Part shown: positions 1 to 64,000 of the stretch, piece by piece
Position numbering within the stretch: the stretch's first letter is position 1
Layout of the letters: every line of letters begins with the position of its first letter
Assembly: GCA_021107435.1 (NCBI GenBank)
Contig: JAIOSV010000104.1
Span: 1-64,000, forward strand
DNA: 64,000 nucleotides
Source of the DNA: Candidatus Sabulitectum sp.
Lineage (GTDB): Bacteria > Fermentibacterota > Fermentibacteria > Fermentibacterales > JCC-6
Reading direction: 5' to 3'
Notes under the pieces: generated by a model
Seen by the model: the letters and a program-made list of their open reading frames with translations, nothing else
Databases searched by the model: none
What the model was told of the DNA's origin: nothing
Made by a program: the position numbers and the translations under genes

Positions 1-455
1 TGAACCCCTCTATGATTATGAGAATGGCGCCTCCCTGGACAGAGACGGTTCAGGATAACCTTCTCTTCAACTTTGAACAGAGAATCACCACACTTACCGG
101 TCTTGCAGAATCGAGTGAAATAAGTGCTGCGGAATTCATTGCAGCAAGGGATACCCTCCTGGAGCGAGCGGAAACCTGGGCGGTACTTGAGATACTTCAG
201 GAAGATCAGGCATACCGTAACTATGATTATTACGGCTGGCCGTCGGAGGAAATGGATACAGACGCAATTCTGGAAAGGCTTGATCTTTCCTACAGAGCAG
301 CGCTGGATACTCTGAAAAAGCAGGAACCCGGTGAGAACACCGAGTATTTCCAGCTCGCAGTCCAGCAGCATGAAGAGTTCCTTCAGAAGTACAGCGAATT
401 TCAACTGGCTGCTCCTGCTCTCAAAATTCTTCTTATGGATCTTATTGAACCATAA
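1..455 (+). CDS. Helical protein, paralog of the next gene; 5' end outside window
   Basis: ORF continues upstream of base 12 in frame (..LNPSMIMRMAPPWT aligns with LNMTMLTRMIPPWT of the next ORF); shares AAEFIAARDTLLERAET, LSYRAALDTL, QQHEEFLQ with 481..1281. Confidence 0.75.
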   Translation, partial: NPSMIMRMAPPWTETVQDNLLFNFEQRITTLTGLAESSEISAAEFIAARDTLLERAETWAVLEILQEDQAYRNYDYYGWPSEEMDTDAILERLDLSYRAALDTLKKQEPGENTEYFQLAVQQHEEFLQKYSEFQLAAPALKILLMDLIEP

Positions 456-480
456 GCCATTCAGTAAAAGGAGGTAATTA

Positions 481-1281
481 ATGAGCAGACAGATTGCACT
501 GGGAGGATCACTTCTTTTAACCATTTCAGCAACAGCGGCAACCGCGCAACCTGCCGAGACCCGAACGATTCTCGAATCAGATGACTGGGAAACGCTGAAA
601 AGCATCTGGAGGCTGACAGACCGTGCCAGGTCAGCAAATAACTACTCTGAATTTACAGACGGCTCCTATGACTTCCCCATAGCCACGGTAAAAGGAGACT
701 CGCTTAACACTCTAATCGGTACTCTGTTTTCAGAAACAAACCTTGAGAACCCTCGAATTCAGACAGCGGTCTTTCTGATACAAAAAATCACACAAACCCG
801 GATTACGCGGCTCAGCAGACTCAACATGACAATGCTTACCCGAATGATTCCTCCCTGGACATTGCTTGTGCGGGAAAGTCAGCTCTTCAATTTTGAGGAC
901 AGGATAACTGCACTTACCAGTCTTGTAGACACCGGTGAAATTACCGCCGCGGAATTCATTGCTGCACGGGACACCCTTCTGGAAAGAGCGGAAACCCTGG
1001 CTGTTCTTGAGATACTGGAAGAGGTCTATGAACAGGCTGATTACGGCTATTACTCTGATCCTGTTGATGGGCTTGATACCGATATAATTTTAGAACGACT
1101 TGATCTCTCCTACAGAGCGGCGCTTGATACTCTGAGCAAGCAGGATCACGGGGAATACTTCGAACGCTATCAGATTGCTGTTCAACAACATGAGGAGTTT
1201 CTCCAGAGGTACAATGATTTCAAGGAAGCAAGGCCTGTTCTCCGGATCCTGCTTACCGACCTCATGGAGGCAAAAATTTGA
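481..1281 (+). CDS. Predicted secreted helical protein, tandem paralog of upstream ORF
   Basis: ATG after AAAAGGAGG RBS; N-terminal signal-peptide-like MSRQIALGGSLLLTISATAATAQP; C-terminal half parallels the preceding ORF. Confidence 0.85.
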   Translation: MSRQIALGGSLLLTISATAATAQPAETRTILESDDWETLKSIWRLTDRARSANNYSEFTDGSYDFPIATVKGDSLNTLIGTLFSETNLENPRIQTAVFLIQKITQTRITRLSRLNMTMLTRMIPPWTLLVRESQLFNFEDRITALTSLVDTGEITAAEFIAARDTLLERAETLAVLEILEEVYEQADYGYYSDPVDGLDTDIILERLDLSYRAALDTLSKQDHGEYFERYQIAVQQHEEFLQRYNDFKEARPVLRILLTDLMEAKI

Positions 1282-2210
1282 GTACCATGTGGTTTGCCTT
1301 CGAAGTAACAGAAAGGTGCAATCTCGACTGCGAATTCTGCTACAATGTGTGGCTGGAGAAAAACACAGTTGCCCACAGCGAACTCTCTCTGAACAATATT
1401 GAAAAAGTACTGTGCAATATTTCAAAGGCTCCCGGCGCCATGGGGGTAACTGTCACCGGGGGCGAACCTCTTCTCAGAGGTGATATTCCTGAGATTGTCA
1501 GACTATGCAGCAGGGCCGGGCTGAAGACAGCACTGGCCACAAACGGCACTCTGCTTACCCGAAAAGTAATAAAGGAACTCACAGGCAGCGGAGTACAACA
1601 CTTCGATATAGGCTTCACCGATCCCTCTGAGGAAACCAGGCTGGGGCTCACTGCAGCAGTAAAATCCGGATGCACTGTAACCGCTTCTATCTGCGTTCAC
1701 AACAACAACTACGAAAGGACAGGAATCCTCACCGAAATAGCTGCTGCCCTTGGGGCGGATGCAATTTCCCTCAACCGGTTCGTGCCGACGGGACGGGGAA
1801 AACATCATTTACAAAGTCTCCAGTTGAATAACAAAAACCTTCTTACAGCATTGGAACTTGCGAACAGCACAGCGATAACTGCCGGTATTTACATCTATAC
1901 CGGCATACCGGTTGAACCGTGCATTGCATCCAGTACCGAATTTCCCGGAATTGTCTTCTCCACCTGTCAGTGCGGTCGAACAAAATGGGCCATTAACCCC
2001 AGCGGCAACCTCCGTACCTGTGAGCAGAATACAGAAGTTCTTGGAAACCTGCTGAAAAACTCCTTCACCGAAATTATTAGCCGCAACGCCGGGACGATAA
2101 AGAAATTCAGAGAATGGAGACAATCGGAAAAATGTTTTCCCTGCACTCTACCGGGAGATTGCAGAGGCGGATGCAGGTTCGCGATTAGAACGAGTGCACA
2201 TGCTCTTTGA
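1278..2210 (+). CDS. Radical SAM/SPASM-like protein
   Basis: CNLDCEFCY (CxxxCxxC) motif, TGGEPLL motif, Cys-rich C-terminus CQCGRTKW..CEQN..CFPCTLPGDCRGGC; TTGA overlap with upstream stop. Confidence 0.85.
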   Translation: MSTMWFAFEVTERCNLDCEFCYNVWLEKNTVAHSELSLNNIEKVLCNISKAPGAMGVTVTGGEPLLRGDIPEIVRLCSRAGLKTALATNGTLLTRKVIKELTGSGVQHFDIGFTDPSEETRLGLTAAVKSGCTVTASICVHNNNYERTGILTEIAAALGADAISLNRFVPTGRGKHHLQSLQLNNKNLLTALELANSTAITAGIYIYTGIPVEPCIASSTEFPGIVFSTCQCGRTKWAINPSGNLRTCEQNTEVLGNLLKNSFTEIISRNAGTIKKFREWRQSEKCFPCTLPGDCRGGCRFAIRTSAHAL

Positions 2211-2457
2211 GAAAATTCCAGAACCGCTCCAGAAAACACAGGCATCCCCTATATATGCACCCATCTGCCAGCCAGTAAGGCAAGTGAGTACAGCTCTTTA
2301 ACCCTACTTTGCAGCAGCCTTTCCCTGACCGAATCAGATTCCCATGGCGACAATCCAGCGTTGTCATTTATATTACTGGTGGACAAACACTGATAATTAG
2401 AGACTAACGGAAAGGTTCAGGGCTTTCTTTTGTTAACGCAAAATGGAGTGTAAGACA

Positions 2458-3327
2458 ATGAGGATAACCGCAATACTATTGGTACTTCTCTGCACAACCG
2501 TTCTGGCTGATTTCGTTGAGATAGGGATCGGCGGAACGGTAACGACCAACAGGCCATTCTGCGGCACTTGAGGGGTGGGACGAAGGTATCAGGTTCTGGT
2601 ACTCGAAGAAGAACTCAGTATTCCCGCTCTCATAAACAGAATTGAGCTTTTAAGCACACACGCGGGCTTTTCCACAGGCGACTACTACAATTTCAGAACG
2701 CTTCTCTGTGCCACCGAGGTAACCTCACTTACAAACTCCTTCAATACCAACTACGGTACGAATGAGCCCGATACAGTACTCCAGAAAGACACTCTGGAGA
2801 TTCACTGGAACAGCACCACCCCCGGATGGAACGGATTTGACTTCGATACGCCATTTCCTTTTGACGGCTCTTCAAGCCTGATAATCGAGTTCCAGTATCT
2901 GGGAAGCGCGTCTACCTGCGTTAACGTTAAAGCTGCCTCTTTGCCATCGGGGGAAAGATGCCTGGATGCCAGCCATCCATCAAGCTCTACCGGCTCCAAC
3001 ATGTCTTTTTACAACCGCATGCGCATATTCTACACACCAACCGGGATCGGCGAAAACCATGAAGGGTTGCTGGAACTTTCCCTCGAACCGGAGATCAACC
3101 CTCTGTCCATCCTTAGTCTCCGTGCGGTCTCACAGACAGAAAATCAGGGAGTTATAACCGCCTACGGAATCGACGGAAGACACCTGGGAACCGTGTGGGA
3201 AGGCACTCTTCACCCTGGAGAGAACTCTATCCTGGGAAACAGGTCAGGACTTCCTTCGGGAGTCTGTTTCCTGATTCTGAAAACCGCAGAATCAAGAGTG
3301 TCGACCAGGATACTGCTGCTGCCCTAA
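2458..3327 (+). pseudogene. Secreted protein with Por/T9SS-like C-terminal tail, interrupted by in-frame TGA at 2569-2571
   Basis: MRITAILLVLLCTTVLADFVEIGIGGTVTTNRPFCGT*GVGRRYQVLVLEEEL... same frame before and after the TGA; C-terminus ITAYGIDGRHLGT...LPSGVCFLILKTAESRVSTRILLLP. Confidence 0.65.
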
Positions 3328-3359
3328 GACTGACAGCGGAACTGATATCCGCCCGTGCT

Positions 3360-4541
3360 TTAAGAAAAATATCTGCTTAACACTTCATGCAGACTGCTCA
3401 GGTTTGCTACCTGGACCCCGTTCTGTATTCTTGTTTCGCTGCCTCCATAGATCAGGATTCCATCATTTGCTCTGTCTATACTTGATTTGAATCTCTTCAA
3501 ACCTTTAAAAAAGTCTCTATTTACGGTTGCAGCAGATTTGATCTCCAGCGGAATCACGTCTGCTGCCTGTTGAATCACAAGATCTACTTCATTTCCATTG
3601 CTGTCACGATAAAACATAAGCCCGGGTCTGTTTTGACCCTTGTTGAAAAAGTACTTCATGACTTCAGTAACTATCATGTTCTCAAAAAGCATTCCACGCA
3701 GTGGATGAGTAGAAATCTGGTCAGGCGAATTTATGCCCATCAGGTACGCGGCAAGACCCACATCATAAAAATACAGCTTGGGTGATTTAACCAGTCGCTT
3801 TGAGATACTACTGAAAAAAGGAGGAAGCCTGAAGCAGATGTAACTGGCTTCAAGAAGAGACAGCCATTCCTTTACCGTAGGTTGTGCCACACCGGTATCA
3901 TTGCTCAGCCTGGTGTAGTTGATTATCTGACCTGTTCTTCCTCCGCACAAGCCCATAAATTTCTGAAAAACTGTCAGATCCTGCACCAAACTCAATTGCC
4001 GTACATCCCGCTCAATGTATGTGGCAACATAGTCGGACATTGCTTGAGTTGGGTTTAGGTCTCTGTGAAATATTCGCGGGTATCCACCACTGTAAATCCG
4101 GTTATCAATTTTTGAATCCGCCCAGTGAGTTGATATCTCTGTAAAAGAGAAAGGAAGAAGGGTCAGCAGTGCGGTTCTCCCTGCCAGTGATTGATTGACG
4201 GTATTTGATACACTCAGGTTTTGACTGCCCGTAAGAATGTATTTTCCTGCAAAGTTCGAAGCATCCACTTCAGGCTGGATATATGATACAAGATCGGGTG
4301 CGCGTTGAATCTCATCAAGAATTGCACCATCTGGAAATCGGGCAAGGAAACCCCTGGGATCATTCAATGCAAATTCACGGGTATCCGGTTCTTCAAGACT
4401 GATGTAAGCCATGTGTGGAAATACCATTCTGCACATAGTTGTTTTCCCCGATTGCCTTGGACCTGTGATGGTAACTACGGGGTACTTTTCTGCTAGATTC
4501 CTAAGCAAAGACTCTGATAATCGATGAATAAGTTTGGACAT
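3360..4541 (-). CDS. AAA ATPase, DUF4143-type
   Basis: Walker A GPRQSGKTT, LDEIQRAP Walker B, C-terminal EVDLVIQQAADVIPLEIKSA nuclease-fold-like motif typical of the family. Confidence 0.9.
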   Translation of the reverse strand: MSKLIHRLSESLLRNLAEKYPVVTITGPRQSGKTTMCRMVFPHMAYISLEEPDTREFALNDPRGFLARFPDGAILDEIQRAPDLVSYIQPEVDASNFAGKYILTGSQNLSVSNTVNQSLAGRTALLTLLPFSFTEISTHWADSKIDNRIYSGGYPRIFHRDLNPTQAMSDYVATYIERDVRQLSLVQDLTVFQKFMGLCGGRTGQIINYTRLSNDTGVAQPTVKEWLSLLEASYICFRLPPFFSSISKRLVKSPKLYFYDVGLAAYLMGINSPDQISTHPLRGMLFENMIVTEVMKYFFNKGQNRPGLMFYRDSNGNEVDLVIQQAADVIPLEIKSAATVNRDFFKGLKRFKSSIDRANDGILIYGGSETRIQNGVQVANLSSLHEVLSRYFS

Positions 4542-4896
4542 TTCTACTCCATTTTATGCAATCATAAGATTCGATCTTCGATCTACATAAAACAAAAGCG
4601 TATTCAGGTCAAGTGTCGCTGTCCGGAAAATACTTCGGCCCTGCAGCTAATCCCTATCAGTCTCTTCACCTTTGAAGCCAACATAAACCCAGATATAGCC
4701 AGCTTTTAGTATCAGGATATTCCCTGTAACCAGAGAAATGAATTTCTTCATTGAATTTCCTTCAGGGCATTTTATACTGCATGTTACAGATGCAGGTGCG
4801 GTGGTACGTAGAAAACTCACGTTAGAGGATTCGAGTCTAAGGGAACTACCAAATAAATATTGAGCCAAACACACCCAGGCCCAATTCACGTATTGC

Positions 4897-5066
4897 AAGA
4901 AGCATGCTTTCTGGATGAATTTGCTTGAAACTTGCTTTTCGAAAATAGCATGGTCTTTCCTTAGCACATTCGTGCTGGCTCAAAAGAAGAGCTCAAAGAG
5001 AGAATTCTTCAGGAGATCTCGAAGACAAACGCTGAGCCTGATATACACCCGCTGGAAGAATTATGA
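4897..5066 (+). pseudogene. IS630-like transposase C-terminal remnant (frameshifted)
   Basis: FTYCKKHAFWMNLLETCFSKIAWSFL in one frame, then HIRAGSKEELKERILQEISKTNAEPDIH in another; resembles the DDE C-terminus of IS630-family transposases. Confidence 0.6.
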
Positions 5067-5181
5067 CTTCCGTGTACCGCATTTAAAAGGTATAGGGGCC
5101 GGAGCCATTGACCGTATTAATCACACGGCATATCTTATGTGCGAAGACTTATAATGCTATTTGTATCTGGAAGGGGAATGA

Positions 5182-5583
5182 ATGAATATATTATTAGCGG
5201 CGATGATGGTAATGTCGATAATTGCTCCGACAGGAGACATGAGTGTACCTGACGGGTCTAATTATGAGAATGCATACTATGTTGTGCATGGCAATCCTAC
5301 ATTTGGATCAAATGTTGACTATGTGCTTATTGAACGGATACGTAGTAATGGACAGGTTGCTTCTACTTGTGCAATTCAATTTAGTGGAGATCATTACTAT
5401 ATGGGGTTTCCTGGTCTTTATTTTCCGATAAGAATAAGAGCAACGGCATATAGGAACGGTAACCTAGTAGGGACTCAGTCCACTCCATTCCTGACAGAAA
5501 ATGATTTTGTAGAAGGACTATATCCTTTTGAATACATCTACTCACCTCATTGTGTTCCTCAGTCGGCTTCAATAGGTATCTAG
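5182..5583 (+). CDS. Small predicted secreted protein, unknown
   Basis: ORF with RBS-like GGAAGGGGAATGA, hydrophobic N-terminus, followed by a terminator-like hairpin. Confidence 0.6.
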   Translation: MNILLAAMMVMSIIAPTGDMSVPDGSNYENAYYVVHGNPTFGSNVDYVLIERIRSNGQVASTCAIQFSGDHYYMGFPGLYFPIRIRATAYRNGNLVGTQSTPFLTENDFVEGLYPFEYIYSPHCVPQSASIGI

Positions 5584-5623
5584 CGTGAGCTTCCTATGAA
5601 ATAGGGAATTCCAGAAAGCCTTG

Positions 5624-5669
5624 ATGCCGTAACTCGCTTCAACTGAGGCGGTTACGGTATTTCTTTTTT
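5624..5669 (+). terminator. Rho-independent-like terminator
   Basis: atgccgtaac...gttacggtat stem followed by T-rich ttcttttttg. Confidence 0.7.
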
Positions 5670-5815
5670 GCCGTTTTTATGTATACACTAACTATAATGG
5701 GTTATTGGGCTAGATAATATCGTGATACTGAGTATAATACGGCGTGATTGATTTGTATGTATGGCACTGGATGAAATGGTGGTGTCAAGCCTTCGATTCA
5801 ATCCATAACATCAAG

Positions 5816-6340
5816 AGAGCAAAAGTACTGGTATATCGTTGAGTCAAGAAGAGTTAATGGGAAACCCAGACCTATAGTTCTTGAATATCTTGGTAAGCCG
5901 GAAACTCTTCTCAAAAGACTTCGGGGACTCTCTGAGAATTACACAATCAAGTCTTATTCTCATGGTGCGGTAGTTGCACTTCTTGATATCGCTCAAAAGC
6001 TTGATATGCCTTCCATCATCAATCAGCACATAAAATCTCAGCGACCCTACATAGCTGAGAGACCTGTTCGCCATAAGCTCACTACCGGAATAACTTTCTT
6101 GCTGGCAATTGGTAGAGTATGTAAACCCAAAAGTAAAGAAGGATGGTGGGACTGAGCAAGAACCACTTCAAGCGAGTACCTGCTCAGAATAGCTCTCAGC
6201 TAGGTAAACAGCAAACATTTCTGGGATATGATGGATTCTCTCCCAGTTGGAGCTATTGAGAAGATTGAGTATGAGTTATTGCGAAGAGCCCGCGCAATCT
6301 ACAGACTGTGTTTGCCTGATTCACTATTCCCGAGCAAGCA
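5816..6340 (+). pseudogene. IS1634-like transposase N-terminal remnant
   Basis: QKYWYIVESRRVNGKPRPIVLEYLGKPETLLKRL...LLAIGRVCKPKSKEGWWD*ARTTSSEYLLRIALS*; in-frame TGA at 6153 then further stops and truncation. Confidence 0.75.
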
Positions 6341-6391
6341 CAGGCCGCCGACACCCGGTGCCGTGGCCTGTACTCTCTACCTTCAGCAGAA

Positions 6392-8011
6392 CTAGCTGAT
6401 CAGGTTTTTGATGTCGTCTTCAACTGTAGTAATTCCGGCAATGCCGAAGTTTTCAACAAGAACATTCACCACCGCAGGTGAAAGAAATGCCGGAAGTGTG
6501 GGCCCCAGGTGGATATTCTTTACCCCAAGGTGCAGAAGAGCAAGCAGTACTGTTACCGCCTTCTGCTCGTACCAGGCAATGTTGTAAACGATTGGCAGAT
6601 CATTGATGTCATCAAGCCCGAATACTTCTTTAAGCTTCATGGCGATAAGCGCAAGGGAATAGCTGTCGTTGCACTGTCCCGCGTCAAGAACACGGGGGAT
6701 ACCACCGATGTCACCGAGATCAAGCTTGTTGTAACGGAATTTCGCGCAACCGGCAGTAAGAATTACAGTATCTTTCGGAAGAGCCTTAGCGAAATCCGTG
6801 TAGTAGTTTCTGCCCTTCTGACGACCGTCGCAACCGGCCATAACGACAAACTTCCTGATTGCGCCGGACTTAACCGCGGCAACAATCTTATCCGCAAGGG
6901 CAAACACCTGGTTATGGGCGAATCCGCCAACGATGCTGCCGGTTTCAATCTCTGTGGGAGCAGGAAGGGTTTTAGCCATGGCTATGATTTCAGAGAAATC
7001 CTTTACTCCACCTTCTGGTCTGTCAGCAACGCTCTTTACGCCAGGGAATGAAACAAGTCCTGTTGTAAACACCCGGTCAGTATAGGACTGCTTCGGAGGA
7101 ACGAGGCAGTTTGTGGTCATAAGAATGGGACCGTTGAAGGAAGCGAACTCCTTGTCCTGGAGCCACCATGCATTCCCGTAGTTGCCTGCGAAATTGTCAT
7201 AGTTCCTGAAAGCGGGATAGTAGTTCGCGGGAAGCATCTCTCCGTGGGTGTAAACATCTACGCCTGTTCTCTGTGTCTGCTTCAAAAGTTCTTCCATGTC
7301 CTTTAGATCATGACCTGAAATAAGGATTGCGGGATTGTTCCGGACACCGATATTCACTTCAGTAATTCCCGGGTTTCCGTAGGTTTCCGTGTTTGCCCTG
7401 TCAAGTATAGCCATGGCGCCCACTGCAGCTTCACCGGTCTTCATAACAAGGGCGATCATTTCATCAACGCTGAGATCCTTTGTTGTTGAGGCAAGTCCTT
7501 CAATCATAAAGTCAAACACGGCCTGATCCTCAAAGCCAAGAACAAATGCATGATCCGCATAAGCCGCGACTCCCTTAAGGCCATATGTGAGAAGCTCGCG
7601 CAGAGACCGGACATCCTCGTTTACGGTAGAGAGAACTCCAATGTTATCGGCTTTTTTGAGAAAGCCTTCTTTTGTATTCGCAGTCCAAACTGCGCAGTCA
7701 TGCAGGTCTCCGCTGACATTGTACTTTGCTTTAATCTTATCACGGAGAACTAATCCCTGCTTAATGATATCGACAAGATTGTCGTCATTGAAGTTGACAT
7801 TCGTGATTGTTGTGAAAAGTGCTTTTGTAACGAAATGACTGACTTCGTTGTCAATCCTGCCTGCTTTTTCCGCAATGACGCTGATTCCTTTTGCGGTGTA
7901 GATAAGAAGGTCCTGAAGAATTGCTGTGTCTCCCCTTTTCCCGCAGATTCCGTTTACAGTACACCCCTTGTTACCCAGGGTTTCCTGGCATTGATAGCAG
8001 AACATACTCAT
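6392..8011 (-). CDS. hcp: Hydroxylamine reductase / hybrid cluster protein
   Basis: [24 protein letters not shown]-terminal Cys cluster; full-length family features. Confidence 0.95.
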
Positions 8012-8021
8012 GATAATCTCC

Positions 8022-8729
8022 CTACTTTTCTTCCAGGATCTCGCCCCGGACTCCTATTTTTACCCTTCGATACGGAATTACTTTGCCTGAAAGAGCCAGG
8101 GCTTTTTCAACCATGGCCACCAGACCGGAGCAGCATGGAACCTCCATGTGCACCACTGTTACACTGGCAATACTGTTGTACTTCATTATCTCTGTCAGCT
8201 TTTCCAGATACCCCTCTGTCCTGTCCAGTTTCGGACAGGCAATAACTACCTTTCTGCCTTTTAAAAACTTTGCATGAAATTCTCCGAAAGCCACCGGAAC
8301 GCAACTTGCAGCTATCAGAAGGTCAGCATTCTGCCAGTATGGCGCCTCCGGACTTACAAGGTGCAACTGAACAGGCCACTGTTCAAGCATGGACGTCTTG
8401 AGTTGAAGAGTATCCGATTTTATTTCTCCAGATTTGAAACTCATCGCCTTTGTGCCCGGGCATCCTGATAAAACAGGTTGAGGTTTGTTCACTGCTTCAG
8501 CACGAGCCATTGCAGCCACTCCATCAAAAGCGTCAGCTTCTCTCTCCTCAATGGTTATAGCACCTCTGGGACAGTCTCCGAGACAGTCGCCCAGACCATC
8601 GCAGAAAGAGTCTTTGACAAGCCTGGCTTTCCCGTTCACAATCTGCAGAGCACCCTCAGAACAAGAGGGAACGCAGAGACCGCAACCGTCGCACTTTTCC
8701 TCATTTATCCTGATGATCTTCCTTTTCAT
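8022..8729 (-). CDS. 4Fe-4S ferredoxin-type protein
   Basis: [11 protein letters not shown] and [16 protein letters not shown] cluster motifs; directly upstream of hcp. Confidence 0.9.
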
Positions 8730-9166
8730 TTCGTTACAATCCCTTCAAAGCTGAAACCATCTTTGATGAAATCTGCCAGAGTAACAGAGCCCAGATGCTT
8801 TACAATCAAATCATCCGCCTCAGACATCAGGCCGCTGAAAAGACACTTTTTCAATGAACAGCGCTTCTTTCTGCCGAAGAGGCATCCGGAAGTATCAAGC
8901 TCTCCATCCACCGTTGTGCAGATATCAAGCAAAGACACTTTTGCCGGTTCCGCCAAAAGAGTATACCCTCCTCCGGGTCCCCTCAGCGCCCTGACATATC
9001 CGCTTTTCAGAAGCCTCTGCATAACCTTGGACGAGTGGTTGGCACTGATACCGAAAACTTCAGCGATTCGAGTGTTGCTTATTGATTCTCCCTTCTTTTC
9101 CGCAAGAAAAATAAGAGCATGCATTGCAATTGAAGCTGCCTCTGAAATTCTTAATACCTGTTTCAT
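8726..9166 (-). CDS. Rrf2 family transcriptional regulator
   Basis: MKQVLRISEAASIAMHALIFLAEK..HSSKVMQRLLKSGYVRALRGPGGGYTL; three-Cys cluster region CLFGRKKRCSLKKC; overlaps the ferredoxin start. Confidence 0.9.
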   Translation of the reverse strand: MKQVLRISEAASIAMHALIFLAEKKGESISNTRIAEVFGISANHSSKVMQRLLKSGYVRALRGPGGGYTLLAEPAKVSLLDICTTVDGELDTSGCLFGRKKRCSLKKCLFSGLMSEADDLIVKHLGSVTLADFIKDGFSFEGIVTK

Positions 9167-9488
9167 GTTGTCTCTTTCTCTATTGGTATAATGGTACTCT
9201 AATGCCACTATTAGACTCTGTCAACCCCGAGTTGGAAATGAAGCAGTCATTCTTCGATAAACCAGTTCAGATACTGGTGCAGATTACCAGCAAGAAAGTT
9301 CGGCAGGCTGATCGACTTGTATTCTTTCCCGTCCGGAGTTCGGAGAAGGTCAACTCGAACCGGTAACTGCTGTTCAAAAACAGACTTCACGCGGGGTGCC
9401 TCCATGTTCAGTTCCATATATCCGGTCAATTTGTCTGATTGCCTTCTCCGACTCAGAGTGACATATTGCGGTACAGAAAAGGAGAGGA

Positions 9489-9923
9489 ATGGAGAAATTC
9501 ATAGAAAACATGTGCAACACAGTTCTTCCGGGCTGCTTTAATTTGAAGGTATTATCCTTTGACTTCGGGAATAAGAATGATTTCCTGGTCACTGTGAATG
9601 ATTCTCGAAATTTTCTTAGCTTTATTCAAGAAAAATGGGATTTTCTTTGCGAAGGATGTTACTCCGATGTTTTTCACAGCGGATTTCTGGGAAGCTATGC
9701 TTTCGCTCTCTGGTTCATGGAATTCGATGAGGACAACTGGTTCTCGTATGATTCTGTTCACAAAGAGACAGAAAAATACCTTAACTCTTACTCCTCTGTT
9801 TCTGATCGGAATGAATTGAGAATAATTAAGGGCTCTTTTCTTCCAATGAAGCTGGATCTGCCTGTAGTCGTGGATTATGAAAAACTATCTGTAACCGTAT
9901 GGACAGGGGAACTTAGAGACTGA
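9489..9923 (+). CDS. Hypothetical protein
   Basis: 144-aa ORF preceded by AGGAGAGGA; no family recognised. Confidence 0.5.
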   Translation: MEKFIENMCNTVLPGCFNLKVLSFDFGNKNDFLVTVNDSRNFLSFIQEKWDFLCEGCYSDVFHSGFLGSYAFALWFMEFDEDNWFSYDSVHKETEKYLNSYSSVSDRNELRIIKGSFLPMKLDLPVVVDYEKLSVTVWTGELRD

Positions 9924-9925
9924 TG

Positions 9926-10885
9926 TTACAGCATTATGCTGTACTTATCCCTTTCTGCGGAATCAATTCTTTCTGCGGTAAATGTTTCACCCTGATTGGA
10001 AATAACAGTTACCTGTTCCTGCGCTTTGGTGTATGAGACCATAATTGCATTGAGAAGTGTAATGTTCTTTTCAGTTTTTTTGCCCAGAATAATGCCCAGA
10101 GGACCGGGGATATCCCGAATAGCAAGCTGAATTCCTGTATCCGCATGAAGCATTTTATCGTTCTCTGCCGCTGATCTGCCCACAAGTCCGACAGCCCCGT
10201 TTAAGAGGAACATCCGTCCGAATCTTATCATCCGTGCATTGTCTCCCGAAAGAAGACCAACCTCTTTAAGAACTCTAAGCCTGTTGGAATATCCGGGATC
10301 TGTCAGCAGACATCCTCCACCGGGAGAAGGGATATGGGAAAAACCGTATTCCCGTGCCATTTCCAGCTGTTTCGTCCGACCTCTTCCATTCAGATCAAGA
10401 AGACGTTCCCTGTCTACAAGACCCGCTTCCTCTATGGGTGTAGGATCAAGTATCCTGGCGGAAAGGGGTCGGAGAAGAATATCCCCGGTGCGGGATATGT
10501 TTTTTACCCTGTTAAGGGATCCCCGGTTCTGACTCATTGGACGCTGCCCGACAACTTCACCGGAAAATATGAAGTCGAACCCTTCCCTTGCTGCAATTTC
10601 CTTCAGCTTTCTGAACATGGCTGCATGGCAATCAATACAGGGATTCATGTTCTTGCCGAAACCGCTGGGCGGGTCAAAAAGGAGAGCCATAATCTCCGAA
10701 GTGAAATCAACCGTATGCCATTTAATTCCCAGAGCAGTTGCGGCTGTTTCTCCCGCCTGCACATCAAAGAAAGGACTGTCAAATGTTACAGCTTCCACAT
10801 GAATGCCCTGATCTATAAGAACTCTGGAGGCAAGCATTCCGTCCAGCCCCCCGGAAAATGCACCAAGTGCTCTAACCGATTTCAA
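9926..10885 (-). CDS. PP-loop tRNA thiolation-like protein (ThiI/MnmA-related)
   Basis: AFSGGLDGMLA PP-loop, NPCIDCHAAMF, SGEVVGQRPMSQ. Confidence 0.8.
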   Translation of the reverse strand: MKSVRALGAFSGGLDGMLASRVLIDQGIHVEAVTFDSPFFDVQAGETAATALGIKWHTVDFTSEIMALLFDPPSGFGKNMNPCIDCHAAMFRKLKEIAAREGFDFIFSGEVVGQRPMSQNRGSLNRVKNISRTGDILLRPLSARILDPTPIEEAGLVDRERLLDLNGRGRTKQLEMAREYGFSHIPSPGGGCLLTDPGYSNRLRVLKEVGLLSGDNARMIRFGRMFLLNGAVGLVGRSAAENDKMLHADTGIQLAIRDIPGPLGIILGKKTEKNITLLNAIMVSYTKAQEQVTVISNQGETFTAERIDSAERDKYSIML

Positions 10886-11532
10886 TGCCGGCCCTCCAGA
10901 ATCAGCCAGTCATTCTGCGTAGCCAGTTTTCTGAGTTTTCTTACAGGATGAACCGCAATCGCAGAACCGCACAGATCAAGAATGTATCTGTCCCCCCAGG
11001 AGTCACCAAGAGCCAGTGCCCGGGAAGGCTCAATTCCTAACTGATCCATCATTGCCATAGCCGGAGCTATTTTGGCCTTTCCGTAAGGTCTCTGTCCTAT
11101 AAGATGACCGGTGCATTTCCCGTTCTTCACCACAGGGATACTCCCTCTGAAACTTTTAAAGCCCAGACCTTCCGCTATAGCCTGCACAAGCGGAGAAAGA
11201 GATGCGGAAAGAATGAATATCTCCGCGCCATCTTCCTTATGGTTGTTGAGAATATTGAGAACTCCCGGCCGGACCTTCTTTAGCAGAAGGGGAGTACACT
11301 CTTTGACCTCATCATGAAGAACATCCATGGGAAGACCGCTGAAATATCCTCTGTTCCAGCCTCTGCCTTCCCGCATTGTTCTGATCGGATGCCTCAGATA
11401 GTGATACAGAAATCTGATCACAACAGCTCGGGAGAGTACCTTTCTCCTGAAAAGGCCAAGGACAAACTCCAGCTCGCTGGACACTGAAATCAGTGTTCCA
11501 TCAAGGTCACATATTACAATCCTGGGGTTCAA
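10882..11532 (-). CDS. HAD-IB family phosphatase
   Basis: CDLDGTLI motif, LSASLSPLV, ALGDSWGDRYIL. Confidence 0.85.
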   Translation of the reverse strand: MNPRIVICDLDGTLISVSSELEFVLGLFRRKVLSRAVVIRFLYHYLRHPIRTMREGRGWNRGYFSGLPMDVLHDEVKECTPLLLKKVRPGVLNILNNHKEDGAEIFILSASLSPLVQAIAEGLGFKSFRGSIPVVKNGKCTGHLIGQRPYGKAKIAPAMAMMDQLGIEPSRALALGDSWGDRYILDLCGSAIAVHPVRKLRKLATQNDWLILEGRH

Positions 11533-12386
11533 TCGCTTACCAGAACTCCACGACCGGTGCCGGGAGTATTGTCAAAAGTTTCAAGAACATGGACAAGTAT
11601 ACCCGGGAACAATCTTGGGAATGCCCCGTGGAAGAAGGAATGCGCCAGATTGGTGTATTCTACAATTTGAGTGGCATATTCACCGCAGGAAGAATCCTCG
11701 GCATCCACAAGCTGACCGATTCCTCGAACCTCATAGGACTTACTGTCAAGGAAAACCAGACTTGTCACCGGTTCCTTCATGAGATTGATGAAAGTGTGTG
11801 TTTCGAATGTTGGAGTGGAGTAAAGCTCAAGACTGATAAGCTTTGTGAGATCAAAATTTCCGGAATCGGAATACAAATCCTTGAGGTAATCAATCTTGGC
11901 AGGCATTGAACCATCCATGTTCTCCTGCATGAACTCTATTTTTTCAGCGATAATTTCTCTTTTTGGACAGAGACCCATGCCCTTGAAAGCGTTGTTTATG
12001 GTTAGAATGCTGTCATTTCTTCTGGCACCCCGTGTGGCCATAGCAGCGTTGTGCGGGCCAGCAAGGGAAGGAGGAGAACCGCCCTGACCTGTCATCATAT
12101 CCATAATTTGGTTCAGAACTTCTATGCGGGCTGTTAGATTCCACTCAAGAAATTCCTCAGGCAGCTCAGCGGTGTTATAATTTTCCCACACACCGTCAAC
12201 TTTTGCCCTGATGACACCTTGGGCTTCATTTGAAACGTCTACACAATCCTGAAGAAAAGAACCGTTGTGCCAAAGTTCCATAGTACCCTGCTCCATTTCA
12301 CCGGCAAAGGCTTTTCCAGCAATTGATGAAAGCAGAAGCGCTCCGCTTGCCTTGCTCGCCTTTTCAAGAAATTCTCTTCTGTCCAT
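11529..12386 (-). CDS. Tat-exported hypothetical protein
   Basis: MDRREFLEKASKASGALLLSSIAGKAFA twin-arginine-like signal. Confidence 0.75.
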   Translation of the reverse strand: MDRREFLEKASKASGALLLSSIAGKAFAGEMEQGTMELWHNGSFLQDCVDVSNEAQGVIRAKVDGVWENYNTAELPEEFLEWNLTARIEVLNQIMDMMTGQGGSPPSLAGPHNAAMATRGARRNDSILTINNAFKGMGLCPKREIIAEKIEFMQENMDGSMPAKIDYLKDLYSDSGNFDLTKLISLELYSTPTFETHTFINLMKEPVTSLVFLDSKSYEVRGIGQLVDAEDSSCGEYATQIVEYTNLAHSFFHGAFPRLFPGILVHVLETFDNTPGTGRGVLVSD

Positions 12387-12481
12387 GAAAACCCCCCTAA
12401 AAATAAGACTAACACAATAGGACGACAGATAGTTATTGTTGTCATTGATGTAAGAGCAATACTACCGGAGAGGAAAGTCAA

Positions 12482-14566
12482 TTGTCCAGACTTAAAGAAC
12501 TGGCTGAGAGCCGCAATGTCAATGCCTTTAAAAAGGCCTGGGAAGACGCGCTTAACACTGGAACTCCTGCAAAGGAACTCCTTGACTCACTTAATATCCT
12601 AAGAAAGACAGGGGAAGAGAGTCTTCCCCTCCACCTGGCGGAAGCCGCCCTCGAAAAAATGGACTCAGAAGCCAGAGAAGATATCCTTGAATTTGCTTCA
12701 GGGGCCGCCGATATCTTTGAACACTCTCAGATAATTGCAACTGCCCTGGTGGAGTCCCTGAGAGATAAGTATCTTATTTTTGAACCTCTTGAAGCTTTCA
12801 TATCTGCCAGCGGAGTGCTGTCTGAGAAAAAAACTCTCAGAGATTCCTGGAGAAGACTGAAGGAACTTCTCCAATGCCAGCAGGGTAATTTTCTTCTTCA
12901 CAAGGATTTCGGACCCGGCGAGATTCTGCGAACATCCAGAAGCTCTTTCACTATTGACTTTCAGAGATCAAGGAATCACGACATGACAGTTGAAGCCATG
13001 CTGGACTCAACTCGTCCTGTTCCTTCAGATTCTCTCTATGTACAAAGGTGGAAGCACCCCGATGACTTCGCGGCTCTTCTGGAACATGGAGATGAAGCAC
13101 TTCTTAATCGTGCCTTCCGTGACATGGCAACCGAGAATTCACTGAAGGAAATTAATCTTCTCAAACTTCTGGACGGATCCAATTTCAAACCCCGTCAAAT
13201 GTGGAAGGTGCTGAAAACCGCAGCAGCAGGCTCCGCTAACTTCATGGACATGGGGAATTCCATCATTCCTGCGGACAGTTCTTCTCTGCTGTCTCAGATC
13301 GAAGCTGTAATAGCAATTAAAAAAATGGCCATGTCAGAAAAAACGAAGACTGTAACCTCTTTGCTGAAAGCCGCCGAGAAGGGAGAAGAAACCCGACTTG
13401 AGCAGATCTTTGACAGAGTGGTCAGCCTGAAAGATATCGAAAAAGGTGCTGTGTTTGAACTTGCCTGGCTTTGCTCTGGTAAAGGAAAGGTCAAGAAATT
13501 TGAGGAAAGAACCCGTCACCTGCTTGAGATGAAAGCAGTAAGAGTACAGAGAGCCATGGATGAAATCCACTCCGCGCCCTGCAAAAAACTTTACATGCAG
13601 CAATTTTTCGCAAACTCTCCTGATGAAACAGAAATATGGATACTGCTGGACAAACTCCCCAGAACCATGCGGGAACAGGCTGCTGACTACGCAGTGAAGT
13701 TCAATCAGGAAGTACATGCGGAATACGTACTCAAGGCTCTTGATGACCCGGGAGAAACCGCGCATTTCATGTGGGCTCTGGAACGCGCGGCAAAGCTGGA
13801 TGACTACATGGAACCCGTCAGGATAGTTGAACTGGCTCTCAAAAATCTGAATTTCGCCAAATCCGACATGCAGAGACGGGTGTGTACGGTTCTCATGGAC
13901 AAGCTGAGACCGGAGCTTGAGCAGCACATCTCACTGCTTGATACCAGAAGACTTGAGACTCTCACAGAAAACCTGGAAGAGAGCATTGGCGCCCAGGAAA
14001 GCGGTCTGGTTTTACTGGCCCGAAGAGAGCTCTCCGGCAGACGCACAGGAGGATTCACCAACATCAGGAAATTCTGGGAAAGTGACACTATTTTCAGCAG
14101 TCGCGATGGCATTTCCAGAAGAATTGAAGAGATTGAAAAGATCCGAACAGTCCAGATACCTTTAGCCGCAAAGGCAATTGCCGAAGCCGCATCTCACGGT
14201 GATCTGTCTGAAAATGCTGAATACACTGCAGCTCTCGAGAAAAGAGACTTCCTGCTGGAGATGCTGAACAGATACAGAAAGCAGCTTAAACTTATGAGAC
14301 CATATCCGGTAGGACAGGTAAGCACTGAGATTATCAGCCCTGCCACCAGAGTAATACTGGAATCAATGGATGCCAGCCTGAAATTGCGAACGGTCTGTGT
14401 GGTTGGCATGATGGACGCAGATGCCGACAACGGATATATCAATTACAAAGCTCCATTGGGTGCTGCTCTACTGGGACTTACAAAGGGTGATACTGTTCAA
14501 CTGCCGGGAGACAAAGATTCGATATGGAGAATCACTGACATTTCACTGATGGAAGAGAAAATGTGA
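12482..14566 (+). CDS. GreA/GreB-domain protein with ~540-aa N-terminal extension
   Basis: C-terminal SHGDLSENAEYTAALEKRDFLLEML coiled-coil tip and PLGAALLGLTKGDTVQLP C-terminal domain; TTG start. Confidence 0.85.
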   Translation: MSRLKELAESRNVNAFKKAWEDALNTGTPAKELLDSLNILRKTGEESLPLHLAEAALEKMDSEAREDILEFASGAADIFEHSQIIATALVESLRDKYLIFEPLEAFISASGVLSEKKTLRDSWRRLKELLQCQQGNFLLHKDFGPGEILRTSRSSFTIDFQRSRNHDMTVEAMLDSTRPVPSDSLYVQRWKHPDDFAALLEHGDEALLNRAFRDMATENSLKEINLLKLLDGSNFKPRQMWKVLKTAAAGSANFMDMGNSIIPADSSSLLSQIEAVIAIKKMAMSEKTKTVTSLLKAAEKGEETRLEQIFDRVVSLKDIEKGAVFELAWLCSGKGKVKKFEERTRHLLEMKAVRVQRAMDEIHSAPCKKLYMQQFFANSPDETEIWILLDKLPRTMREQAADYAVKFNQEVHAEYVLKALDDPGETAHFMWALERAAKLDDYMEPVRIVELALKNLNFAKSDMQRRVCTVLMDKLRPELEQHISLLDTRRLETLTENLEESIGAQESGLVLLARRELSGRRTGGFTNIRKFWESDTIFSSRDGISRRIEEIEKIRTVQIPLAAKAIAEAASHGDLSENAEYTAALEKRDFLLEMLNRYRKQLKLMRPYPVGQVSTEIISPATRVILESMDASLKLRTVCVVGMMDADADNGYINYKAPLGAALLGLTKGDTVQLPGDKDSIWRITDISLMEEKM

Positions 14567-14835
14567 TGTTGTGCATTCTCTGCGGTGAACCGTGGCAGCA
14601 AAAAGCCATGCCGTTCAGTGCTGTCTGTGAAAAATGCCATTGCTGGCTGCACTCCTGTATTCAGTGCGCATTGTGGGATTCCCGATCACGGATGTGCAAA
14701 TCCATGACCACTGATTCTGTGGCAGACCGGCAGGGGAAAAATTTCTGCGAGGAATGGAAACCCCACGACACGGAAGCAACAACTGATATGATTAAAAATC
14801 CTGTCGGAAAATTTGCTTCGCTTTTTGGAGATTAG
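14563..14835 (+). CDS. Small Cys-rich (zinc-ribbon-like) protein
   Basis: CILCGEPW...CEKCHCWLHSCIQC...CEEW; 4-nt overlap with previous gene. Confidence 0.65.
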   Translation: MMLCILCGEPWQQKAMPFSAVCEKCHCWLHSCIQCALWDSRSRMCKSMTTDSVADRQGKNFCEEWKPHDTEATTDMIKNPVGKFASLFGD

Positions 14836-14838
14836 CAT

Positions 14839-15876
14839 ATGCGCATTATTGTAGCCACCACCCACACCATACCAGCCTACTCTGGAGGCTGGACTACCCC
14901 ACTGGATCTACTCGGGAATGATCATCAGGTGATGTATATTGTTCGCAACTACAAAGCTGGCACAAGAATAATTGAAGGAATTAAATGCGTGGGAGTAGGA
15001 TCATCTGGTTCAATAACCTGTTCCTGGGATTTCGCCGAAAAATACAGACATGCAGCAGTACAAAGATTGTTTCGCATGGCACTGAAGAAGCATTTTCGAG
15101 AATTCAATGCCGATTTTGTTCTGTGCCTGGATCCGGAAGCAGGCTATTCCGCAATGTATTCCGACCTCCCCTATGCCATGCGTTTTCACTCAAAACTGGA
15201 ATCGGAACATCTGGGATCAGACTTTGGTGCACTGATGAAGAATTCAACTTTCGCAACCGCCTGTCCTGCCACTCATATCCCCGATCTTGAGGTTCTCGCT
15301 CACAATCAGGATTTGTCCAGATTCGTTTACACTGAAAGTCAATCAGCAGAAAAAGCTCTTCTGCTCACCAGCATTGACAGAATTCATGAACCGGAGCTTT
15401 TCGTTGAAGGAGTAATGCTTTCAAAAACAATGAAGGGCGATATTGTCGGTACAGGCCAGGACAGAAAAAGGATTGTCTCTCTCTGTAAAGAAACAAATGG
15501 AAGGGTGCGCTGCCTGCCACCTGTACCCCGCCTGAAAGTACCGGAGCTTCTCAGCAACTATCAGGTGGGAATCGCTACCGTTCAGGAGGTTTCTCCAATC
15601 GTTTATCAGATGAAGGTAAATGCCTATATGGCCGCAGGTCTCTACACTCTTGCGAAGCCGTGGACTCACATAGCATACGAAGCGCCGGGTCTTATCAGCA
15701 CATTTACCACAGCGAGAGACATGGCTGATCATCTTGATTACCTCTGTGACAACTGGGCTGAAACTCTTGAAACTCGCAGGAAAGCCAGAGACTGGATCCA
15801 CAAACATTACTCGGTAGAAATTCCACGAAAACGCTTTAACGAAATACTAAAAGAAAAATTCCCCGCGAAAACCTGA
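14839..15876 (+). CDS. Glycosyltransferase-like protein
   Basis: GT4-like C-terminal region VPELLSNYQVGIATVQEVSPIVYQMKVNAYMAAGLYTLAKP; located in glycan locus. Confidence 0.6.
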   Translation: MRIIVATTHTIPAYSGGWTTPLDLLGNDHQVMYIVRNYKAGTRIIEGIKCVGVGSSGSITCSWDFAEKYRHAAVQRLFRMALKKHFREFNADFVLCLDPEAGYSAMYSDLPYAMRFHSKLESEHLGSDFGALMKNSTFATACPATHIPDLEVLAHNQDLSRFVYTESQSAEKALLLTSIDRIHEPELFVEGVMLSKTMKGDIVGTGQDRKRIVSLCKETNGRVRCLPPVPRLKVPELLSNYQVGIATVQEVSPIVYQMKVNAYMAAGLYTLAKPWTHIAYEAPGLISTFTTARDMADHLDYLCDNWAETLETRRKARDWIHKHYSVEIPRKRFNEILKEKFPAKT

Positions 15877-15879
15877 CAG

Positions 15880-16141
15880 TCTTTAGGACATTTCGAGTGG
15901 AACATCTCTGCAGACAGCAGATATACTGGTGCGGGCGCTCTCTGGATAAAAGATGAAAAAACGATAAACGCCCTTACAGGCGGGGCCAAAATCGGCTGGA
16001 GAATAGCCCTCCATGTCCACGGACTTCCTTTTGATCTGGAACCATATCTGTGTCTGGGAGTCAATTTCCTCTGCAACAGTGAAGAAAGTTGAATTTCTGC
16101 AGCCCACGCTTCACCCTGGAACCAAACTTGATATCTACTGA
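15880..16141 (+). pseudogene. Fragment of an outer-membrane-like protein, frameshifted C-terminus
   Basis: FEWNISADSRYTGAGALWIKDEKTINALTGGAKIGWRIALHVHGLPFDLEPYLCLGVNFLCNSEE then frame change VEFLQPTLHPGTKLDIY*. Confidence 0.45.
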
Positions 16142-17715
16142 GAGCGGGAAATTCTATTCCTGATCTTTTCTGTAACCTGAGATAATGCACTGGAAAATGT
16201 TGTGCTTCCAAGACCATAAAGAACCAGAACCATGAGAAAAACACCAACTGCAGTGTATGAAATCAACTGAGTAAATCGCGTAACCAGAGATGCTTCAGTT
16301 GAAAAGGGCCAGAAGTAAATCAGCAAAAGACAACCGGAGGCAAGGAGTACATTAGCTGAAAGGATTTTCAGCTGTTCCCTGATAACCAGTCGCAAATTCA
16401 GGCCTCCCATTTTTCTGGAGAGAGACCATATCAGATAAATGGTTTTGGCTGTTGATGTTACTGTTGTTGCCAGTGCAAGTCCGCCTATTCCCAGAGGCCC
16501 AACAAGAATCAGATTCAGCAGTACATTGGCGATAATGCCGAATATTCCTATTGCTACAGGAGTTGCCGAATCCTTCTGAGCATAAAAGACGCGGGAAACA
16601 AGTGAGCCAATACCGAACTGAGCAAGCCATGGAGCGTAGAACGCAAGCGCATATCCTATGTACCGTGAATCCTCTCCCGAGAAATTTCCCTTCTGGAAGA
16701 GGACGGAGACAACCGGAACAGCCAGAATGGTTAGAAGTGCTGAGGTGGGAAACATCACAAGGGATGTGGTGTTAATGCTTTTCCTGAGAACAGACAGAAG
16801 CTCATCTTTCTTGCCCTTTGCTGCTTCCGCAGAGAAGCTGAGGTCAGCAAATGTTAGAAAGGGATAAAATACAACGGCAAGAACAATGTTCTTTATTCTG
16901 TTGGCATAGTCTATGGCTGTAACCGAACTCTCAGGAAGAAAAGAAGCCAGCATCTTATCCGCAATAGGAGCCAAAAAACCCACCAGAGTTCCTCCCACAA
17001 CAGGAGCAGCCATTCTTGCCAGTTGCCCCATGAATGAATCATCTGAAATGGAGGGACGAACCTTAAACCCGCTTCTATAGCTTTGAACAAGAAGAAAAAC
17101 AAACTCCACCAGAGCACCAGCGAGCATGGAAAGGGGAAGGATTTGAATTCCCATACCGTCTCTGACCACCAGTAGAACTGTGAGAGATACAGTCAATCCT
17201 AAAATCCCGGAAAAGGCAAGAGAGGTAAATCTTCTCTCATACTTTATAAAGTTAGCCAGTATCCCGTTAGTGGTTCCAAGAATCACCATTGGAAGAAGTA
17301 TCCGGAAAAGGCTTGAAGCAAGTCCCAGTAACTCCTGTGACCCATTGGGACTTACTATCTGTACAAGAGCCCCACTGAAAAACCAGAGAACTGCGATAAG
17401 CACTGAACTTGTAAGAACAAGCCAGGATATTGTCCTGTTCACGAACGCAACTGCTCCATCATGCCCTCTCTTCTCCATAACTCTGGAGTAGATAGGTATG
17501 AAAGCCGAACCAAAGGAATGAGAAACTACCTGCCTGACAAGAAACGGAAACACCATGGCTACAGCAAGAGCATCAGTACGCCAGTTCGCTCCGAAAATTG
17601 ATGTTATCTGAGCAAATCGAATGTAGGCAAGAAGAGCACCGGCAACACTGCTGGCGGAAAGAGCAGAAAGACCCATGATTTTACTGTTTCCCGCAGGTCT
17701 TGCTTTTTCAGTCAT
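16135..17715 (-). CDS. MurJ/Wzx-like lipid-linked oligosaccharide flippase
   Basis: Polytopic ~526-aa protein: SSVAGALLAYIRFAQITSIFGANWRTDALAVAMVFPFLVRQV.., MATE/MurJ-type features. Confidence 0.85.
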   Translation of the reverse strand: MTEKARPAGNSKIMGLSALSASSVAGALLAYIRFAQITSIFGANWRTDALAVAMVFPFLVRQVVSHSFGSAFIPIYSRVMEKRGHDGAVAFVNRTISWLVLTSSVLIAVLWFFSGALVQIVSPNGSQELLGLASSLFRILLPMVILGTTNGILANFIKYERRFTSLAFSGILGLTVSLTVLLVVRDGMGIQILPLSMLAGALVEFVFLLVQSYRSGFKVRPSISDDSFMGQLARMAAPVVGGTLVGFLAPIADKMLASFLPESSVTAIDYANRIKNIVLAVVFYPFLTFADLSFSAEAAKGKKDELLSVLRKSINTTSLVMFPTSALLTILAVPVVSVLFQKGNFSGEDSRYIGYALAFYAPWLAQFGIGSLVSRVFYAQKDSATPVAIGIFGIIANVLLNLILVGPLGIGGLALATTVTSTAKTIYLIWSLSRKMGGLNLRLVIREQLKILSANVLLASGCLLLIYFWPFSTEASLVTRFTQLISYTAVGVFLMVLVLYGLGSTTFSSALSQVTEKIRNRISRSQ

Positions 17716-18559
17716 TCAATGCACCCGGCAATTTTGGAGGAACCCCGGTGAGTACTGATTGAAGTGCCCGGTAATACCCTGTAAAAGCCCGGGGATTTAC
17801 TGCCGCATACGCAGACAGTCGAAGAATACACTTGGTGATTATCATCTTCCTGACCGCGTCAGCATTGACAGAGTCGTGATTCCTGAAAAATTCAAGCATC
17901 CCCCAGTGGAAGCAGGAAAGTCTGGTGGCAGTAACTCTGTTAGAACCGGACCCCTCATCGTGCAGAAATCTGCCTCCCCGGCAGAAATCAACATTCATTC
18001 CCTGCTTTTCTGCTCTTGCGCAGAAATCCACATCTTCAAAAAAAAGGGGATACCGATTGCTGAATCCACCTGTCTTCAGAAAATCATCCCTGTGGATCAT
18101 GATCAAAGAGCCCTGAAGCCAATCCGTATGATCTCTGTTCCAGAGGGACTCAGCCGGCTTGAAAATCTGTGATTTGACCCAGCTTTTATCCGGCCATACT
18201 CCCGTGGAATGACCCTCCCCGCCAGTGGAGTCAACAGTAGAAGCACCGGTTAAATTACCCCTGGCATGATAATCAAGTAAAATCTCCAATGACTCTTTGT
18301 TTTCCGGAAGAGTGTCAGGATTTGTAATAAGCACAACAGGGCTATCTGCTTCCTGAACAGCACGATTGATACCTCCGCCAAACCCGTTGTTGCTTATGAA
18401 TGGCAGTACCTTTGCATAACTGTTAATGCCCCGGGGAATCAGATTCCCATTATCAGCTATCAGACAGGCAGCACCGGTACCGGACCATTTCCGTACCCAT
18501 TCCCTGACAACATCAGGGTTACCGAATGCAACTGTAACCACGGTAATAGGCAGAGACAA
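17708..18559 (-). CDS. Glycosyltransferase family 2
   Basis: NNGFGGGINRAVQEADSPVVLITNPDT; FFEDVDFCARAEKQG. Confidence 0.85.
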   Translation of the reverse strand: MSLPITVVTVAFGNPDVVREWVRKWSGTGAACLIADNGNLIPRGINSYAKVLPFISNNGFGGGINRAVQEADSPVVLITNPDTLPENKESLEILLDYHARGNLTGASTVDSTGGEGHSTGVWPDKSWVKSQIFKPAESLWNRDHTDWLQGSLIMIHRDDFLKTGGFSNRYPLFFEDVDFCARAEKQGMNVDFCRGGRFLHDEGSGSNRVTATRLSCFHWGMLEFFRNHDSVNADAVRKMIITKCILRLSAYAAVNPRAFTGYYRALQSVLTGVPPKLPGALND

Positions 18560-18742
18560 GAATAACCCCTCCAGAGGTCAGAACAGTAATGTCGAATAAG
18601 TAGGCAATATAGTTTATTTACCTTATGTCATAATTCTCCGGTACGGGGCTTTTCTTTTTTTCCAATCTGAGCTATTTTGCTCCGATCAGATTGGTTGAAC
18701 CCGATTGGTTTCTTTTTTTACTTAAAAGACAGGTTTGCTTAT

Positions 18743-19663
18743 ATGATTCTTTCAAAAAAACTCCCTTGCGTTGGTGTCCTGATGATCAACTACAACCAAT
18801 GGGAACTAACCCGCAAGTGTGTTGAATCTCTTCTGAAATCGGAAGGAATCGCGGTTGTAATTGGCCTGGTAGACAATAACTCCAGAGAACCAGCTCCCTC
18901 CTGGGTGGAAAACACATCTGAAATCAGCTTTTATCAGAATTCCGACAATTACGGCTTTATCGCAGGCAATATTAAAGCCTATGAAATGGTTATTCTGCGG
19001 GATGTTGATTTTGTAATTCTGCTAAACAATGATACTGAAGTCGCGCCGAACGCTCTTAAACTTCTCGTAACCAATTTCAAGAACCACCCTGATACAGGAC
19101 TTGTGACTCCTGCCATTACCTACGCCGAAGACAGAAATGTCATCTGGCACGCAGGCGGCACATTCATTCCCAGGAGAATGGGTGTAAGACAGCTATACAG
19201 CACAGTCTCTGAACTTCCTGAAAACGCAGTTGAAGTGGATCAGGTTTCCGGATGTGCCATGATGATGCGACCGGAACTTTTCAAAAGAATTGGATATCAG
19301 AATCCGGATCTTTTTATCTACCACGAGGACGTAGAGCAAAGCCTGAAATCCAAAGAGATGGGCTTCAAAAACTATCTTGTACCTGCAGCCAGGGTAATTC
19401 ATCATGTTTCCATTACAGTGGGTGGAGTGCTCTCTCCGTTTGCCGTTTATTTTACTCACCGGAACAGATACATCTTCGCCCGCCGTAATCTGAAAGGAAT
19501 GGATCTGTTTGCATTTCGACTTTATTACTTATCCGTAACTCTGTTAAAAACAGTTATCTATCCTGTGAAAAAATGCGGCTATCTCGTTTACTGGATGTGG
19601 CTTGCTCTTTTGCACGGAGTAATGAATACTCCCCGCAAAAGGCCCCGGAAGCTCTTTCTCTGA
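18743..19663 (+). CDS. Glycosyltransferase family 2 (rhamnosyltransferase-like)
   Basis: VLMINYNQWELTRKCVESLL; FVILLNNDTEVAPNAL; IYHEDVEQSLKSKEMGF. Confidence 0.88.
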   Translation: MILSKKLPCVGVLMINYNQWELTRKCVESLLKSEGIAVVIGLVDNNSREPAPSWVENTSEISFYQNSDNYGFIAGNIKAYEMVILRDVDFVILLNNDTEVAPNALKLLVTNFKNHPDTGLVTPAITYAEDRNVIWHAGGTFIPRRMGVRQLYSTVSELPENAVEVDQVSGCAMMMRPELFKRIGYQNPDLFIYHEDVEQSLKSKEMGFKNYLVPAARVIHHVSITVGGVLSPFAVYFTHRNRYIFARRNLKGMDLFAFRLYYLSVTLLKTVIYPVKKCGYLVYWMWLALLHGVMNTPRKRPRKLFL

Positions 19664-19681
19664 AATAGTACACAAATGAAA

Positions 19682-20845
19682 TTACCATTTAGTCGCTTCT
19701 TCCATCAACTTCGCAATAGCTTCAGCCTCAACACGACTGGAGCGCTGTGACACAACAAATTCCCTGCCAGCAGTTCCCATTGCAAAAGAGTCATCCGGCT
19801 TGCTGCAAAGATGCTGAATCGCCTCAGCCATAGAAGTGATGTCCGGATCAACAAGAAGACCGTTCACGCCGTGAGTCACATTTTCACGGAATCCTCCCTG
19901 ATTAACGGCAACAACTGCGGCCCCACATGCCATAGCCTCCAGAGGAACCAATCCGTATGGCTCGTTACGTTGCGGGCAGGCTACAACAACTGCGCTTCTG
20001 TAAAGTTCCAGAAGTCTGCTGTCAGAAATCCCCTGCTCAATTGTAAGATTAACTCCAAGACGGGAAGCCATTGAAGAAAGATTTCCTGCATATCCTTCTT
20101 CTCCGCGATCTGCAACGGTAACCATTGCTGGTCTTTGTGATTCAGGAATCGTAGACAAAGCCTTCACTACAAGATGGTGTCTCTTAAACTCCGACAGTGC
20201 TCCCACAGTAAGTACAAAATTCTCTTTGTTTTCCCGGACTGGAGTGAAAAAATCTGTATTAACCCCTGGGGAAACAACAACTGCCTTCCGCAGATAGACC
20301 TCTTCAAGTTTCTGTGCCATAAAGAGAGAGTTTGTTACCAGAATTGAAGCTGCTTGAGCTGCCTGCCTGTCCAATCTCTTCTCCCGGGCCAGAAGAGGTG
20401 CTATAAGAAGATCAGTAACAGCAGAACCGGTCTTGTACATCCTCTTCTCGTAAATATAACGGGGATATTCGTGGCAGTAGTACACTGAGGGTGTTTTTTT
20501 GAAGGAAAGAAGAGGTGGTGATGCTATTATCAACGATGTATGCGCCAGAAGAACCTCTGCCCCGTTGCTGACAATGTCCTGTGCAATCCTCCCGCACAGC
20601 TTGCTGTAAGCAGTAGCTTTTCTCCAGAGAAAAAGCGGAGCTGCCAACCTTGCTGCTCTTCGAAGTCGTTTCCCGGCGGGAAAGGGATATGATATCACAG
20701 GCGCTCCTGATTCAGGAAGAAGGGGAACTCCACCCTCCGGCAGGTAAAGGGACCAGTTGAACCTATTCCGCAAATTGTAAAGCTGCTGACCAGCAACGCG
20801 AACAGCCCCCCCGCTGGGGAGGAAACTAAATAGAGCAGTCTTCAT
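19682..20845 (-). CDS. Glycosyltransferase family 4
   Basis: PSGGAVRVAGQQLYNLRNRF; NEPYGLVPLEAMACGAAVVAVNQGGFRENV. Confidence 0.9.
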   Translation of the reverse strand: MKTALFSFLPSGGAVRVAGQQLYNLRNRFNWSLYLPEGGVPLLPESGAPVISYPFPAGKRLRRAARLAAPLFLWRKATAYSKLCGRIAQDIVSNGAEVLLAHTSLIIASPPLLSFKKTPSVYYCHEYPRYIYEKRMYKTGSAVTDLLIAPLLAREKRLDRQAAQAASILVTNSLFMAQKLEEVYLRKAVVVSPGVNTDFFTPVRENKENFVLTVGALSEFKRHHLVVKALSTIPESQRPAMVTVADRGEEGYAGNLSSMASRLGVNLTIEQGISDSRLLELYRSAVVVACPQRNEPYGLVPLEAMACGAAVVAVNQGGFRENVTHGVNGLLVDPDITSMAEAIQHLCSKPDDSFAMGTAGREFVVSQRSSRVEAEAIAKLMEEATKW

Positions 20846-20877
20846 ATAATCCTGTCATCGTCATCAATGGTTTGTGT

Positions 20878-22005
20878 TCAGTCAACTTTTTTTCCGCTTT
20901 CTTGAAGAGTTCGACAGCAGGAATCCAGGATCATCCGGGCAGTGACTTCCCAGGATAGTCTTGAAACCCTGGCAAGCCCCTTCAGGGCCAGATCTCTTCT
21001 TAAATCACTGCTGTCAGCCAATTTTAGCAGATTCTCTGCAATATCCTCCACGCTTTCTGGATCCGCCAGCAGGGCTGCTCCTCCCGCTGCCTCAGGAAGC
21101 GAAGATACAGATGAGGTAAGAACAGGTGTGCCGCAAGCCATTGCCTCCACCACAGGAAGACCAAACCCTTCATAGAGCGCGGGATATGCCATGATATCAG
21201 CCATAGATATCAGGGCGGGCAGTTGTTGATCCTCTACAAATCCCGTGAGATGTATCCTGTCGCGGATATCATTGCGCTTAAGAACCTCATTGAGCTGATT
21301 GGAGCCCCAGCCCATCCTGCCTGCAAGAACTATATCCTGTGGAATCCGGTGCGCTATAGAAGCATATGCCTTAAGAAGTCGGGGAAGGTTCTTTCTGGGC
21401 TCCAGGGTGCCCAGAAATAGAATGTATCGATCCGGCAGTTTCAGATCATTTCTGACCTCATTTAGAACAGAGTCTTGCTCAACACGAGTCAGCCCTGGTG
21501 CGGGCGCTTCAAGAACCACATCCATCCTCCCCTTCACCCCTGGGAAATTTCGCACAATTTCATCAGCGGTAAACTGCGAAACTGCAATTATTCTGCGAGC
21601 TTTCCTGATGAACAGGGGAAGCAGGCTGTTCCGGACAACAACACTTCGAAGATGGTAATCTTTCAGAAGAAGACCGGACAAGTCATGTATAGTTAACACA
21701 GATGGAATTCTGGAGAAAAGAGGAAGTCTGTGAAATGTACCAAGAAAAACATTAACCCCATCGCAACGCAGTCTCAGAGGAAGACCTAGTTGAAACCATG
21801 CCTGGAATTTAGGAAACGGCAAACGAACAACCTTTATACGAAAGTTGTCTGGAAGATCAGTATCCATATTTAGTACTTTGTTTGTATACAGGACAAAGCT
21901 GTGTTTCCCTCCTGCCGTCGCAAGACCCTGCAAAAGATACCTGACATAGTTAGAAATCCCAGATGTATTCATGTAAAGAGGTGAAACATCTATGCCTATT
22001 TTCAA
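20878..22005 (-). CDS. Glycosyltransferase family 4
   Basis: GTLEPRKNLPRLLKAYA; YPALYEGFGLPVVEAMACGTPVLTSSVSSLPEAAG. Confidence 0.93.
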   Translation of the reverse strand: MKIGIDVSPLYMNTSGISNYVRYLLQGLATAGGKHSFVLYTNKVLNMDTDLPDNFRIKVVRLPFPKFQAWFQLGLPLRLRCDGVNVFLGTFHRLPLFSRIPSVLTIHDLSGLLLKDYHLRSVVVRNSLLPLFIRKARRIIAVSQFTADEIVRNFPGVKGRMDVVLEAPAPGLTRVEQDSVLNEVRNDLKLPDRYILFLGTLEPRKNLPRLLKAYASIAHRIPQDIVLAGRMGWGSNQLNEVLKRNDIRDRIHLTGFVEDQQLPALISMADIMAYPALYEGFGLPVVEAMACGTPVLTSSVSSLPEAAGGAALLADPESVEDIAENLLKLADSSDLRRDLALKGLARVSRLSWEVTARMILDSCCRTLQESGKKVD

Positions 22006-22113
22006 AAAAACCCCCGAAGTAAAGAATACTGAATAAGAAAGCAGGTAAGCAGTATAATACTTGGAACATTTTAATCACAACTCCAGAGCTTCCGTCACGG
22101 GGGACTTTTGTTA

Positions 22114-23274
22114 ATGAAAAAAATAGCAGTTTTTCACATGTTACCGTCAGGAGGCGGGATCCGGGTTCTTCGGCAGTTTGTTGATGGTCTATCTGCTAAT
22201 TTTGATCTTCACATCCATCAACCCGAGGGGGCACCCAACGCTGCAAAGCAACCTGCACTTAAAGAAACAGTATACCCTTATCCAATGTGGAAAAAGCCCC
22301 GGGGATACCTCAGACCCGTTACACCTCTATTCCTGATTCTCAGACTACTGAGTTTCAAGCAGTTGTGCCGACAGATTGCTGATAACATCAACAAAACAGC
22401 AGATGCTGTTCTTGTGCACAATGCCATGCCTGTAGCCGCTCCACCGATTCTTCAATTCCTCAATATTCCATCTGCCTATTTTTGTTACGAATATCCCAGA
22501 CACCTTTTCGAGAAAGACATTATCCGGAGAACAACATCCCTGCCCGCTGGCCTGACTCTGCTTCCTCTGGAACGACTTGAAAAATCCATGGACAGACAAT
22601 CCGCCTTAAAAGCAACCCAAATAATCACTTTCTCACGCTACATGCAACAGAGGATAAGGGACATCTACAACAGAAATTCAGTAATTGTAAGACCTGGTAT
22701 AAACGGTTCATTCTTCTCTCCTTCTTCTGTAAGCGAAAAGAAAAATCACGTTTTGTCGGTGGGAGCCCTCTGGCCCTTTAAGGGTCACGAAACCGCTATT
22801 CGAACAATCGGATTAATCCAGTCGAAGATAAGACCAAATCTTCATATCGTGGCTGACAGAGAGTATCCCGGATACCGCACGCAGCTTGTTTCCCTGGCTC
22901 AAGAACTCTCTGTCAAAATTACAATTCAGCAGAATATCTCAGACAACGAATTAAGAGAGCTTTATCGCGGAGCAAGGGCAGTACTCTGCTGCCAACGCCG
23001 TGAGCCATACGGACTTGTTCCCCTGGAATCCATGGGGTGCGGGACTCCTGTGATTGCCTTGCGCGAAGGCGGCTTCGTTGATAACATAGTTCACCACAAG
23101 AATGGCTTTCTCTTCGACGGCAGTGCAAAAAAGGGAGCGGAACTCCTATTTGGATTACTTACCAACCAGATTTCCACAAGGGGAATGACAACCACAGCGC
23201 GTAAGTTTATAAAGCAGGAAAGAACCATCGCTATGGGCATAAACAAACTGGGAGAAATACTGGAATCATTATGA
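22114..23274 (+). CDS. Glycosyltransferase family 4
   Basis: MLPSGGGIRVLRQFVDGLS; REPYGLVPLESMGCGTPVIALREGGFVDNI. Confidence 0.9.
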   Translation: MKKIAVFHMLPSGGGIRVLRQFVDGLSANFDLHIHQPEGAPNAAKQPALKETVYPYPMWKKPRGYLRPVTPLFLILRLLSFKQLCRQIADNINKTADAVLVHNAMPVAAPPILQFLNIPSAYFCYEYPRHLFEKDIIRRTTSLPAGLTLLPLERLEKSMDRQSALKATQIITFSRYMQQRIRDIYNRNSVIVRPGINGSFFSPSSVSEKKNHVLSVGALWPFKGHETAIRTIGLIQSKIRPNLHIVADREYPGYRTQLVSLAQELSVKITIQQNISDNELRELYRGARAVLCCQRREPYGLVPLESMGCGTPVIALREGGFVDNIVHHKNGFLFDGSAKKGAELLFGLLTNQISTRGMTTTARKFIKQERTIAMGINKLGEILESL

Positions 23275-24341
23275 AAATTGCATTCAATATTGACTATGAT
23301 CACTTGACCTTCACGGGAATTGGCAGATATGGACTCGAGCTTATCTCGGCAATGATGGCAATCGGAGAAGACTGTGAGTTATGGATGTGGCGAAATACCA
23401 GAAAAACCCCTCCACTGATAAATAACATCCAGGGGAAGATTAAGTACTACCCTTTCCCCAAACGAGTAACCGACCTTTACCTGCCATCCATAAGGGCTCT
23501 GAGGTCGAAGATTGACTGGCTGCACACTGCCAACGGAGAACTGCTTCCATCAACTCCTTTTCTTAAGCAGATTACAATGGTGCATGATCTTGGACCTTTC
23601 ATGTACGGTCACATGAAGCCTGATTTTGTTACAAATGCATGGAAAAAACACATGAAAGATATCGCTAAAATTGCTGATTGTGTTGTTGTAAATTCAGATT
23701 CTACCCGGATAGATCTGCTTAATTTCTTTCCATCCCTGGCTGGCAGAGTCTTTCTCACCCCCCTGGGTATTGATCATTTTTCCACATCATTTTTTCCTTC
23801 AATGAAGAAAAATCATATCCTCACTGTGGGTACTGTAGAGCCAAGAAAAAACATTGATGGACTACTGAGAGCGTATGCAGCCCTGCTTGAAAAGCGGGAT
23901 TTCCCTCCTCTGGTGATTGCGGGTATGGACGGTTTTCGCGCGGAAGAGTACAAAAAAATGCCATTGGAGCTTGGTATAGAAGACAAAGTAAAATTCACAG
24001 GATACATTTCCGACAAAGAACTGGCTGACCTTTACGCCGGGGCATACTGCCTTGTTCATCCCGCCCACCATGAGGGGTTCGGCTTCACTGTACCGGAAGC
24101 TTTCACCTGGAGGTTGCCTGTAGTTGCTTCAAACACCGGAGGCCTGGGAGAGTTTTTCTCGGAGACCGCCTGGATGGTTGACCCCTCCGACCCTGAATCC
24201 ATAGCACACGGAATCGAACTTGCACTGGATTCGGGGGTAACAGTTGAACAGGAACGAAAAAGAAAAGAGCTTTCTAAAAAACTCACCTGGGAGAACTGCG
24301 CAAGAAAAACTCTGGAAGCCATGGAAGTCATCCAAAGCTGA
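23271..24341 (+). CDS. Glycosyltransferase family 4
   Basis: GTVEPRKNIDGLLRAYA; HPAHHEGFGFTVPEAFTWRLPVVASNTGGL. Confidence 0.92.
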   Translation: MKIAFNIDYDHLTFTGIGRYGLELISAMMAIGEDCELWMWRNTRKTPPLINNIQGKIKYYPFPKRVTDLYLPSIRALRSKIDWLHTANGELLPSTPFLKQITMVHDLGPFMYGHMKPDFVTNAWKKHMKDIAKIADCVVVNSDSTRIDLLNFFPSLAGRVFLTPLGIDHFSTSFFPSMKKNHILTVGTVEPRKNIDGLLRAYAALLEKRDFPPLVIAGMDGFRAEEYKKMPLELGIEDKVKFTGYISDKELADLYAGAYCLVHPAHHEGFGFTVPEAFTWRLPVVASNTGGLGEFFSETAWMVDPSDPESIAHGIELALDSGVTVEQERKRKELSKKLTWENCARKTLEAMEVIQS

Positions 24342-24453
24342 TGCTGTAGACAAGGTGTACGAAATACACAATTTCTGTTATTTTACCATACTCAAGAACT
24401 ATATTTGATTCACGGGGAGGTTGTGCTCCCTTTGATTCCATGAAGGGAAAACA

Positions 24454-25581
24454 ATGGGGAAATCTGTACTTATTACCGGCGGAGCAGGCTTTATTGGATC
24501 ACATCTCGGGGATTTTTTTCTCTCCAAAGACTATGAAGTTAAGGCTTTTGACAATCTGGACCCACAGGTTCACGGTGAAAATGCTTCAAGGCCCGGTTAT
24601 CTGAACAGCGAGATTGAACTCATTGTTGGGGATGTCAGGGATACAGAGTCCTTTGCAAAAGCTCTGAAGCCAGCAGATATTCTTGTTCATTTTGCGGCCG
24701 CTGTTGGTGTTGGTCAGTCAATGTATGAAATCACAAGATACACATCCATAAACACAATGGGAGCCGCAGTAGTTCTTGAAGAAGCTGTGAAGCAGAAAGA
24801 TCACATTGAGAAAATGCTTGTAGCCAGCTCAATGTCCATTTACGGAGAAGGTCTTTATATCTGCCCGACCTGCGGAGAGGTCACACCGAAACTCAGACCG
24901 GCGGAACAACTTGCCCGGCGCAAGTGGGACATGCTATGCCCGTCCTGTGACAAAGCGTGTGTTCCCGCGCCCACGCCTGAAACTAAACCCCTCTTCCCCA
25001 CCAGCGTCTACGCTGTGAACAAGAGAGATCACGAAGAACTTTTTCTCTCGGTGGGAGATGCTTACGGCATACCAACAACCGCCATGCGTTTCTTCAACGT
25101 TTATGGAGAAAGACAGGCGCTGTCCAATCCCTACACAGGAGTAGGTGCCATCTTTGCCTCAAGGCTGCTTAACGGCAAGCCTCCGGTTGTCTTTGAGGAT
25201 GGGGGTCAGAGCAGAGACTTCATACATGTACGAGACATCGCTCGCGGCTGTCTCCTTGCCGTAGAAAACAGCAGATCCAATGGCAAGGTTTTTAATCTTG
25301 GTACCGGACGCAAGCTGTCAATATTGGATGTGGGTAAAGCTATTGCCCGAGAGCTTGGAAGACCAGAGGATGATTTCATTGTTAACAACCAGTACAGAGC
25401 CGGAGATATCCGTCACTGCTACGCTGATGTTTCCAAAGCGGAAAAACTGCTTGGCTTTAAAGCTTCAACTTCTTTTGAAGATGGTGTTGGCGAGCTATGC
25501 AGATGGGTCGGTAGCCAGACTGCCACAGACATGGTTGATAAGGCCACCGAAGAACTAAGAAAAAGAGGACTGACTAGATGA
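24454..25581 (+). CDS. NAD-dependent sugar nucleotide epimerase (SDR) with CxxC zinc-ribbon-like insert
   Basis: VLITGGAGFIGSHLGDFF; YAVNKRDHEE; insert ICPTCGEVTPKLRPAEQLARRKWDMLCPSCDKAC. Confidence 0.93.
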   Translation: MGKSVLITGGAGFIGSHLGDFFLSKDYEVKAFDNLDPQVHGENASRPGYLNSEIELIVGDVRDTESFAKALKPADILVHFAAAVGVGQSMYEITRYTSINTMGAAVVLEEAVKQKDHIEKMLVASSMSIYGEGLYICPTCGEVTPKLRPAEQLARRKWDMLCPSCDKACVPAPTPETKPLFPTSVYAVNKRDHEELFLSVGDAYGIPTTAMRFFNVYGERQALSNPYTGVGAIFASRLLNGKPPVVFEDGGQSRDFIHVRDIARGCLLAVENSRSNGKVFNLGTGRKLSILDVGKAIARELGRPEDDFIVNNQYRAGDIRHCYADVSKAEKLLGFKASTSFEDGVGELCRWVGSQTATDMVDKATEELRKRGLTR

Positions 25582-26675
25582 GCTTTCATCTGCTCATTGA
25601 CGCAAGAGCACTGCAGAAAAATGTTGATGGGATCAGCAGATTCACCCTGAACGTCACAAGATGTATTATAGGAAAACGACCTGATTGGAAGATAACAACG
25701 CTGGTTGGAAAAGATGCTGCATTTCACCTTGAGAATACAGAAGCTGGAATTATCCTGGATAATTCTTCCAGATTCAGCGCATCAGCGAACAAAAAACTTT
25801 CCAGTCGGGTTAATGATATTTCTCCTGATGTATTTTTGAACTTCTCCATGGCTGGTCCGCAACCTGATGCTCCTTCCATAATAACGGTACACGACCTGAT
25901 GGTGCTTAACCTGCCATGCTACTTTGGAGACAGCATTATTCGAAACGCCTTCAGTCGGTTTCTTTTCCGGAGAGCACTCAAAGCTTCCATCGGGCATGCT
26001 TCCGCTATTGCCGTACCCACAATGACCACAAAGCTTGATGTAATGAGAAGTTTTCAGTCTGCCACTGATATGGTGTTTATTACCGGAGAAGGGCAGGCAC
26101 TCTTCCCTTCTCCAGTTTCCATACAACAGAAGAGGCAGAATTTTTTTCTGTATGTGGGCAATGCTCGAGGCTACAAAAACATACCTCGTTTCCTAACCGC
26201 ATATGGAAGACTCTGGGCCTTGGATGACAAGACTCCTCCTCTTGTAATGGTTGTAAGGAAGGACAGGGCCTACAGTTACTTCAGGAAGCACCTGGATTCG
26301 AATCCCGCCCGCTCCAACATAAAAGTTCTGACACATATATCCGATGATGAACTGCGCAATCTTTATCTTACCTGCAAAGCGCTGCTGATACCCTCCGTTT
26401 ACGAGGGTTTTGGACTCCCCGCTCTGGAAGCCATGGCCACAGGAGCACCGGTTATGGCGTCTAAAACCACTGCTCTTGAGGAAATTGTTGGAGACACTGG
26501 TGTTCTCATCGACCCATACTCAATCATAGACATCATGCGTGGCATGGCCGAACTGTCTACCGCAACCCCCGAGGAACTTAACAAACTCGGTCAACTGGGG
26601 CAGAAAAGAGCCGGTATCTTTTCCTGGGAAAAAACCACAGACTGCTTTCTTGAACAGATTGAGACACTGGCATGA
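25578..26675 (+). CDS. Glycosyltransferase family 4
   Basis: VGNARGYKNIPRFLTAYGRL; PSVYEGFGLPALEAMATGAPVMASKTTALEEIVGD. Confidence 0.92.
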   Translation: MSFHLLIDARALQKNVDGISRFTLNVTRCIIGKRPDWKITTLVGKDAAFHLENTEAGIILDNSSRFSASANKKLSSRVNDISPDVFLNFSMAGPQPDAPSIITVHDLMVLNLPCYFGDSIIRNAFSRFLFRRALKASIGHASAIAVPTMTTKLDVMRSFQSATDMVFITGEGQALFPSPVSIQQKRQNFFLYVGNARGYKNIPRFLTAYGRLWALDDKTPPLVMVVRKDRAYSYFRKHLDSNPARSNIKVLTHISDDELRNLYLTCKALLIPSVYEGFGLPALEAMATGAPVMASKTTALEEIVGDTGVLIDPYSIIDIMRGMAELSTATPEELNKLGQLGQKRAGIFSWEKTTDCFLEQIETLA

Positions 26676-28126
26676 AAGTTACCGTAGTCAACCCTCCATT
26701 CATGAATGGAAAGTTCTCGAGAACATCAAGATCGCCTGCTATTGTAAAAAGTGGAACAATGTACTGGCCTTTCTGGCTGGCCTATGCTGTGGGAACTCTT
26801 GAAAGAGCAGGGCACGATGTCCTTTTTCTTGACTGCCCTGCCGAAAACATCACAAGACATATGCTGATGAGCACGTTGCAGGAAACATCCCCCGCAATGA
26901 TAGTTCTGGATACCAGCACTCCATCAATTCACAATGACCTGTCAGTTTCAAAGGAAATTGCCCTGCTACTACCTGAGGCTTCTCTTTTTCTTGTTGGAAC
27001 CCACGTAAGCGCCCTTCCTGAGAAAGTTCTTCTTTCCGCGCCATACATCACGGGTGTAGCCGCAGGTGAATACGATCTTACCATCCCAGAAGCTGCCAGC
27101 ACAATACAGAATAATGGCGATCTTCAACAGATTCCGGGACTCTGGTTAAATACATCTGACAAGCCCTTCTTCACTGGATACAGAGAACCAATTTCAGACC
27201 TTGACTCTCTTCCCATGCTGGCTGATGTATACAGGAAACACCTGAAGCCTGAAAACTATTTCTTTGCCGCTGCCAGATATCCTTCTGTAATGATTATCTC
27301 AAGCAGGGGATGCCCTTTCAAATGTTCCTACTGTGTCTGGCCACAGGTTCTCCATGGCGGAATATACCGTTCAAGATCCGCAAAGAATGTTGCCGGGGAA
27401 TTTGTAAAAGTACAGGAGTACTTTCCTCAGGTTCAGGAGATTGTCTTTGAAGACGATACCTTCAGCGTAGACTCCATCCGTGTAGAAGAAATCTCTGAAG
27501 CGCTGATTACCGCAGGCTGCAGATTACCATGGACAGCAAATACAAGGGCAAACCTTTCCCTGGAAGCAATGAAAAAAATGCGCAGGGCAGGCTGCAGAAT
27601 GATTATTGTAGGCTATGAATCCGGCAGCCAGAAAGTTCTCAATGGAGTAAACAAAGGAACCACAGTGGAACAGAACCTCAGCTTCGCAAAAAGGGCAAAA
27701 CAGGCTGGCCTGCTGGTTCACGGCTGCTTCATGGCGGGAAATCCCGGAGAGACTCGGGAAACCCTGGCGGAGACTCTGAAAATGGCAATCAGGCTCAAAC
27801 CGGACACAGCGCAGTTTTTCCCGATTATGGCTTATCCCGGAACCAGACTGTACGAACAATACCGTTCTTCCGGAATTTTAAGAACTGAGGATTACAGAAA
27901 CTGGCTCACTGAAGAAGGACTTCATAACTGTGTTGTTGATCTGCCGGATCTCTCAGCCGAAGATCTGGTCAGATGGTGTCATGAGGCAAGACGCAAATTC
28001 TATCTTCGACCGGGGTATCTTGTTTACAAGGCTATACAAACCCTCCTTCACCCAACCACAGAAGGTCGTCGAACTGCCAGAGCTTTCTCTACCTTCAGAA
28101 AACACCTGTTCAGGAAAAGTTCATGA
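26672..28126 (+). CDS. B12-binding-domain radical SAM protein
   Basis: N-terminal cobalamin-binding-like domain, CPFKCSYCVWPQ radical SAM motif. Confidence 0.88.
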   Translation: MKVTVVNPPFMNGKFSRTSRSPAIVKSGTMYWPFWLAYAVGTLERAGHDVLFLDCPAENITRHMLMSTLQETSPAMIVLDTSTPSIHNDLSVSKEIALLLPEASLFLVGTHVSALPEKVLLSAPYITGVAAGEYDLTIPEAASTIQNNGDLQQIPGLWLNTSDKPFFTGYREPISDLDSLPMLADVYRKHLKPENYFFAAARYPSVMIISSRGCPFKCSYCVWPQVLHGGIYRSRSAKNVAGEFVKVQEYFPQVQEIVFEDDTFSVDSIRVEEISEALITAGCRLPWTANTRANLSLEAMKKMRRAGCRMIIVGYESGSQKVLNGVNKGTTVEQNLSFAKRAKQAGLLVHGCFMAGNPGETRETLAETLKMAIRLKPDTAQFFPIMAYPGTRLYEQYRSSGILRTEDYRNWLTEEGLHNCVVDLPDLSAEDLVRWCHEARRKFYLRPGYLVYKAIQTLLHPTTEGRRTARAFSTFRKHLFRKSS

Positions 28127-29517
28127 GAAAACTCAGCATTTTTCTGGGCATGTTTTTTGACGCCATGGCAATCTTCTTATCACTGTACCTCTCTGCCTTT
28201 ATCAAATTCAGATGGGGTATATTCCCTGGCGTTTCCCCTGTATCTTCTCAGATAATCGTATACGGAAGCCTTGCTTCAATTATCTACTGGTGGATAACAT
28301 TTTCTCTTACCGGCGCATACAGACTGCACTGGGACAGAAGCTGGGCTGACGAAATCAAAATGGTGTTCAAGCCAATAGTAGCAGGATTTGTGATTCTTTC
28401 TCTCTTCGCGTTTCTCATCTCTCCACAGGCCTCCATTGGACGATGGATATTTTTTGTCTACTTCACCCTTATCAATCTTCTTGTCTATACAGCGAGAAGT
28501 TTTTCCAGATTGCTTGAACGAAGACTTGCCAAAAAAAAGCTTCTTCGAAGAAATGTTCTGGTTATCGGGCTGGGAAAATCAGCGAAAGAACTGCAGGATT
28601 ACCTGGCAATTAATCCGTCTCTGGGATACAATGTAGTGGGGTTTATAAACCCCCCTCATCCAGTCATCAACCCTGCAATTACGAGACTGCCTCTGGGCGA
28701 GGTAATTGACATTGCAGACCTTGCAAAAAAACATGACATAACTGATCTTCTGGTTACCATTGCTTCAAATTTCCATGATGACATCCTCAGTCTTCTCCTT
28801 CCCTCTGTACAAAGTGGCATCCGGGTCAAACTGGTGCCGGATCTTTTCGATGTAGTAGCCGGCCATGTACACAACACTCAGATTCTCGGGCAGCCTCTGA
28901 TGGAACTTGTACCGGACAGGCTTTCATTCTGGGAGAAGCTGGTGAAGACCGCTGGAGATTATCTGATCAGTCTGATGGTAATAATCCTTGGATTACCGCT
29001 CTGGATTTTTGTCAGCGTGGCAATAGCTATTGATTCCAGAGGTGGAGTATTCTACCGACAAAAAAGAACCGGAGAAGGCGGCAAAGTTTACAGAATATTC
29101 AAATTCAGATCCATGGTAGCAGATGCGGAAAAAGGCACCGGCGCAGTTTGGGCCGGGAAAGATGACGCCAGAGTAACAAAGACAGGCAGGATTATTCGGA
29201 AAACTCGTATAGATGAAGTTCCACAGTTCCTCAACGTCCTTACCGGTGATATGGCAGTAGTCGGCCCGCGACCTGAACGACCGGAAATAATTGAAGAGCT
29301 TAGAACGATTTACCCATTCTACGACAAACGCTTAACTGTAAAACCAGGTATTACCGGCTGGGCTCAGGTTAACCTGGAATACGACACAAGCATTGAAGAT
29401 GTATCCAGGAAACTCACACACGATTTTCAGTACATAGAGAATCAGTCGCTATTCCTTGATCTGGAGATTCTCGCGAGAACAGTTCTCGTGGTTCTCACCG
29501 GAAAGGGCGCGCACTGA
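28123..29517 (+). CDS. Undecaprenyl-phosphate sugar phosphotransferase (WcaJ/WbaP-like)
   Basis: C-terminal FYRQKRTGEGGKVYRIFKFRSMVADAEK..TRIDEVPQFLNVLTGDMAVVGPRPERPE. Confidence 0.95.
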   Translation: MRKLSIFLGMFFDAMAIFLSLYLSAFIKFRWGIFPGVSPVSSQIIVYGSLASIIYWWITFSLTGAYRLHWDRSWADEIKMVFKPIVAGFVILSLFAFLISPQASIGRWIFFVYFTLINLLVYTARSFSRLLERRLAKKKLLRRNVLVIGLGKSAKELQDYLAINPSLGYNVVGFINPPHPVINPAITRLPLGEVIDIADLAKKHDITDLLVTIASNFHDDILSLLLPSVQSGIRVKLVPDLFDVVAGHVHNTQILGQPLMELVPDRLSFWEKLVKTAGDYLISLMVIILGLPLWIFVSVAIAIDSRGGVFYRQKRTGEGGKVYRIFKFRSMVADAEKGTGAVWAGKDDARVTKTGRIIRKTRIDEVPQFLNVLTGDMAVVGPRPERPEIIEELRTIYPFYDKRLTVKPGITGWAQVNLEYDTSIEDVSRKLTHDFQYIENQSLFLDLEILARTVLVVLTGKGAH

Positions 29518-29542
29518 GTGCTATTGTGAAAGGAATAAAACA

Positions 29543-30694
29543 ATGCAGGTTCCACTTCTTGACATAAATCGCCAGCACGCAGGCATAGAAAAAGAATTGA
29601 AACAGGTTTTCGCTGACGCTCTTTCAAATTCGAGGTTTATCAAAGGACCTGAAATGGAAGCACTTGAAAAAGAATTCGCAGAATACTCCGGAACAGCAGA
29701 CGCAATTGGATGCGCTTCCGGAACAGACGCGTTGATTCTCGCGCTTCAGGCAATCGGACTGAAGAGAGATGAGCTTGTCATCACCGTGCCATTCACCTTT
29801 TTCGCCACTGCTGGCGCCATAGTCAGAGCCGGAGGAATTCCTGCTTTTATTGACATTCTCCCGGACACTTTCAACATGAATCCCGATCTTCTTGCGGAAT
29901 GGCTCAACACCAACTGCGCCATAACCAGCAGGGGAGTTGTCCACAGGGAAACCAGGAAAAGAGTAGCCGCAATCATGCCGGTACACATCTTCGGTCAGAT
30001 TTGTAACATGGACTCTATCAATGCCACTGCTTCCACCTGGGATCTTCCTGTAATTGAGGATGCCGCCCAGGCTGCTGGAGCGAAATGGAGAAATTCCAGA
30101 GCTGGCTCTATGGGCACTATTGGCTGCTTCAGCTTCTTCCCTTCAAAGAATCTTGGCGCACTGGGAGACGGCGGAATGCTAACCACTAACAGCACTGAAC
30201 TTGCAGAAAGGCTCAGAAGCCTCCGTGAGCACGGCGGCAAGGGTTACCTTCATTCAGAAGTTGGAACAAACAGCCGCTTGGATGCAATTCAGGCAGGCTT
30301 TCTGAGAGTCAAGCTTCGCAAGCTTGAGGAATGGCATGCTGGAAGAAGGGCAAACGCAGAGAGATACAGGCAGGCTTTTGCTGATGTTGATCAAGTACAA
30401 ACTCCTGTTATCGATCCAAGAGCCTGGTCAATATACAATCAGTACACACTTCTTGCGCAGAACAGGGACGAACTGCTAAGCTTTTTGAGAGGTAAGCAGA
30501 TCGGCTGTGCTGTATACTACCCTCTCACTCTTCATCTTCAGAAGTGCTTCGCCGATCTGTGCTATTCAAAAGGAGACTTCAAGGTTTCAGAGAACTGCAG
30601 CGGGAAAGTCATTTCGTTACCTGTATTTGGGGAACTTACAAAGGAAGAGCAGGATGAAGTTATTGCCGCAGTTAAGGAATTTTACCAGAGGTAA
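29543..30694 (+). CDS. DegT/DnrJ/EryC1/StrS aminotransferase
   Basis: MQVPLLDINRQHAGIEKELKQVF; VIEDAAQAAGAKW; SFFPSKNLGALGDGG. Confidence 0.95.
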   Translation: MQVPLLDINRQHAGIEKELKQVFADALSNSRFIKGPEMEALEKEFAEYSGTADAIGCASGTDALILALQAIGLKRDELVITVPFTFFATAGAIVRAGGIPAFIDILPDTFNMNPDLLAEWLNTNCAITSRGVVHRETRKRVAAIMPVHIFGQICNMDSINATASTWDLPVIEDAAQAAGAKWRNSRAGSMGTIGCFSFFPSKNLGALGDGGMLTTNSTELAERLRSLREHGGKGYLHSEVGTNSRLDAIQAGFLRVKLRKLEEWHAGRRANAERYRQAFADVDQVQTPVIDPRAWSIYNQYTLLAQNRDELLSFLRGKQIGCAVYYPLTLHLQKCFADLCYSKGDFKVSENCSGKVISLPVFGELTKEEQDEVIAAVKEFYQR

Positions 30695-31382
30695 ATTCCT
30701 GATTGCCGTTCTCGTAGCGGCAGTAGCAGCAGGTCAGGATTTTGTAGAAAACACACTGGAAACAGGAGAAAACCTGTTTAGCTCAATTCCCCTGTCAATT
30801 CTCACGGCAGGAGCTGCAGGATCGTTCTTTGCATTTAAAACGGAAGATCCCGCCGGATACCGGGGCTTTCTCCTGGGACAACCCTTTGCGACCATGGACA
30901 GAGTTGACAACCTGATCTTTGGTGAAGCCCTTCCGGTATCGACAGCAACTTTGTGGATAGCAGGCAGACTCTCTGATTCAGTTAAAATGGAAAATACAGG
31001 GGAAGAACTCTGCCGTGGCTTGCTGTACACCTACAGTATTGTTCAAACGCTCAAGTACGCGACCGGAAGAACCAGACCGGATGGATCCAGTAACAGGAGT
31101 TTTCCCTCAGGTCATGCCGCAGGAGCTTCATGTACAGCAGCTGTCCTCTGGAACAGGTACGGCCCTGAAGTTGGAATACCTCTTTCTGCCCTGGCTCTCT
31201 ACACTTGTGTCTCAAGAGTCAATCTTGGCAAGCACTTTCCTTCAGATGTTGTTCTTGGAGCCGCAATCGGCGCAGCCTGCGGGATTGCTTCCGCAATAGC
31301 AGATAACAATGAGGAGGGGAAAAGCGGTTTTTTCTCATTCTCCCTGTCTGTTGATACCGAAGGGAGGATAGGTCTATGGTAA
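30654..31382 (+). CDS. PAP2 family phosphatase
   Basis: KYATGRTRPDGSSNRSFPSGHAAGASC; SRVNLGKHFPSDVVLG. Confidence 0.9.
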   Translation: MKLLPQLRNFTRGKFLIAVLVAAVAAGQDFVENTLETGENLFSSIPLSILTAGAAGSFFAFKTEDPAGYRGFLLGQPFATMDRVDNLIFGEALPVSTATLWIAGRLSDSVKMENTGEELCRGLLYTYSIVQTLKYATGRTRPDGSSNRSFPSGHAAGASCTAAVLWNRYGPEVGIPLSALALYTCVSRVNLGKHFPSDVVLGAAIGAACGIASAIADNNEEGKSGFFSFSLSVDTEGRIGLW

Positions 31383-31726
31383 AGAAACGAATTGACAGCT
31401 TCGGACATGCCTTCAGAGGCCTTGTTACTCTGTTAAGAACCCAGCCAAACGCGAAATTCCACCTGCTCGCTACTGTTTGTGTTATCGCTCTTGGTCTCTT
31501 TCTGAATGTCAGCCGCATTGATTGGGCCATACTTTCGCTTGCTGTTGGCTCTGTCTGGGCTGCTGAGGCCATGAACACAGGTTTGGAATTCCTTGCGGAT
31601 CGAGTAGCGCCTGAGTGGCACCAACTGGTTGGAAACGCAAAGGATGTCACAGCGGGCGGTGTTCTCGCGGCATCAATCGCCGCCGCAGTTGCCGGCCTTC
31701 TTATATTCCTTCCTCATATTTTCTAG
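31376..31726 (+). CDS. dgkA: Diacylglycerol/undecaprenol kinase (DgkA family)
   Basis: AFRGLVTLLRTQPNAKFHLLAT; EAMNTGLEFLADRVAPEWHQLVGNAKDVTAGGV. Confidence 0.92.
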   Translation: MVKKRIDSFGHAFRGLVTLLRTQPNAKFHLLATVCVIALGLFLNVSRIDWAILSLAVGSVWAAEAMNTGLEFLADRVAPEWHQLVGNAKDVTAGGVLAASIAAAVAGLLIFLPHIF

Positions 31727-31745
31727 AAACATTCGGAGATGAAAA

Positions 31746-33002
31746 ATGCTTGACCGGAAATTGCTGAGAAAAGAACCGCGAAGAGTCGCGGAGGCTGCAA
31801 GAGCAAAAAACGAGAAAATTGATATTGAGCAGTGGCTTGAGACCGATTCAGCCAGAAGAACTCTTATGCTTGAGATTGAAGAACTTCGAAAACAGAGGAA
31901 TCTGTTTTCAAAAGCAGTATCCGCAAAGAAGAGAAGTGGAGAGAACGCGAACGCGGAAGTGACTCAAAGCCGTGAAGCCGGTTCAAGACTCAGCATACTG
32001 GAAAGCAATCTCAATGAAATGGATAACCGGCTTTATGAGATGGAAAAAAATTTCCCGAATATTCCTGATTCCGATGTACCCCTGGGCGGCGAAGAAAAAA
32101 ATATTGTCCTCCAAACATGGGGAGAAATCCCTGAATTCGATTTTCAGCCCAGGCCTCACTGGGAACTTATGGAGAATGTCTTTCAGCCTGAGGCAGCAGG
32201 CAGGATCGCGGGATCCAATTTCATTCTTTTCCGCGGATGGGCAGCAAAGCTTCAGAGAACCCTTATAAGCTGGATGCTTGACTACCATACTGAAACTGGC
32301 ATGGAGGAGATCTGGGCACCATTTGTGGCAAAACCGGAATCAATGACTGCTACGGCACAGCTTCCCAAAATGGACGACGATATGTACAGGATAGGTCGAG
32401 ATAATCTCTACCTTATTCCTACAGGCGAGGTACCAATCACAAATTTGTACAGAGATCAGCTTCTGGAAGAAGCCGATCTGCCAGTTAGACTCTGCGGTTA
32501 CACACCCTGCTTCAGAAGAGAAGCTGGTAGTTACGGTAAAGACAACAGAGGTCTGAACAGAGTTCACCAGTTTGAGAAAGTGGAAATGGTTCGTCTTGAA
32601 CATCCTGACAGATCAGACGAGGCTCATGAGGAACTTCTTAACCATGCAGCCGGTATGCTGAAGCTTCTTGGCATACCATACAGAGTTCTGCTTCTTGCCT
32701 CCGGAGATCTCAGTTTTGCTGCGGCAAAATGCTTTGATATTGAGATATGGTCTGCGGGTCAAAATAAATGGCTTGAAGTCTCGTCCATAGCTAATTTCCG
32801 CGATTTCCAGGCCAGAAGAGGCAATATGAAATATCGTCCGGCAGGCGGTGGAAAACCTCTGTTTGTACATACGCTGAACGGCTCGGGACTTGCTCTGCCC
32901 AGACTGATCATCTCTCTGATAGAAAATGGACAGCAGGCAGATGGAAGTATCAAACTTCCATCCGCTCTGTCTGAAAGAATGGGAACTGAAGTAATCCGTT
33001 AA
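31746..33002 (+). CDS. serS: Seryl-tRNA synthetase
   Basis: MLDRKLLRKEPRRVAEAARAK..; RREAGSYGKDNRGLNRVHQFEKVEM class II motifs. Confidence 0.97.
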   Translation: MLDRKLLRKEPRRVAEAARAKNEKIDIEQWLETDSARRTLMLEIEELRKQRNLFSKAVSAKKRSGENANAEVTQSREAGSRLSILESNLNEMDNRLYEMEKNFPNIPDSDVPLGGEEKNIVLQTWGEIPEFDFQPRPHWELMENVFQPEAAGRIAGSNFILFRGWAAKLQRTLISWMLDYHTETGMEEIWAPFVAKPESMTATAQLPKMDDDMYRIGRDNLYLIPTGEVPITNLYRDQLLEEADLPVRLCGYTPCFRREAGSYGKDNRGLNRVHQFEKVEMVRLEHPDRSDEAHEELLNHAAGMLKLLGIPYRVLLLASGDLSFAAAKCFDIEIWSAGQNKWLEVSSIANFRDFQARRGNMKYRPAGGGKPLFVHTLNGSGLALPRLIISLIENGQQADGSIKLPSALSERMGTEVIR

Positions 33003-33009
33003 AGCCGGA

Positions 33010-34242
33010 TTACTTCCTCTTTTTCCTCCTGAAGTCGTTTCTTATTTCCTGTTTCAAGTTGTTCCATTTGTTCCAGGCTTCAGGGTTCTCCTGGCGAAGC
33101 TGATGCCATCTCTCGCGGGAGAAAAGAAAGATGCCAAGAAACACTGCTGTAACAAGAAATAACTCAATCCAGATGTAAAGTCTCTTTGGGCCGCTCTTCC
33201 ATCCGGGATGCCTTGGAGGATCAAGTATTCGCAGAGAGCTTGTTATGCTGGCTTCCTGAATGAGCGCCTGCTCAACCTGCAGATCAAGAGCAATTGACAT
33301 CTTCAACTGCATCTGAAAGTCGGTCTGAAGCCTTGCGTACTGTATCATTGCAGGAGGCAGGTTACTCAGGCCCACTCCAAAAGAAACACCACCGGAAGAG
33401 GAGCCATACTCAATAACTTCAATTGACCGTCTCAGTGCTTCAGCCCTGGTTTCAAGTTCCAGAAGCTGTGCTGTAGTTCCGGATCTTATACCGTTTCTGA
33501 CCGCGCTGGCCATCAGAGTTGTTTCAATATATCTGCCCTTCATTTCAGCAAGAACAGACATCGCCTGCTCAAGTTCTTCATTGGGCAGAATTGTGCCGTA
33601 CTCTTCCTCAAATCGAAGTATGGCTGCTGTTGTGGTCTCAAGCCCCGCCTGAGCAACGGCCAGCTGGTTCTCAGTACTTTCTCTGCTTGTTCTGTAACGG
33701 GCCATAGTAATACTGGTATTTATGCTGTCTAGAAGAAAAACAACCCGCTCGGATATCTCCACCGAGTACATAGGATCCTTGGAAGTTACTGTTATCTCAA
33801 GAAACCCTGAAGAGGTTACTTTCGCGGAATAGTTCTTTCTGAATATTCTTCTTGCCATAAACATGGCAACCTCAGGATGAGTTTCATATCTTTCAGTGAA
33901 ATCCAGACTGTCAATATATCCTGTGCTGAAAATAGTTTGATCAATTAGAGTTCTGCTGTTAAGGATCTCGGAGTAGACATCGGCGAGAGTGGTCATCAGA
34001 GGAAGAGAATATCCCATACCCCCGCTGAAAAATCCCGCGAACTCGCCCAACGAAAGTCCCCCGAGACTCAATGCGGGAGAAGCCTGCTCCTCGGGGGGAA
34101 GAATAACTGTTGTCACAGTGTATTTTTTCGGGAGAAGATAAGTGATGCCAATGGTAATGGACATCACAATTGCAAATACTTTTATTATGAATATCCTGTT
34201 CTTCAAGAGAACATATGGAAAGTTGTTAGGCGCTCTACTCAT
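33010..34242 (-). CDS. Wzz/chain-length determinant family protein
   Basis: N- and C-terminal TM segments, YLLPKKYTVTTVILPPE, ILDPPRHPGWKSGPKRLYIWIELFL. Confidence 0.88.
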   Translation of the reverse strand: MSRAPNNFPYVLLKNRIFIIKVFAIVMSITIGITYLLPKKYTVTTVILPPEEQASPALSLGGLSLGEFAGFFSGGMGYSLPLMTTLADVYSEILNSRTLIDQTIFSTGYIDSLDFTERYETHPEVAMFMARRIFRKNYSAKVTSSGFLEITVTSKDPMYSVEISERVVFLLDSINTSITMARYRTSRESTENQLAVAQAGLETTTAAILRFEEEYGTILPNEELEQAMSVLAEMKGRYIETTLMASAVRNGIRSGTTAQLLELETRAEALRRSIEVIEYGSSSGGVSFGVGLSNLPPAMIQYARLQTDFQMQLKMSIALDLQVEQALIQEASITSSLRILDPPRHPGWKSGPKRLYIWIELFLVTAVFLGIFLFSRERWHQLRQENPEAWNKWNNLKQEIRNDFRRKKRK

Positions 34243-34251
34243 TTTCTTCCC

Positions 34252-35421
34252 CTAATTAAATATACTCTGATACGCTATCACTACTGTGGCAACTCCGGTA
34301 AGAATAGTAAGGTATTCCTCCCAGAATTTAACAGGTACTCTCGGTACTTCAATTGTTGCGCCTGGCGGCACAACGTCTGTCAACTCAACATCGATTTTTG
34401 TTCCGTCAGACAGTACAACTTTTACACCGCCCCGCCTGGCTACAGAGTTAAAGCCTCCCGCCATTCCTATGTAATAGTTAACACCCATCCCCGGCGAGTA
34501 CGGAACAGGAGTAGTAGCAATAACCTGGCCTGTTACATTAATAAAATCGGGAGATGAAGGCACCACTACTCTGTCACCGGGCTGAAGCCTGACAAACGCA
34601 GCTGTGCCCTGCATATTGAACGGTATAATAGCTGGTATTGAATCGGTGTTCACGCGACATACGTAGCATCCGTCAAGATTGGCAGAGCTGGATGCTCCAC
34701 CCACTCTCGCTATTGCTTCTCTGGCATACTCTCCGGGAATAAATTCAACCACCAGTCGATTTGCCAGCGTCAATCCGGATTCTAAATCTACCGATTGAAC
34801 AAGAACAGCCCCCTCTATGAGAATTGTAGCGGCAGTAACCGGAACGTGTATTCTGGTATTTCTCTGCATAAGCGGGTTAGAATTCATGTTTCCGTGCATC
34901 AAATAATCATTCAGATTAAACACCGTAGAATCACCACTCAGAGAGATAACAAGTACACCTGAAGCGGCTCCGGTGGAAACCACTCCTCCTGCATACCCCA
35001 GTGCCTCCGTAAGCCGGGAAAGACCGTTCACGGTAACAATTCCCGGTCTGCCAACCTGACCTGTAACGGGAATCTGAAAACTGGCAGATCTGGCAAGACC
35101 CACACTGACATCCATCCCCCCGTAAACACTTGCGAAGAGATCAGCTACTGTTTCCTGAAGAGCCCGGAGGGTCATTCCATTTGTATAAATCTGCGGCATA
35201 CCAGAAATATTAATAACACCATCCAGCGCAACAGGAAAAACTACCACCGAAACTTCTTCATCCAGAGTAGAAAAAGGAATCCCGCCGGGTAAAGATATCC
35301 AGATATCGTCACCGGGATTAACCAGATACTTCTCTGGATTAAAGTAATCAGCCGGTGTAAAAGGTACCTGTGCCTGCGCACCCATCAGCAGGAGAAGACT
35401 AAAACCTATATTCAGCATCAA
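34252..35421 (-). CDS. Polysaccharide export protein (Wza-like, SLBB)
   Basis: NPGDDIWISLPG; VPVTGQVGRPGIVTVNGLSRLTEALGYAGGV SLBB repeats. Confidence 0.88.
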   Translation of the reverse strand: MMLNIGFSLLLLMGAQAQVPFTPADYFNPEKYLVNPGDDIWISLPGGIPFSTLDEEVSVVVFPVALDGVINISGMPQIYTNGMTLRALQETVADLFASVYGGMDVSVGLARSASFQIPVTGQVGRPGIVTVNGLSRLTEALGYAGGVVSTGAASGVLVISLSGDSTVFNLNDYLMHGNMNSNPLMQRNTRIHVPVTAATILIEGAVLVQSVDLESGLTLANRLVVEFIPGEYAREAIARVGGASSSANLDGCYVCRVNTDSIPAIIPFNMQGTAAFVRLQPGDRVVVPSSPDFINVTGQVIATTPVPYSPGMGVNYYIGMAGGFNSVARRGGVKVVLSDGTKIDVELTDVVPPGATIEVPRVPVKFWEEYLTILTGVATVVIAYQSIFN

Positions 35422-35445
35422 AAAATCCTCCTTGCATAACGATAT

Positions 35446-36543
35446 CTACCTTGCGCTGTGATCCCAAACTGAAACACTACGGGAAGAAGCAGCTCTGATA
35501 ATTCCAGAAAGAGAAGCAAGGCACATCAGCCAGAAGAAATAGGGCAAACGAAGTGGAGATGGCATTCTAGAGCCGACAACCTTCCCTGCGAAAGCAATAA
35601 AATTGAAAACGGTGACACTTAGAAATAGAAGATTCAACGGTGAATCATATACTGCCAGCAAAACGCTGGCAATGCTGGCTATAATGGCAAAAATACCCAT
35701 ATTCCATCTGAGTATTTTATGAACAGCAAGCTGTAGAGCAAGGCCAAATCTATTTCTTTTGACAGCCCTGGCAGAGAGAGAAAAAGCCGACCCTATCATC
35801 CAGCTTACAATCCGCACCAGACGATGGTACTGGCTGACATCATCCGGAGTTGGTTCCACAGCAATTGCACGATGATTGTAAAGACATGCAAAACCCTCAA
35901 TACGAGTAGATACAGCGGTTTCAAAATCATCAGCCCTTGCCGGATCCGGGGGATTGTAAAGGCTTTTGCGTACAGCAAAAACTGCTCCGGTGGCCCCTAG
36001 AACAGCTCCAATCCTGCTGCCCAGCGCTTTCAGCATCTGTTCATATCTCCAATAAATAGATTCACATGTGATCGAATTCAAGCTGTTTTGTTTAGAACCA
36101 TCCACACACCCCACTGTTGGGTCAGCAAAGGGTTCAACCAGCTCTCTTACTGTGTCGAAATTAAACTGGGTGTTGGCATCGGTAAAAACAAGAATTTCGC
36201 CTCTGGCGATTTTCGAAAGTTCCACCATAAGAGCGGATTTGCCCATCCGTTTTTCTGTTCTCAGGAAGCGTACTCCGTTCCCCCTGAAAGATTCAATAAT
36301 CTCATCGGTTCTGTCTGTAGACACATCAGATGCTACAAGTATCTCAAACCTGTCCTGCGGATAATCCTGAGTAAGAAGATTCTGAAGTCTTTCTCCAATA
36401 CATTTCTCCTCGTTCCGTGCAGCAACCATCACGCTGACTATCGGATACTCCTGAAAAGAAGAACCCTTCCGGCGCGGAAAAAGCAACCCGAGAAGAAAAA
36501 TAATAAACGGATACACCACCATGGGCAAAAGAATCATGCCCAC
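35446..36543 (-). CDS. Glycosyltransferase family 2 (membrane)
   Basis: VSVMVAARNEEKCIGERLQNLL; VFTDANTQFNFDTVRELV; C-terminal TM segments. Confidence 0.9.
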   Translation of the reverse strand: MGMILLPMVVYPFIIFLLGLLFPRRKGSSFQEYPIVSVMVAARNEEKCIGERLQNLLTQDYPQDRFEILVASDVSTDRTDEIIESFRGNGVRFLRTEKRMGKSALMVELSKIARGEILVFTDANTQFNFDTVRELVEPFADPTVGCVDGSKQNSLNSITCESIYWRYEQMLKALGSRIGAVLGATGAVFAVRKSLYNPPDPARADDFETAVSTRIEGFACLYNHRAIAVEPTPDDVSQYHRLVRIVSWMIGSAFSLSARAVKRNRFGLALQLAVHKILRWNMGIFAIIASIASVLLAVYDSPLNLLFLSVTVFNFIAFAGKVVGSRMPSPLRLPYFFWLMCLASLSGIIRAASSRSVSVWDHSAR

Positions 36544-36613
36544 AGAGACCTGGAATAGAATTACAAGAACTTCCGTCAGAACAAATCCCTCCCCTCAGGA
36601 AAACATCCAGAAT

Positions 36614-38077
36614 TTATAGTGAATCCACTTCTTTACCGCAACAAGGATAAGCAATACTGATCAGAAGTGCAAAAATCATCCAGAAGAATGCTCCTGTTTG
36701 AGGCCATGGAAGCAGATTATCAACTGCTTGATGAACCCCAAAAGCGGTAATACCGCAGATCAGCCCCATACCAAGCGATTTGTCGCTGCCGGATCTCAGT
36801 AATTTGATAGAGGTCAATCCAATAGCTGCTACAAGAAGCAAAAGCGACAGAGCAGAAAATATCCCCCCTTTGTAGGGCATTTCAAGGATCATACTGTTCA
36901 GACCACCGAATCTTGTTACCTTTTCAATACTGTCCTCATGCCTTACTTCCCAGAAAGCGTACAGAGATGTTCTGCTGTGGTAAAACTCTCTGCTGCCCCA
37001 GCCTGCTCCAACAATTGGAGATTTCATTATATGATTCAGGAAGCCTTTATAGGATGTATACCTGTGCAGCATGCTTGTGTCCATTATCAGGGAGTTGGTG
37101 TCACCAAATACAGTAAGCTGTCTCTTGAATTCATCAGCATTGCTCAGCAGCCCGCCCGCAAAAACCATCAATGCAAGAATTGGTACCCACATTTTATTTC
37201 TATACCTGTAAATAAGATAGATAAAACACGAAAGTGTTACCGTAACAAATCCTCCCCGCGAGAAGGTATACATAACATTCTGGAGACCAAGGAGCGCCGC
37301 TGCAAACGCAACTCCTTTCCAGACTCTTTTCTTAAAAAAGAACATGGATGCCAGCGCAGTAGGTACGAGAAGCTCCAGCACCCCTGAATAGGAATTGGGT
37401 CCACCCGAAATAGTGGAATAGACTCTTCCGGCTAGGTCATAACCGGAAGCCCTCTCTCCAAAAGTGTCGAGATTCCCGGCATTGTATTGGTAAATCCCAT
37501 ATATAGACATGACCAGGAGCATGAACGTGAGTATTTTAAGCATTCTCGTAAACCACTCGCCGCGACCGTACCAATCGTAAATAACAGGAATGAGAACCGC
37601 AGCTACAAATATCTTGTTGGCTTCCCGAAGAGTGTTGCCCACAAGATTATTGTGATAGTGTAAAGACATAAACATTGAGGCAAGTTGAGCAAGGTACGCA
37701 GCCAGCAAAATGTAAACGGGTAAAGGGAATCGGGGAAAATTCCTGAAACCGGCCACTTTAATAAGCAAGTAGAACAGCGAAGCAGATAGAACAGCGATAG
37801 TAGCAACAGCAATATAGAACGGGCCATAGTCAAAAACTCTGTCGCCAAAGGTGACAGCAACTGGAAGCAGCAGCAGCCAGGTACGAGGATTGGGCATATG
37901 ATATATCATTGAAAAGAGCACTGGAATAGCGAGAATCACAAGAAGAACAGGCTTGGGATATGCGAAAAAGATATGAAAATAGGCAAAAATCATGCCCAAC
38001 AAAAAAATCCAAGTCTTCAAAGAAGGCCTGTAGGCTTCCGGCTCTCTGTACTTACAGTCCTCCGAAACAAAACTCAC
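36614..38077 (-). CDS. O-antigen ligase/polymerase family protein
   Basis: Polytopic protein with GGPNSYSGVLELLVPTALA, GAGWGSREFY; position in EPS locus. Confidence 0.82.
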   Translation of the reverse strand: MSFVSEDCKYREPEAYRPSLKTWIFLLGMIFAYFHIFFAYPKPVLLVILAIPVLFSMIYHMPNPRTWLLLLPVAVTFGDRVFDYGPFYIAVATIAVLSASLFYLLIKVAGFRNFPRFPLPVYILLAAYLAQLASMFMSLHYHNNLVGNTLREANKIFVAAVLIPVIYDWYGRGEWFTRMLKILTFMLLVMSIYGIYQYNAGNLDTFGERASGYDLAGRVYSTISGGPNSYSGVLELLVPTALASMFFFKKRVWKGVAFAAALLGLQNVMYTFSRGGFVTVTLSCFIYLIYRYRNKMWVPILALMVFAGGLLSNADEFKRQLTVFGDTNSLIMDTSMLHRYTSYKGFLNHIMKSPIVGAGWGSREFYHSRTSLYAFWEVRHEDSIEKVTRFGGLNSMILEMPYKGGIFSALSLLLLVAAIGLTSIKLLRSGSDKSLGMGLICGITAFGVHQAVDNLLPWPQTGAFFWMIFALLISIAYPCCGKEVDSL

Positions 38078-38158
38078 TATTCACACATCCTGGCTGATAT
38101 TCACTTTTTCAGGGTTCCGGCTGAAGAACTACAAGGCTCTCCAGCCAGAACCTCCAGC

Positions 38159-38431
38159 TCAGTTCAAACCGGCCACCTCGATGGTTGTCGACCCGTAGAT
38201 ACGACTCTCGGAGAAAGCAACAAGTCTTCCTGCGAGAGCAGCCTGAGAGCGGGGATCTCTCTCTACAGCTTCTTCGTAAAGAAGAAGCGCAGCGTCGAAG
38301 TCTCCATCTTCCATGGCATTCCCGGCAACCGCCAGATATGCATCGGAAGTGGACGGTATGACTGTCTCCGTTACAGAAGCCAGTAGAACCGTCGGAAGAA
38401 GAAGTGCTGTAAGCACCATGATCTTCTTCAT
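38159..38431 (-). CDS. Small secreted TPR-like protein
   Basis: MKKIMVLTALLLPTVLLAS signal; AYLAVAGNAMEDGDFDAALLLYEEAVERDP TPR motif. Confidence 0.75.
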   Translation of the reverse strand: MKKIMVLTALLLPTVLLASVTETVIPSTSDAYLAVAGNAMEDGDFDAALLLYEEAVERDPRSQAALAGRLVAFSESRIYGSTTIEVAGLN

Positions 38432-38474
38432 AAGAGCACCTCCAAATTCCTCTGCGTATTTCAGCAGAGCGTCA

Positions 38475-38551
38475 GGTAACCCGGCCGTCCTTCCCCCCGA
38501 AGAGGAGTTAGGACCCGTAGGCTTTGCGTCCCGGAATCTCTTCCGGTTTGC
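38475..38551 (-). ncRNA. c-di-GMP-I (GEMM) riboswitch aptamer, proximal
   Basis: Minus strand GCAAACCGGAAGAGATTCCGGGACGCAAAGCCTACGGGTCCTAAC...GGCCGGGTTACC matches GEMM-I core incl. GNRA-capped P1b. Confidence 0.9.
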
Positions 38552-38561
38552 GTTTAACAAC

Positions 38562-38645
38562 GGTAACCCGGCCATCCTTCCTGTTTCCCCAAAACAGGTT
38601 AGGATCCGTTGGCTTTGCGTCCCGGAATCTCTTCCGGTTTGCCAG
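38562..38645 (-). ncRNA. c-di-GMP-I (GEMM) riboswitch aptamer, distal
   Basis: Minus strand GCAAACCGGAAGAGATTCCGGGACGCAAAGCCAACGGATCCTAACCTGTTTTGGGGAAACAGGAAGGATGGCCGGGTTACC. Confidence 0.92.
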
Positions 38646-38680
38646 GCAGTGCTCAACCGCCCGACTAAGTATGCTTCAAA

Positions 38681-39487
38681 TCAGCTTCTGAGTAAAGGGG
38701 CAGTTACGTACTTGTAATTAACAAAAGTGCCGTAATCCATGAACCCGCAGGACTTAATGAGAGAACACCCTGATGAAAGACCGAAAAACGCATTCTCTCG
38801 CCTGTGCGTGTCCGAACCAAGAGTAATCCGACTGCCCCCAAGCTCCGCGTACATCCGGATAACACTTGCTGTGGGATATGTTGTTCCTTCAGGTCTTCGC
38901 AATCCGGCAGTATTTACTTCCAGAGCAATTCCACGCTGAATCATTGTTTCAAGAATATCCCGTATCAGTGAGTTAAACAAAGCAGTTTCATCAAAATCCA
39001 CAGCGAGCCCTGCTCTTGCCATTCCCCTTCTGAATATGCCCATATGGGCAAGAATGTTAATTGGGCACGTCTGTACGATTTTCAGGGTTTCTTTGTAATA
39101 CTGTTCAACCACTCCCAAAGTGTTCTTCCCAAGAAAAGGTTTCTCATCAAGAATGAGCCTGTCTTCTATCCAGTGCAGGGCTCCTGTAATGAAATCATAT
39201 CGGTTTCGGGTAAAGAGCAATTCAGCCTCTTCCCTGTACCTGTGCGGTTCTCCCAGCTCAAGTCCCCGAAGCACACGAACTCTCTCTGATTCAGCCGTAT
39301 CAAGCTCCCGGAGATAATCTGATTCGGAAAAGCCGTTGTAGCAATAGTCAGAAGGATGAAGATCAACATGGGCCACAAAGCCAATGGTTTTCACCCCCGC
39401 CTCAAGAGCCATTCGGCAAAGCTCAGTAGCGGAAATGTCAGCATCAGGAGAAGAAAATGTATGAACATGCATGTCAATGTGTTTCAT
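38681..39487 (-). CDS. PHP-domain phosphoesterase (histidinol-phosphatase-like)
   Basis: DMHVHTFSSPDADISATELCRMALEAG; ITLGSDTHRRENAF. Confidence 0.88.
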   Translation of the reverse strand: MKHIDMHVHTFSSPDADISATELCRMALEAGVKTIGFVAHVDLHPSDYCYNGFSESDYLRELDTAESERVRVLRGLELGEPHRYREEAELLFTRNRYDFITGALHWIEDRLILDEKPFLGKNTLGVVEQYYKETLKIVQTCPINILAHMGIFRRGMARAGLAVDFDETALFNSLIRDILETMIQRGIALEVNTAGLRRPEGTTYPTASVIRMYAELGGSRITLGSDTHRRENAFFGLSSGCSLIKSCGFMDYGTFVNYKYVTAPLLRS

Positions 39488-39596
39488 GAAGTTACGTTCC
39501 CCTTAACTATGGCTTAACAATCTAGTATTATAACTTGTTGGGCTTCGAAAGACGGAGCCTTTCTGAAGATCTTTCCTAATATAACGGGAGAATATT

Positions 39597-40205
39597 ATGA
39601 AATCCCTGCTTTTCTTTTCAATTCTGCTTCTTTCTTTTCCTCTTACTGCCCTGGCTTTTCAAACAGAAACATATGGCTGGGAAGCAACAGATACAGTTCT
39701 GGGTATCTACGGCAACGGCATTGCGTCCATTGAAGATACAAGTCCAGTTTACAATGGGGCCCAATCTCTCAAGTTTGAAGAATCTCCCCTTGGCGGTACA
39801 CCTCAGGCATACGTAAGCTGGATACAGAATCTCAACGACGGCGACACTGTAGCTGCTTCATTCTGGGTATATGACGACACTCCCGGTTCCACCTACCCTT
39901 CCGGTCGTATCTGGGGCCACTGGAATGATGATCCCTCCGACCCCACAGTTTATGACGGAACTGCCAGTGGCAACGAAGATTTCTCTCCTGGAGCAGGCTG
40001 GAGTCTTCTTGAATGGGAATGGACCGTTGCTGACGGTCACACCGGTCTTATGGTAGAAGGCAGAATCTATTCATCAACAGAATATGATACCATCTGGTTC
40101 GATGACCTCACCATCATTGCTCCCGACGGAGCCACTATCCTGTTCCCGGATTACGTGGTTTCCCTTGAGAGAAACAGCTGGGGCGCAATCAAGGCTTCTT
40201 TCTAA
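39597..40205 (+). CDS. Secreted protein, carbohydrate-binding-like
   Basis: Signal peptide; YNGAQSLKFEE..; TIWFDDLTIIAPDGATI beta-sandwich-like pattern. Confidence 0.7.
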   Translation: MKSLLFFSILLLSFPLTALAFQTETYGWEATDTVLGIYGNGIASIEDTSPVYNGAQSLKFEESPLGGTPQAYVSWIQNLNDGDTVAASFWVYDDTPGSTYPSGRIWGHWNDDPSDPTVYDGTASGNEDFSPGAGWSLLEWEWTVADGHTGLMVEGRIYSSTEYDTIWFDDLTIIAPDGATILFPDYVVSLERNSWGAIKASF

Positions 40206-40227
40206 AGCAGGAGTGGATAAAAGCTCA

Positions 40228-40259
40228 AATACCCGGCTGCTTCGGGGTGGCCGGGTTTT
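40228..40259. terminator. Hairpin terminator between convergent genes
   Basis: acccggc tgcttcggggtg gccgggtttt. Confidence 0.7.
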
Positions 40260-40918
40260 CAGTAAGTAACTGCAAGACCGAACATCACAAGATTTCTTGT
40301 GAGATCCATGGGAACAGCGAATTCAAAACCAATTGATTCAGGTATCCATTCCTCTTCGCCAGCCGGAAGACCATACATCACACCTGCGTTAATGCTTTGG
40401 TGTAATTTGTTTTCCACCTCGTCCCAGTCATTGTTCCCGTCAGCATCCTCAGGGATATTTATCACATCCGGACCGTATCCACCGTCCCACCCGGCATACA
40501 CCTCAAGGGAACTTCCGAAAAGATATCCTGCAGAAACACCGAATTGCGTGGCAAGAAGCCTGGCCGGTATGATATAGCTTGCTCCCGCGATCAGAGAAAG
40601 TGCTCCTCTGTCCCCGGGGTCAAGAATTCCCACTCTTACCACAGGACCAATGCCCCAGGCCCTTCCGGAAACTCCTATGTCTATCCTGTCGCTGGCACCC
40701 GAAAGAAAAATCAGACCGGGAGAAACAGGCACATCGTCAATATCGTCTTCTCCTGCTTCCCTGCGATCATCTGCATTAAAGTAGGCAGGTAATGCAACAG
40801 CTCCTGTTACGGTCATGTGGTTTTCTCCCAGGGTTCTGGCTCCCGTCATTGAGCCGTAGTAACAGCCCTGAACAACTGTTAGAAACGCTGCCAGACAGAC
40901 CACTTTGAATATTCTCAT
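40259..40918 (-). CDS. Outer-membrane lipoprotein-like beta-barrel protein
   Basis: Lipobox-like VVQGCYYG; repeated beta-strand pattern to C-terminal LVMFGLAVTY. Confidence 0.65.
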   Translation of the reverse strand: MRIFKVVCLAAFLTVVQGCYYGSMTGARTLGENHMTVTGAVALPAYFNADDRREAGEDDIDDVPVSPGLIFLSGASDRIDIGVSGRAWGIGPVVRVGILDPGDRGALSLIAGASYIIPARLLATQFGVSAGYLFGSSLEVYAGWDGGYGPDVINIPEDADGNNDWDEVENKLHQSINAGVMYGLPAGEEEWIPESIGFEFAVPMDLTRNLVMFGLAVTY

Positions 40919-41013
40919 TGTATTCCCCTCCCATTAAAGCGGTTGTAATATGATACCCAATAGATAATGCTGAAAGTACTTTTTTTCAACACAATCAGAC
41001 AAAGGGGAAAATC

Positions 41014-41667
41014 ATGCCAAGAATAGCCATGCTTCTCTCAGGCTGCGGCAACCTTGACGGTTCGGAAATACACGAAAGCGTCTCCGCGATAATAGCAATT
41101 GATCAGAAAGGATGGGATATTGTTTTTACAGCTCCTGACATTTCTCAGCGGAAAACTGTTTCATACTTGAACGGGCAGGAACTTCCGTCCAGAAATGCCA
41201 TGCAGGAAAGTGCCAGAATTGCCCGGGGACGGATTGAGCCTCTTAGAGAAAGACTTCTCAACGATATTGATGCCATTGTGATTCCGGGAGGACTGGGAGC
41301 TGCGTTGACTCTCTGTGATTTCGCTGTAGAGGGCGCAGCCTGCAACGCACATCCCGAAGTTGATCTCTTCCTGAAAAGTGCCCATAAGAGGGGAATCCCC
41401 ATTGGAGCAATGTGTATAGCTCCAACCCTGGTAGCAAGATGTATTCCCGGCGCAACAGTTACTGTTGGAACAAACCCGGGTACTGCTGAGAAAATCAGAG
41501 ATATGGGCTGTGAGCATGTTGATTGTCTGGCGGAACAGGTACACATAGACAGAGGAAACAGAATAGTTACAACGCCTGCTTACATGACAGCATCAGGACC
41601 GGCACAGGTACTGGAAGGAGCAATCAGAATGATCAATGCTCTGGAGGAGCTGATCAGTCCCAGTTGA
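41014..41667 (+). CDS. elbB: Isoprenoid biosynthesis glyoxalase ElbB
   Basis: AMLLSGCGNLDGSEIHESVSAIIAIDQKGWDIVFTAPD; GAMCIAPTLVA. Confidence 0.93.
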   Translation: MPRIAMLLSGCGNLDGSEIHESVSAIIAIDQKGWDIVFTAPDISQRKTVSYLNGQELPSRNAMQESARIARGRIEPLRERLLNDIDAIVIPGGLGAALTLCDFAVEGAACNAHPEVDLFLKSAHKRGIPIGAMCIAPTLVARCIPGATVTVGTNPGTAEKIRDMGCEHVDCLAEQVHIDRGNRIVTTPAYMTASGPAQVLEGAIRMINALEELISPS

Positions 41668-42808
41668 GAAGATCCTCAGCGGACAACCGGACAACACAGG
41701 AAGAATAATTTGTGCCTCCTTCAGGAGCGGAGATCTTGCCAGCCACAATGAATCCCCCATCCTCGGTCTGCACAAGAGAGTAGCATAGAGCATCCCTGTC
41801 GATTATTTCTACTGACCAGACAACAGAAAGCCATAGATCAAATCTTAAAAGAAAGGGGCGGTAGCCCTCTCCAGTTCCCGAATTGGAATTCACAAGGACA
41901 ACATATCCGGCAGGAGGTACTTCCCGAATGGCATAGGCATTATCCGGGCCATCAGTACCCCAGATATAGTCGCTGATGACTTTCCCGTCTTTATCAAAAA
42001 AAACAAGAAGCACATCTGAATAACCACTGCTTCCCCTAGTGCTTCCGGCAACAATATATCCATCATCAGCGGAAGCTGTAACACTTCTTCCCGTCTGATT
42101 GCCTTCGAGAGGATGGTTTGCTTTCCAGAGCCAATTCCCCTGGCTGTCTATTTGCATTAAAAAAACATCTCCGTTATCAGACCCTGTAAGAATGAATCCC
42201 GGCTCAGAGCCCAGGGATGGGGTAATCGAACAGGCTGTTTGATAATGAGGGTCTACATACCTTTTCCGCCAGAGAACCGATCCGGAATCCGACACACACA
42301 CCGCAAAAATGTTATTGGTTTGCTCTTCACCGTTAACCGAATAGCCGACTGCCAGAATATTACCCTCTGGAGTTAGGCAAAAGTCAAGTAATGCGTCATC
42401 TTCTTCATAACCGATATCCAAGCTCCAGACAGTGTTACCGCTGAAGTCCATTTTCAGAACAAGACCCTGTGTGCCGGAAGAATCAGAACATACGCCACAA
42501 ACAGCAAATCCATCAGACAATCCTTCTATGGCAAATGCCGATGCATTCCCAAGAGAAAGGGCGGTATTCTCCCATAGAACAAATCCATCGCGGTCTACTC
42601 CGCAAATATTCAGTGCTTTTTCCCCTGAAGTGCCGAGATCAATTTCACCCACTACAACATATCCACCGGAAGGAGCCTCAGAAACGTCCCATACAACTGA
42701 ACTGCCACTGTTAGGAAATCCGGCCCACCAGAGAACTTCAGGCTCTCCTCCACTGGCTGATAGAACAACTGATACAAGCAGCATCCGGCAAAAAAAACCA
42801 CTTCTCAT
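41654..42808 (-). CDS. Secreted beta-propeller-like repeat protein
   Basis: Signal peptide and repeated GGYVVVGEID / GFAVCGVCSD / GNILAVGYSV / GFILTGSDN / GYIVAGSTRG units. Confidence 0.8.
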   Translation of the reverse strand: MRSGFFCRMLLVSVVLSASGGEPEVLWWAGFPNSGSSVVWDVSEAPSGGYVVVGEIDLGTSGEKALNICGVDRDGFVLWENTALSLGNASAFAIEGLSDGFAVCGVCSDSSGTQGLVLKMDFSGNTVWSLDIGYEEDDALLDFCLTPEGNILAVGYSVNGEEQTNNIFAVCVSDSGSVLWRKRYVDPHYQTACSITPSLGSEPGFILTGSDNGDVFLMQIDSQGNWLWKANHPLEGNQTGRSVTASADDGYIVAGSTRGSSGYSDVLLVFFDKDGKVISDYIWGTDGPDNAYAIREVPPAGYVVLVNSNSGTGEGYRPFLLRFDLWLSVVWSVEIIDRDALCYSLVQTEDGGFIVAGKISAPEGGTNYSSCVVRLSAEDLLNWD

Positions 42809-42929
42809 ACAGCCCCCTCACTGCCACTAAATAGATTGATTTCAATAGTAAAAGTCAATCCCCTATGAACTTTGCAGTTTCTGTTGTAGAATACGCTCAG
42901 AACAAATACCCAAACCTTCTTTCGGAGAT

Positions 42930-44150
42930 TTGATGACTTATGATTTTAACAAAATAATTGACAGGGAAAACACAAGCTGCATTAAATGGGACTACCTGAA
43001 TGCCTTCTTCGGGAAAAACAACCTTAATGCCATGTGGGTAGCAGACATGGACTTCAAAGTACCACCGGAGATCCTTAAACCTATTGAGGAACGTGCAGCG
43101 CATGGTGTATTCGGATACACCGCAAAGTCGGATGAATTCTACTCCGCAGTGATCAGCTGGTTCAAAAGAAGATATGACTGGAATATTGAGAAAGACTGGA
43201 TTGTCACCTCTCCCGGTGTTGTACCAGCTCTAAACCTGACTATGCAGGAATTCACAGAAACAGGGGACAATATCATTATCCAGCCTCCTGTGTACTTCCC
43301 GTTTAAAAATTCGGTGGAATTGAACGAGAGAAAACTTCTTGACAACGCACTTATTCTAAGAAATGGACACTACGAAATAGACTGGCTGGATCTGGAAAAG
43401 AAAGCGGAATCAGCAGAGATGTTTGTGCTCTGTTCTCCTCACAATCCTGTCTCAAGGGTCTGGACCACAGAAGAGCTTGAACACCTTGGAGACATCTGCC
43501 AAAGACACAATCTGCTGATCTTCTCTGACGAGATTCATGCTGACATCGTCTTCAAACCATACAGACACACACCAACGGCAAAAGTAAGCAGTAACCTGGC
43601 AAGCAGAACAATCGCCGCATACGCCACCAGCAAAACATTCAATCTGGCCGGTCTTCAACTGTCTGTGAATATTGTCCCTGATGATGAGATCAGGAAGAAG
43701 TTCAAGTTAACAATTGAGAGACTGCATTTATGCATGTCAAACATCTTTGGAATACTAGGCACGCAGGCAGCATACAATCACGGAGAGCAGTGGCTCGATG
43801 AGCTTATTCCCTATCTCCGGCAGAATTACCTGACGGTCAGAAATTATCTTCGGGAAAACGTTCCCGAAATTACAGTGATTAAACCGGAGGGAACATTTCT
43901 TCTCTGGCTTGACTGCCGGAAACTGGGGCTGAATGATGAGGAACTTGCAGCATTCTTTGTGCAAAAGGCCAATCTGGCTCTTACAAACGGAATCATGTTC
44001 GGTCCCGGAGGAAGCGGTTTCATGCGAATGAACATCGGTTGCCCGAAACAGAACATCATAAAAGGTCTGGAAAGCATAAAGAAGGCAATGGCCGATGATT
44101 CGCCAATCTTAACAGACTCCGGCCCTGCCAATACCCCGGATGATTGTTGA
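42930..44150 (+). CDS. PatB/MalY-type C-S lyase (cystathionine beta-lyase)
   Basis: WVADMDFKVPPEILKPIEERAAHGVFGYT; SDEIHADIVF; ATSKTFNLAGLQ. Confidence 0.94.
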   Translation: MMTYDFNKIIDRENTSCIKWDYLNAFFGKNNLNAMWVADMDFKVPPEILKPIEERAAHGVFGYTAKSDEFYSAVISWFKRRYDWNIEKDWIVTSPGVVPALNLTMQEFTETGDNIIIQPPVYFPFKNSVELNERKLLDNALILRNGHYEIDWLDLEKKAESAEMFVLCSPHNPVSRVWTTEELEHLGDICQRHNLLIFSDEIHADIVFKPYRHTPTAKVSSNLASRTIAAYATSKTFNLAGLQLSVNIVPDDEIRKKFKLTIERLHLCMSNIFGILGTQAAYNHGEQWLDELIPYLRQNYLTVRNYLRENVPEITVIKPEGTFLLWLDCRKLGLNDEELAAFFVQKANLALTNGIMFGPGGSGFMRMNIGCPKQNIIKGLESIKKAMADDSPILTDSGPANTPDDC

Positions 44151-44178
44151 TAGGAATACTTCAAAGAGCTGGATGCTC

Positions 44179-44502
44179 TTAAAGAACAAACCTGATCTGA
44201 TACTTTTTCAAGTCTATTCTGCCGGATTTCCTGAAGACTATCCCCTCACTCTCCAGCAATACTCTCTGAAGAGATCTGTCATCATCACCCTGAAGGGTTT
44301 TCCGCAAGCTGATCTCACCCTTTGAGTTCACCACCCGGTGCCAGGGTATCCCGTCGCCGGCAGGTACCGCTCGAAGAGCATATCCAACAGATCTGGATGC
44401 CCTCGGGCTACCAACCATTATCGCGATCTGGCCATAGGTCATAACTGCTCCTGGAGGAATCATTGCAACGATATTGTGTACTTTTTTGAAAAAATCTCCC
44501 AC
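44179..44502 (-). CDS. Alkyltransferase-like protein (ATL), MGMT fold with Trp replacing active Cys
   Basis: MTYGQIAIMVGSPRASRSVGYALRAVPAGDGIPWHRVVNSKGEIS: PWHRV instead of PCHRV. Confidence 0.88.
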   Translation of the reverse strand: MGDFFKKVHNIVAMIPPGAVMTYGQIAIMVGSPRASRSVGYALRAVPAGDGIPWHRVVNSKGEISLRKTLQGDDDRSLQRVLLESEGIVFRKSGRIDLKKYQIRFVL

Positions 44503-44544
44503 ACTCTTCTCCTTTTTTTTCTCGGCAGTAAATATATTACCATC

Positions 44545-44690
44545 GTCGGCAGCGTCAGGGAAGCAGGTTAAACTCCTGCGCGGCCCCGCCGCTGTAACCG
44601 GAAACGAAACCGTAACAAACCATTGCAGCAATGCGAGAAGGCACGGGAGTAGGAAGTCCGGAAGCCAGAAGACCTTCTGCCGGCAGTTGT
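44545..44690 (+). ncRNA. Cobalamin (B12) riboswitch
   Basis: CAGGGAAGCAGGTTAAACTCCTGCGCGGCCCCGCCGCTGTAACCGGAAACGA...GGCACGGGAGTAGGAAGTCCGGAAGCCAGAAGACCTTCTGCCGGC, all hallmark blocks. Confidence 0.93.
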
Positions 44691-44765
44691 TTATCTTCAC
44701 CTTCGCGGGAAGGGTGGAGGGATGTTCCCTGCATTTTTTCACGCGGCCGAAATCAGGAGTTTAAA

Positions 44766-45956
44766 ATGAGCTCTTTCGCTATCGGCCTGATCCTTATGGC
44801 TCTGATATCAGGGGATGCCCTGGTCATCAGCGGCGGGAATCTGGCACACATCGACTCGGAAACAGGAACTGTTACTCCATCTGTGGGAACTCTCCACACA
44901 TACCCCAATGATGTAACCATTCATGACGGGTTTGCCTTCGTTGTGAACTCAGGTGTTGACATCGGTACTCTTCAGAGATTTGAACTGGGAACATGGGCAT
45001 TGACTGAGCTGGGAATCGGCTCCGGCTGGAACTGCTGGGCTTCGCTTCCGCTGGCAAACGGCAACCTGGCCGTTTCAGCCGCACTGAACAACTCTGTCTC
45101 AATAGTAAACCCCACTACGATGACAATTGTCTCTTCAATTGAAGGCGTTGGACCCAACCCGGAGTGGATGGACACTGAAAATAATCTGCTTTATGCGGCC
45201 TGCGGAGGCTGGGGTACAGGAGAATCAGTGGTTGTTGTAAACATTACAACAGGATCAACAATTGATACACTGACTGCTGCCACCAACTGTCAATCGCTTG
45301 TCTGCAACGGAGACGGAAAGCTTTTCGCAACCTGCAGCGGCACATACGGCAATGATGAAGGCAGTATTGTGGTCATTGATCTGTCAACAGGAGGCACAAT
45401 AGTTGAACTCGAAGTTGGAGGATTCCCCGGATACAGCACAGCCGCAAACGGTATTCTCTATCTATCAGACCCGTGGGACGCAGGCGTGTACTCCATTGAC
45501 ATGAACACTCTTGAAATCCTTCACGATTCCACTGATCCATTCTGCTCCGGCGGAGACGGCATGGCTGTGGATGACAGTGGCTACCTGTGGATATCCGATG
45601 GGATGAATGGAGAAGTAAGAGTATATGACACAACCGAAACCCTTGTTCAAACCTACTCTGTAACTTCACCGGCAGCCATTGCAGTAAGCGGTTCCTGGCT
45701 GGGTATTGAAGACGGCATCGTTGAAACCGGAATCTCAATTTCAGTATATCCCAACCCGGCAGTAAATGTTATCACTGTGTCAGGAGCAGCTCCAGGAGAA
45801 AGAGTAAGACTCTTTGACATCACAGGTAGAATCGCTGCTGAATCAATCGCCGAAGATAATGGCACAAGCACAATAGACATCTCCAGCCTCACAACAGGCC
45901 TGTACACAGTGAACAGCGGTACCTCAAACACCAGATTCGCGGTAACAGGGAAATGA
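44766..45956 (+). CDS. Secreted YncE/BtuG-like beta-propeller with Por/T9SS-like tail
   Basis: Repeats NPTTMTIVSSIEG, NITTGSTIDTLTA, DLSTGGTIVELEV, DMNTLEILHDS; tail ISVYPNPAVNVITVSGAAPGERVRLFDITGRI; just downstream of B12 riboswitch. Confidence 0.85.
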   Translation: MSSFAIGLILMALISGDALVISGGNLAHIDSETGTVTPSVGTLHTYPNDVTIHDGFAFVVNSGVDIGTLQRFELGTWALTELGIGSGWNCWASLPLANGNLAVSAALNNSVSIVNPTTMTIVSSIEGVGPNPEWMDTENNLLYAACGGWGTGESVVVVNITTGSTIDTLTAATNCQSLVCNGDGKLFATCSGTYGNDEGSIVVIDLSTGGTIVELEVGGFPGYSTAANGILYLSDPWDAGVYSIDMNTLEILHDSTDPFCSGGDGMAVDDSGYLWISDGMNGEVRVYDTTETLVQTYSVTSPAAIAVSGSWLGIEDGIVETGISISVYPNPAVNVITVSGAAPGERVRLFDITGRIAAESIAEDNGTSTIDISSLTTGLYTVNSGTSNTRFAVTGK

Positions 45957-46750
45957 TTCCTCTGATGCTGCTCTGCATGATAGCCGATCCATGGGCTGAT
46001 GCTTCTCCGGCAGTTGAGTATGGACCGGGGGCAGGCTACGGCCAGTCATATTACCCTGACAACGTTCTGGGGCCCCCGGATTCGACAGCAACTCCAACTT
46101 TTCCTTCATTTGGAGAAAATAACCTTCTCACGCTTGGTACAGATGGATGGGTTGTACTGGAGTTCACCGATAACAGCATCATCAACGGCTCCGGAGCTGA
46201 TTTTACTGTTTTCGAGAATGTCATGGAGACAGGATCAGGATACTTTCAGGAATGTGCTTTTGTAGAAGTCAGCCAGGATGGAGAGTACTGGATCCAGTTC
46301 CCGTGGAACGCAACCACCCTTGAGGGACTTGCCGGTGTAATGCCCACCACAGGAGAAGACCCCACAAACCCCGCGATCTCCGGCGGAGATCAGTTCAATC
46401 TTGATGATGTGGGACTGGACCTGATCCGCTTTGTCAGACTGACTGACTGCGGTGATGCTGTTGCTGACGGCGGTCTTTTCGATCTTGACGCGGTTGCCGC
46501 AGTAAACTGGATTGAGGGAAGCACCTCGAATCCGCTTCCCCTGTCTATCACCTCTCCATTCTCATCCAGCTTCACGGTTAACAGCACAGAAACAGGTATA
46601 CTGTTCTGCTATACAATTGATGGAAGAATTGCAAACCAGTGGTCAGTCAGCGGACAGCCTGTAACACTGAACGCGTCCAACCTTCCGGCAGGTGTACTGT
46701 TCTTTGTTCTGAATGAGTCATCTTTCTCTGCTGTGAAACTTCTGCTTTGA
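45953..46750 (+). CDS. Secreted cell-surface protein with sorting-like tail
   Basis: ATGA overlap with propeller gene; signal peptide; YGPGAGYGQSYYPDNVLGPPDS, FTVFENVMETGSGYFQECAFVEVSQDGEYW; tail FCYTIDGRIANQWSV..NLPAGVLFFVL. Confidence 0.82.
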   Translation: MIPLMLLCMIADPWADASPAVEYGPGAGYGQSYYPDNVLGPPDSTATPTFPSFGENNLLTLGTDGWVVLEFTDNSIINGSGADFTVFENVMETGSGYFQECAFVEVSQDGEYWIQFPWNATTLEGLAGVMPTTGEDPTNPAISGGDQFNLDDVGLDLIRFVRLTDCGDAVADGGLFDLDAVAAVNWIEGSTSNPLPLSITSPFSSSFTVNSTETGILFCYTIDGRIANQWSVSGQPVTLNASNLPAGVLFFVLNESSFSAVKLLL

Positions 46751-46772
46751 GAAGTCTTCTGAAGCACTTCAT

Positions 46773-46812
46773 TGATAAAGCTGAGAGAAATCTTTCTCTC
46801 TCAGCTTTATCA
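46773..46812 (+). terminator. Intrinsic-terminator-like hairpin
   Basis: 16-bp perfect stem tgataaagctgagaga / tctctcagctttatca; no clear T-tract. Confidence 0.6.
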
Positions 46813-46996
46813 TAACCTTAACACATCTGCTGTTATGGACTAACAGACAAGCCTGTAGCTCGGGAAAACCGGATCAGAGGAAAGCTCCCAGAATGTTGAC
46901 TCGTTCAAACAGATTTCTTAGTTTCGATAATGATCTTTAAAGAAACAAAGTATTTCATTGAAAATTGATGTTTTTTCGTATCGGGCGGTTTAATGT

Positions 46997-47935
46997 ATGA
47001 AGGCTGAAGCAACGCGGAATCGTCATATTCTTGTCACGGGTATTCACAGAAGCGGAACCACTTTTGTGGGGGAAATGCTCTCTTCGGCACCGAATACCGG
47101 ATATGTACAGGAGCCTTTCAACCCGGATCTTGGTATAGAGGGCATTGATATCTGGTATCCTTATGTTCGGAATGGTATTGTACAGGAAAAATACTATAGC
47201 GATCTAGTCAATCTAATAATCTCAGGCCACGCAAAATACAAAAACAGATCAAGGTTTGGAGGCGGCTTTTTCAGGACAATTGGGAAAAAAATGTTCGGAA
47301 GCAGAGACTACCTGCGCTACCTCGCTTCAACAAGGCTGCCTGGTTCCAGACGTCTGATTCTCAAGGATCCTCTTGCATCTTTATCCTCAGAATGGCTTCA
47401 CCGAAAGTTCGGAATGGATGTGCTCATACTTCTCAGACATCCTGCTGGTTTCGTTGACAGTACAATGAGACTGGGCTGGGACTTCGACTTCTCCAACCTG
47501 ACTGCGCAAACTCCGCTCATGGAAGATTACCTCCGTGAAATACTGGCTTCATTTGATACAACTTCAATGCAACCATGGCAGAGGGGAGCACTGCTCTGGC
47601 AATGCATTTATTCTGTTCTGGATGTTTTTGCGAATCGTAATCCAGGCATAAAAATAATCAGACTGGAAGACCTCTCCCTAAATCCGGAAGAAAAGTTCCT
47701 GGAAATACATGAATTCACTGCGCTGCCATTCACGAAAAAGTCTCTCCGTACTATCAGAAAGTCAACAGCCTCCAGCAATCCTGTGAAGGCCCCGGGGGGA
47801 CAGGTACATTTCCTCCGGAGAAACAGCAGCAAGTCGGTAGATGTCTGGAGAAAATCTCTTGATGAAACCACTATTGCCGGGATAAGAAAACTCGCAGGTC
47901 CCCCGGCAGAAAAATACTACGGGAAAGACTGGTAA
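46997..47935 (+). CDS. Sulfotransferase family protein
   Basis: VTGIHRSGTTFVGEMLSSAP (PAPS-binding loop); LILKDPLASLSSEWL; DVLILLRHPAGFVDS. Confidence 0.9.
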   Translation: MKAEATRNRHILVTGIHRSGTTFVGEMLSSAPNTGYVQEPFNPDLGIEGIDIWYPYVRNGIVQEKYYSDLVNLIISGHAKYKNRSRFGGGFFRTIGKKMFGSRDYLRYLASTRLPGSRRLILKDPLASLSSEWLHRKFGMDVLILLRHPAGFVDSTMRLGWDFDFSNLTAQTPLMEDYLREILASFDTTSMQPWQRGALLWQCIYSVLDVFANRNPGIKIIRLEDLSLNPEEKFLEIHEFTALPFTKKSLRTIRKSTASSNPVKAPGGQVHFLRRNSSKSVDVWRKSLDETTIAGIRKLAGPPAEKYYGKDW

Positions 47936-48023
47936 CTGACAGGCTTCATCCTGTTCCTGCGTATGAATTCGCAGCCTTTCGAATTGCAAAACAATAGCTG
48001 CATCACAGATGAAAGGTCTTGAT

Positions 48024-49436
48024 ATGAAACAGATATTTCTTGAGACGGGTGTACTTATGCTCATTTGCATGCTGGTGGCCTGCGGGTCTGCTGAGCAGAT
48101 AAATTCAGACTTCCCGGGCACCTGGGATGGTTTTATCGCAATCAATGGTATGGTGTTGGATATAAACGTCTGTATCATCATTGATGAACAGGAAACATAC
48201 CACGCAAGCATTGATATCCCGGCACAATCGGCTTTCGGTCTGGAACTCGTGAATATCTGCGCTAATGGCGACAGTATTCGGTTCGCCCTGCCTTCCAGTC
48301 TGGGTGAAGCTTCGTTCGCGGGACTTCTGTGTGCAGATATGATAACCGGCACCTTCAGCCAGAGAGACCTTCCGGGTTCTTTCGAGCTCCATCGCGTTTC
48401 AGGACTCTCAGAGGAAGAGCTTCCCTATACCGTTTCTGAAGTAACGATTACAGAAGGGAATGTTTCTCTGGCGGGTACACTTACCATTCCACAGGGCGAG
48501 GTACCCTTTCCAGGTGTGATTCTTTTTACCGGAAGCGGTCTTCAGGACAGGGATGAAAATGTCATGGGCTTCAGGGTGTTCGGGAAACTTGCTGATCATC
48601 TTACACGGTCGGGTATCGCAGTTCTTCGCTGTGATGACCGCGGCTACGGCATGTCCGTTGGTGCAATTGACCATCTCACTGATTCTGTATTAGCCTGCGA
48701 TGCCTCTCTCATGCTTGATTTTATGTTTTCTCAGCCGAAGGTTGATTCGGGCTGCATTGGCATACTGGGACACAGCGAAGGCTCCACTGTGGCATTTATA
48801 ATGGCCAACTCAAGACCGAATGATGTTGCTTTCGTAATCAGCATGGCAGGTCCCTCCATAAGCGGCTACCAGGTGCTGCTGGGTCAGGTTGAAGCGCTCA
48901 GCCGCCAGGCGGGACTCACCGAAGAAGAGGTTGCCGGAAAAGTCGAATTACAGAAACAGATCATGAATATCATACTTGAAGGGAATGACCACTCCCGACT
49001 TGAAAACCTGCTGCGATCTGAGACAATCGAGTCACTGGAAAACCTCTCTGAAGCAGATCTTTCAGCAATTGGTGACTTTAATGCCTATGTAGAAAACACC
49101 GTTGCTCAGACAATTATCCAGGTTGAATCAGACTGGTTCCTGAACTTTCTTCAACACGATCCCACCCACGAGATATCTGCAGTATCCTGCCCGGTACTGG
49201 TCCTGTACGGCGAGCTTGATGTACAGGTTCCTCCTGACAGAAATCTGGAGCCCATGCAAACTGCTCTTGCAGCAAATCCCTTTGCGACGGTGATGATGTT
49301 TGATGGTGCCAACCACCTGTTCCAGGCTGCGATTACCGGTAGTGTGGATGAGTATTCGATACTGGAACCGGAATTCACTGATGGATTCGAGTCAACCGTG
49401 TCTGAGTGGATACTGGAAGTGTCCAGTCTGCAATAA
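48024..49436 (+). CDS. Alpha/beta hydrolase lipoprotein
   Basis: Lipobox LVACGS; GHSEGSTVA nucleophile elbow; VLYGELDVQVPP, DGANHLF. Confidence 0.88.
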   Translation: MKQIFLETGVLMLICMLVACGSAEQINSDFPGTWDGFIAINGMVLDINVCIIIDEQETYHASIDIPAQSAFGLELVNICANGDSIRFALPSSLGEASFAGLLCADMITGTFSQRDLPGSFELHRVSGLSEEELPYTVSEVTITEGNVSLAGTLTIPQGEVPFPGVILFTGSGLQDRDENVMGFRVFGKLADHLTRSGIAVLRCDDRGYGMSVGAIDHLTDSVLACDASLMLDFMFSQPKVDSGCIGILGHSEGSTVAFIMANSRPNDVAFVISMAGPSISGYQVLLGQVEALSRQAGLTEEEVAGKVELQKQIMNIILEGNDHSRLENLLRSETIESLENLSEADLSAIGDFNAYVENTVAQTIIQVESDWFLNFLQHDPTHEISAVSCPVLVLYGELDVQVPPDRNLEPMQTALAANPFATVMMFDGANHLFQAAITGSVDEYSILEPEFTDGFESTVSEWILEVSSLQ

Positions 49437-49443
49437 CACAAAC

Positions 49444-50652
49444 TTACCTTTTAAGTAAAGCCCTTATGAATGCATCTCCCCGTATGGTTCCCAGACTTCC
49501 ACTGTCAGTACTGATCTCATCATAACGCATTACATCATCAGGTTCTTCTCCGGGAAGATAGATCAGGAACGGCACAGGATCATGAACATGTGTTCTGATA
49601 TCACATGGTGTTCCGTGATCGGGAGTGATACCGATTGCTACATCCTCTTCCATCTTTTCAGTTTCTTCCATGATGAACTTGACAATCCGTCTGTCCAGAT
49701 ATTCAATTGTCCTTATCTTCAGATTCACATCACCCTCGTGCCCTGCCTCATCCGTTGCCTCGACGTGAAGGTAAACGAAGTCGTAGTCACCCTTCAGAGC
49801 ATCAATGGCAGCCTGAGCCTTGCCCTCGTAGTTCGTGTCGTAGAGGCCTGTAGCGCCTTCAACCTCAATAACATCAAGCCCTGCATAAATGCCAAGACCC
49901 TTAACCAGATCCACAGCAGAAATCACTGCACCTCTGATACCGTACAGATCAGAAAGCGTTCTCATCTGAGGCTTGTAACCGGGAGACCAGAACCACACTG
50001 AATTCGCCGGATCTTTTCCTTCAGCAATACGTTTCAAATTAACCGGATGATCTTTCAATATCTCCTGTGATTTCAGTATCAACTCGTTAAGGACATCAGC
50101 GGTCTTTTCACCTTCAGGTTTTGTGGCTGTAATCATTACATCGGCAAAAGCCGTTCCGGGAACATCGTGAGGTGGAGTACAGTAAACAGAATCGTTACCG
50201 TTTTTCAAAACAAACAGATGTCTGTAGCTTATACCGGGATGAAAAACAACAGATTCAGATCCCAGATGTTCCCGCAGGGAATCGATCAGTTTGTGTGATT
50301 CCTCTGTGCTTATGTGTCCTGCCGAGTGGTTCCTGATTATTCCGTTCTCTATACAGATAAGGTTGCATCTCATTGCCAGATCGGTAGTATCCAGCTTAAC
50401 CCCCATACTGGCCGCTTCCAGCACACCCCTGCCCTGAAATACCTCAGCGGGATCGTATCCCAGTACCGAGAGGTTGGCCACTGCGCTTCCAGGAGGCATA
50501 TCAGAGGGAACTGTGGCAAACTTTCCACACTTCCCCCGAGCGCACAGGAAATCAATGTTTGGTATGTCTGCTGCCATTAACGGCGTTTTCCCGCCGAGAC
50601 TCTCGATGGGACGGTCGGACATCCCGTCTCCCAGAATGATGATATACTTCAT
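49444..50652 (-). CDS. apgM-type phosphoglycerate mutase-like, 'proposed homoserine kinase' subgroup
   Basis: MKYIIILGDGMSDRPIESLGGKTPLMAADIPNIDFL; HVEATDEAGHEGD; GITPDHGTPCDIRTH. Confidence 0.88.
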   Translation of the reverse strand: MKYIIILGDGMSDRPIESLGGKTPLMAADIPNIDFLCARGKCGKFATVPSDMPPGSAVANLSVLGYDPAEVFQGRGVLEAASMGVKLDTTDLAMRCNLICIENGIIRNHSAGHISTEESHKLIDSLREHLGSESVVFHPGISYRHLFVLKNGNDSVYCTPPHDVPGTAFADVMITATKPEGEKTADVLNELILKSQEILKDHPVNLKRIAEGKDPANSVWFWSPGYKPQMRTLSDLYGIRGAVISAVDLVKGLGIYAGLDVIEVEGATGLYDTNYEGKAQAAIDALKGDYDFVYLHVEATDEAGHEGDVNLKIRTIEYLDRRIVKFIMEETEKMEEDVAIGITPDHGTPCDIRTHVHDPVPFLIYLPGEEPDDVMRYDEISTDSGSLGTIRGDAFIRALLKR

Positions 50653-50850
50653 GATGTTCCTTGTCAGGGGACATGCAGATACCTGCAATCCCGAAATTTG
50701 CTTAGTTGCTACAGATTGCTTTCTTCTTCATCCCAAAGATAACCCTACTTACCAGAGTAGCCAAGCGATTCGAGCTGACCGTTGACCGGTAGAATCCCCA
50801 GCTGTATTGTGTCAGGCTGGATATTTTCGGAATTCATAACGGAGGTGTGT

Positions 50851-51891
50851 ATGGGACTCGAGGAAAAGGTAAGGGCACTTTTGGAAGATGCTCAATTGAA
50901 AGAACGCAAGGCTGTACCAGATGCTCTTCAGAACATTACCAAAGAACGGGTAAGGCTTATTCTCACACTAATTGATCGCTGCACTGACGACATGGTAGAT
51001 ACTGTTTTTGCACTGCTTGATGATCAGCAATCAAGTTGGTTTCCGAAAGCAGACCCAAGCTTGAAATTCTGTGATGGTGCTTCAATAGGTCACATCGGTG
51101 CCCATATCGGTATTCTTCAAAGGGGTAATACAAGAAAGCTGGATCGCGAGGGCAGAGATTACTGGGTCAAGCCCTTGTGTGAAGTGGGAGCTGTTCAACG
51201 CGTGATATTATTGAGCGATACGGGATACTTCATCTCAGGCCATCCAATTGCAAAATCACCGAATAGCGCCTACCGTTTGGATAAAGAATTCATGGAATTG
51301 CTAAAAACCCCCGGCGATAAACTTGATGAAGAAGTTCGTGCCTGGATCGAGGAAGACTCCGTGCGCAAGCGTCTCAAACTTCAGGCTCTAATGGCGGTGA
51401 AAGCCAGTCGTCAGATTGATAAGAAGCATGCAACACTCATTAGCACATGTATAGACGTATATATGAAGAGCTTCTTACCTGGGTTCGAAGTACTGTATGT
51501 CGACGATCAAGATGGTAATAGAATAACCAAAGATGCTCAAGCAAAGCTTAAAAAAGCCGGGTTGGAACTTATACTGGGAGATGCCATGCCAGATGTTCTC
51601 CTCTGGAAGACAGGAACGGCATTCTTCTGGGTTGTTGAGGCAGTAACCAGCGATGGCGAAGTTGATCTCTCAAAAGTCACATTGATTAAAAGATTTCTGC
51701 AACGAACTCTTCCAGATGCAAAGGTCGGATTCACTACCGCCTACCGGCACTGGCGAGACGTGGCACGGCGGCAAGGCAAGTACAAAAATCTGGCTCCAAA
51801 TACTTACCTATGGGTTCAGGAAGACCCTTCAAAACACTTCCAGATAGTTACTTTTGACGATCAGAGCCACAGTCATCTCACCTTTTGTTAA
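50851..51891 (+). CDS. Type II restriction endonuclease, BsuBI/PstI-like
   Basis: C-terminal PDVLLWKTGTAFFWVVEAVTSDGEVDLSK..TAYRHWRDVARRQG; convergent with adenine MTase; RBS GGAGG. Confidence 0.85.
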   Translation: MGLEEKVRALLEDAQLKERKAVPDALQNITKERVRLILTLIDRCTDDMVDTVFALLDDQQSSWFPKADPSLKFCDGASIGHIGAHIGILQRGNTRKLDREGRDYWVKPLCEVGAVQRVILLSDTGYFISGHPIAKSPNSAYRLDKEFMELLKTPGDKLDEEVRAWIEEDSVRKRLKLQALMAVKASRQIDKKHATLISTCIDVYMKSFLPGFEVLYVDDQDGNRITKDAQAKLKKAGLELILGDAMPDVLLWKTGTAFFWVVEAVTSDGEVDLSKVTLIKRFLQRTLPDAKVGFTTAYRHWRDVARRQGKYKNLAPNTYLWVQEDPSKHFQIVTFDDQSHSHLTFC

Positions 51892-53447
51892 GAATCTGGT
51901 GGTGAATGAAGTAGAGTTCTGACTACTTCATCAATTTCGTACTGGGATAAAGGCATTCGATCTACTGCTATTTTCCCCATTTGCTCAAGAGTTACACGAT
52001 TGGGATAGCGAAATGTTCTCAGGTCAGTAGCATTGACCTGCGTATGCCCATTGAATTGTCTGAAAAAAAGATCTACTGGAGTACTATTTAAAAATACTGA
52101 AAGACCAAACGTGAATTCCCTGTCTAAACCCTTGCCACCTGCATGATAGTAGTTAATATGGTTCTCAACCCCAATCCTCTCGGCATTCAGCCTGGTTGGA
52201 TCATAGACCACCGCAACGACACGACGACGCTCCTCTTTTGAACTGAATCGTTTTACCAGAACATAATATCCCTTAGGAATCAGCAAAGAACGAGAATCAG
52301 TACAATCGAGAATAGCGTTTGGTTTTTTCCCCTCCAGTTTTGGCCAATTTACCAAACCCGAAGAAAAATGGCAGGGGTAAATAAGCGGAACCGTGCTATT
52401 CTCCGGTTTCTGGAGCAGGTACTTTTTAGCACGGAAATCAATAACCCTGCCAGTAGACACCACAATTCCAAGATCACCCAGCGTAGCCGGAAGAGAAAAC
52501 ATCCATTCGGCTAAAACTGCATCTGAAGATCCAGTTGGCAGATAAATAAATGTATCCCCGTTTGAAGATCGTACAACCTCTTCATAGGAAGCAATATTAG
52601 ATGTTATCGGGTTAACTCCCTTTTTGCTCAATGAGACTTGAATTGGATCACCTGTTGGTTTTGCTTTAACTGCATGAACAATGATATTCTCTTGAAGTAC
52701 TCCATCATCGCCAAAAGCATCTTTTCTTGAATCAAAAACATGAATCCGCTTCAAGGTCATCTCGGAAAGTAATTGCTTACGAAACAGCCTGAAATATGGA
52801 CCGTTGCAGAAACTTCGAGGTAAAATTGCAACGAGCTGACCACCTGGTCTCAAAAGTCGAATAGACAAGGCGACAAAAGCAGCGTATAAGTTTGTTGCGT
52901 CCAATCCAATTGATTGAAGCAGGAGACGCTCACGGGATTGTGCTCTAATCTTCTTGTAAGGCGGATTAAGAATTGCGGCATCAAATTCTAACGAGCATTC
53001 ACTAAATAATCCGGCGTTCAAGGCACTGACAGCTGTTTCAATAAAATCATTATGTCGAAAGTCAGATTTAAATAAGATGTTTTCACGCTCTGCAATCGAT
53101 ACACAATCTTTCAAGGTTTCCTCAAGGTGTCGAAATAGAACATCATTCAATTCGAAGGCAGTACTATGAATGGAGTCAACCTTTTTATGCCGAGAACAAC
53201 ACTCTTTGACAAAAGCGGCGGTAAGACTACCTGTTCCTGCTCCTGCGTCCAGAACCCTTACTGCTTCTGGAAAATCATCAAACATTTCAGCCATGAGGCA
53301 GGCAATATTCATGGGAGTCATAAATTGCCCATGAGTACTCCTTCCGGCACGATCAAGTTCAACAATCGTTGAATGTCTGCGCTTCTCTGCTTGAACAATT
53401 GTATTCGCAACGGTTGCTGCACCAAGAGCTTCTCCCCCGGAAACCAC
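51888..53447 (-). CDS. N6-adenine DNA methyltransferase (Eco57I/BsuBI-like)
   Basis: VLDAGAGTGSLTAAF SAM motif; DAAILNPPYKKI NPPY motif; 4-nt 3' overlap with endonuclease. Confidence 0.92.
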   Translation of the reverse strand: MVSGGEALGAATVANTIVQAEKRRHSTIVELDRAGRSTHGQFMTPMNIACLMAEMFDDFPEAVRVLDAGAGTGSLTAAFVKECCSRHKKVDSIHSTAFELNDVLFRHLEETLKDCVSIAERENILFKSDFRHNDFIETAVSALNAGLFSECSLEFDAAILNPPYKKIRAQSRERLLLQSIGLDATNLYAAFVALSIRLLRPGGQLVAILPRSFCNGPYFRLFRKQLLSEMTLKRIHVFDSRKDAFGDDGVLQENIIVHAVKAKPTGDPIQVSLSKKGVNPITSNIASYEEVVRSSNGDTFIYLPTGSSDAVLAEWMFSLPATLGDLGIVVSTGRVIDFRAKKYLLQKPENSTVPLIYPCHFSSGLVNWPKLEGKKPNAILDCTDSRSLLIPKGYYVLVKRFSSKEERRRVVAVVYDPTRLNAERIGVENHINYYHAGGKGLDREFTFGLSVFLNSTPVDLFFRQFNGHTQVNATDLRTFRYPNRVTLEQMGKIAVDRMPLSQYEIDEVVRTLLHSPPDS

Positions 53448-53550
53448 TATCGAAAAACCTCCTGTTCTTTCAATATCTTAACCTCTAATATCACAAAAAA
53501 CTCCAATATGCAAGTCTCTGAATTGATGAAATTGAAATCATAGAGCAGTC

Positions 53551-53574
53551 GGGCATGCAGCAAGCTGCATGCCC
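53551..53574. terminator. Hairpin downstream of thrC
   Basis: gggcatgcagc aa gctgcatgccc perfect 11-bp stem. Confidence 0.6.
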
Positions 53575-53587
53575 ACAGATATTACTT

Positions 53588-54985
53588 TTAATAATTGTTC
53601 TTCAGGAATTCTTTGAAAGCCCTGTATCCTGTTGGAAGGTGTTCGTATGACTCTTTCTTTTCTTCAAGCCCCTGCAGGCTTGGCGGTAACTTCGGATCAA
53701 AAGAGAGGATCTCCCTTATCTTCTCCGGGAACTTAGCGGGATGAGCCGTTTCCAGAGATATGCAGAGCTGGTTTTTGTTCACCTCTTCATCTTCGAGATA
53801 ACGCTGCAGTCCGGCCCAGCCAACGGAACCATGGGGTTCAAGAAGAAGCCCATGCTCTTTATATGCATCGCTTATCATAACTTCAGTATCTGTATCGCTA
53901 ATACTTACTGCATACATATCTTTCCTGATGAGATCCATATCAGGTGCATTACTAATTGAACCGTTCTCGTCCATGTTCCCGCCGTACAGTTGAACCAGTC
54001 TGGGTATATTGCTTGGGTGTCCCACGTTCATCGCGCTGGATATGCAGTTGAGAGATGGTTCGATTTTTTCATAAACACCTGATTTGACAAACTTCGGAAA
54101 CTCATCATTCTCATTTGTAGCAACCACAAACTTTTTAACAGGCAGCCCCATGTTCTTCGCAATAAGGCCACCGCAGAGGTCGCCGAAATTCCCGGAAGGT
54201 ACCGAGAAAACAACCTGCTCGCCCGGATCTCCCGACCGAAGCTTTGCGAAAGAATAGAAGTAATACATCGTCTGCGGAATAAGTCGTCCGATGTTGATTG
54301 AATTCGCCGATGACAGGTTCAGATAATCCAGTTCAGAATCACCAAAAGCCTGCTTTACCAGCGTCTGACAATCGTCAAACTTACCGTCGAGAGCCACTAT
54401 TGAAACATTCTTCCCGAGGGTTGTCATCTGCTTGCGCTGACGGGCTGTTACTTCTTTCTCCGGAAACAGCACCAGAACCTTCACATTGTTCAATCCGTAG
54501 AAAGCGTTTGCGATGGCGCTTCCGGTATCCCCGGAGGTTGCGGTAAGAATCAGCAGTTTCCCGTTGTTTCTGTTCAGGAAATACTGCATGAGGCGCCCCA
54601 TCATTCTCGCGGCGAAATCTTTAAAGGATGCGGTCGGGCCCTGATCCAGTCTCATGATGTAGTTATTGTTGTAGACATGTTCAAGAGGTATTTCGTAATT
54701 GTATGCGTCCATGACTATGCGCTTAAGGTCTTCATCCGGAATCTCACCAGCAAGAAATCTCCTGCTTACCTCAAAAGCAATCTCATAGTACTGAGCATCT
54801 GAGAACTTGAGGATTTCCTCCGGGGTCAGCCGGGGTATCTCTTCAGGCATGTAGAGGCCACCGTCAGGCGCTATTCCCTTAAGAAGAGCCTGCTCAAAAG
54901 AAACCGCAGGTGCTCTTCGATTCGTTGATCTGAAAAGTATCTTTCTGTTATCCATTCCAAGTCCCTTGCTTAGTTCTGCCGTCAC
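53588..54985 (-). CDS. thrC: Threonine synthase
   Basis: MRLDQGPTASFKDFAARMMGRLM; TATSGDTGSAIANAF; VPSGNFGDLCGG. Confidence 0.96.
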   Translation of the reverse strand: MTAELSKGLGMDNRKILFRSTNRRAPAVSFEQALLKGIAPDGGLYMPEEIPRLTPEEILKFSDAQYYEIAFEVSRRFLAGEIPDEDLKRIVMDAYNYEIPLEHVYNNNYIMRLDQGPTASFKDFAARMMGRLMQYFLNRNNGKLLILTATSGDTGSAIANAFYGLNNVKVLVLFPEKEVTARQRKQMTTLGKNVSIVALDGKFDDCQTLVKQAFGDSELDYLNLSSANSINIGRLIPQTMYYFYSFAKLRSGDPGEQVVFSVPSGNFGDLCGGLIAKNMGLPVKKFVVATNENDEFPKFVKSGVYEKIEPSLNCISSAMNVGHPSNIPRLVQLYGGNMDENGSISNAPDMDLIRKDMYAVSISDTDTEVMISDAYKEHGLLLEPHGSVGWAGLQRYLEDEEVNKNQLCISLETAHPAKFPEKIREILSFDPKLPPSLQGLEEKKESYEHLPTGYRAFKEFLKNNY

Positions 54986-56214
54986 CCCGACGACGGCAGC
55001 TGGTTTCGAATGCAGTCGGAGAGTCTCTTTGCTGCTTCCGCCAGCTGCTCCTTTGAGGCGAACGAAAAGTTGATTCTCATGGTGTTCTTCCGAGGATTCT
55101 CCCCGAAGAAAACATCCCCGGGCACGAATGCCACCTTGAATTTGATGGCTTCGTAGAACAGCTCGTGGGTATCAATTCCTTCGGGTACTGTGACCCAGAG
55201 GAAGAGACCTCCTTCCGGTTTGGTCCAGGTAACACCCATTTCTTCAGGGAAACACTCTTCCATGGTTTTAAGAAAGACTTCGAGCTTCGCACGATAGTAA
55301 TTCCTGCACTTCAGAATGTGTTCTTCCATGCCCATCTCGGTGAGAAAGGCAGCGCACATATCCTGATTGTACTTGGGGGTGTTCAGAACATTCCCCTCTT
55401 TGATGTTGGTCAGTTTCGCAATAACTTCGGGAGGACCGATGTTGAAGCCTATTCTCAGACCGGGGCAGAAGAGTTTTGAAAAAGTGTACAGACCAATGAC
55501 ATTACCGCCACCGCGCTGCTGATCCAGTGAGTAGATGGAAGGAATGGTCTCTCCATAGTAACGGAAGTCCCGGTAGGGGCTGTCCTCCAGAATCGGGATG
55601 TTGTGGTCTCTGCTTAAATCGATAAGAGCAAGTCTTTTCTCCAGACTCATGGTTATACCGGAAGGATTCTGGAAATCAGGAATAACATAGATGAACTTGG
55701 GTTTCCTGCCCTCTTCCTCCATAGCTTCTATTTTTGAGCGAAACCCGTCAACATCGGAGCCATCCTCCTGAATATCCACACCGGCGAACTCAGGACGCTG
55801 CATCTGGAACGCGACAATTGCTCCCGCGAATGTAGGCCGGTCCAGCAGAGCAGTATCTCCTGGATTAAGGAAAAGTCTTCCGATAAGATCCAGACCGTGC
55901 TGCCCTGATGATGTTACCATGATATTGTCATGGGTCACTTTGATATTGTCTCTTGCGAGAAACTTAACAATGGCATCAAGAAGAGACGGCTCGCCCTTGA
56001 TTGCAGTGTACTGCATTACTTTTTCAAGATTCTCTTCAAGTATCTTTCCGGAGGCAAGTCTCATCTCGTGCTTCAGGAACATATCCGGTGAAGGTAGTCC
56101 TCCGGCAAGCGATATGATCTCAGGATCTTTGAGAAGATCAAAGAGTTTGCCGATGGAGTACCCTCCATACACGCTGATATTGTCTGAAAAACGCGAATTC
56201 CAGTTCTGTATCAT
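54982..56214 (-). CDS. PLP aminotransferase class I/II (2-aminoadipate/MocR-like)
   Basis: ISLAGGLPSPDMF; YVIPDFQNPSGITMSLEKR; YTFSKLFCPGLRIGF. Confidence 0.94.
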   Translation of the reverse strand: MIQNWNSRFSDNISVYGGYSIGKLFDLLKDPEIISLAGGLPSPDMFLKHEMRLASGKILEENLEKVMQYTAIKGEPSLLDAIVKFLARDNIKVTHDNIMVTSSGQHGLDLIGRLFLNPGDTALLDRPTFAGAIVAFQMQRPEFAGVDIQEDGSDVDGFRSKIEAMEEEGRKPKFIYVIPDFQNPSGITMSLEKRLALIDLSRDHNIPILEDSPYRDFRYYGETIPSIYSLDQQRGGGNVIGLYTFSKLFCPGLRIGFNIGPPEVIAKLTNIKEGNVLNTPKYNQDMCAAFLTEMGMEEHILKCRNYYRAKLEVFLKTMEECFPEEMGVTWTKPEGGLFLWVTVPEGIDTHELFYEAIKFKVAFVPGDVFFGENPRKNTMRINFSFASKEQLAEAAKRLSDCIRNQLPSSG

Positions 56215-56249
56215 GAGAGATTCACCTCCGGATTCTGATTGTTATTGAC

Positions 56250-57500
56250 TTAACGCTTCTGTGAACTCTCGGCAAAGATGGCCCTGATGCCCTTTTTCAT
56301 CATAGCTCTGCCATCCTTTGAGGCCCTGACAGCTTTGTTGAAAATGACTTCGCCAATCTCCATGCCAATGGCTTCGCGCTCTTCCTCGGATATGAAGTAG
56401 GTGCCCATGGTATCAAGTTCATGCGCGGTGCCATCGCTCTCATACTTGAAGGTCATGTTTGTGCCGCTCTCAAGAACTTTAAACATGTGATCTGTCCAGT
56501 TGAAACCAGGCATGCCCAGATCGGGGTTAATGTAGATGTGAGCAGCAAGACTGATACCCTTGATACCGCTTGCGTCCAGTTCCTTTGCGCACTGGATGAA
56601 GTTGGCTGCCGTGCTTCCGTTGCCAATGTTGATCTCGTAGATGGGCGAGGTGCCGTCTTCGCGGATGTACTCGTTCATGATGTTCAGAAGCATCCTGAAC
56701 TGAATCGGGTTCTGTGTGGCAAGAAGCATTGAAATCTTGATGTGAAGATTGGGCAGATCACGACCGTAGTAGCAGATTGCGACAATGGTACTCCAGCTTG
56801 GGTTCAGGAAGAAATTCCCGCCGGTCGCAAGGGCTGTGCGGGTAACGCCATCGAGATAAATCAGATGGTTGTTGTTGGCCACTTCAATTCCGCCGAAATT
56901 ACCGAAAGGAGTACCCTGGTTCTTCAGGGTAAGGGCGCAGGTTCCATTTTCACATTCATATCGCTCAAATTTTTCTCCTGTAACAGCTTCAAGCTCTCTG
57001 AACCTGGCTTCTGGCTGCGGTATTCCGATAAGATTTGTGCTGCAGAACTTGCTGGCTTTCATGATGTTTTCAGCCATTGCAAGTGTTGCCATAAGATCAC
57101 CATTGTAAATGTAGTTGTCGGTGAGGGCCACTACTGATATCATCTCCTGCGGGGCGAAGCATGGCTCTGCGGTTTCAGCGCTTTCCGCTATCCGTTTAAT
57201 CGAATTATGAGTAACCTTGGCCCCCTGGAATCCTGAAACCTGGCTTGTTCCTATCCCAAGAGAATCATTGTAGACTATTCCATTCGCCTTCTCAAAATCC
57301 GATACCTGAGCGAATTTGAGAACATTGGCTTCCGCCTCTTCGATTATTTTCCCGAAGCCCTTTTCAGCAAGGATCCGCTTCCTTGTTTCGAAATCCCGCA
57401 TTTTCCTTATGGTCTTCACAATGTGATCTGCTCCACCATGATGATTCTTAAGAGCGTCCATGGCTTTCATATCGGCATCTGACAGTAGCGGATACTTCAT
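56250..57500 (-). CDS. Conserved enzyme-like protein of unknown family
   Basis: Long ORF with GGAGGA RBS at MKYPLLSDADMKAMDALKNHHGG; Gly/Asn-rich conserved-looking motifs (NGTCALTLKNQGTPFGNFGG, EINIGNGSTAANF). Confidence 0.8.
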   Translation of the reverse strand: MKYPLLSDADMKAMDALKNHHGGADHIVKTIRKMRDFETRKRILAEKGFGKIIEEAEANVLKFAQVSDFEKANGIVYNDSLGIGTSQVSGFQGAKVTHNSIKRIAESAETAEPCFAPQEMISVVALTDNYIYNGDLMATLAMAENIMKASKFCSTNLIGIPQPEARFRELEAVTGEKFERYECENGTCALTLKNQGTPFGNFGGIEVANNNHLIYLDGVTRTALATGGNFFLNPSWSTIVAICYYGRDLPNLHIKISMLLATQNPIQFRMLLNIMNEYIREDGTSPIYEINIGNGSTAANFIQCAKELDASGIKGISLAAHIYINPDLGMPGFNWTDHMFKVLESGTNMTFKYESDGTAHELDTMGTYFISEEEREAIGMEIGEVIFNKAVRASKDGRAMMKKGIRAIFAESSQKR

Positions 57501-57642
57501 CGGTTCCTCCTGTTCAACCTCATACGAGGTTCGCCTGTGCAAGGCAGTTATAAAAAGAAAATACCCCTTTTCTATCTTCCCCCTCTAATTTGACTAAATA
57601 CGAGAGAAAATACACCTTTCGGCTCTGTCCAGCAATAAGGGT

Positions 57643-57868
57643 ACAGGGCACCGAATGTGTCACAATCTCTGCGGGTGATGAATCAAACAAAACGGCATGA
57701 GAATACGAATGATGTTGTCATAACACCCTCCCTCTTCTCCAGGGATTCCTGTATGCCGAAAGCAGTAATGTTATCAACTCCTGGAACATTCTGATTGCTC
57801 GCAAGTACTTATCTTCTGTACCTGAATACTACTTGCAACAACTCATGAGCAGTGAAGGAAAAAGCTAA
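57643..57868 (+). pseudogene. Degraded CHAT-like domain C-terminal remnant
   Basis: VTISAGDESNKTA* then LLQGFLYAESSNVINSWN in another frame, resembling CHAT VVLSACD...FLYAGASSVIVSLWNV; final stop overlaps next ATG (TAATG). Confidence 0.35.
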
Positions 57869-60168
57869 TGCTGAGTCTGACGATAGTGCTGCTTTGTGCC
57901 GGTTTCATTGAGATTGAAGTACATCCTGACCTTAACGGTTTGCATGTAATCAGCGAAGGCGTATTCCATCAAATTGTTTTACCTGATTCCCCTTTTCTGG
58001 GTTTGGAAGGAGAGCCGGATCTCCCCTTTATGCCTTTGAGATTTGCTCTGCAGAGCGGGCAGACGACCAGTAATGTAATTCTTCGCAACTGCCGATATGA
58101 TACGCTTCCCGGTTTTTACGATCTTGCGCCGGTAACTCCGATTCTATGCACTACTGGCACTGAAACCCCTTTCGTCTCACCTGATGCGCGTATTTATTCA
58201 AGTGACTCATTCTATCCTGAAAATCTACTGGAGCACTGGCAATCCGGAGTGCTGTGGGGAATGTCACTGGTAACTGCCTGGATAAGGCCTGTTCAATGGA
58301 ACCCGGTTACCGGACAGATACGGATTCTTCGCATGTCTGAAGTTGTTGTTGAATGCACAGAGGATCTCCGAAAACCAATGATTCGAGCAAGAACACAGTG
58401 GAGTGAAAACAGAGCCCTGGAGATTCTGGAAACCACAGTACTTAATCCTTGTGACATTTCTTCCTCCAGAGCCGCTATCGTCGAACCGGGGCAGTTACAA
58501 TACGGACAGTATGTAATTATCACAGCTCCCGAGTACCTGATTCCCATGCAGGAGCTTGCAGACTGGAAAACAGCCAAGGGCATTCCAGCTGGAGTCTTCA
58601 CGACGGACTGGGTTCAGAACAACTACCCGTGCCTTGATCTCCAACAGAGTGTACGGGCCTTTTTGACAGACTGCAGAGATGAGGGGGTCGATTTCGTTCT
58701 TCTAACGGGAGATAACGATATCTTCGAGGCTCGATTTACTTATCCGAATCAGTCCTCTTATACTCCACTTCCCTCTGATCTTTACTACGCTGACAACAAC
58801 GACATTCAGCCCGGTTTTGATATGTGGGACAGCAATGGAAACGGATTATGGGGAGAACCGGAAGACAGTCTCGACTGGCATCCCGACCTCTGGGTGGGCC
58901 GGGCATCGGTCAACAGCCTGGAAGAGGCGGAGATATTTGTGGACAAGGTCCTGATCTACGAACACGTCCAGACTGTCCCCGTGCTTCAGAACTCCGGCAG
59001 AAGATGGCCGGAAGAAACGCTGTTCGGGTATACAACGGGTTTCCTGCTTGAGGGGTCTGCAGCCCCGGGAAGCAGGTATGCTGAGTCTATCTCAGTCAAT
59101 GTTCCTTCTTTCTGGTTGGAAGAGAAGTGCTATGAATCATGGGGCAACAACTCAGCAGAAATCACGATTGCCATGATTAATAACGGCCCTCATCAGGTTT
59201 TTCATGCCAACCATGGTTTTGCAACCGGTATGTACACTGCATACGGAGATATATTCACTGTAGAAGACATTATGGAGTTACAGAACATCTCAAACTCGGG
59301 AAACGTAGCCATCTGGCATTCGATAGCCTGTGAACTGGGGGCCTTTGATACCCTGACATGCTGTGCTGACGCCTGGCTGAATGCCCCGGAAGGCGGTGGA
59401 TTCGCCTGCATGAACGCGCGGCCAGTCTTAGCAAGCTACAGTTTTCCCATATGTGAACAGTTCTATAACGCCTTCCTGGTCAATAATTTTTATGAGCTAG
59501 GCATTGCTCATGGTATGTCACTGGACTACCTGTGTCCACCAACGAGTGAGATGGCAGGCTGCATAATACAGGGCAACAACCTGTTCGGGGATCCGGAGCT
59601 ACCAATGTGGACGCTGCCCGGCGGCTCAATGATTGTAAGCTGCCCCTCCAGTATTGATGGCAGCTCTCAGATTCCAATACAGGTTTCGACATCAGAGGGT
59701 TTACCAATCGAAGGTGCCAGAGTATGTCTTCAGAAGGGGAACTGGCAGACCGGGGAAATCTATGAAGTTGGCTATACTGATATTGCAGGCCAATTGTCTT
59801 TGTACGCAAATCCCCAAACTCTTGGTGAAATCAATTTGACAGTGTGGGCTCACAACTTTGATCCAGACAGCAGGAGCATAACAGTCAGTTCTCTGGAGAA
59901 CATTACTATCCCCCGGCGCATCCTGATGAAGATCACCCCGAATCCATCAACAATTTCTGTTCAAATACAGTTCTCACTTCCCTGGCCTGCGGAAGTGCAA
60001 CTGAGTGTATTCGATATCTCAGGCCGCATTGTTTCTATTCCGGCTTCAGGACAGTATGGTTGCGGTCTCCACGCAGTAACAATAGATGATCTTCAACCTG
60101 GAATTTATTTTGCAAGAATTGAATCAGGTGATTTCTCTTCAACAATCAATTTCGTTCTAATCGACTGA
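57868..60168 (+). CDS. C25 (gingipain-like) peptidase with Por/T9SS-like tail
   Basis: YVIITAPEYLIPMQELADWKTAKGIPAGVFTTDWV; FHANHG..; SIACELGAFD catalytic region; NLFGDPELPMWT; tail PNPSTISVQIQFSLPWPAEVQLSVFDISGRIV. Confidence 0.92.
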   Translation: MLSLTIVLLCAGFIEIEVHPDLNGLHVISEGVFHQIVLPDSPFLGLEGEPDLPFMPLRFALQSGQTTSNVILRNCRYDTLPGFYDLAPVTPILCTTGTETPFVSPDARIYSSDSFYPENLLEHWQSGVLWGMSLVTAWIRPVQWNPVTGQIRILRMSEVVVECTEDLRKPMIRARTQWSENRALEILETTVLNPCDISSSRAAIVEPGQLQYGQYVIITAPEYLIPMQELADWKTAKGIPAGVFTTDWVQNNYPCLDLQQSVRAFLTDCRDEGVDFVLLTGDNDIFEARFTYPNQSSYTPLPSDLYYADNNDIQPGFDMWDSNGNGLWGEPEDSLDWHPDLWVGRASVNSLEEAEIFVDKVLIYEHVQTVPVLQNSGRRWPEETLFGYTTGFLLEGSAAPGSRYAESISVNVPSFWLEEKCYESWGNNSAEITIAMINNGPHQVFHANHGFATGMYTAYGDIFTVEDIMELQNISNSGNVAIWHSIACELGAFDTLTCCADAWLNAPEGGGFACMNARPVLASYSFPICEQFYNAFLVNNFYELGIAHGMSLDYLCPPTSEMAGCIIQGNNLFGDPELPMWTLPGGSMIVSCPSSIDGSSQIPIQVSTSEGLPIEGARVCLQKGNWQTGEIYEVGYTDIAGQLSLYANPQTLGEINLTVWAHNFDPDSRSITVSSLENITIPRRILMKITPNPSTISVQIQFSLPWPAEVQLSVFDISGRIVSIPASGQYGCGLHAVTIDDLQPGIYFARIESGDFSSTINFVLID

Positions 60169-60276
60169 TAGAAAACTCCTGAATCACATGACATCCCGTA
60201 GGGAATGCTTTTCGAACTTTAAGAAAAATTCTGGAGTGTATACTCGTAAATTAAATACAGATAGTTTCAGGCACAA

Positions 60277-60531
60277 TTACTTATTGATTAATTCAGATAC
60301 TGCTCTTCGCACATACTCATCAAATTTCGGAACTGTAAAAGCAATAAGACCTCTTTCGGGACTGTAGGTTATTCCCTTGCCAATGATCTCTTTTCTAATT
60401 GGTGCTGCCTGCTTTACAGAAATTCCCAGCACATCTGCTACTTCTGTTGAGTTGGACGGTCCTGAACCCAATTCTGCCATAGCACGGACATACATCCGCA
60501 TGCTGAGTCTCCAGTGCATATATGTCGGCAA
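60277..60531 (-). pseudogene. C-terminal fragment of an AAA ATPase (Orc1-like family)
   Basis: MRMYVRAMAELGSGPSNSTEVADVLGISVKQAAPIRKEIIGKGITYSPERGLIAFTVPKFDEYVRR matches winged-helix tail of this ATPase family. Confidence 0.7.
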
Positions 60532-60776
60532 CGATCTTTGATTGGCGGTTTCTCAGGTGGTATGGTCTGTTTCAAGCAGGAATCGGAGGCTTATTGGGAC
60601 GGATGGACTGCTTTGTGAGCAGGTTATGGGATTGCGGAAAATCCATTGTCCTATTGCTTAATGTTCTGCGTGTGCGGCGGAATCAGCAGGATTCCGTCGT
60701 AAACAAACTGACCAGCAGTTTGAATCGGAACGATTTAAGCAAAGAACACTAACCAGCTTACGCGATGACACGCTTG

Positions 60777-60789
60777 TTATGTGCATTTT
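60777..60789 (+). repeat. Left copy of 13-bp inverted repeat flanking phosphotransferase gene
   Basis: ttatgtgcatttt, exact reverse complement of 61774..61786. Confidence 0.85.
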
Positions 60790-60804
60790 CACAATTATTC
60801 AGCT

Positions 60805-61743
60805 TTAATCTATTTTTTCTAAAAGCTTTAAGGCAAAATCATAGCTCTCTTTTTGATCAGTTTTTGCATAAAACCTTAAGGCATCTAAACCAAAATAGTA
60901 TTTATAACAATTTATTCTTTCGTAGTAATTTTCCGTTTTCATATTTTTTGATTCTAAATACTCTTTAAACTTTTCAATAATGTAATTACCTAATAAATCA
61001 GAAAACCAAAAACCAAAATATGTGAAATCCAATAAGAAATCACCATATCTTGAATCTTGCCAATCTATGATTGCCGATATTTTTTTATTGTGAACTATAA
61101 TGTTTGAAAAACTAAAATTTCCATGCATGAAATACCTATCCTCAGGGAGATATTTAAGTAATTCTTTCATTTTTTGATAATAAAATTCATAAGTTCTTCT
61201 ATCCAAAAAAGTTGTTTCAAACAAATCGTACCATTTACCGTAAAATAGTTCGTCTGGTTCTTCTTCCATTACAAAATTGATATGATCTCGCCATGTGGAA
61301 AACCATCCATTTCCCCCAGAACTAAACCAACCATATCCAGTTGTATTTTTAATATCAATTTTTGAGATATTTATTAATGCATCAAAAATGAAAGGCAAAA
61401 GTTCTTTTATCTCAGATTCACTTAACTCCTGTAATTTCTTACCTTTCACTTCTTCAGTTATGGCATAGTGTATACCATTGATTACATCACGTTTTACGAC
61501 ATTTCGTACAGGAATGTTTAATGCCTTAAATCTATCAAAATAATCTAATTCTTTTCCAGTTCCTCCCGACATGTTTGCTTGATTAAATTGAATAAAGAAT
61601 TTGTTCTTACCAATATTGAATGAATAGGTTTTAGCAATTTCTCCTCCGGGTATTTCCGTTAAATTTTCAAAATGAATATTGAAATTACTATCAATAATAT
61701 TTTTTAGATCTTTTTTACTTATTTTAGGCTTCTCATATTTCAT
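60805..61743 (-). CDS. Aminoglycoside/hygromycin phosphotransferase-family protein (AT-rich)
   Basis: FMHGNFSFSNIIVHNKKISAIIDWQDSRYGDFLLDFTY matches APH HGDxxxxN/DW motif (HGN variant). Confidence 0.88.
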   Translation of the reverse strand: MKYEKPKISKKDLKNIIDSNFNIHFENLTEIPGGEIAKTYSFNIGKNKFFIQFNQANMSGGTGKELDYFDRFKALNIPVRNVVKRDVINGIHYAITEEVKGKKLQELSESEIKELLPFIFDALINISKIDIKNTTGYGWFSSGGNGWFSTWRDHINFVMEEEPDELFYGKWYDLFETTFLDRRTYEFYYQKMKELLKYLPEDRYFMHGNFSFSNIIVHNKKISAIIDWQDSRYGDFLLDFTYFGFWFSDLLGNYIIEKFKEYLESKNMKTENYYERINCYKYYFGLDALRFYAKTDQKESYDFALKLLEKID

Positions 61744-61773
61744 GTATTATTCTTTCTTACTATTATTCATGCT

Positions 61774-61786
61774 AAAATGCACATAA
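61774..61786 (-). repeat. Right copy of 13-bp inverted repeat
   Basis: aaaatgcacataa. Confidence 0.85.
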
Positions 61787-61943
61787 TGAATGTATTCCCG
61801 AACAAGTTCGTGGATATCTAACTTTACATTTCCCTAAATTGAGCGGTTCGCTTGTTTTCACTCACAAATCATCATAAATCACCTCTGCTTTCCAGTCAAT
61901 CTTCCAAGCACAGTCTTTCAGACTCCTCTTAACCCCAACATCA

Positions 61944-62072
61944 TCATACTGCAGAATACTTTCCTCCTATAATCCTCTGGAGTGAATTGCTTGCCAGTGT
62001 CAATAACTCACCTCTACCAGCAAGCTCCAATGGAGGGGCTCCAGGGCTATATGGATTCTTAATTGGATTCAT
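61944..62072 (-). pseudogene. N-terminal fragment of the same AAA ATPase family
   Basis: MNPIKNPYSPGAPPLELAGRGELLTLASNSLQRIIGGKYSAV*; resembles NP(Y/F)TPGAGxPPPELAGRDELL..ALxRI start of Orc1-like ATPases. Confidence 0.65.
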
Positions 62073-62363
62073 TATATAGGGATTCCATGTTCTCAGGTGA
62101 ATGACTTTTGCACAACTGCGAAATTCTCATCCTCTTTCTATCCTCTGCTTGAGAAGAGTAGCCCTCCTGGTTATTTGGTTCAAATACACTAACTACTACT
62201 AACTTCATTAGAATTAAACTCTTGATTCGAAAAGTCAACGCTAACCTGTTGGTGTAATATGTCTAATTTGGGTAGAGCTTCTCATAAAACACTATGATGA
62301 AAGCATATCCCGGTGCCATAGTAAACACTTTAGATTTGGAGCGAAAAGTTCTAGGATTCCATA

Positions 62364-62392
62364 TGGCACCCAGTAGTGGACACTTATCGAAC
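62364..62392 (+). repeat. 29-nt recurring repeat, copy 1
   Basis: TGGCACCCAGTAGTGGACACTTATCGAAC. Confidence 0.8.
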
Positions 62393-62436
62393 AATTTGTA
62401 GAAGGAGTTCTACAGCTCTGTAGAAGTTGTTCTACC

Positions 62437-62465
62437 TGGCACCCCGTAGTGGATACTCTTAGAAC
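62437..62465 (+). repeat. 29-nt recurring repeat, copy 2
   Basis: TGGCACCCCGTAGTGGATACTCTTAGAAC. Confidence 0.85.
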
Positions 62466-62564
62466 TGTAAGAACCGGGTTATCACAAGACGGTAATAAGG
62501 ATGATTGATTGAATAGCAGCCAACTGAAACAATATGAATAGATTCAATCTTGCTCGGTGTAAAG

Positions 62565-63074
62565 TCAGTGTATCGCTAGCCCAAGCCCAAACCCAATGTA
62601 AGCATCTGGATCGAGCTCCCAGCCAATATCTTCTGCATTGTCCACCATCAGCCCAACACCAAAGCTGGGTTCCAGGTCGATTTGAACTCCGGTGTCTTTC
62701 AGATTGCACTTCCAACCGAGTTTCATACCAGTGTTAATGGATTCAATCATGTCACCGCTATCCGCCCATTTTAAAGCAGCTCCAGTAATTCCAGATATAA
62801 AAAAGCCAGAATATCCTTTAGCTTTATATCTTCTAAATTCTGCATCCACTCCGAAGCCCCACATTTGTGAATCAAAGAACGAATCTGAATAGAGGAACGA
62901 ACCACCTGAAAAAAGTATGGAATATTGCGGGTGTTCTTCCAGCTCAATTTCATAACCATAGGACAGTGTCACGTTCTCAATTGCTGAAAAATCAATATTC
63001 CTCATCCTGTTAGGCACCATGGAATCCGCTACAGCAAACCCATTAGAAAACAACACTATAACCAGTAAAACCAT
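62565..63074 (-). CDS. Small outer-membrane beta-barrel-like protein
   Basis: Signal peptide; alternating-strand pattern, C-terminal YIGFGLGLAIH. Confidence 0.65.
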   Translation of the reverse strand: MVLLVIVLFSNGFAVADSMVPNRMRNIDFSAIENVTLSYGYEIELEEHPQYSILFSGGSFLYSDSFFDSQMWGFGVDAEFRRYKAKGYSGFFISGITGAALKWADSGDMIESINTGMKLGWKCNLKDTGVQIDLEPSFGVGLMVDNAEDIGWELDPDAYIGFGLGLAIH

Positions 63075-63157
63075 TTTATTCCTCTTCCATTATGTACTTG
63101 TTGTATTACGGGGAAAGGAATTTGTTCCGATTCTACTGGGAAATCAATTGTTTATGA

Positions 63158-63183
63158 GCAACCAGTAGTGGACACTTTGGAAC
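63158..63183 (+). repeat. 29-nt recurring repeat, copy 3 (shorter)
   Basis: GCAACCAGTAGTGGACACTTTGGAAC. Confidence 0.75.
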
Positions 63184-63210
63184 TTTAGGTGAAAGTTCGA
63201 TAATTTCTTC

Positions 63211-63239
63211 TGGCACCCCGTAGTGGATGCTTTCGGAAC
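63211..63239 (+). repeat. 29-nt recurring repeat, copy 4
   Basis: TGGCACCCCGTAGTGGATGCTTTCGGAAC. Confidence 0.85.
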
Positions 63240-63316
63240 TGATTTCAGGAAATCCACAACAAGGAAGTCTGGACTTCTCTGATACCCAGGTCTTATCTTT
63301 CAAATAACAGAGAGGA

Positions 63317-63541
63317 ATGAACATGGATATCAGTTTTCAGTTAGAAAAGATGACGATTCTGGAAAAGCTCCAGACGATAGAAGAAATCTGGAAAAATCTA
63401 GCAGAATCTTCTAACAGTATACCATCTCCTTCCTGGCATAATGATGTACTTCTTGCCAGAGCGGGAAGAGTTGAAGAAGGCTCATCACAATTTTCTGACT
63501 GGTCTGAGGCAAAAGACCGAATCCGCAACAAAACCAGATGA
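63317..63541 (+). CDS. Antitoxin, addiction module component family
   Basis: MTILEKLQTIEEIWKNLAESSNSIPSPSWHNDVLLAR..; overlaps toxin start. Confidence 0.85.
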   Translation: MNMDISFQLEKMTILEKLQTIEEIWKNLAESSNSIPSPSWHNDVLLARAGRVEEGSSQFSDWSEAKDRIRNKTR

Positions 63542-63843
63542 TTATCCAAGTTCTTGATGATGCTGAGCAGGATCTGATAGATGGATTTAATTTCTACGAT
63601 TCTCAGGAACTTGGTCTGGGTGACTACTTCATTGATTCTCTTTTCTCTGATATAGACTCTCTACACCTTTATGCTGGCATTCATCCCATAAGATTCAATT
63701 ACCACCGCATGCTTTCCCAACGATTCCCATTCGCAATCTACTACGAAATAGAAGGGAATACTGTTAAGATATGGGCTGTACTGGATTGCCGACGGGATCC
63801 TGTTTCTACCGAGAAAAGGCTGAGGAATCTGGAGCTGAAGTAA
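63538..63843 (+). CDS. RelE/ParE family toxin
   Basis: DDAEQDLIDGFNFYDSQELGLGDYFIDSLFSDIDSL..FPFAIYYEIEGNTVKIWAVLDCRRDP. Confidence 0.9.
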   Translation: MIIQVLDDAEQDLIDGFNFYDSQELGLGDYFIDSLFSDIDSLHLYAGIHPIRFNYHRMLSQRFPFAIYYEIEGNTVKIWAVLDCRRDPVSTEKRLRNLELK

Positions 63844-63871
63844 TAGCTAATTCTTCCGCTAATCCAAAAAC

Positions 63872-63900
63872 TGGCACCCCATATTGGATACGTTTCGAAC
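63872..63900 (+). repeat. 29-nt recurring repeat, copy 5
   Basis: TGGCACCCCATATTGGATACGTTTCGAAC. Confidence 0.8.
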
Positions 63901-64000
63901 ACCACTGGAATAAGATGCAGCATTTCTACTGGAAGAAATCACAGTACATGTGAGGATACATTTTCTTCCAATCACAGATATGTAGAATCAAGTAATACCT

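Follow-up and report, generated by a model that had tools for sequence, protein, structure and literature searches.

Described BtuG and BtuH Systems

Protein capture of vitamin B12 by BtuG and BtuH is so far known from Bacteroides lipoproteins. Direct B12 binding by both proteins has been published, as has a fusion of the two in Bacteroides thetaiotaomicron (PMC10404256, PMC8941943, PMC12751083). This fusion places BtuG and BtuH in a single chain (8blw_B), named BtuGH (PMC12751083). In BtuG2, Trp194 and Trp272 constrict the cavity that takes the upper ligand (PMC10404256), and in BtuH2, Gln333 and Asn399 contact the ribose and phosphate of the nucleotide loop (PMC8941943).

The locus described here encodes a pair of proteins that is likely a B12-repressed accessory capture module, BtuG-like and BtuH-like, exported by the T9SS and feeding a separate BtuB–BtuG complex, with B12 binding by the pair being putative. 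The parts are of known kinds; the arrangement, the host, and the export route are new. A search of the open-access literature, with subscription papers outside its scope, found no description of a T9SS-exported BtuG or BtuH, or of B12 uptake in Fermentibacterota. Like BtuG1, BtuG2, and BtuG3 of B. thetaiotaomicron (PDB 8bmx, 8okv, 8p97, 8blw), the first protein of the pair is a predicted secreted beta-propeller under cobalamin-riboswitch control, two of its aromatic residues match those of the BtuG pocket, and BtuB is also encoded in the genome. It differs from them in that BtuG is lipid-anchored, while this propeller carries a T9SS sorting tail, does not adjoin btuB, and is only remotely similar, at about 17–18% in the structure match.

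The Locus and Its Host

The window, meaning the whole stretch of DNA that was analysed, comprises 64,000 nucleotides. Its genome belongs to Ca. Fermentibacterota, not Bacteroidota, and is 92% complete. In a neighbourhood comparison, most of the related genomes in the genus had the same genes next to the pair, which argues against assembly contamination.

The BtuG-like propeller ORF encodes 396 amino acids and lies at positions 44766–45956 (+), its start at the ATG at 44766 being fixed by the AGGAG at 44755–44759. Its stop codon overlaps the start of the second ORF as ATGA. This coupling had been noted in the original prediction, and the second ORF (45953–46750, +, 265 amino acids) does contain the peptide quoted there. 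The strong hairpin described after the pair was also found, as a perfect 16-bp stem 3′ of the second gene (46773–46812, +) inside a folded region of −29.9 kcal/mol and without a U-run (RNAfold); it is a candidate operon end. As had been stated, btuB is not adjacent: no btuB-like gene occurs in the flanks of the pair that were examined, and btuB is on another contig. The pair is followed by two ORFs, one sulfotransferase-like and the other hydrolase-like, each of which is missing after the pair in some close relatives.

Two other features of the window were recorded. A MalY/PatB-like aminotransferase gene (42930–44150, +) lies just 5′ of the riboswitch and outside the operon; its position is kept in the genus, and a link to sulfur amino acids is possible. 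Tandem c-di-GMP-I riboswitches (60.0 and 52.6 bits) are found at 38472–38653 (−). Located 3′ of them are a gene for a small secreted protein and others that, read from sequence, resemble genes for a polysaccharide polymerase, a glycosyltransferase, and an export protein, together a candidate c-di-GMP-controlled exopolysaccharide operon.

The Cobalamin Riboswitch and Its Linkage to the Pair

The pair is preceded by a full-length cobalamin riboswitch aptamer (RF00174, model positions 1–189) at 44533–44695 (+), with a cmscan score of 92.4 bits (E 1.3e-21) against a gathering score of 31.5 bits. The Infernal/Rfam check thus bears out the claim of a complete riboswitch, and the class, on which the original prediction depended, is the classical cobalamin one. 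Directly after the aptamer is the loop TTCGCGGG (44702–44709, +), whose sequence is the same in each of the 16 platforms compared, drawn from two genera. We take this loop to be, probably, L13 of a kissing-loop platform, as its GCGGG can be paired by eye with the CCCGC of the aptamer (L5).

In an alignment of 16 leaders from two genera, RNAalifold predicted a hairpin (44745–44787, +) around the Shine-Dalgarno AGGAG and the start codon. It was predicted separately in one genus (g1, with arms GGCCGA and TCGGCC) and in the other (g2), where the arms differ and still pair. Because this predicted hairpin encloses the Shine-Dalgarno sequence and start codon, and because its pairing is kept between genera, translational control is suggested, and the hairpin is a candidate translational off-switch. 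The direction of control, off with B12, would follow from the known behaviour of this riboswitch class.

Neighbourhoods were mapped across the phylum for the propeller, the second protein, btuB, the lipoprotein propeller, and riboswitches. The second protein has a match in 25 of 42 genomes, in two of which (G005 and G013) only the C-terminal part is matched, and weakly. A riboswitch above the Rfam cut-off is present at all 20 second-gene loci having enough upstream sequence, and the three loci lacking one are all cut by a contig end. Chance cannot account for this linkage. Two genomes (G040 and G001) have the second gene apart from the propeller and behind a riboswitch of its own, which is divergent from another riboswitch, so the link of this gene to B12 is independent of the propeller. 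Two mapped loci (L063, 5653–8930; L064, 14247–15614) have cobalamin riboswitches back to back, one of them before a BtuH-like gene. The propeller on the opposite side in L063 is broken across two frames.

The Propeller Is a Distant Relative of BtuG

Pfam matches of the propeller include DUF5074, SGL, and Por_Secre_tail (PF18962), and NCBIfam matches were also found. A PDB search with the single sequence gave weak matches only, and a profile was needed. When the profile was built from 15 propellers of the window type, its nine best PDB matches were all Bacteroides BtuG proteins (E 2.4e-9 to 8e-9), ranked above all other propellers. For the comparison of an AlphaFold model with BtuG, which had been proposed as a check, the model, made from three sequences, is weak (pLDDT 53.5), and in Foldseek its first-ranked match is an archaeal surface-layer propeller, while ranks 2 through 12 are BtuG proteins.

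In the profile alignment, Trp194 of BtuG2 corresponds to Trp149 of the propeller and Trp272 corresponds to Phe220, and both of these residues are invariant in the propeller family. The BtuG2 loop residue Tyr239 aligns to a gap, with an invariant Tyr194 nearby, and Tyr316 and Tyr335 of BtuG2 lie beyond the aligned region. A propeller with neither similarity to the B12 pocket nor binding would have counted against the original prediction; what was found is that the closest solved relatives are BtuG proteins and that two pocket positions are matched. The window-type propellers are also homologous to the riboswitch-controlled lipoprotein propellers linked to btuB across the phylum, the one on contig 91 of this genome included (hhalign 98.8%, E 5e-17). 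As judged from sequence, the propeller is a distant relative of BtuG, specifically related to BtuG over other propellers.

It could be argued that this is a generic surface propeller with a partner, serving as an adhesin or protein scaffold and placed under a cobalamin riboswitch by chance, since YncE/NHL-type propellers are widespread and this genome encodes much T9SS cargo. This explanation is very improbable, given that the linkage is conserved between genera and between families within the phylum, that the relation to BtuG is specific, and that homologous propellers are found beside btuB.

The Second Protein Resembles a Short BtuH Domain

The second protein has no Pfam match, a single-sequence PDB search with it found nothing, and a tblastn search found no relatives in plasmids. 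The AlphaFold model made from three sequences is weak (pLDDT 38) and was not used. A BtuH profile was made from five sequences, one from the 8blw chain and four from Bacteroides and Persicobacter plasmids, and was compared with 701 proteins. The 17 best non-BtuH matches (E 0.006 to 1.8) all belong to the second-protein family, placing 17 of its 20 members above all 681 other proteins. An hhalign comparison of the family with BtuH scored 31.9, with a probability of only 33%. Among the controls, 44 unrelated clusters reached at most 20.9, 100 column shuffles reached at most 25.1, and the reversed alignment scored 17.3. Against only two BtuH domains the comparison was non-significant, becoming suggestive only with the five fuller sequences. 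Because the hhalign probability and the E-values are of this order, the link to BtuH rests on the ranking, the controls, and the collinearity of the joint alignment, which extends end to end.

The BtuH-like domain spans about residues 12–190 and is followed by a sorting-like tail at about 199–263. It shares with BtuH2 and the BtuH domain of BtuGH (PDB 7biz, 8blw_B) a collinear core comprising EY-P..GQ, LLSLG/LLTLG, DF-V--N, E---V-V--D-G--W, FDI/FDL, and I-FI-I/V-L, and it is likewise partnered with a BtuG propeller. Within this core, Gln333 of BtuH2 falls within a few alignment columns of an invariant Gln of the family, and Asn399 corresponds to an invariant Asn. Unlike BtuH, the second protein has no PKD domains or lipid anchor, carrying a T9SS-like tail instead, and it is about 80 residues shorter. 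The missing stretch is an insertion that holds the corrin-ring contacts of BtuH2 (His476, Tyr510, and Trp511). On a Persicobacter plasmid, a BtuH-like gene is followed by btuB and a DUF5074 propeller. The second protein is classed as BtuH-like because of this gene order, the BtuGH fusion, and the alignment evidence. Its role had been given as unknown in the original prediction; from the profile ranking and the collinear alignment, it is now most likely a short, divergent BtuH domain, an assignment that is probable yet unproven.

An alternative is that the propeller binds B12 while the second protein, itself no B12 binder, has a structural or docking role and might, for instance, tether the propeller to BtuB or a surface structure. 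This would fit the loss of the insertion bearing the corrin contacts, the low absolute score of the BtuH match, and the precedent of BtuL, a lipoprotein of a B. thetaiotaomicron B12 operon that does not bind cobalamin (PMC12751083). The invariant Gln and Asn, however, match nucleotide-loop contacts of BtuH, and two genomes place the second gene behind a separate riboswitch, away from the propeller, making a purely docking role unlikely.

Other families were also compared. BtuJ and other B12-binding DUF4465 proteins are likewise accessory secreted proteins of B12 loci, but this identity was rejected, as none of 16 members of the second-protein family matches PF14717. Among the 42 genomes of the phylum, DUF4465 occurs in one, as a broken fragment (L140, G023:C423) that may be contamination. 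The Leptospira LIC_13355 lipoprotein family (NF033170) has a weak match (E 5e-4) to the FENV...VSQDG motif of the second protein, which scores 19.3 bits, far below the family cut-off of 120 bits. LIC_13355 reportedly binds laminin and plasminogen, not B12. If the motif match is real, its fold may also be BtuH-like.

Predicted Export Through the T9SS

The propeller had been described as having a signal peptide, the second protein as secreted, and both as having T9SS-like tails. Signal peptides are predicted on both, yet they are short and uncharged, so the inference of export leans chiefly on the tails and on relatives. The propeller lacks a lipobox and has instead a T9SS C-terminal sorting domain of type A at residues 327–389 (45744–45932, +; PF18962 E 1e-11, TIGR04183 E 4.1e-9). 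The tail of the second protein itself has no Pfam match, while Por_Secre_tail is found in 8 of 16 members of its family (best E 7.5e-8) and the family profile matches the solved structure of a T9SS C-terminal domain (8glj, E 0.0036). The genome contains SprA, 128 sorting-tail (Por) matches, and 31 C25 peptidases (PorU family). One of these 31, at 58510–60144 (+) in the window, has a T9SS sorting tail of its own. The strong acidity of the two proteins was dropped as support, as neighbouring secreted proteins are equally acidic.

A Separate BtuB–BtuG Operon and the B12 Physiology of the Host

A genome search for btuB and btuCDF, proposed along with the original prediction, located btuB on contig 91 and also found genes for a BtuFDC-like importer. 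On contig 91, an AdoCbl riboswitch (RF01482, 53.4 bits) leads a TonB-dependent receptor and a propeller. The best solved relatives of the receptor are the BtuB proteins of Bacteroides BtuBG complexes, and its best NCBIfam match is TonB-B12. The propeller has an apparent lipobox, and its solved relatives include BtuG1. The order riboswitch, btuB, propeller recurs across the phylum. Since the genome carries this ordinary operon, the module in the window is an addition to BtuB–BtuG, not a replacement. In one such locus (L103, 2–3067) and its relatives, the btuB–propeller operon is followed in many genomes by genes for a protein of about 790 residues with a GT4 glycosyltransferase part and a zinc carboxypeptidase.

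The BtuFDC-like set consists of a periplasmic binding protein, an ATPase, and a FecCD permease in a row. No riboswitch was found at these genes in a genome-wide search, and the transporter could import something else. The genome encodes the B12-dependent enzyme methylmalonyl-CoA mutase and B12-binding domains, and lacks the MetH activation domain. None of the 42 genomes of the phylum has CbiC, which marks corrin synthesis. Taken together, the T9SS, the importer, the mutase, and the absence of CbiC fit a bacterium that must take up B12, and the host is probably B12-dependent.

By inspection, two riboswitch-led operons in the phylum contain cobinamide salvage-like genes (CobC-, CobU-, CobT-, and CobS-like). 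One (L098, 3436–8632) also has btuB, and the other (L074, 1756–10117) has a BtuFCD-like set. Such operons in some relatives, known from sequence inspection only, and the binding of cobinamide besides cobalamin by BtuG2 (PMC10404256) would agree with a module that captures another corrinoid or a corrinoid-bound compound, such as cobinamide or a specific cobamide, with B12 being only the regulatory signal. This explanation, which overlaps with B12 capture, is rather improbable.

Proposed Function and Implications

The original prediction of a B12-repressed, BtuG-like scavenging pair with a C-terminal sorting tail is supported by the RF00174 riboswitch, the relation to BtuG, and the tails, while binding is putative. 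In the B12-capture reading, low intracellular B12 would allow the riboswitch to permit translation of both genes. Both proteins would then exit via Sec and the T9SS, either to stay on the cell surface or to be released. The BtuG-like propeller would bind B12 at its corrin face, and a second B12-binding surface, contacting the nucleotide-loop side, may come from the BtuH-like partner, both as expected from homology. B12 would be handed to the BtuB–BtuG lipoprotein complex, whose genes lie elsewhere in the genome, and the BtuFDC-like transporter would import it for use by methylmalonyl-CoA mutase and other B12-dependent enzymes. More tentatively, the secreted pair could act at a distance from BtuB, either on a surface layer that is mobile or as a released “cobalophore” that concentrates B12 for BtuB–BtuG, a possible but rather doubtful extension.

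The T9SS tail on a BtuG/BtuH-like pair in Fermentibacterota suggests that B12 scavenging of this kind probably extends beyond Bacteroides and beyond lipoproteins. Here, related proteins occur in another phylum, with a different export system and with genes apart from the transporter. This would show that B12 capture is older or more mobile than thought and separable from BtuB, and it would make the capture function predictable in uncultured, probably B12-dependent bacteria. The second protein, as a candidate minimal BtuH core, would be useful for asking which residues cobamide binding needs.
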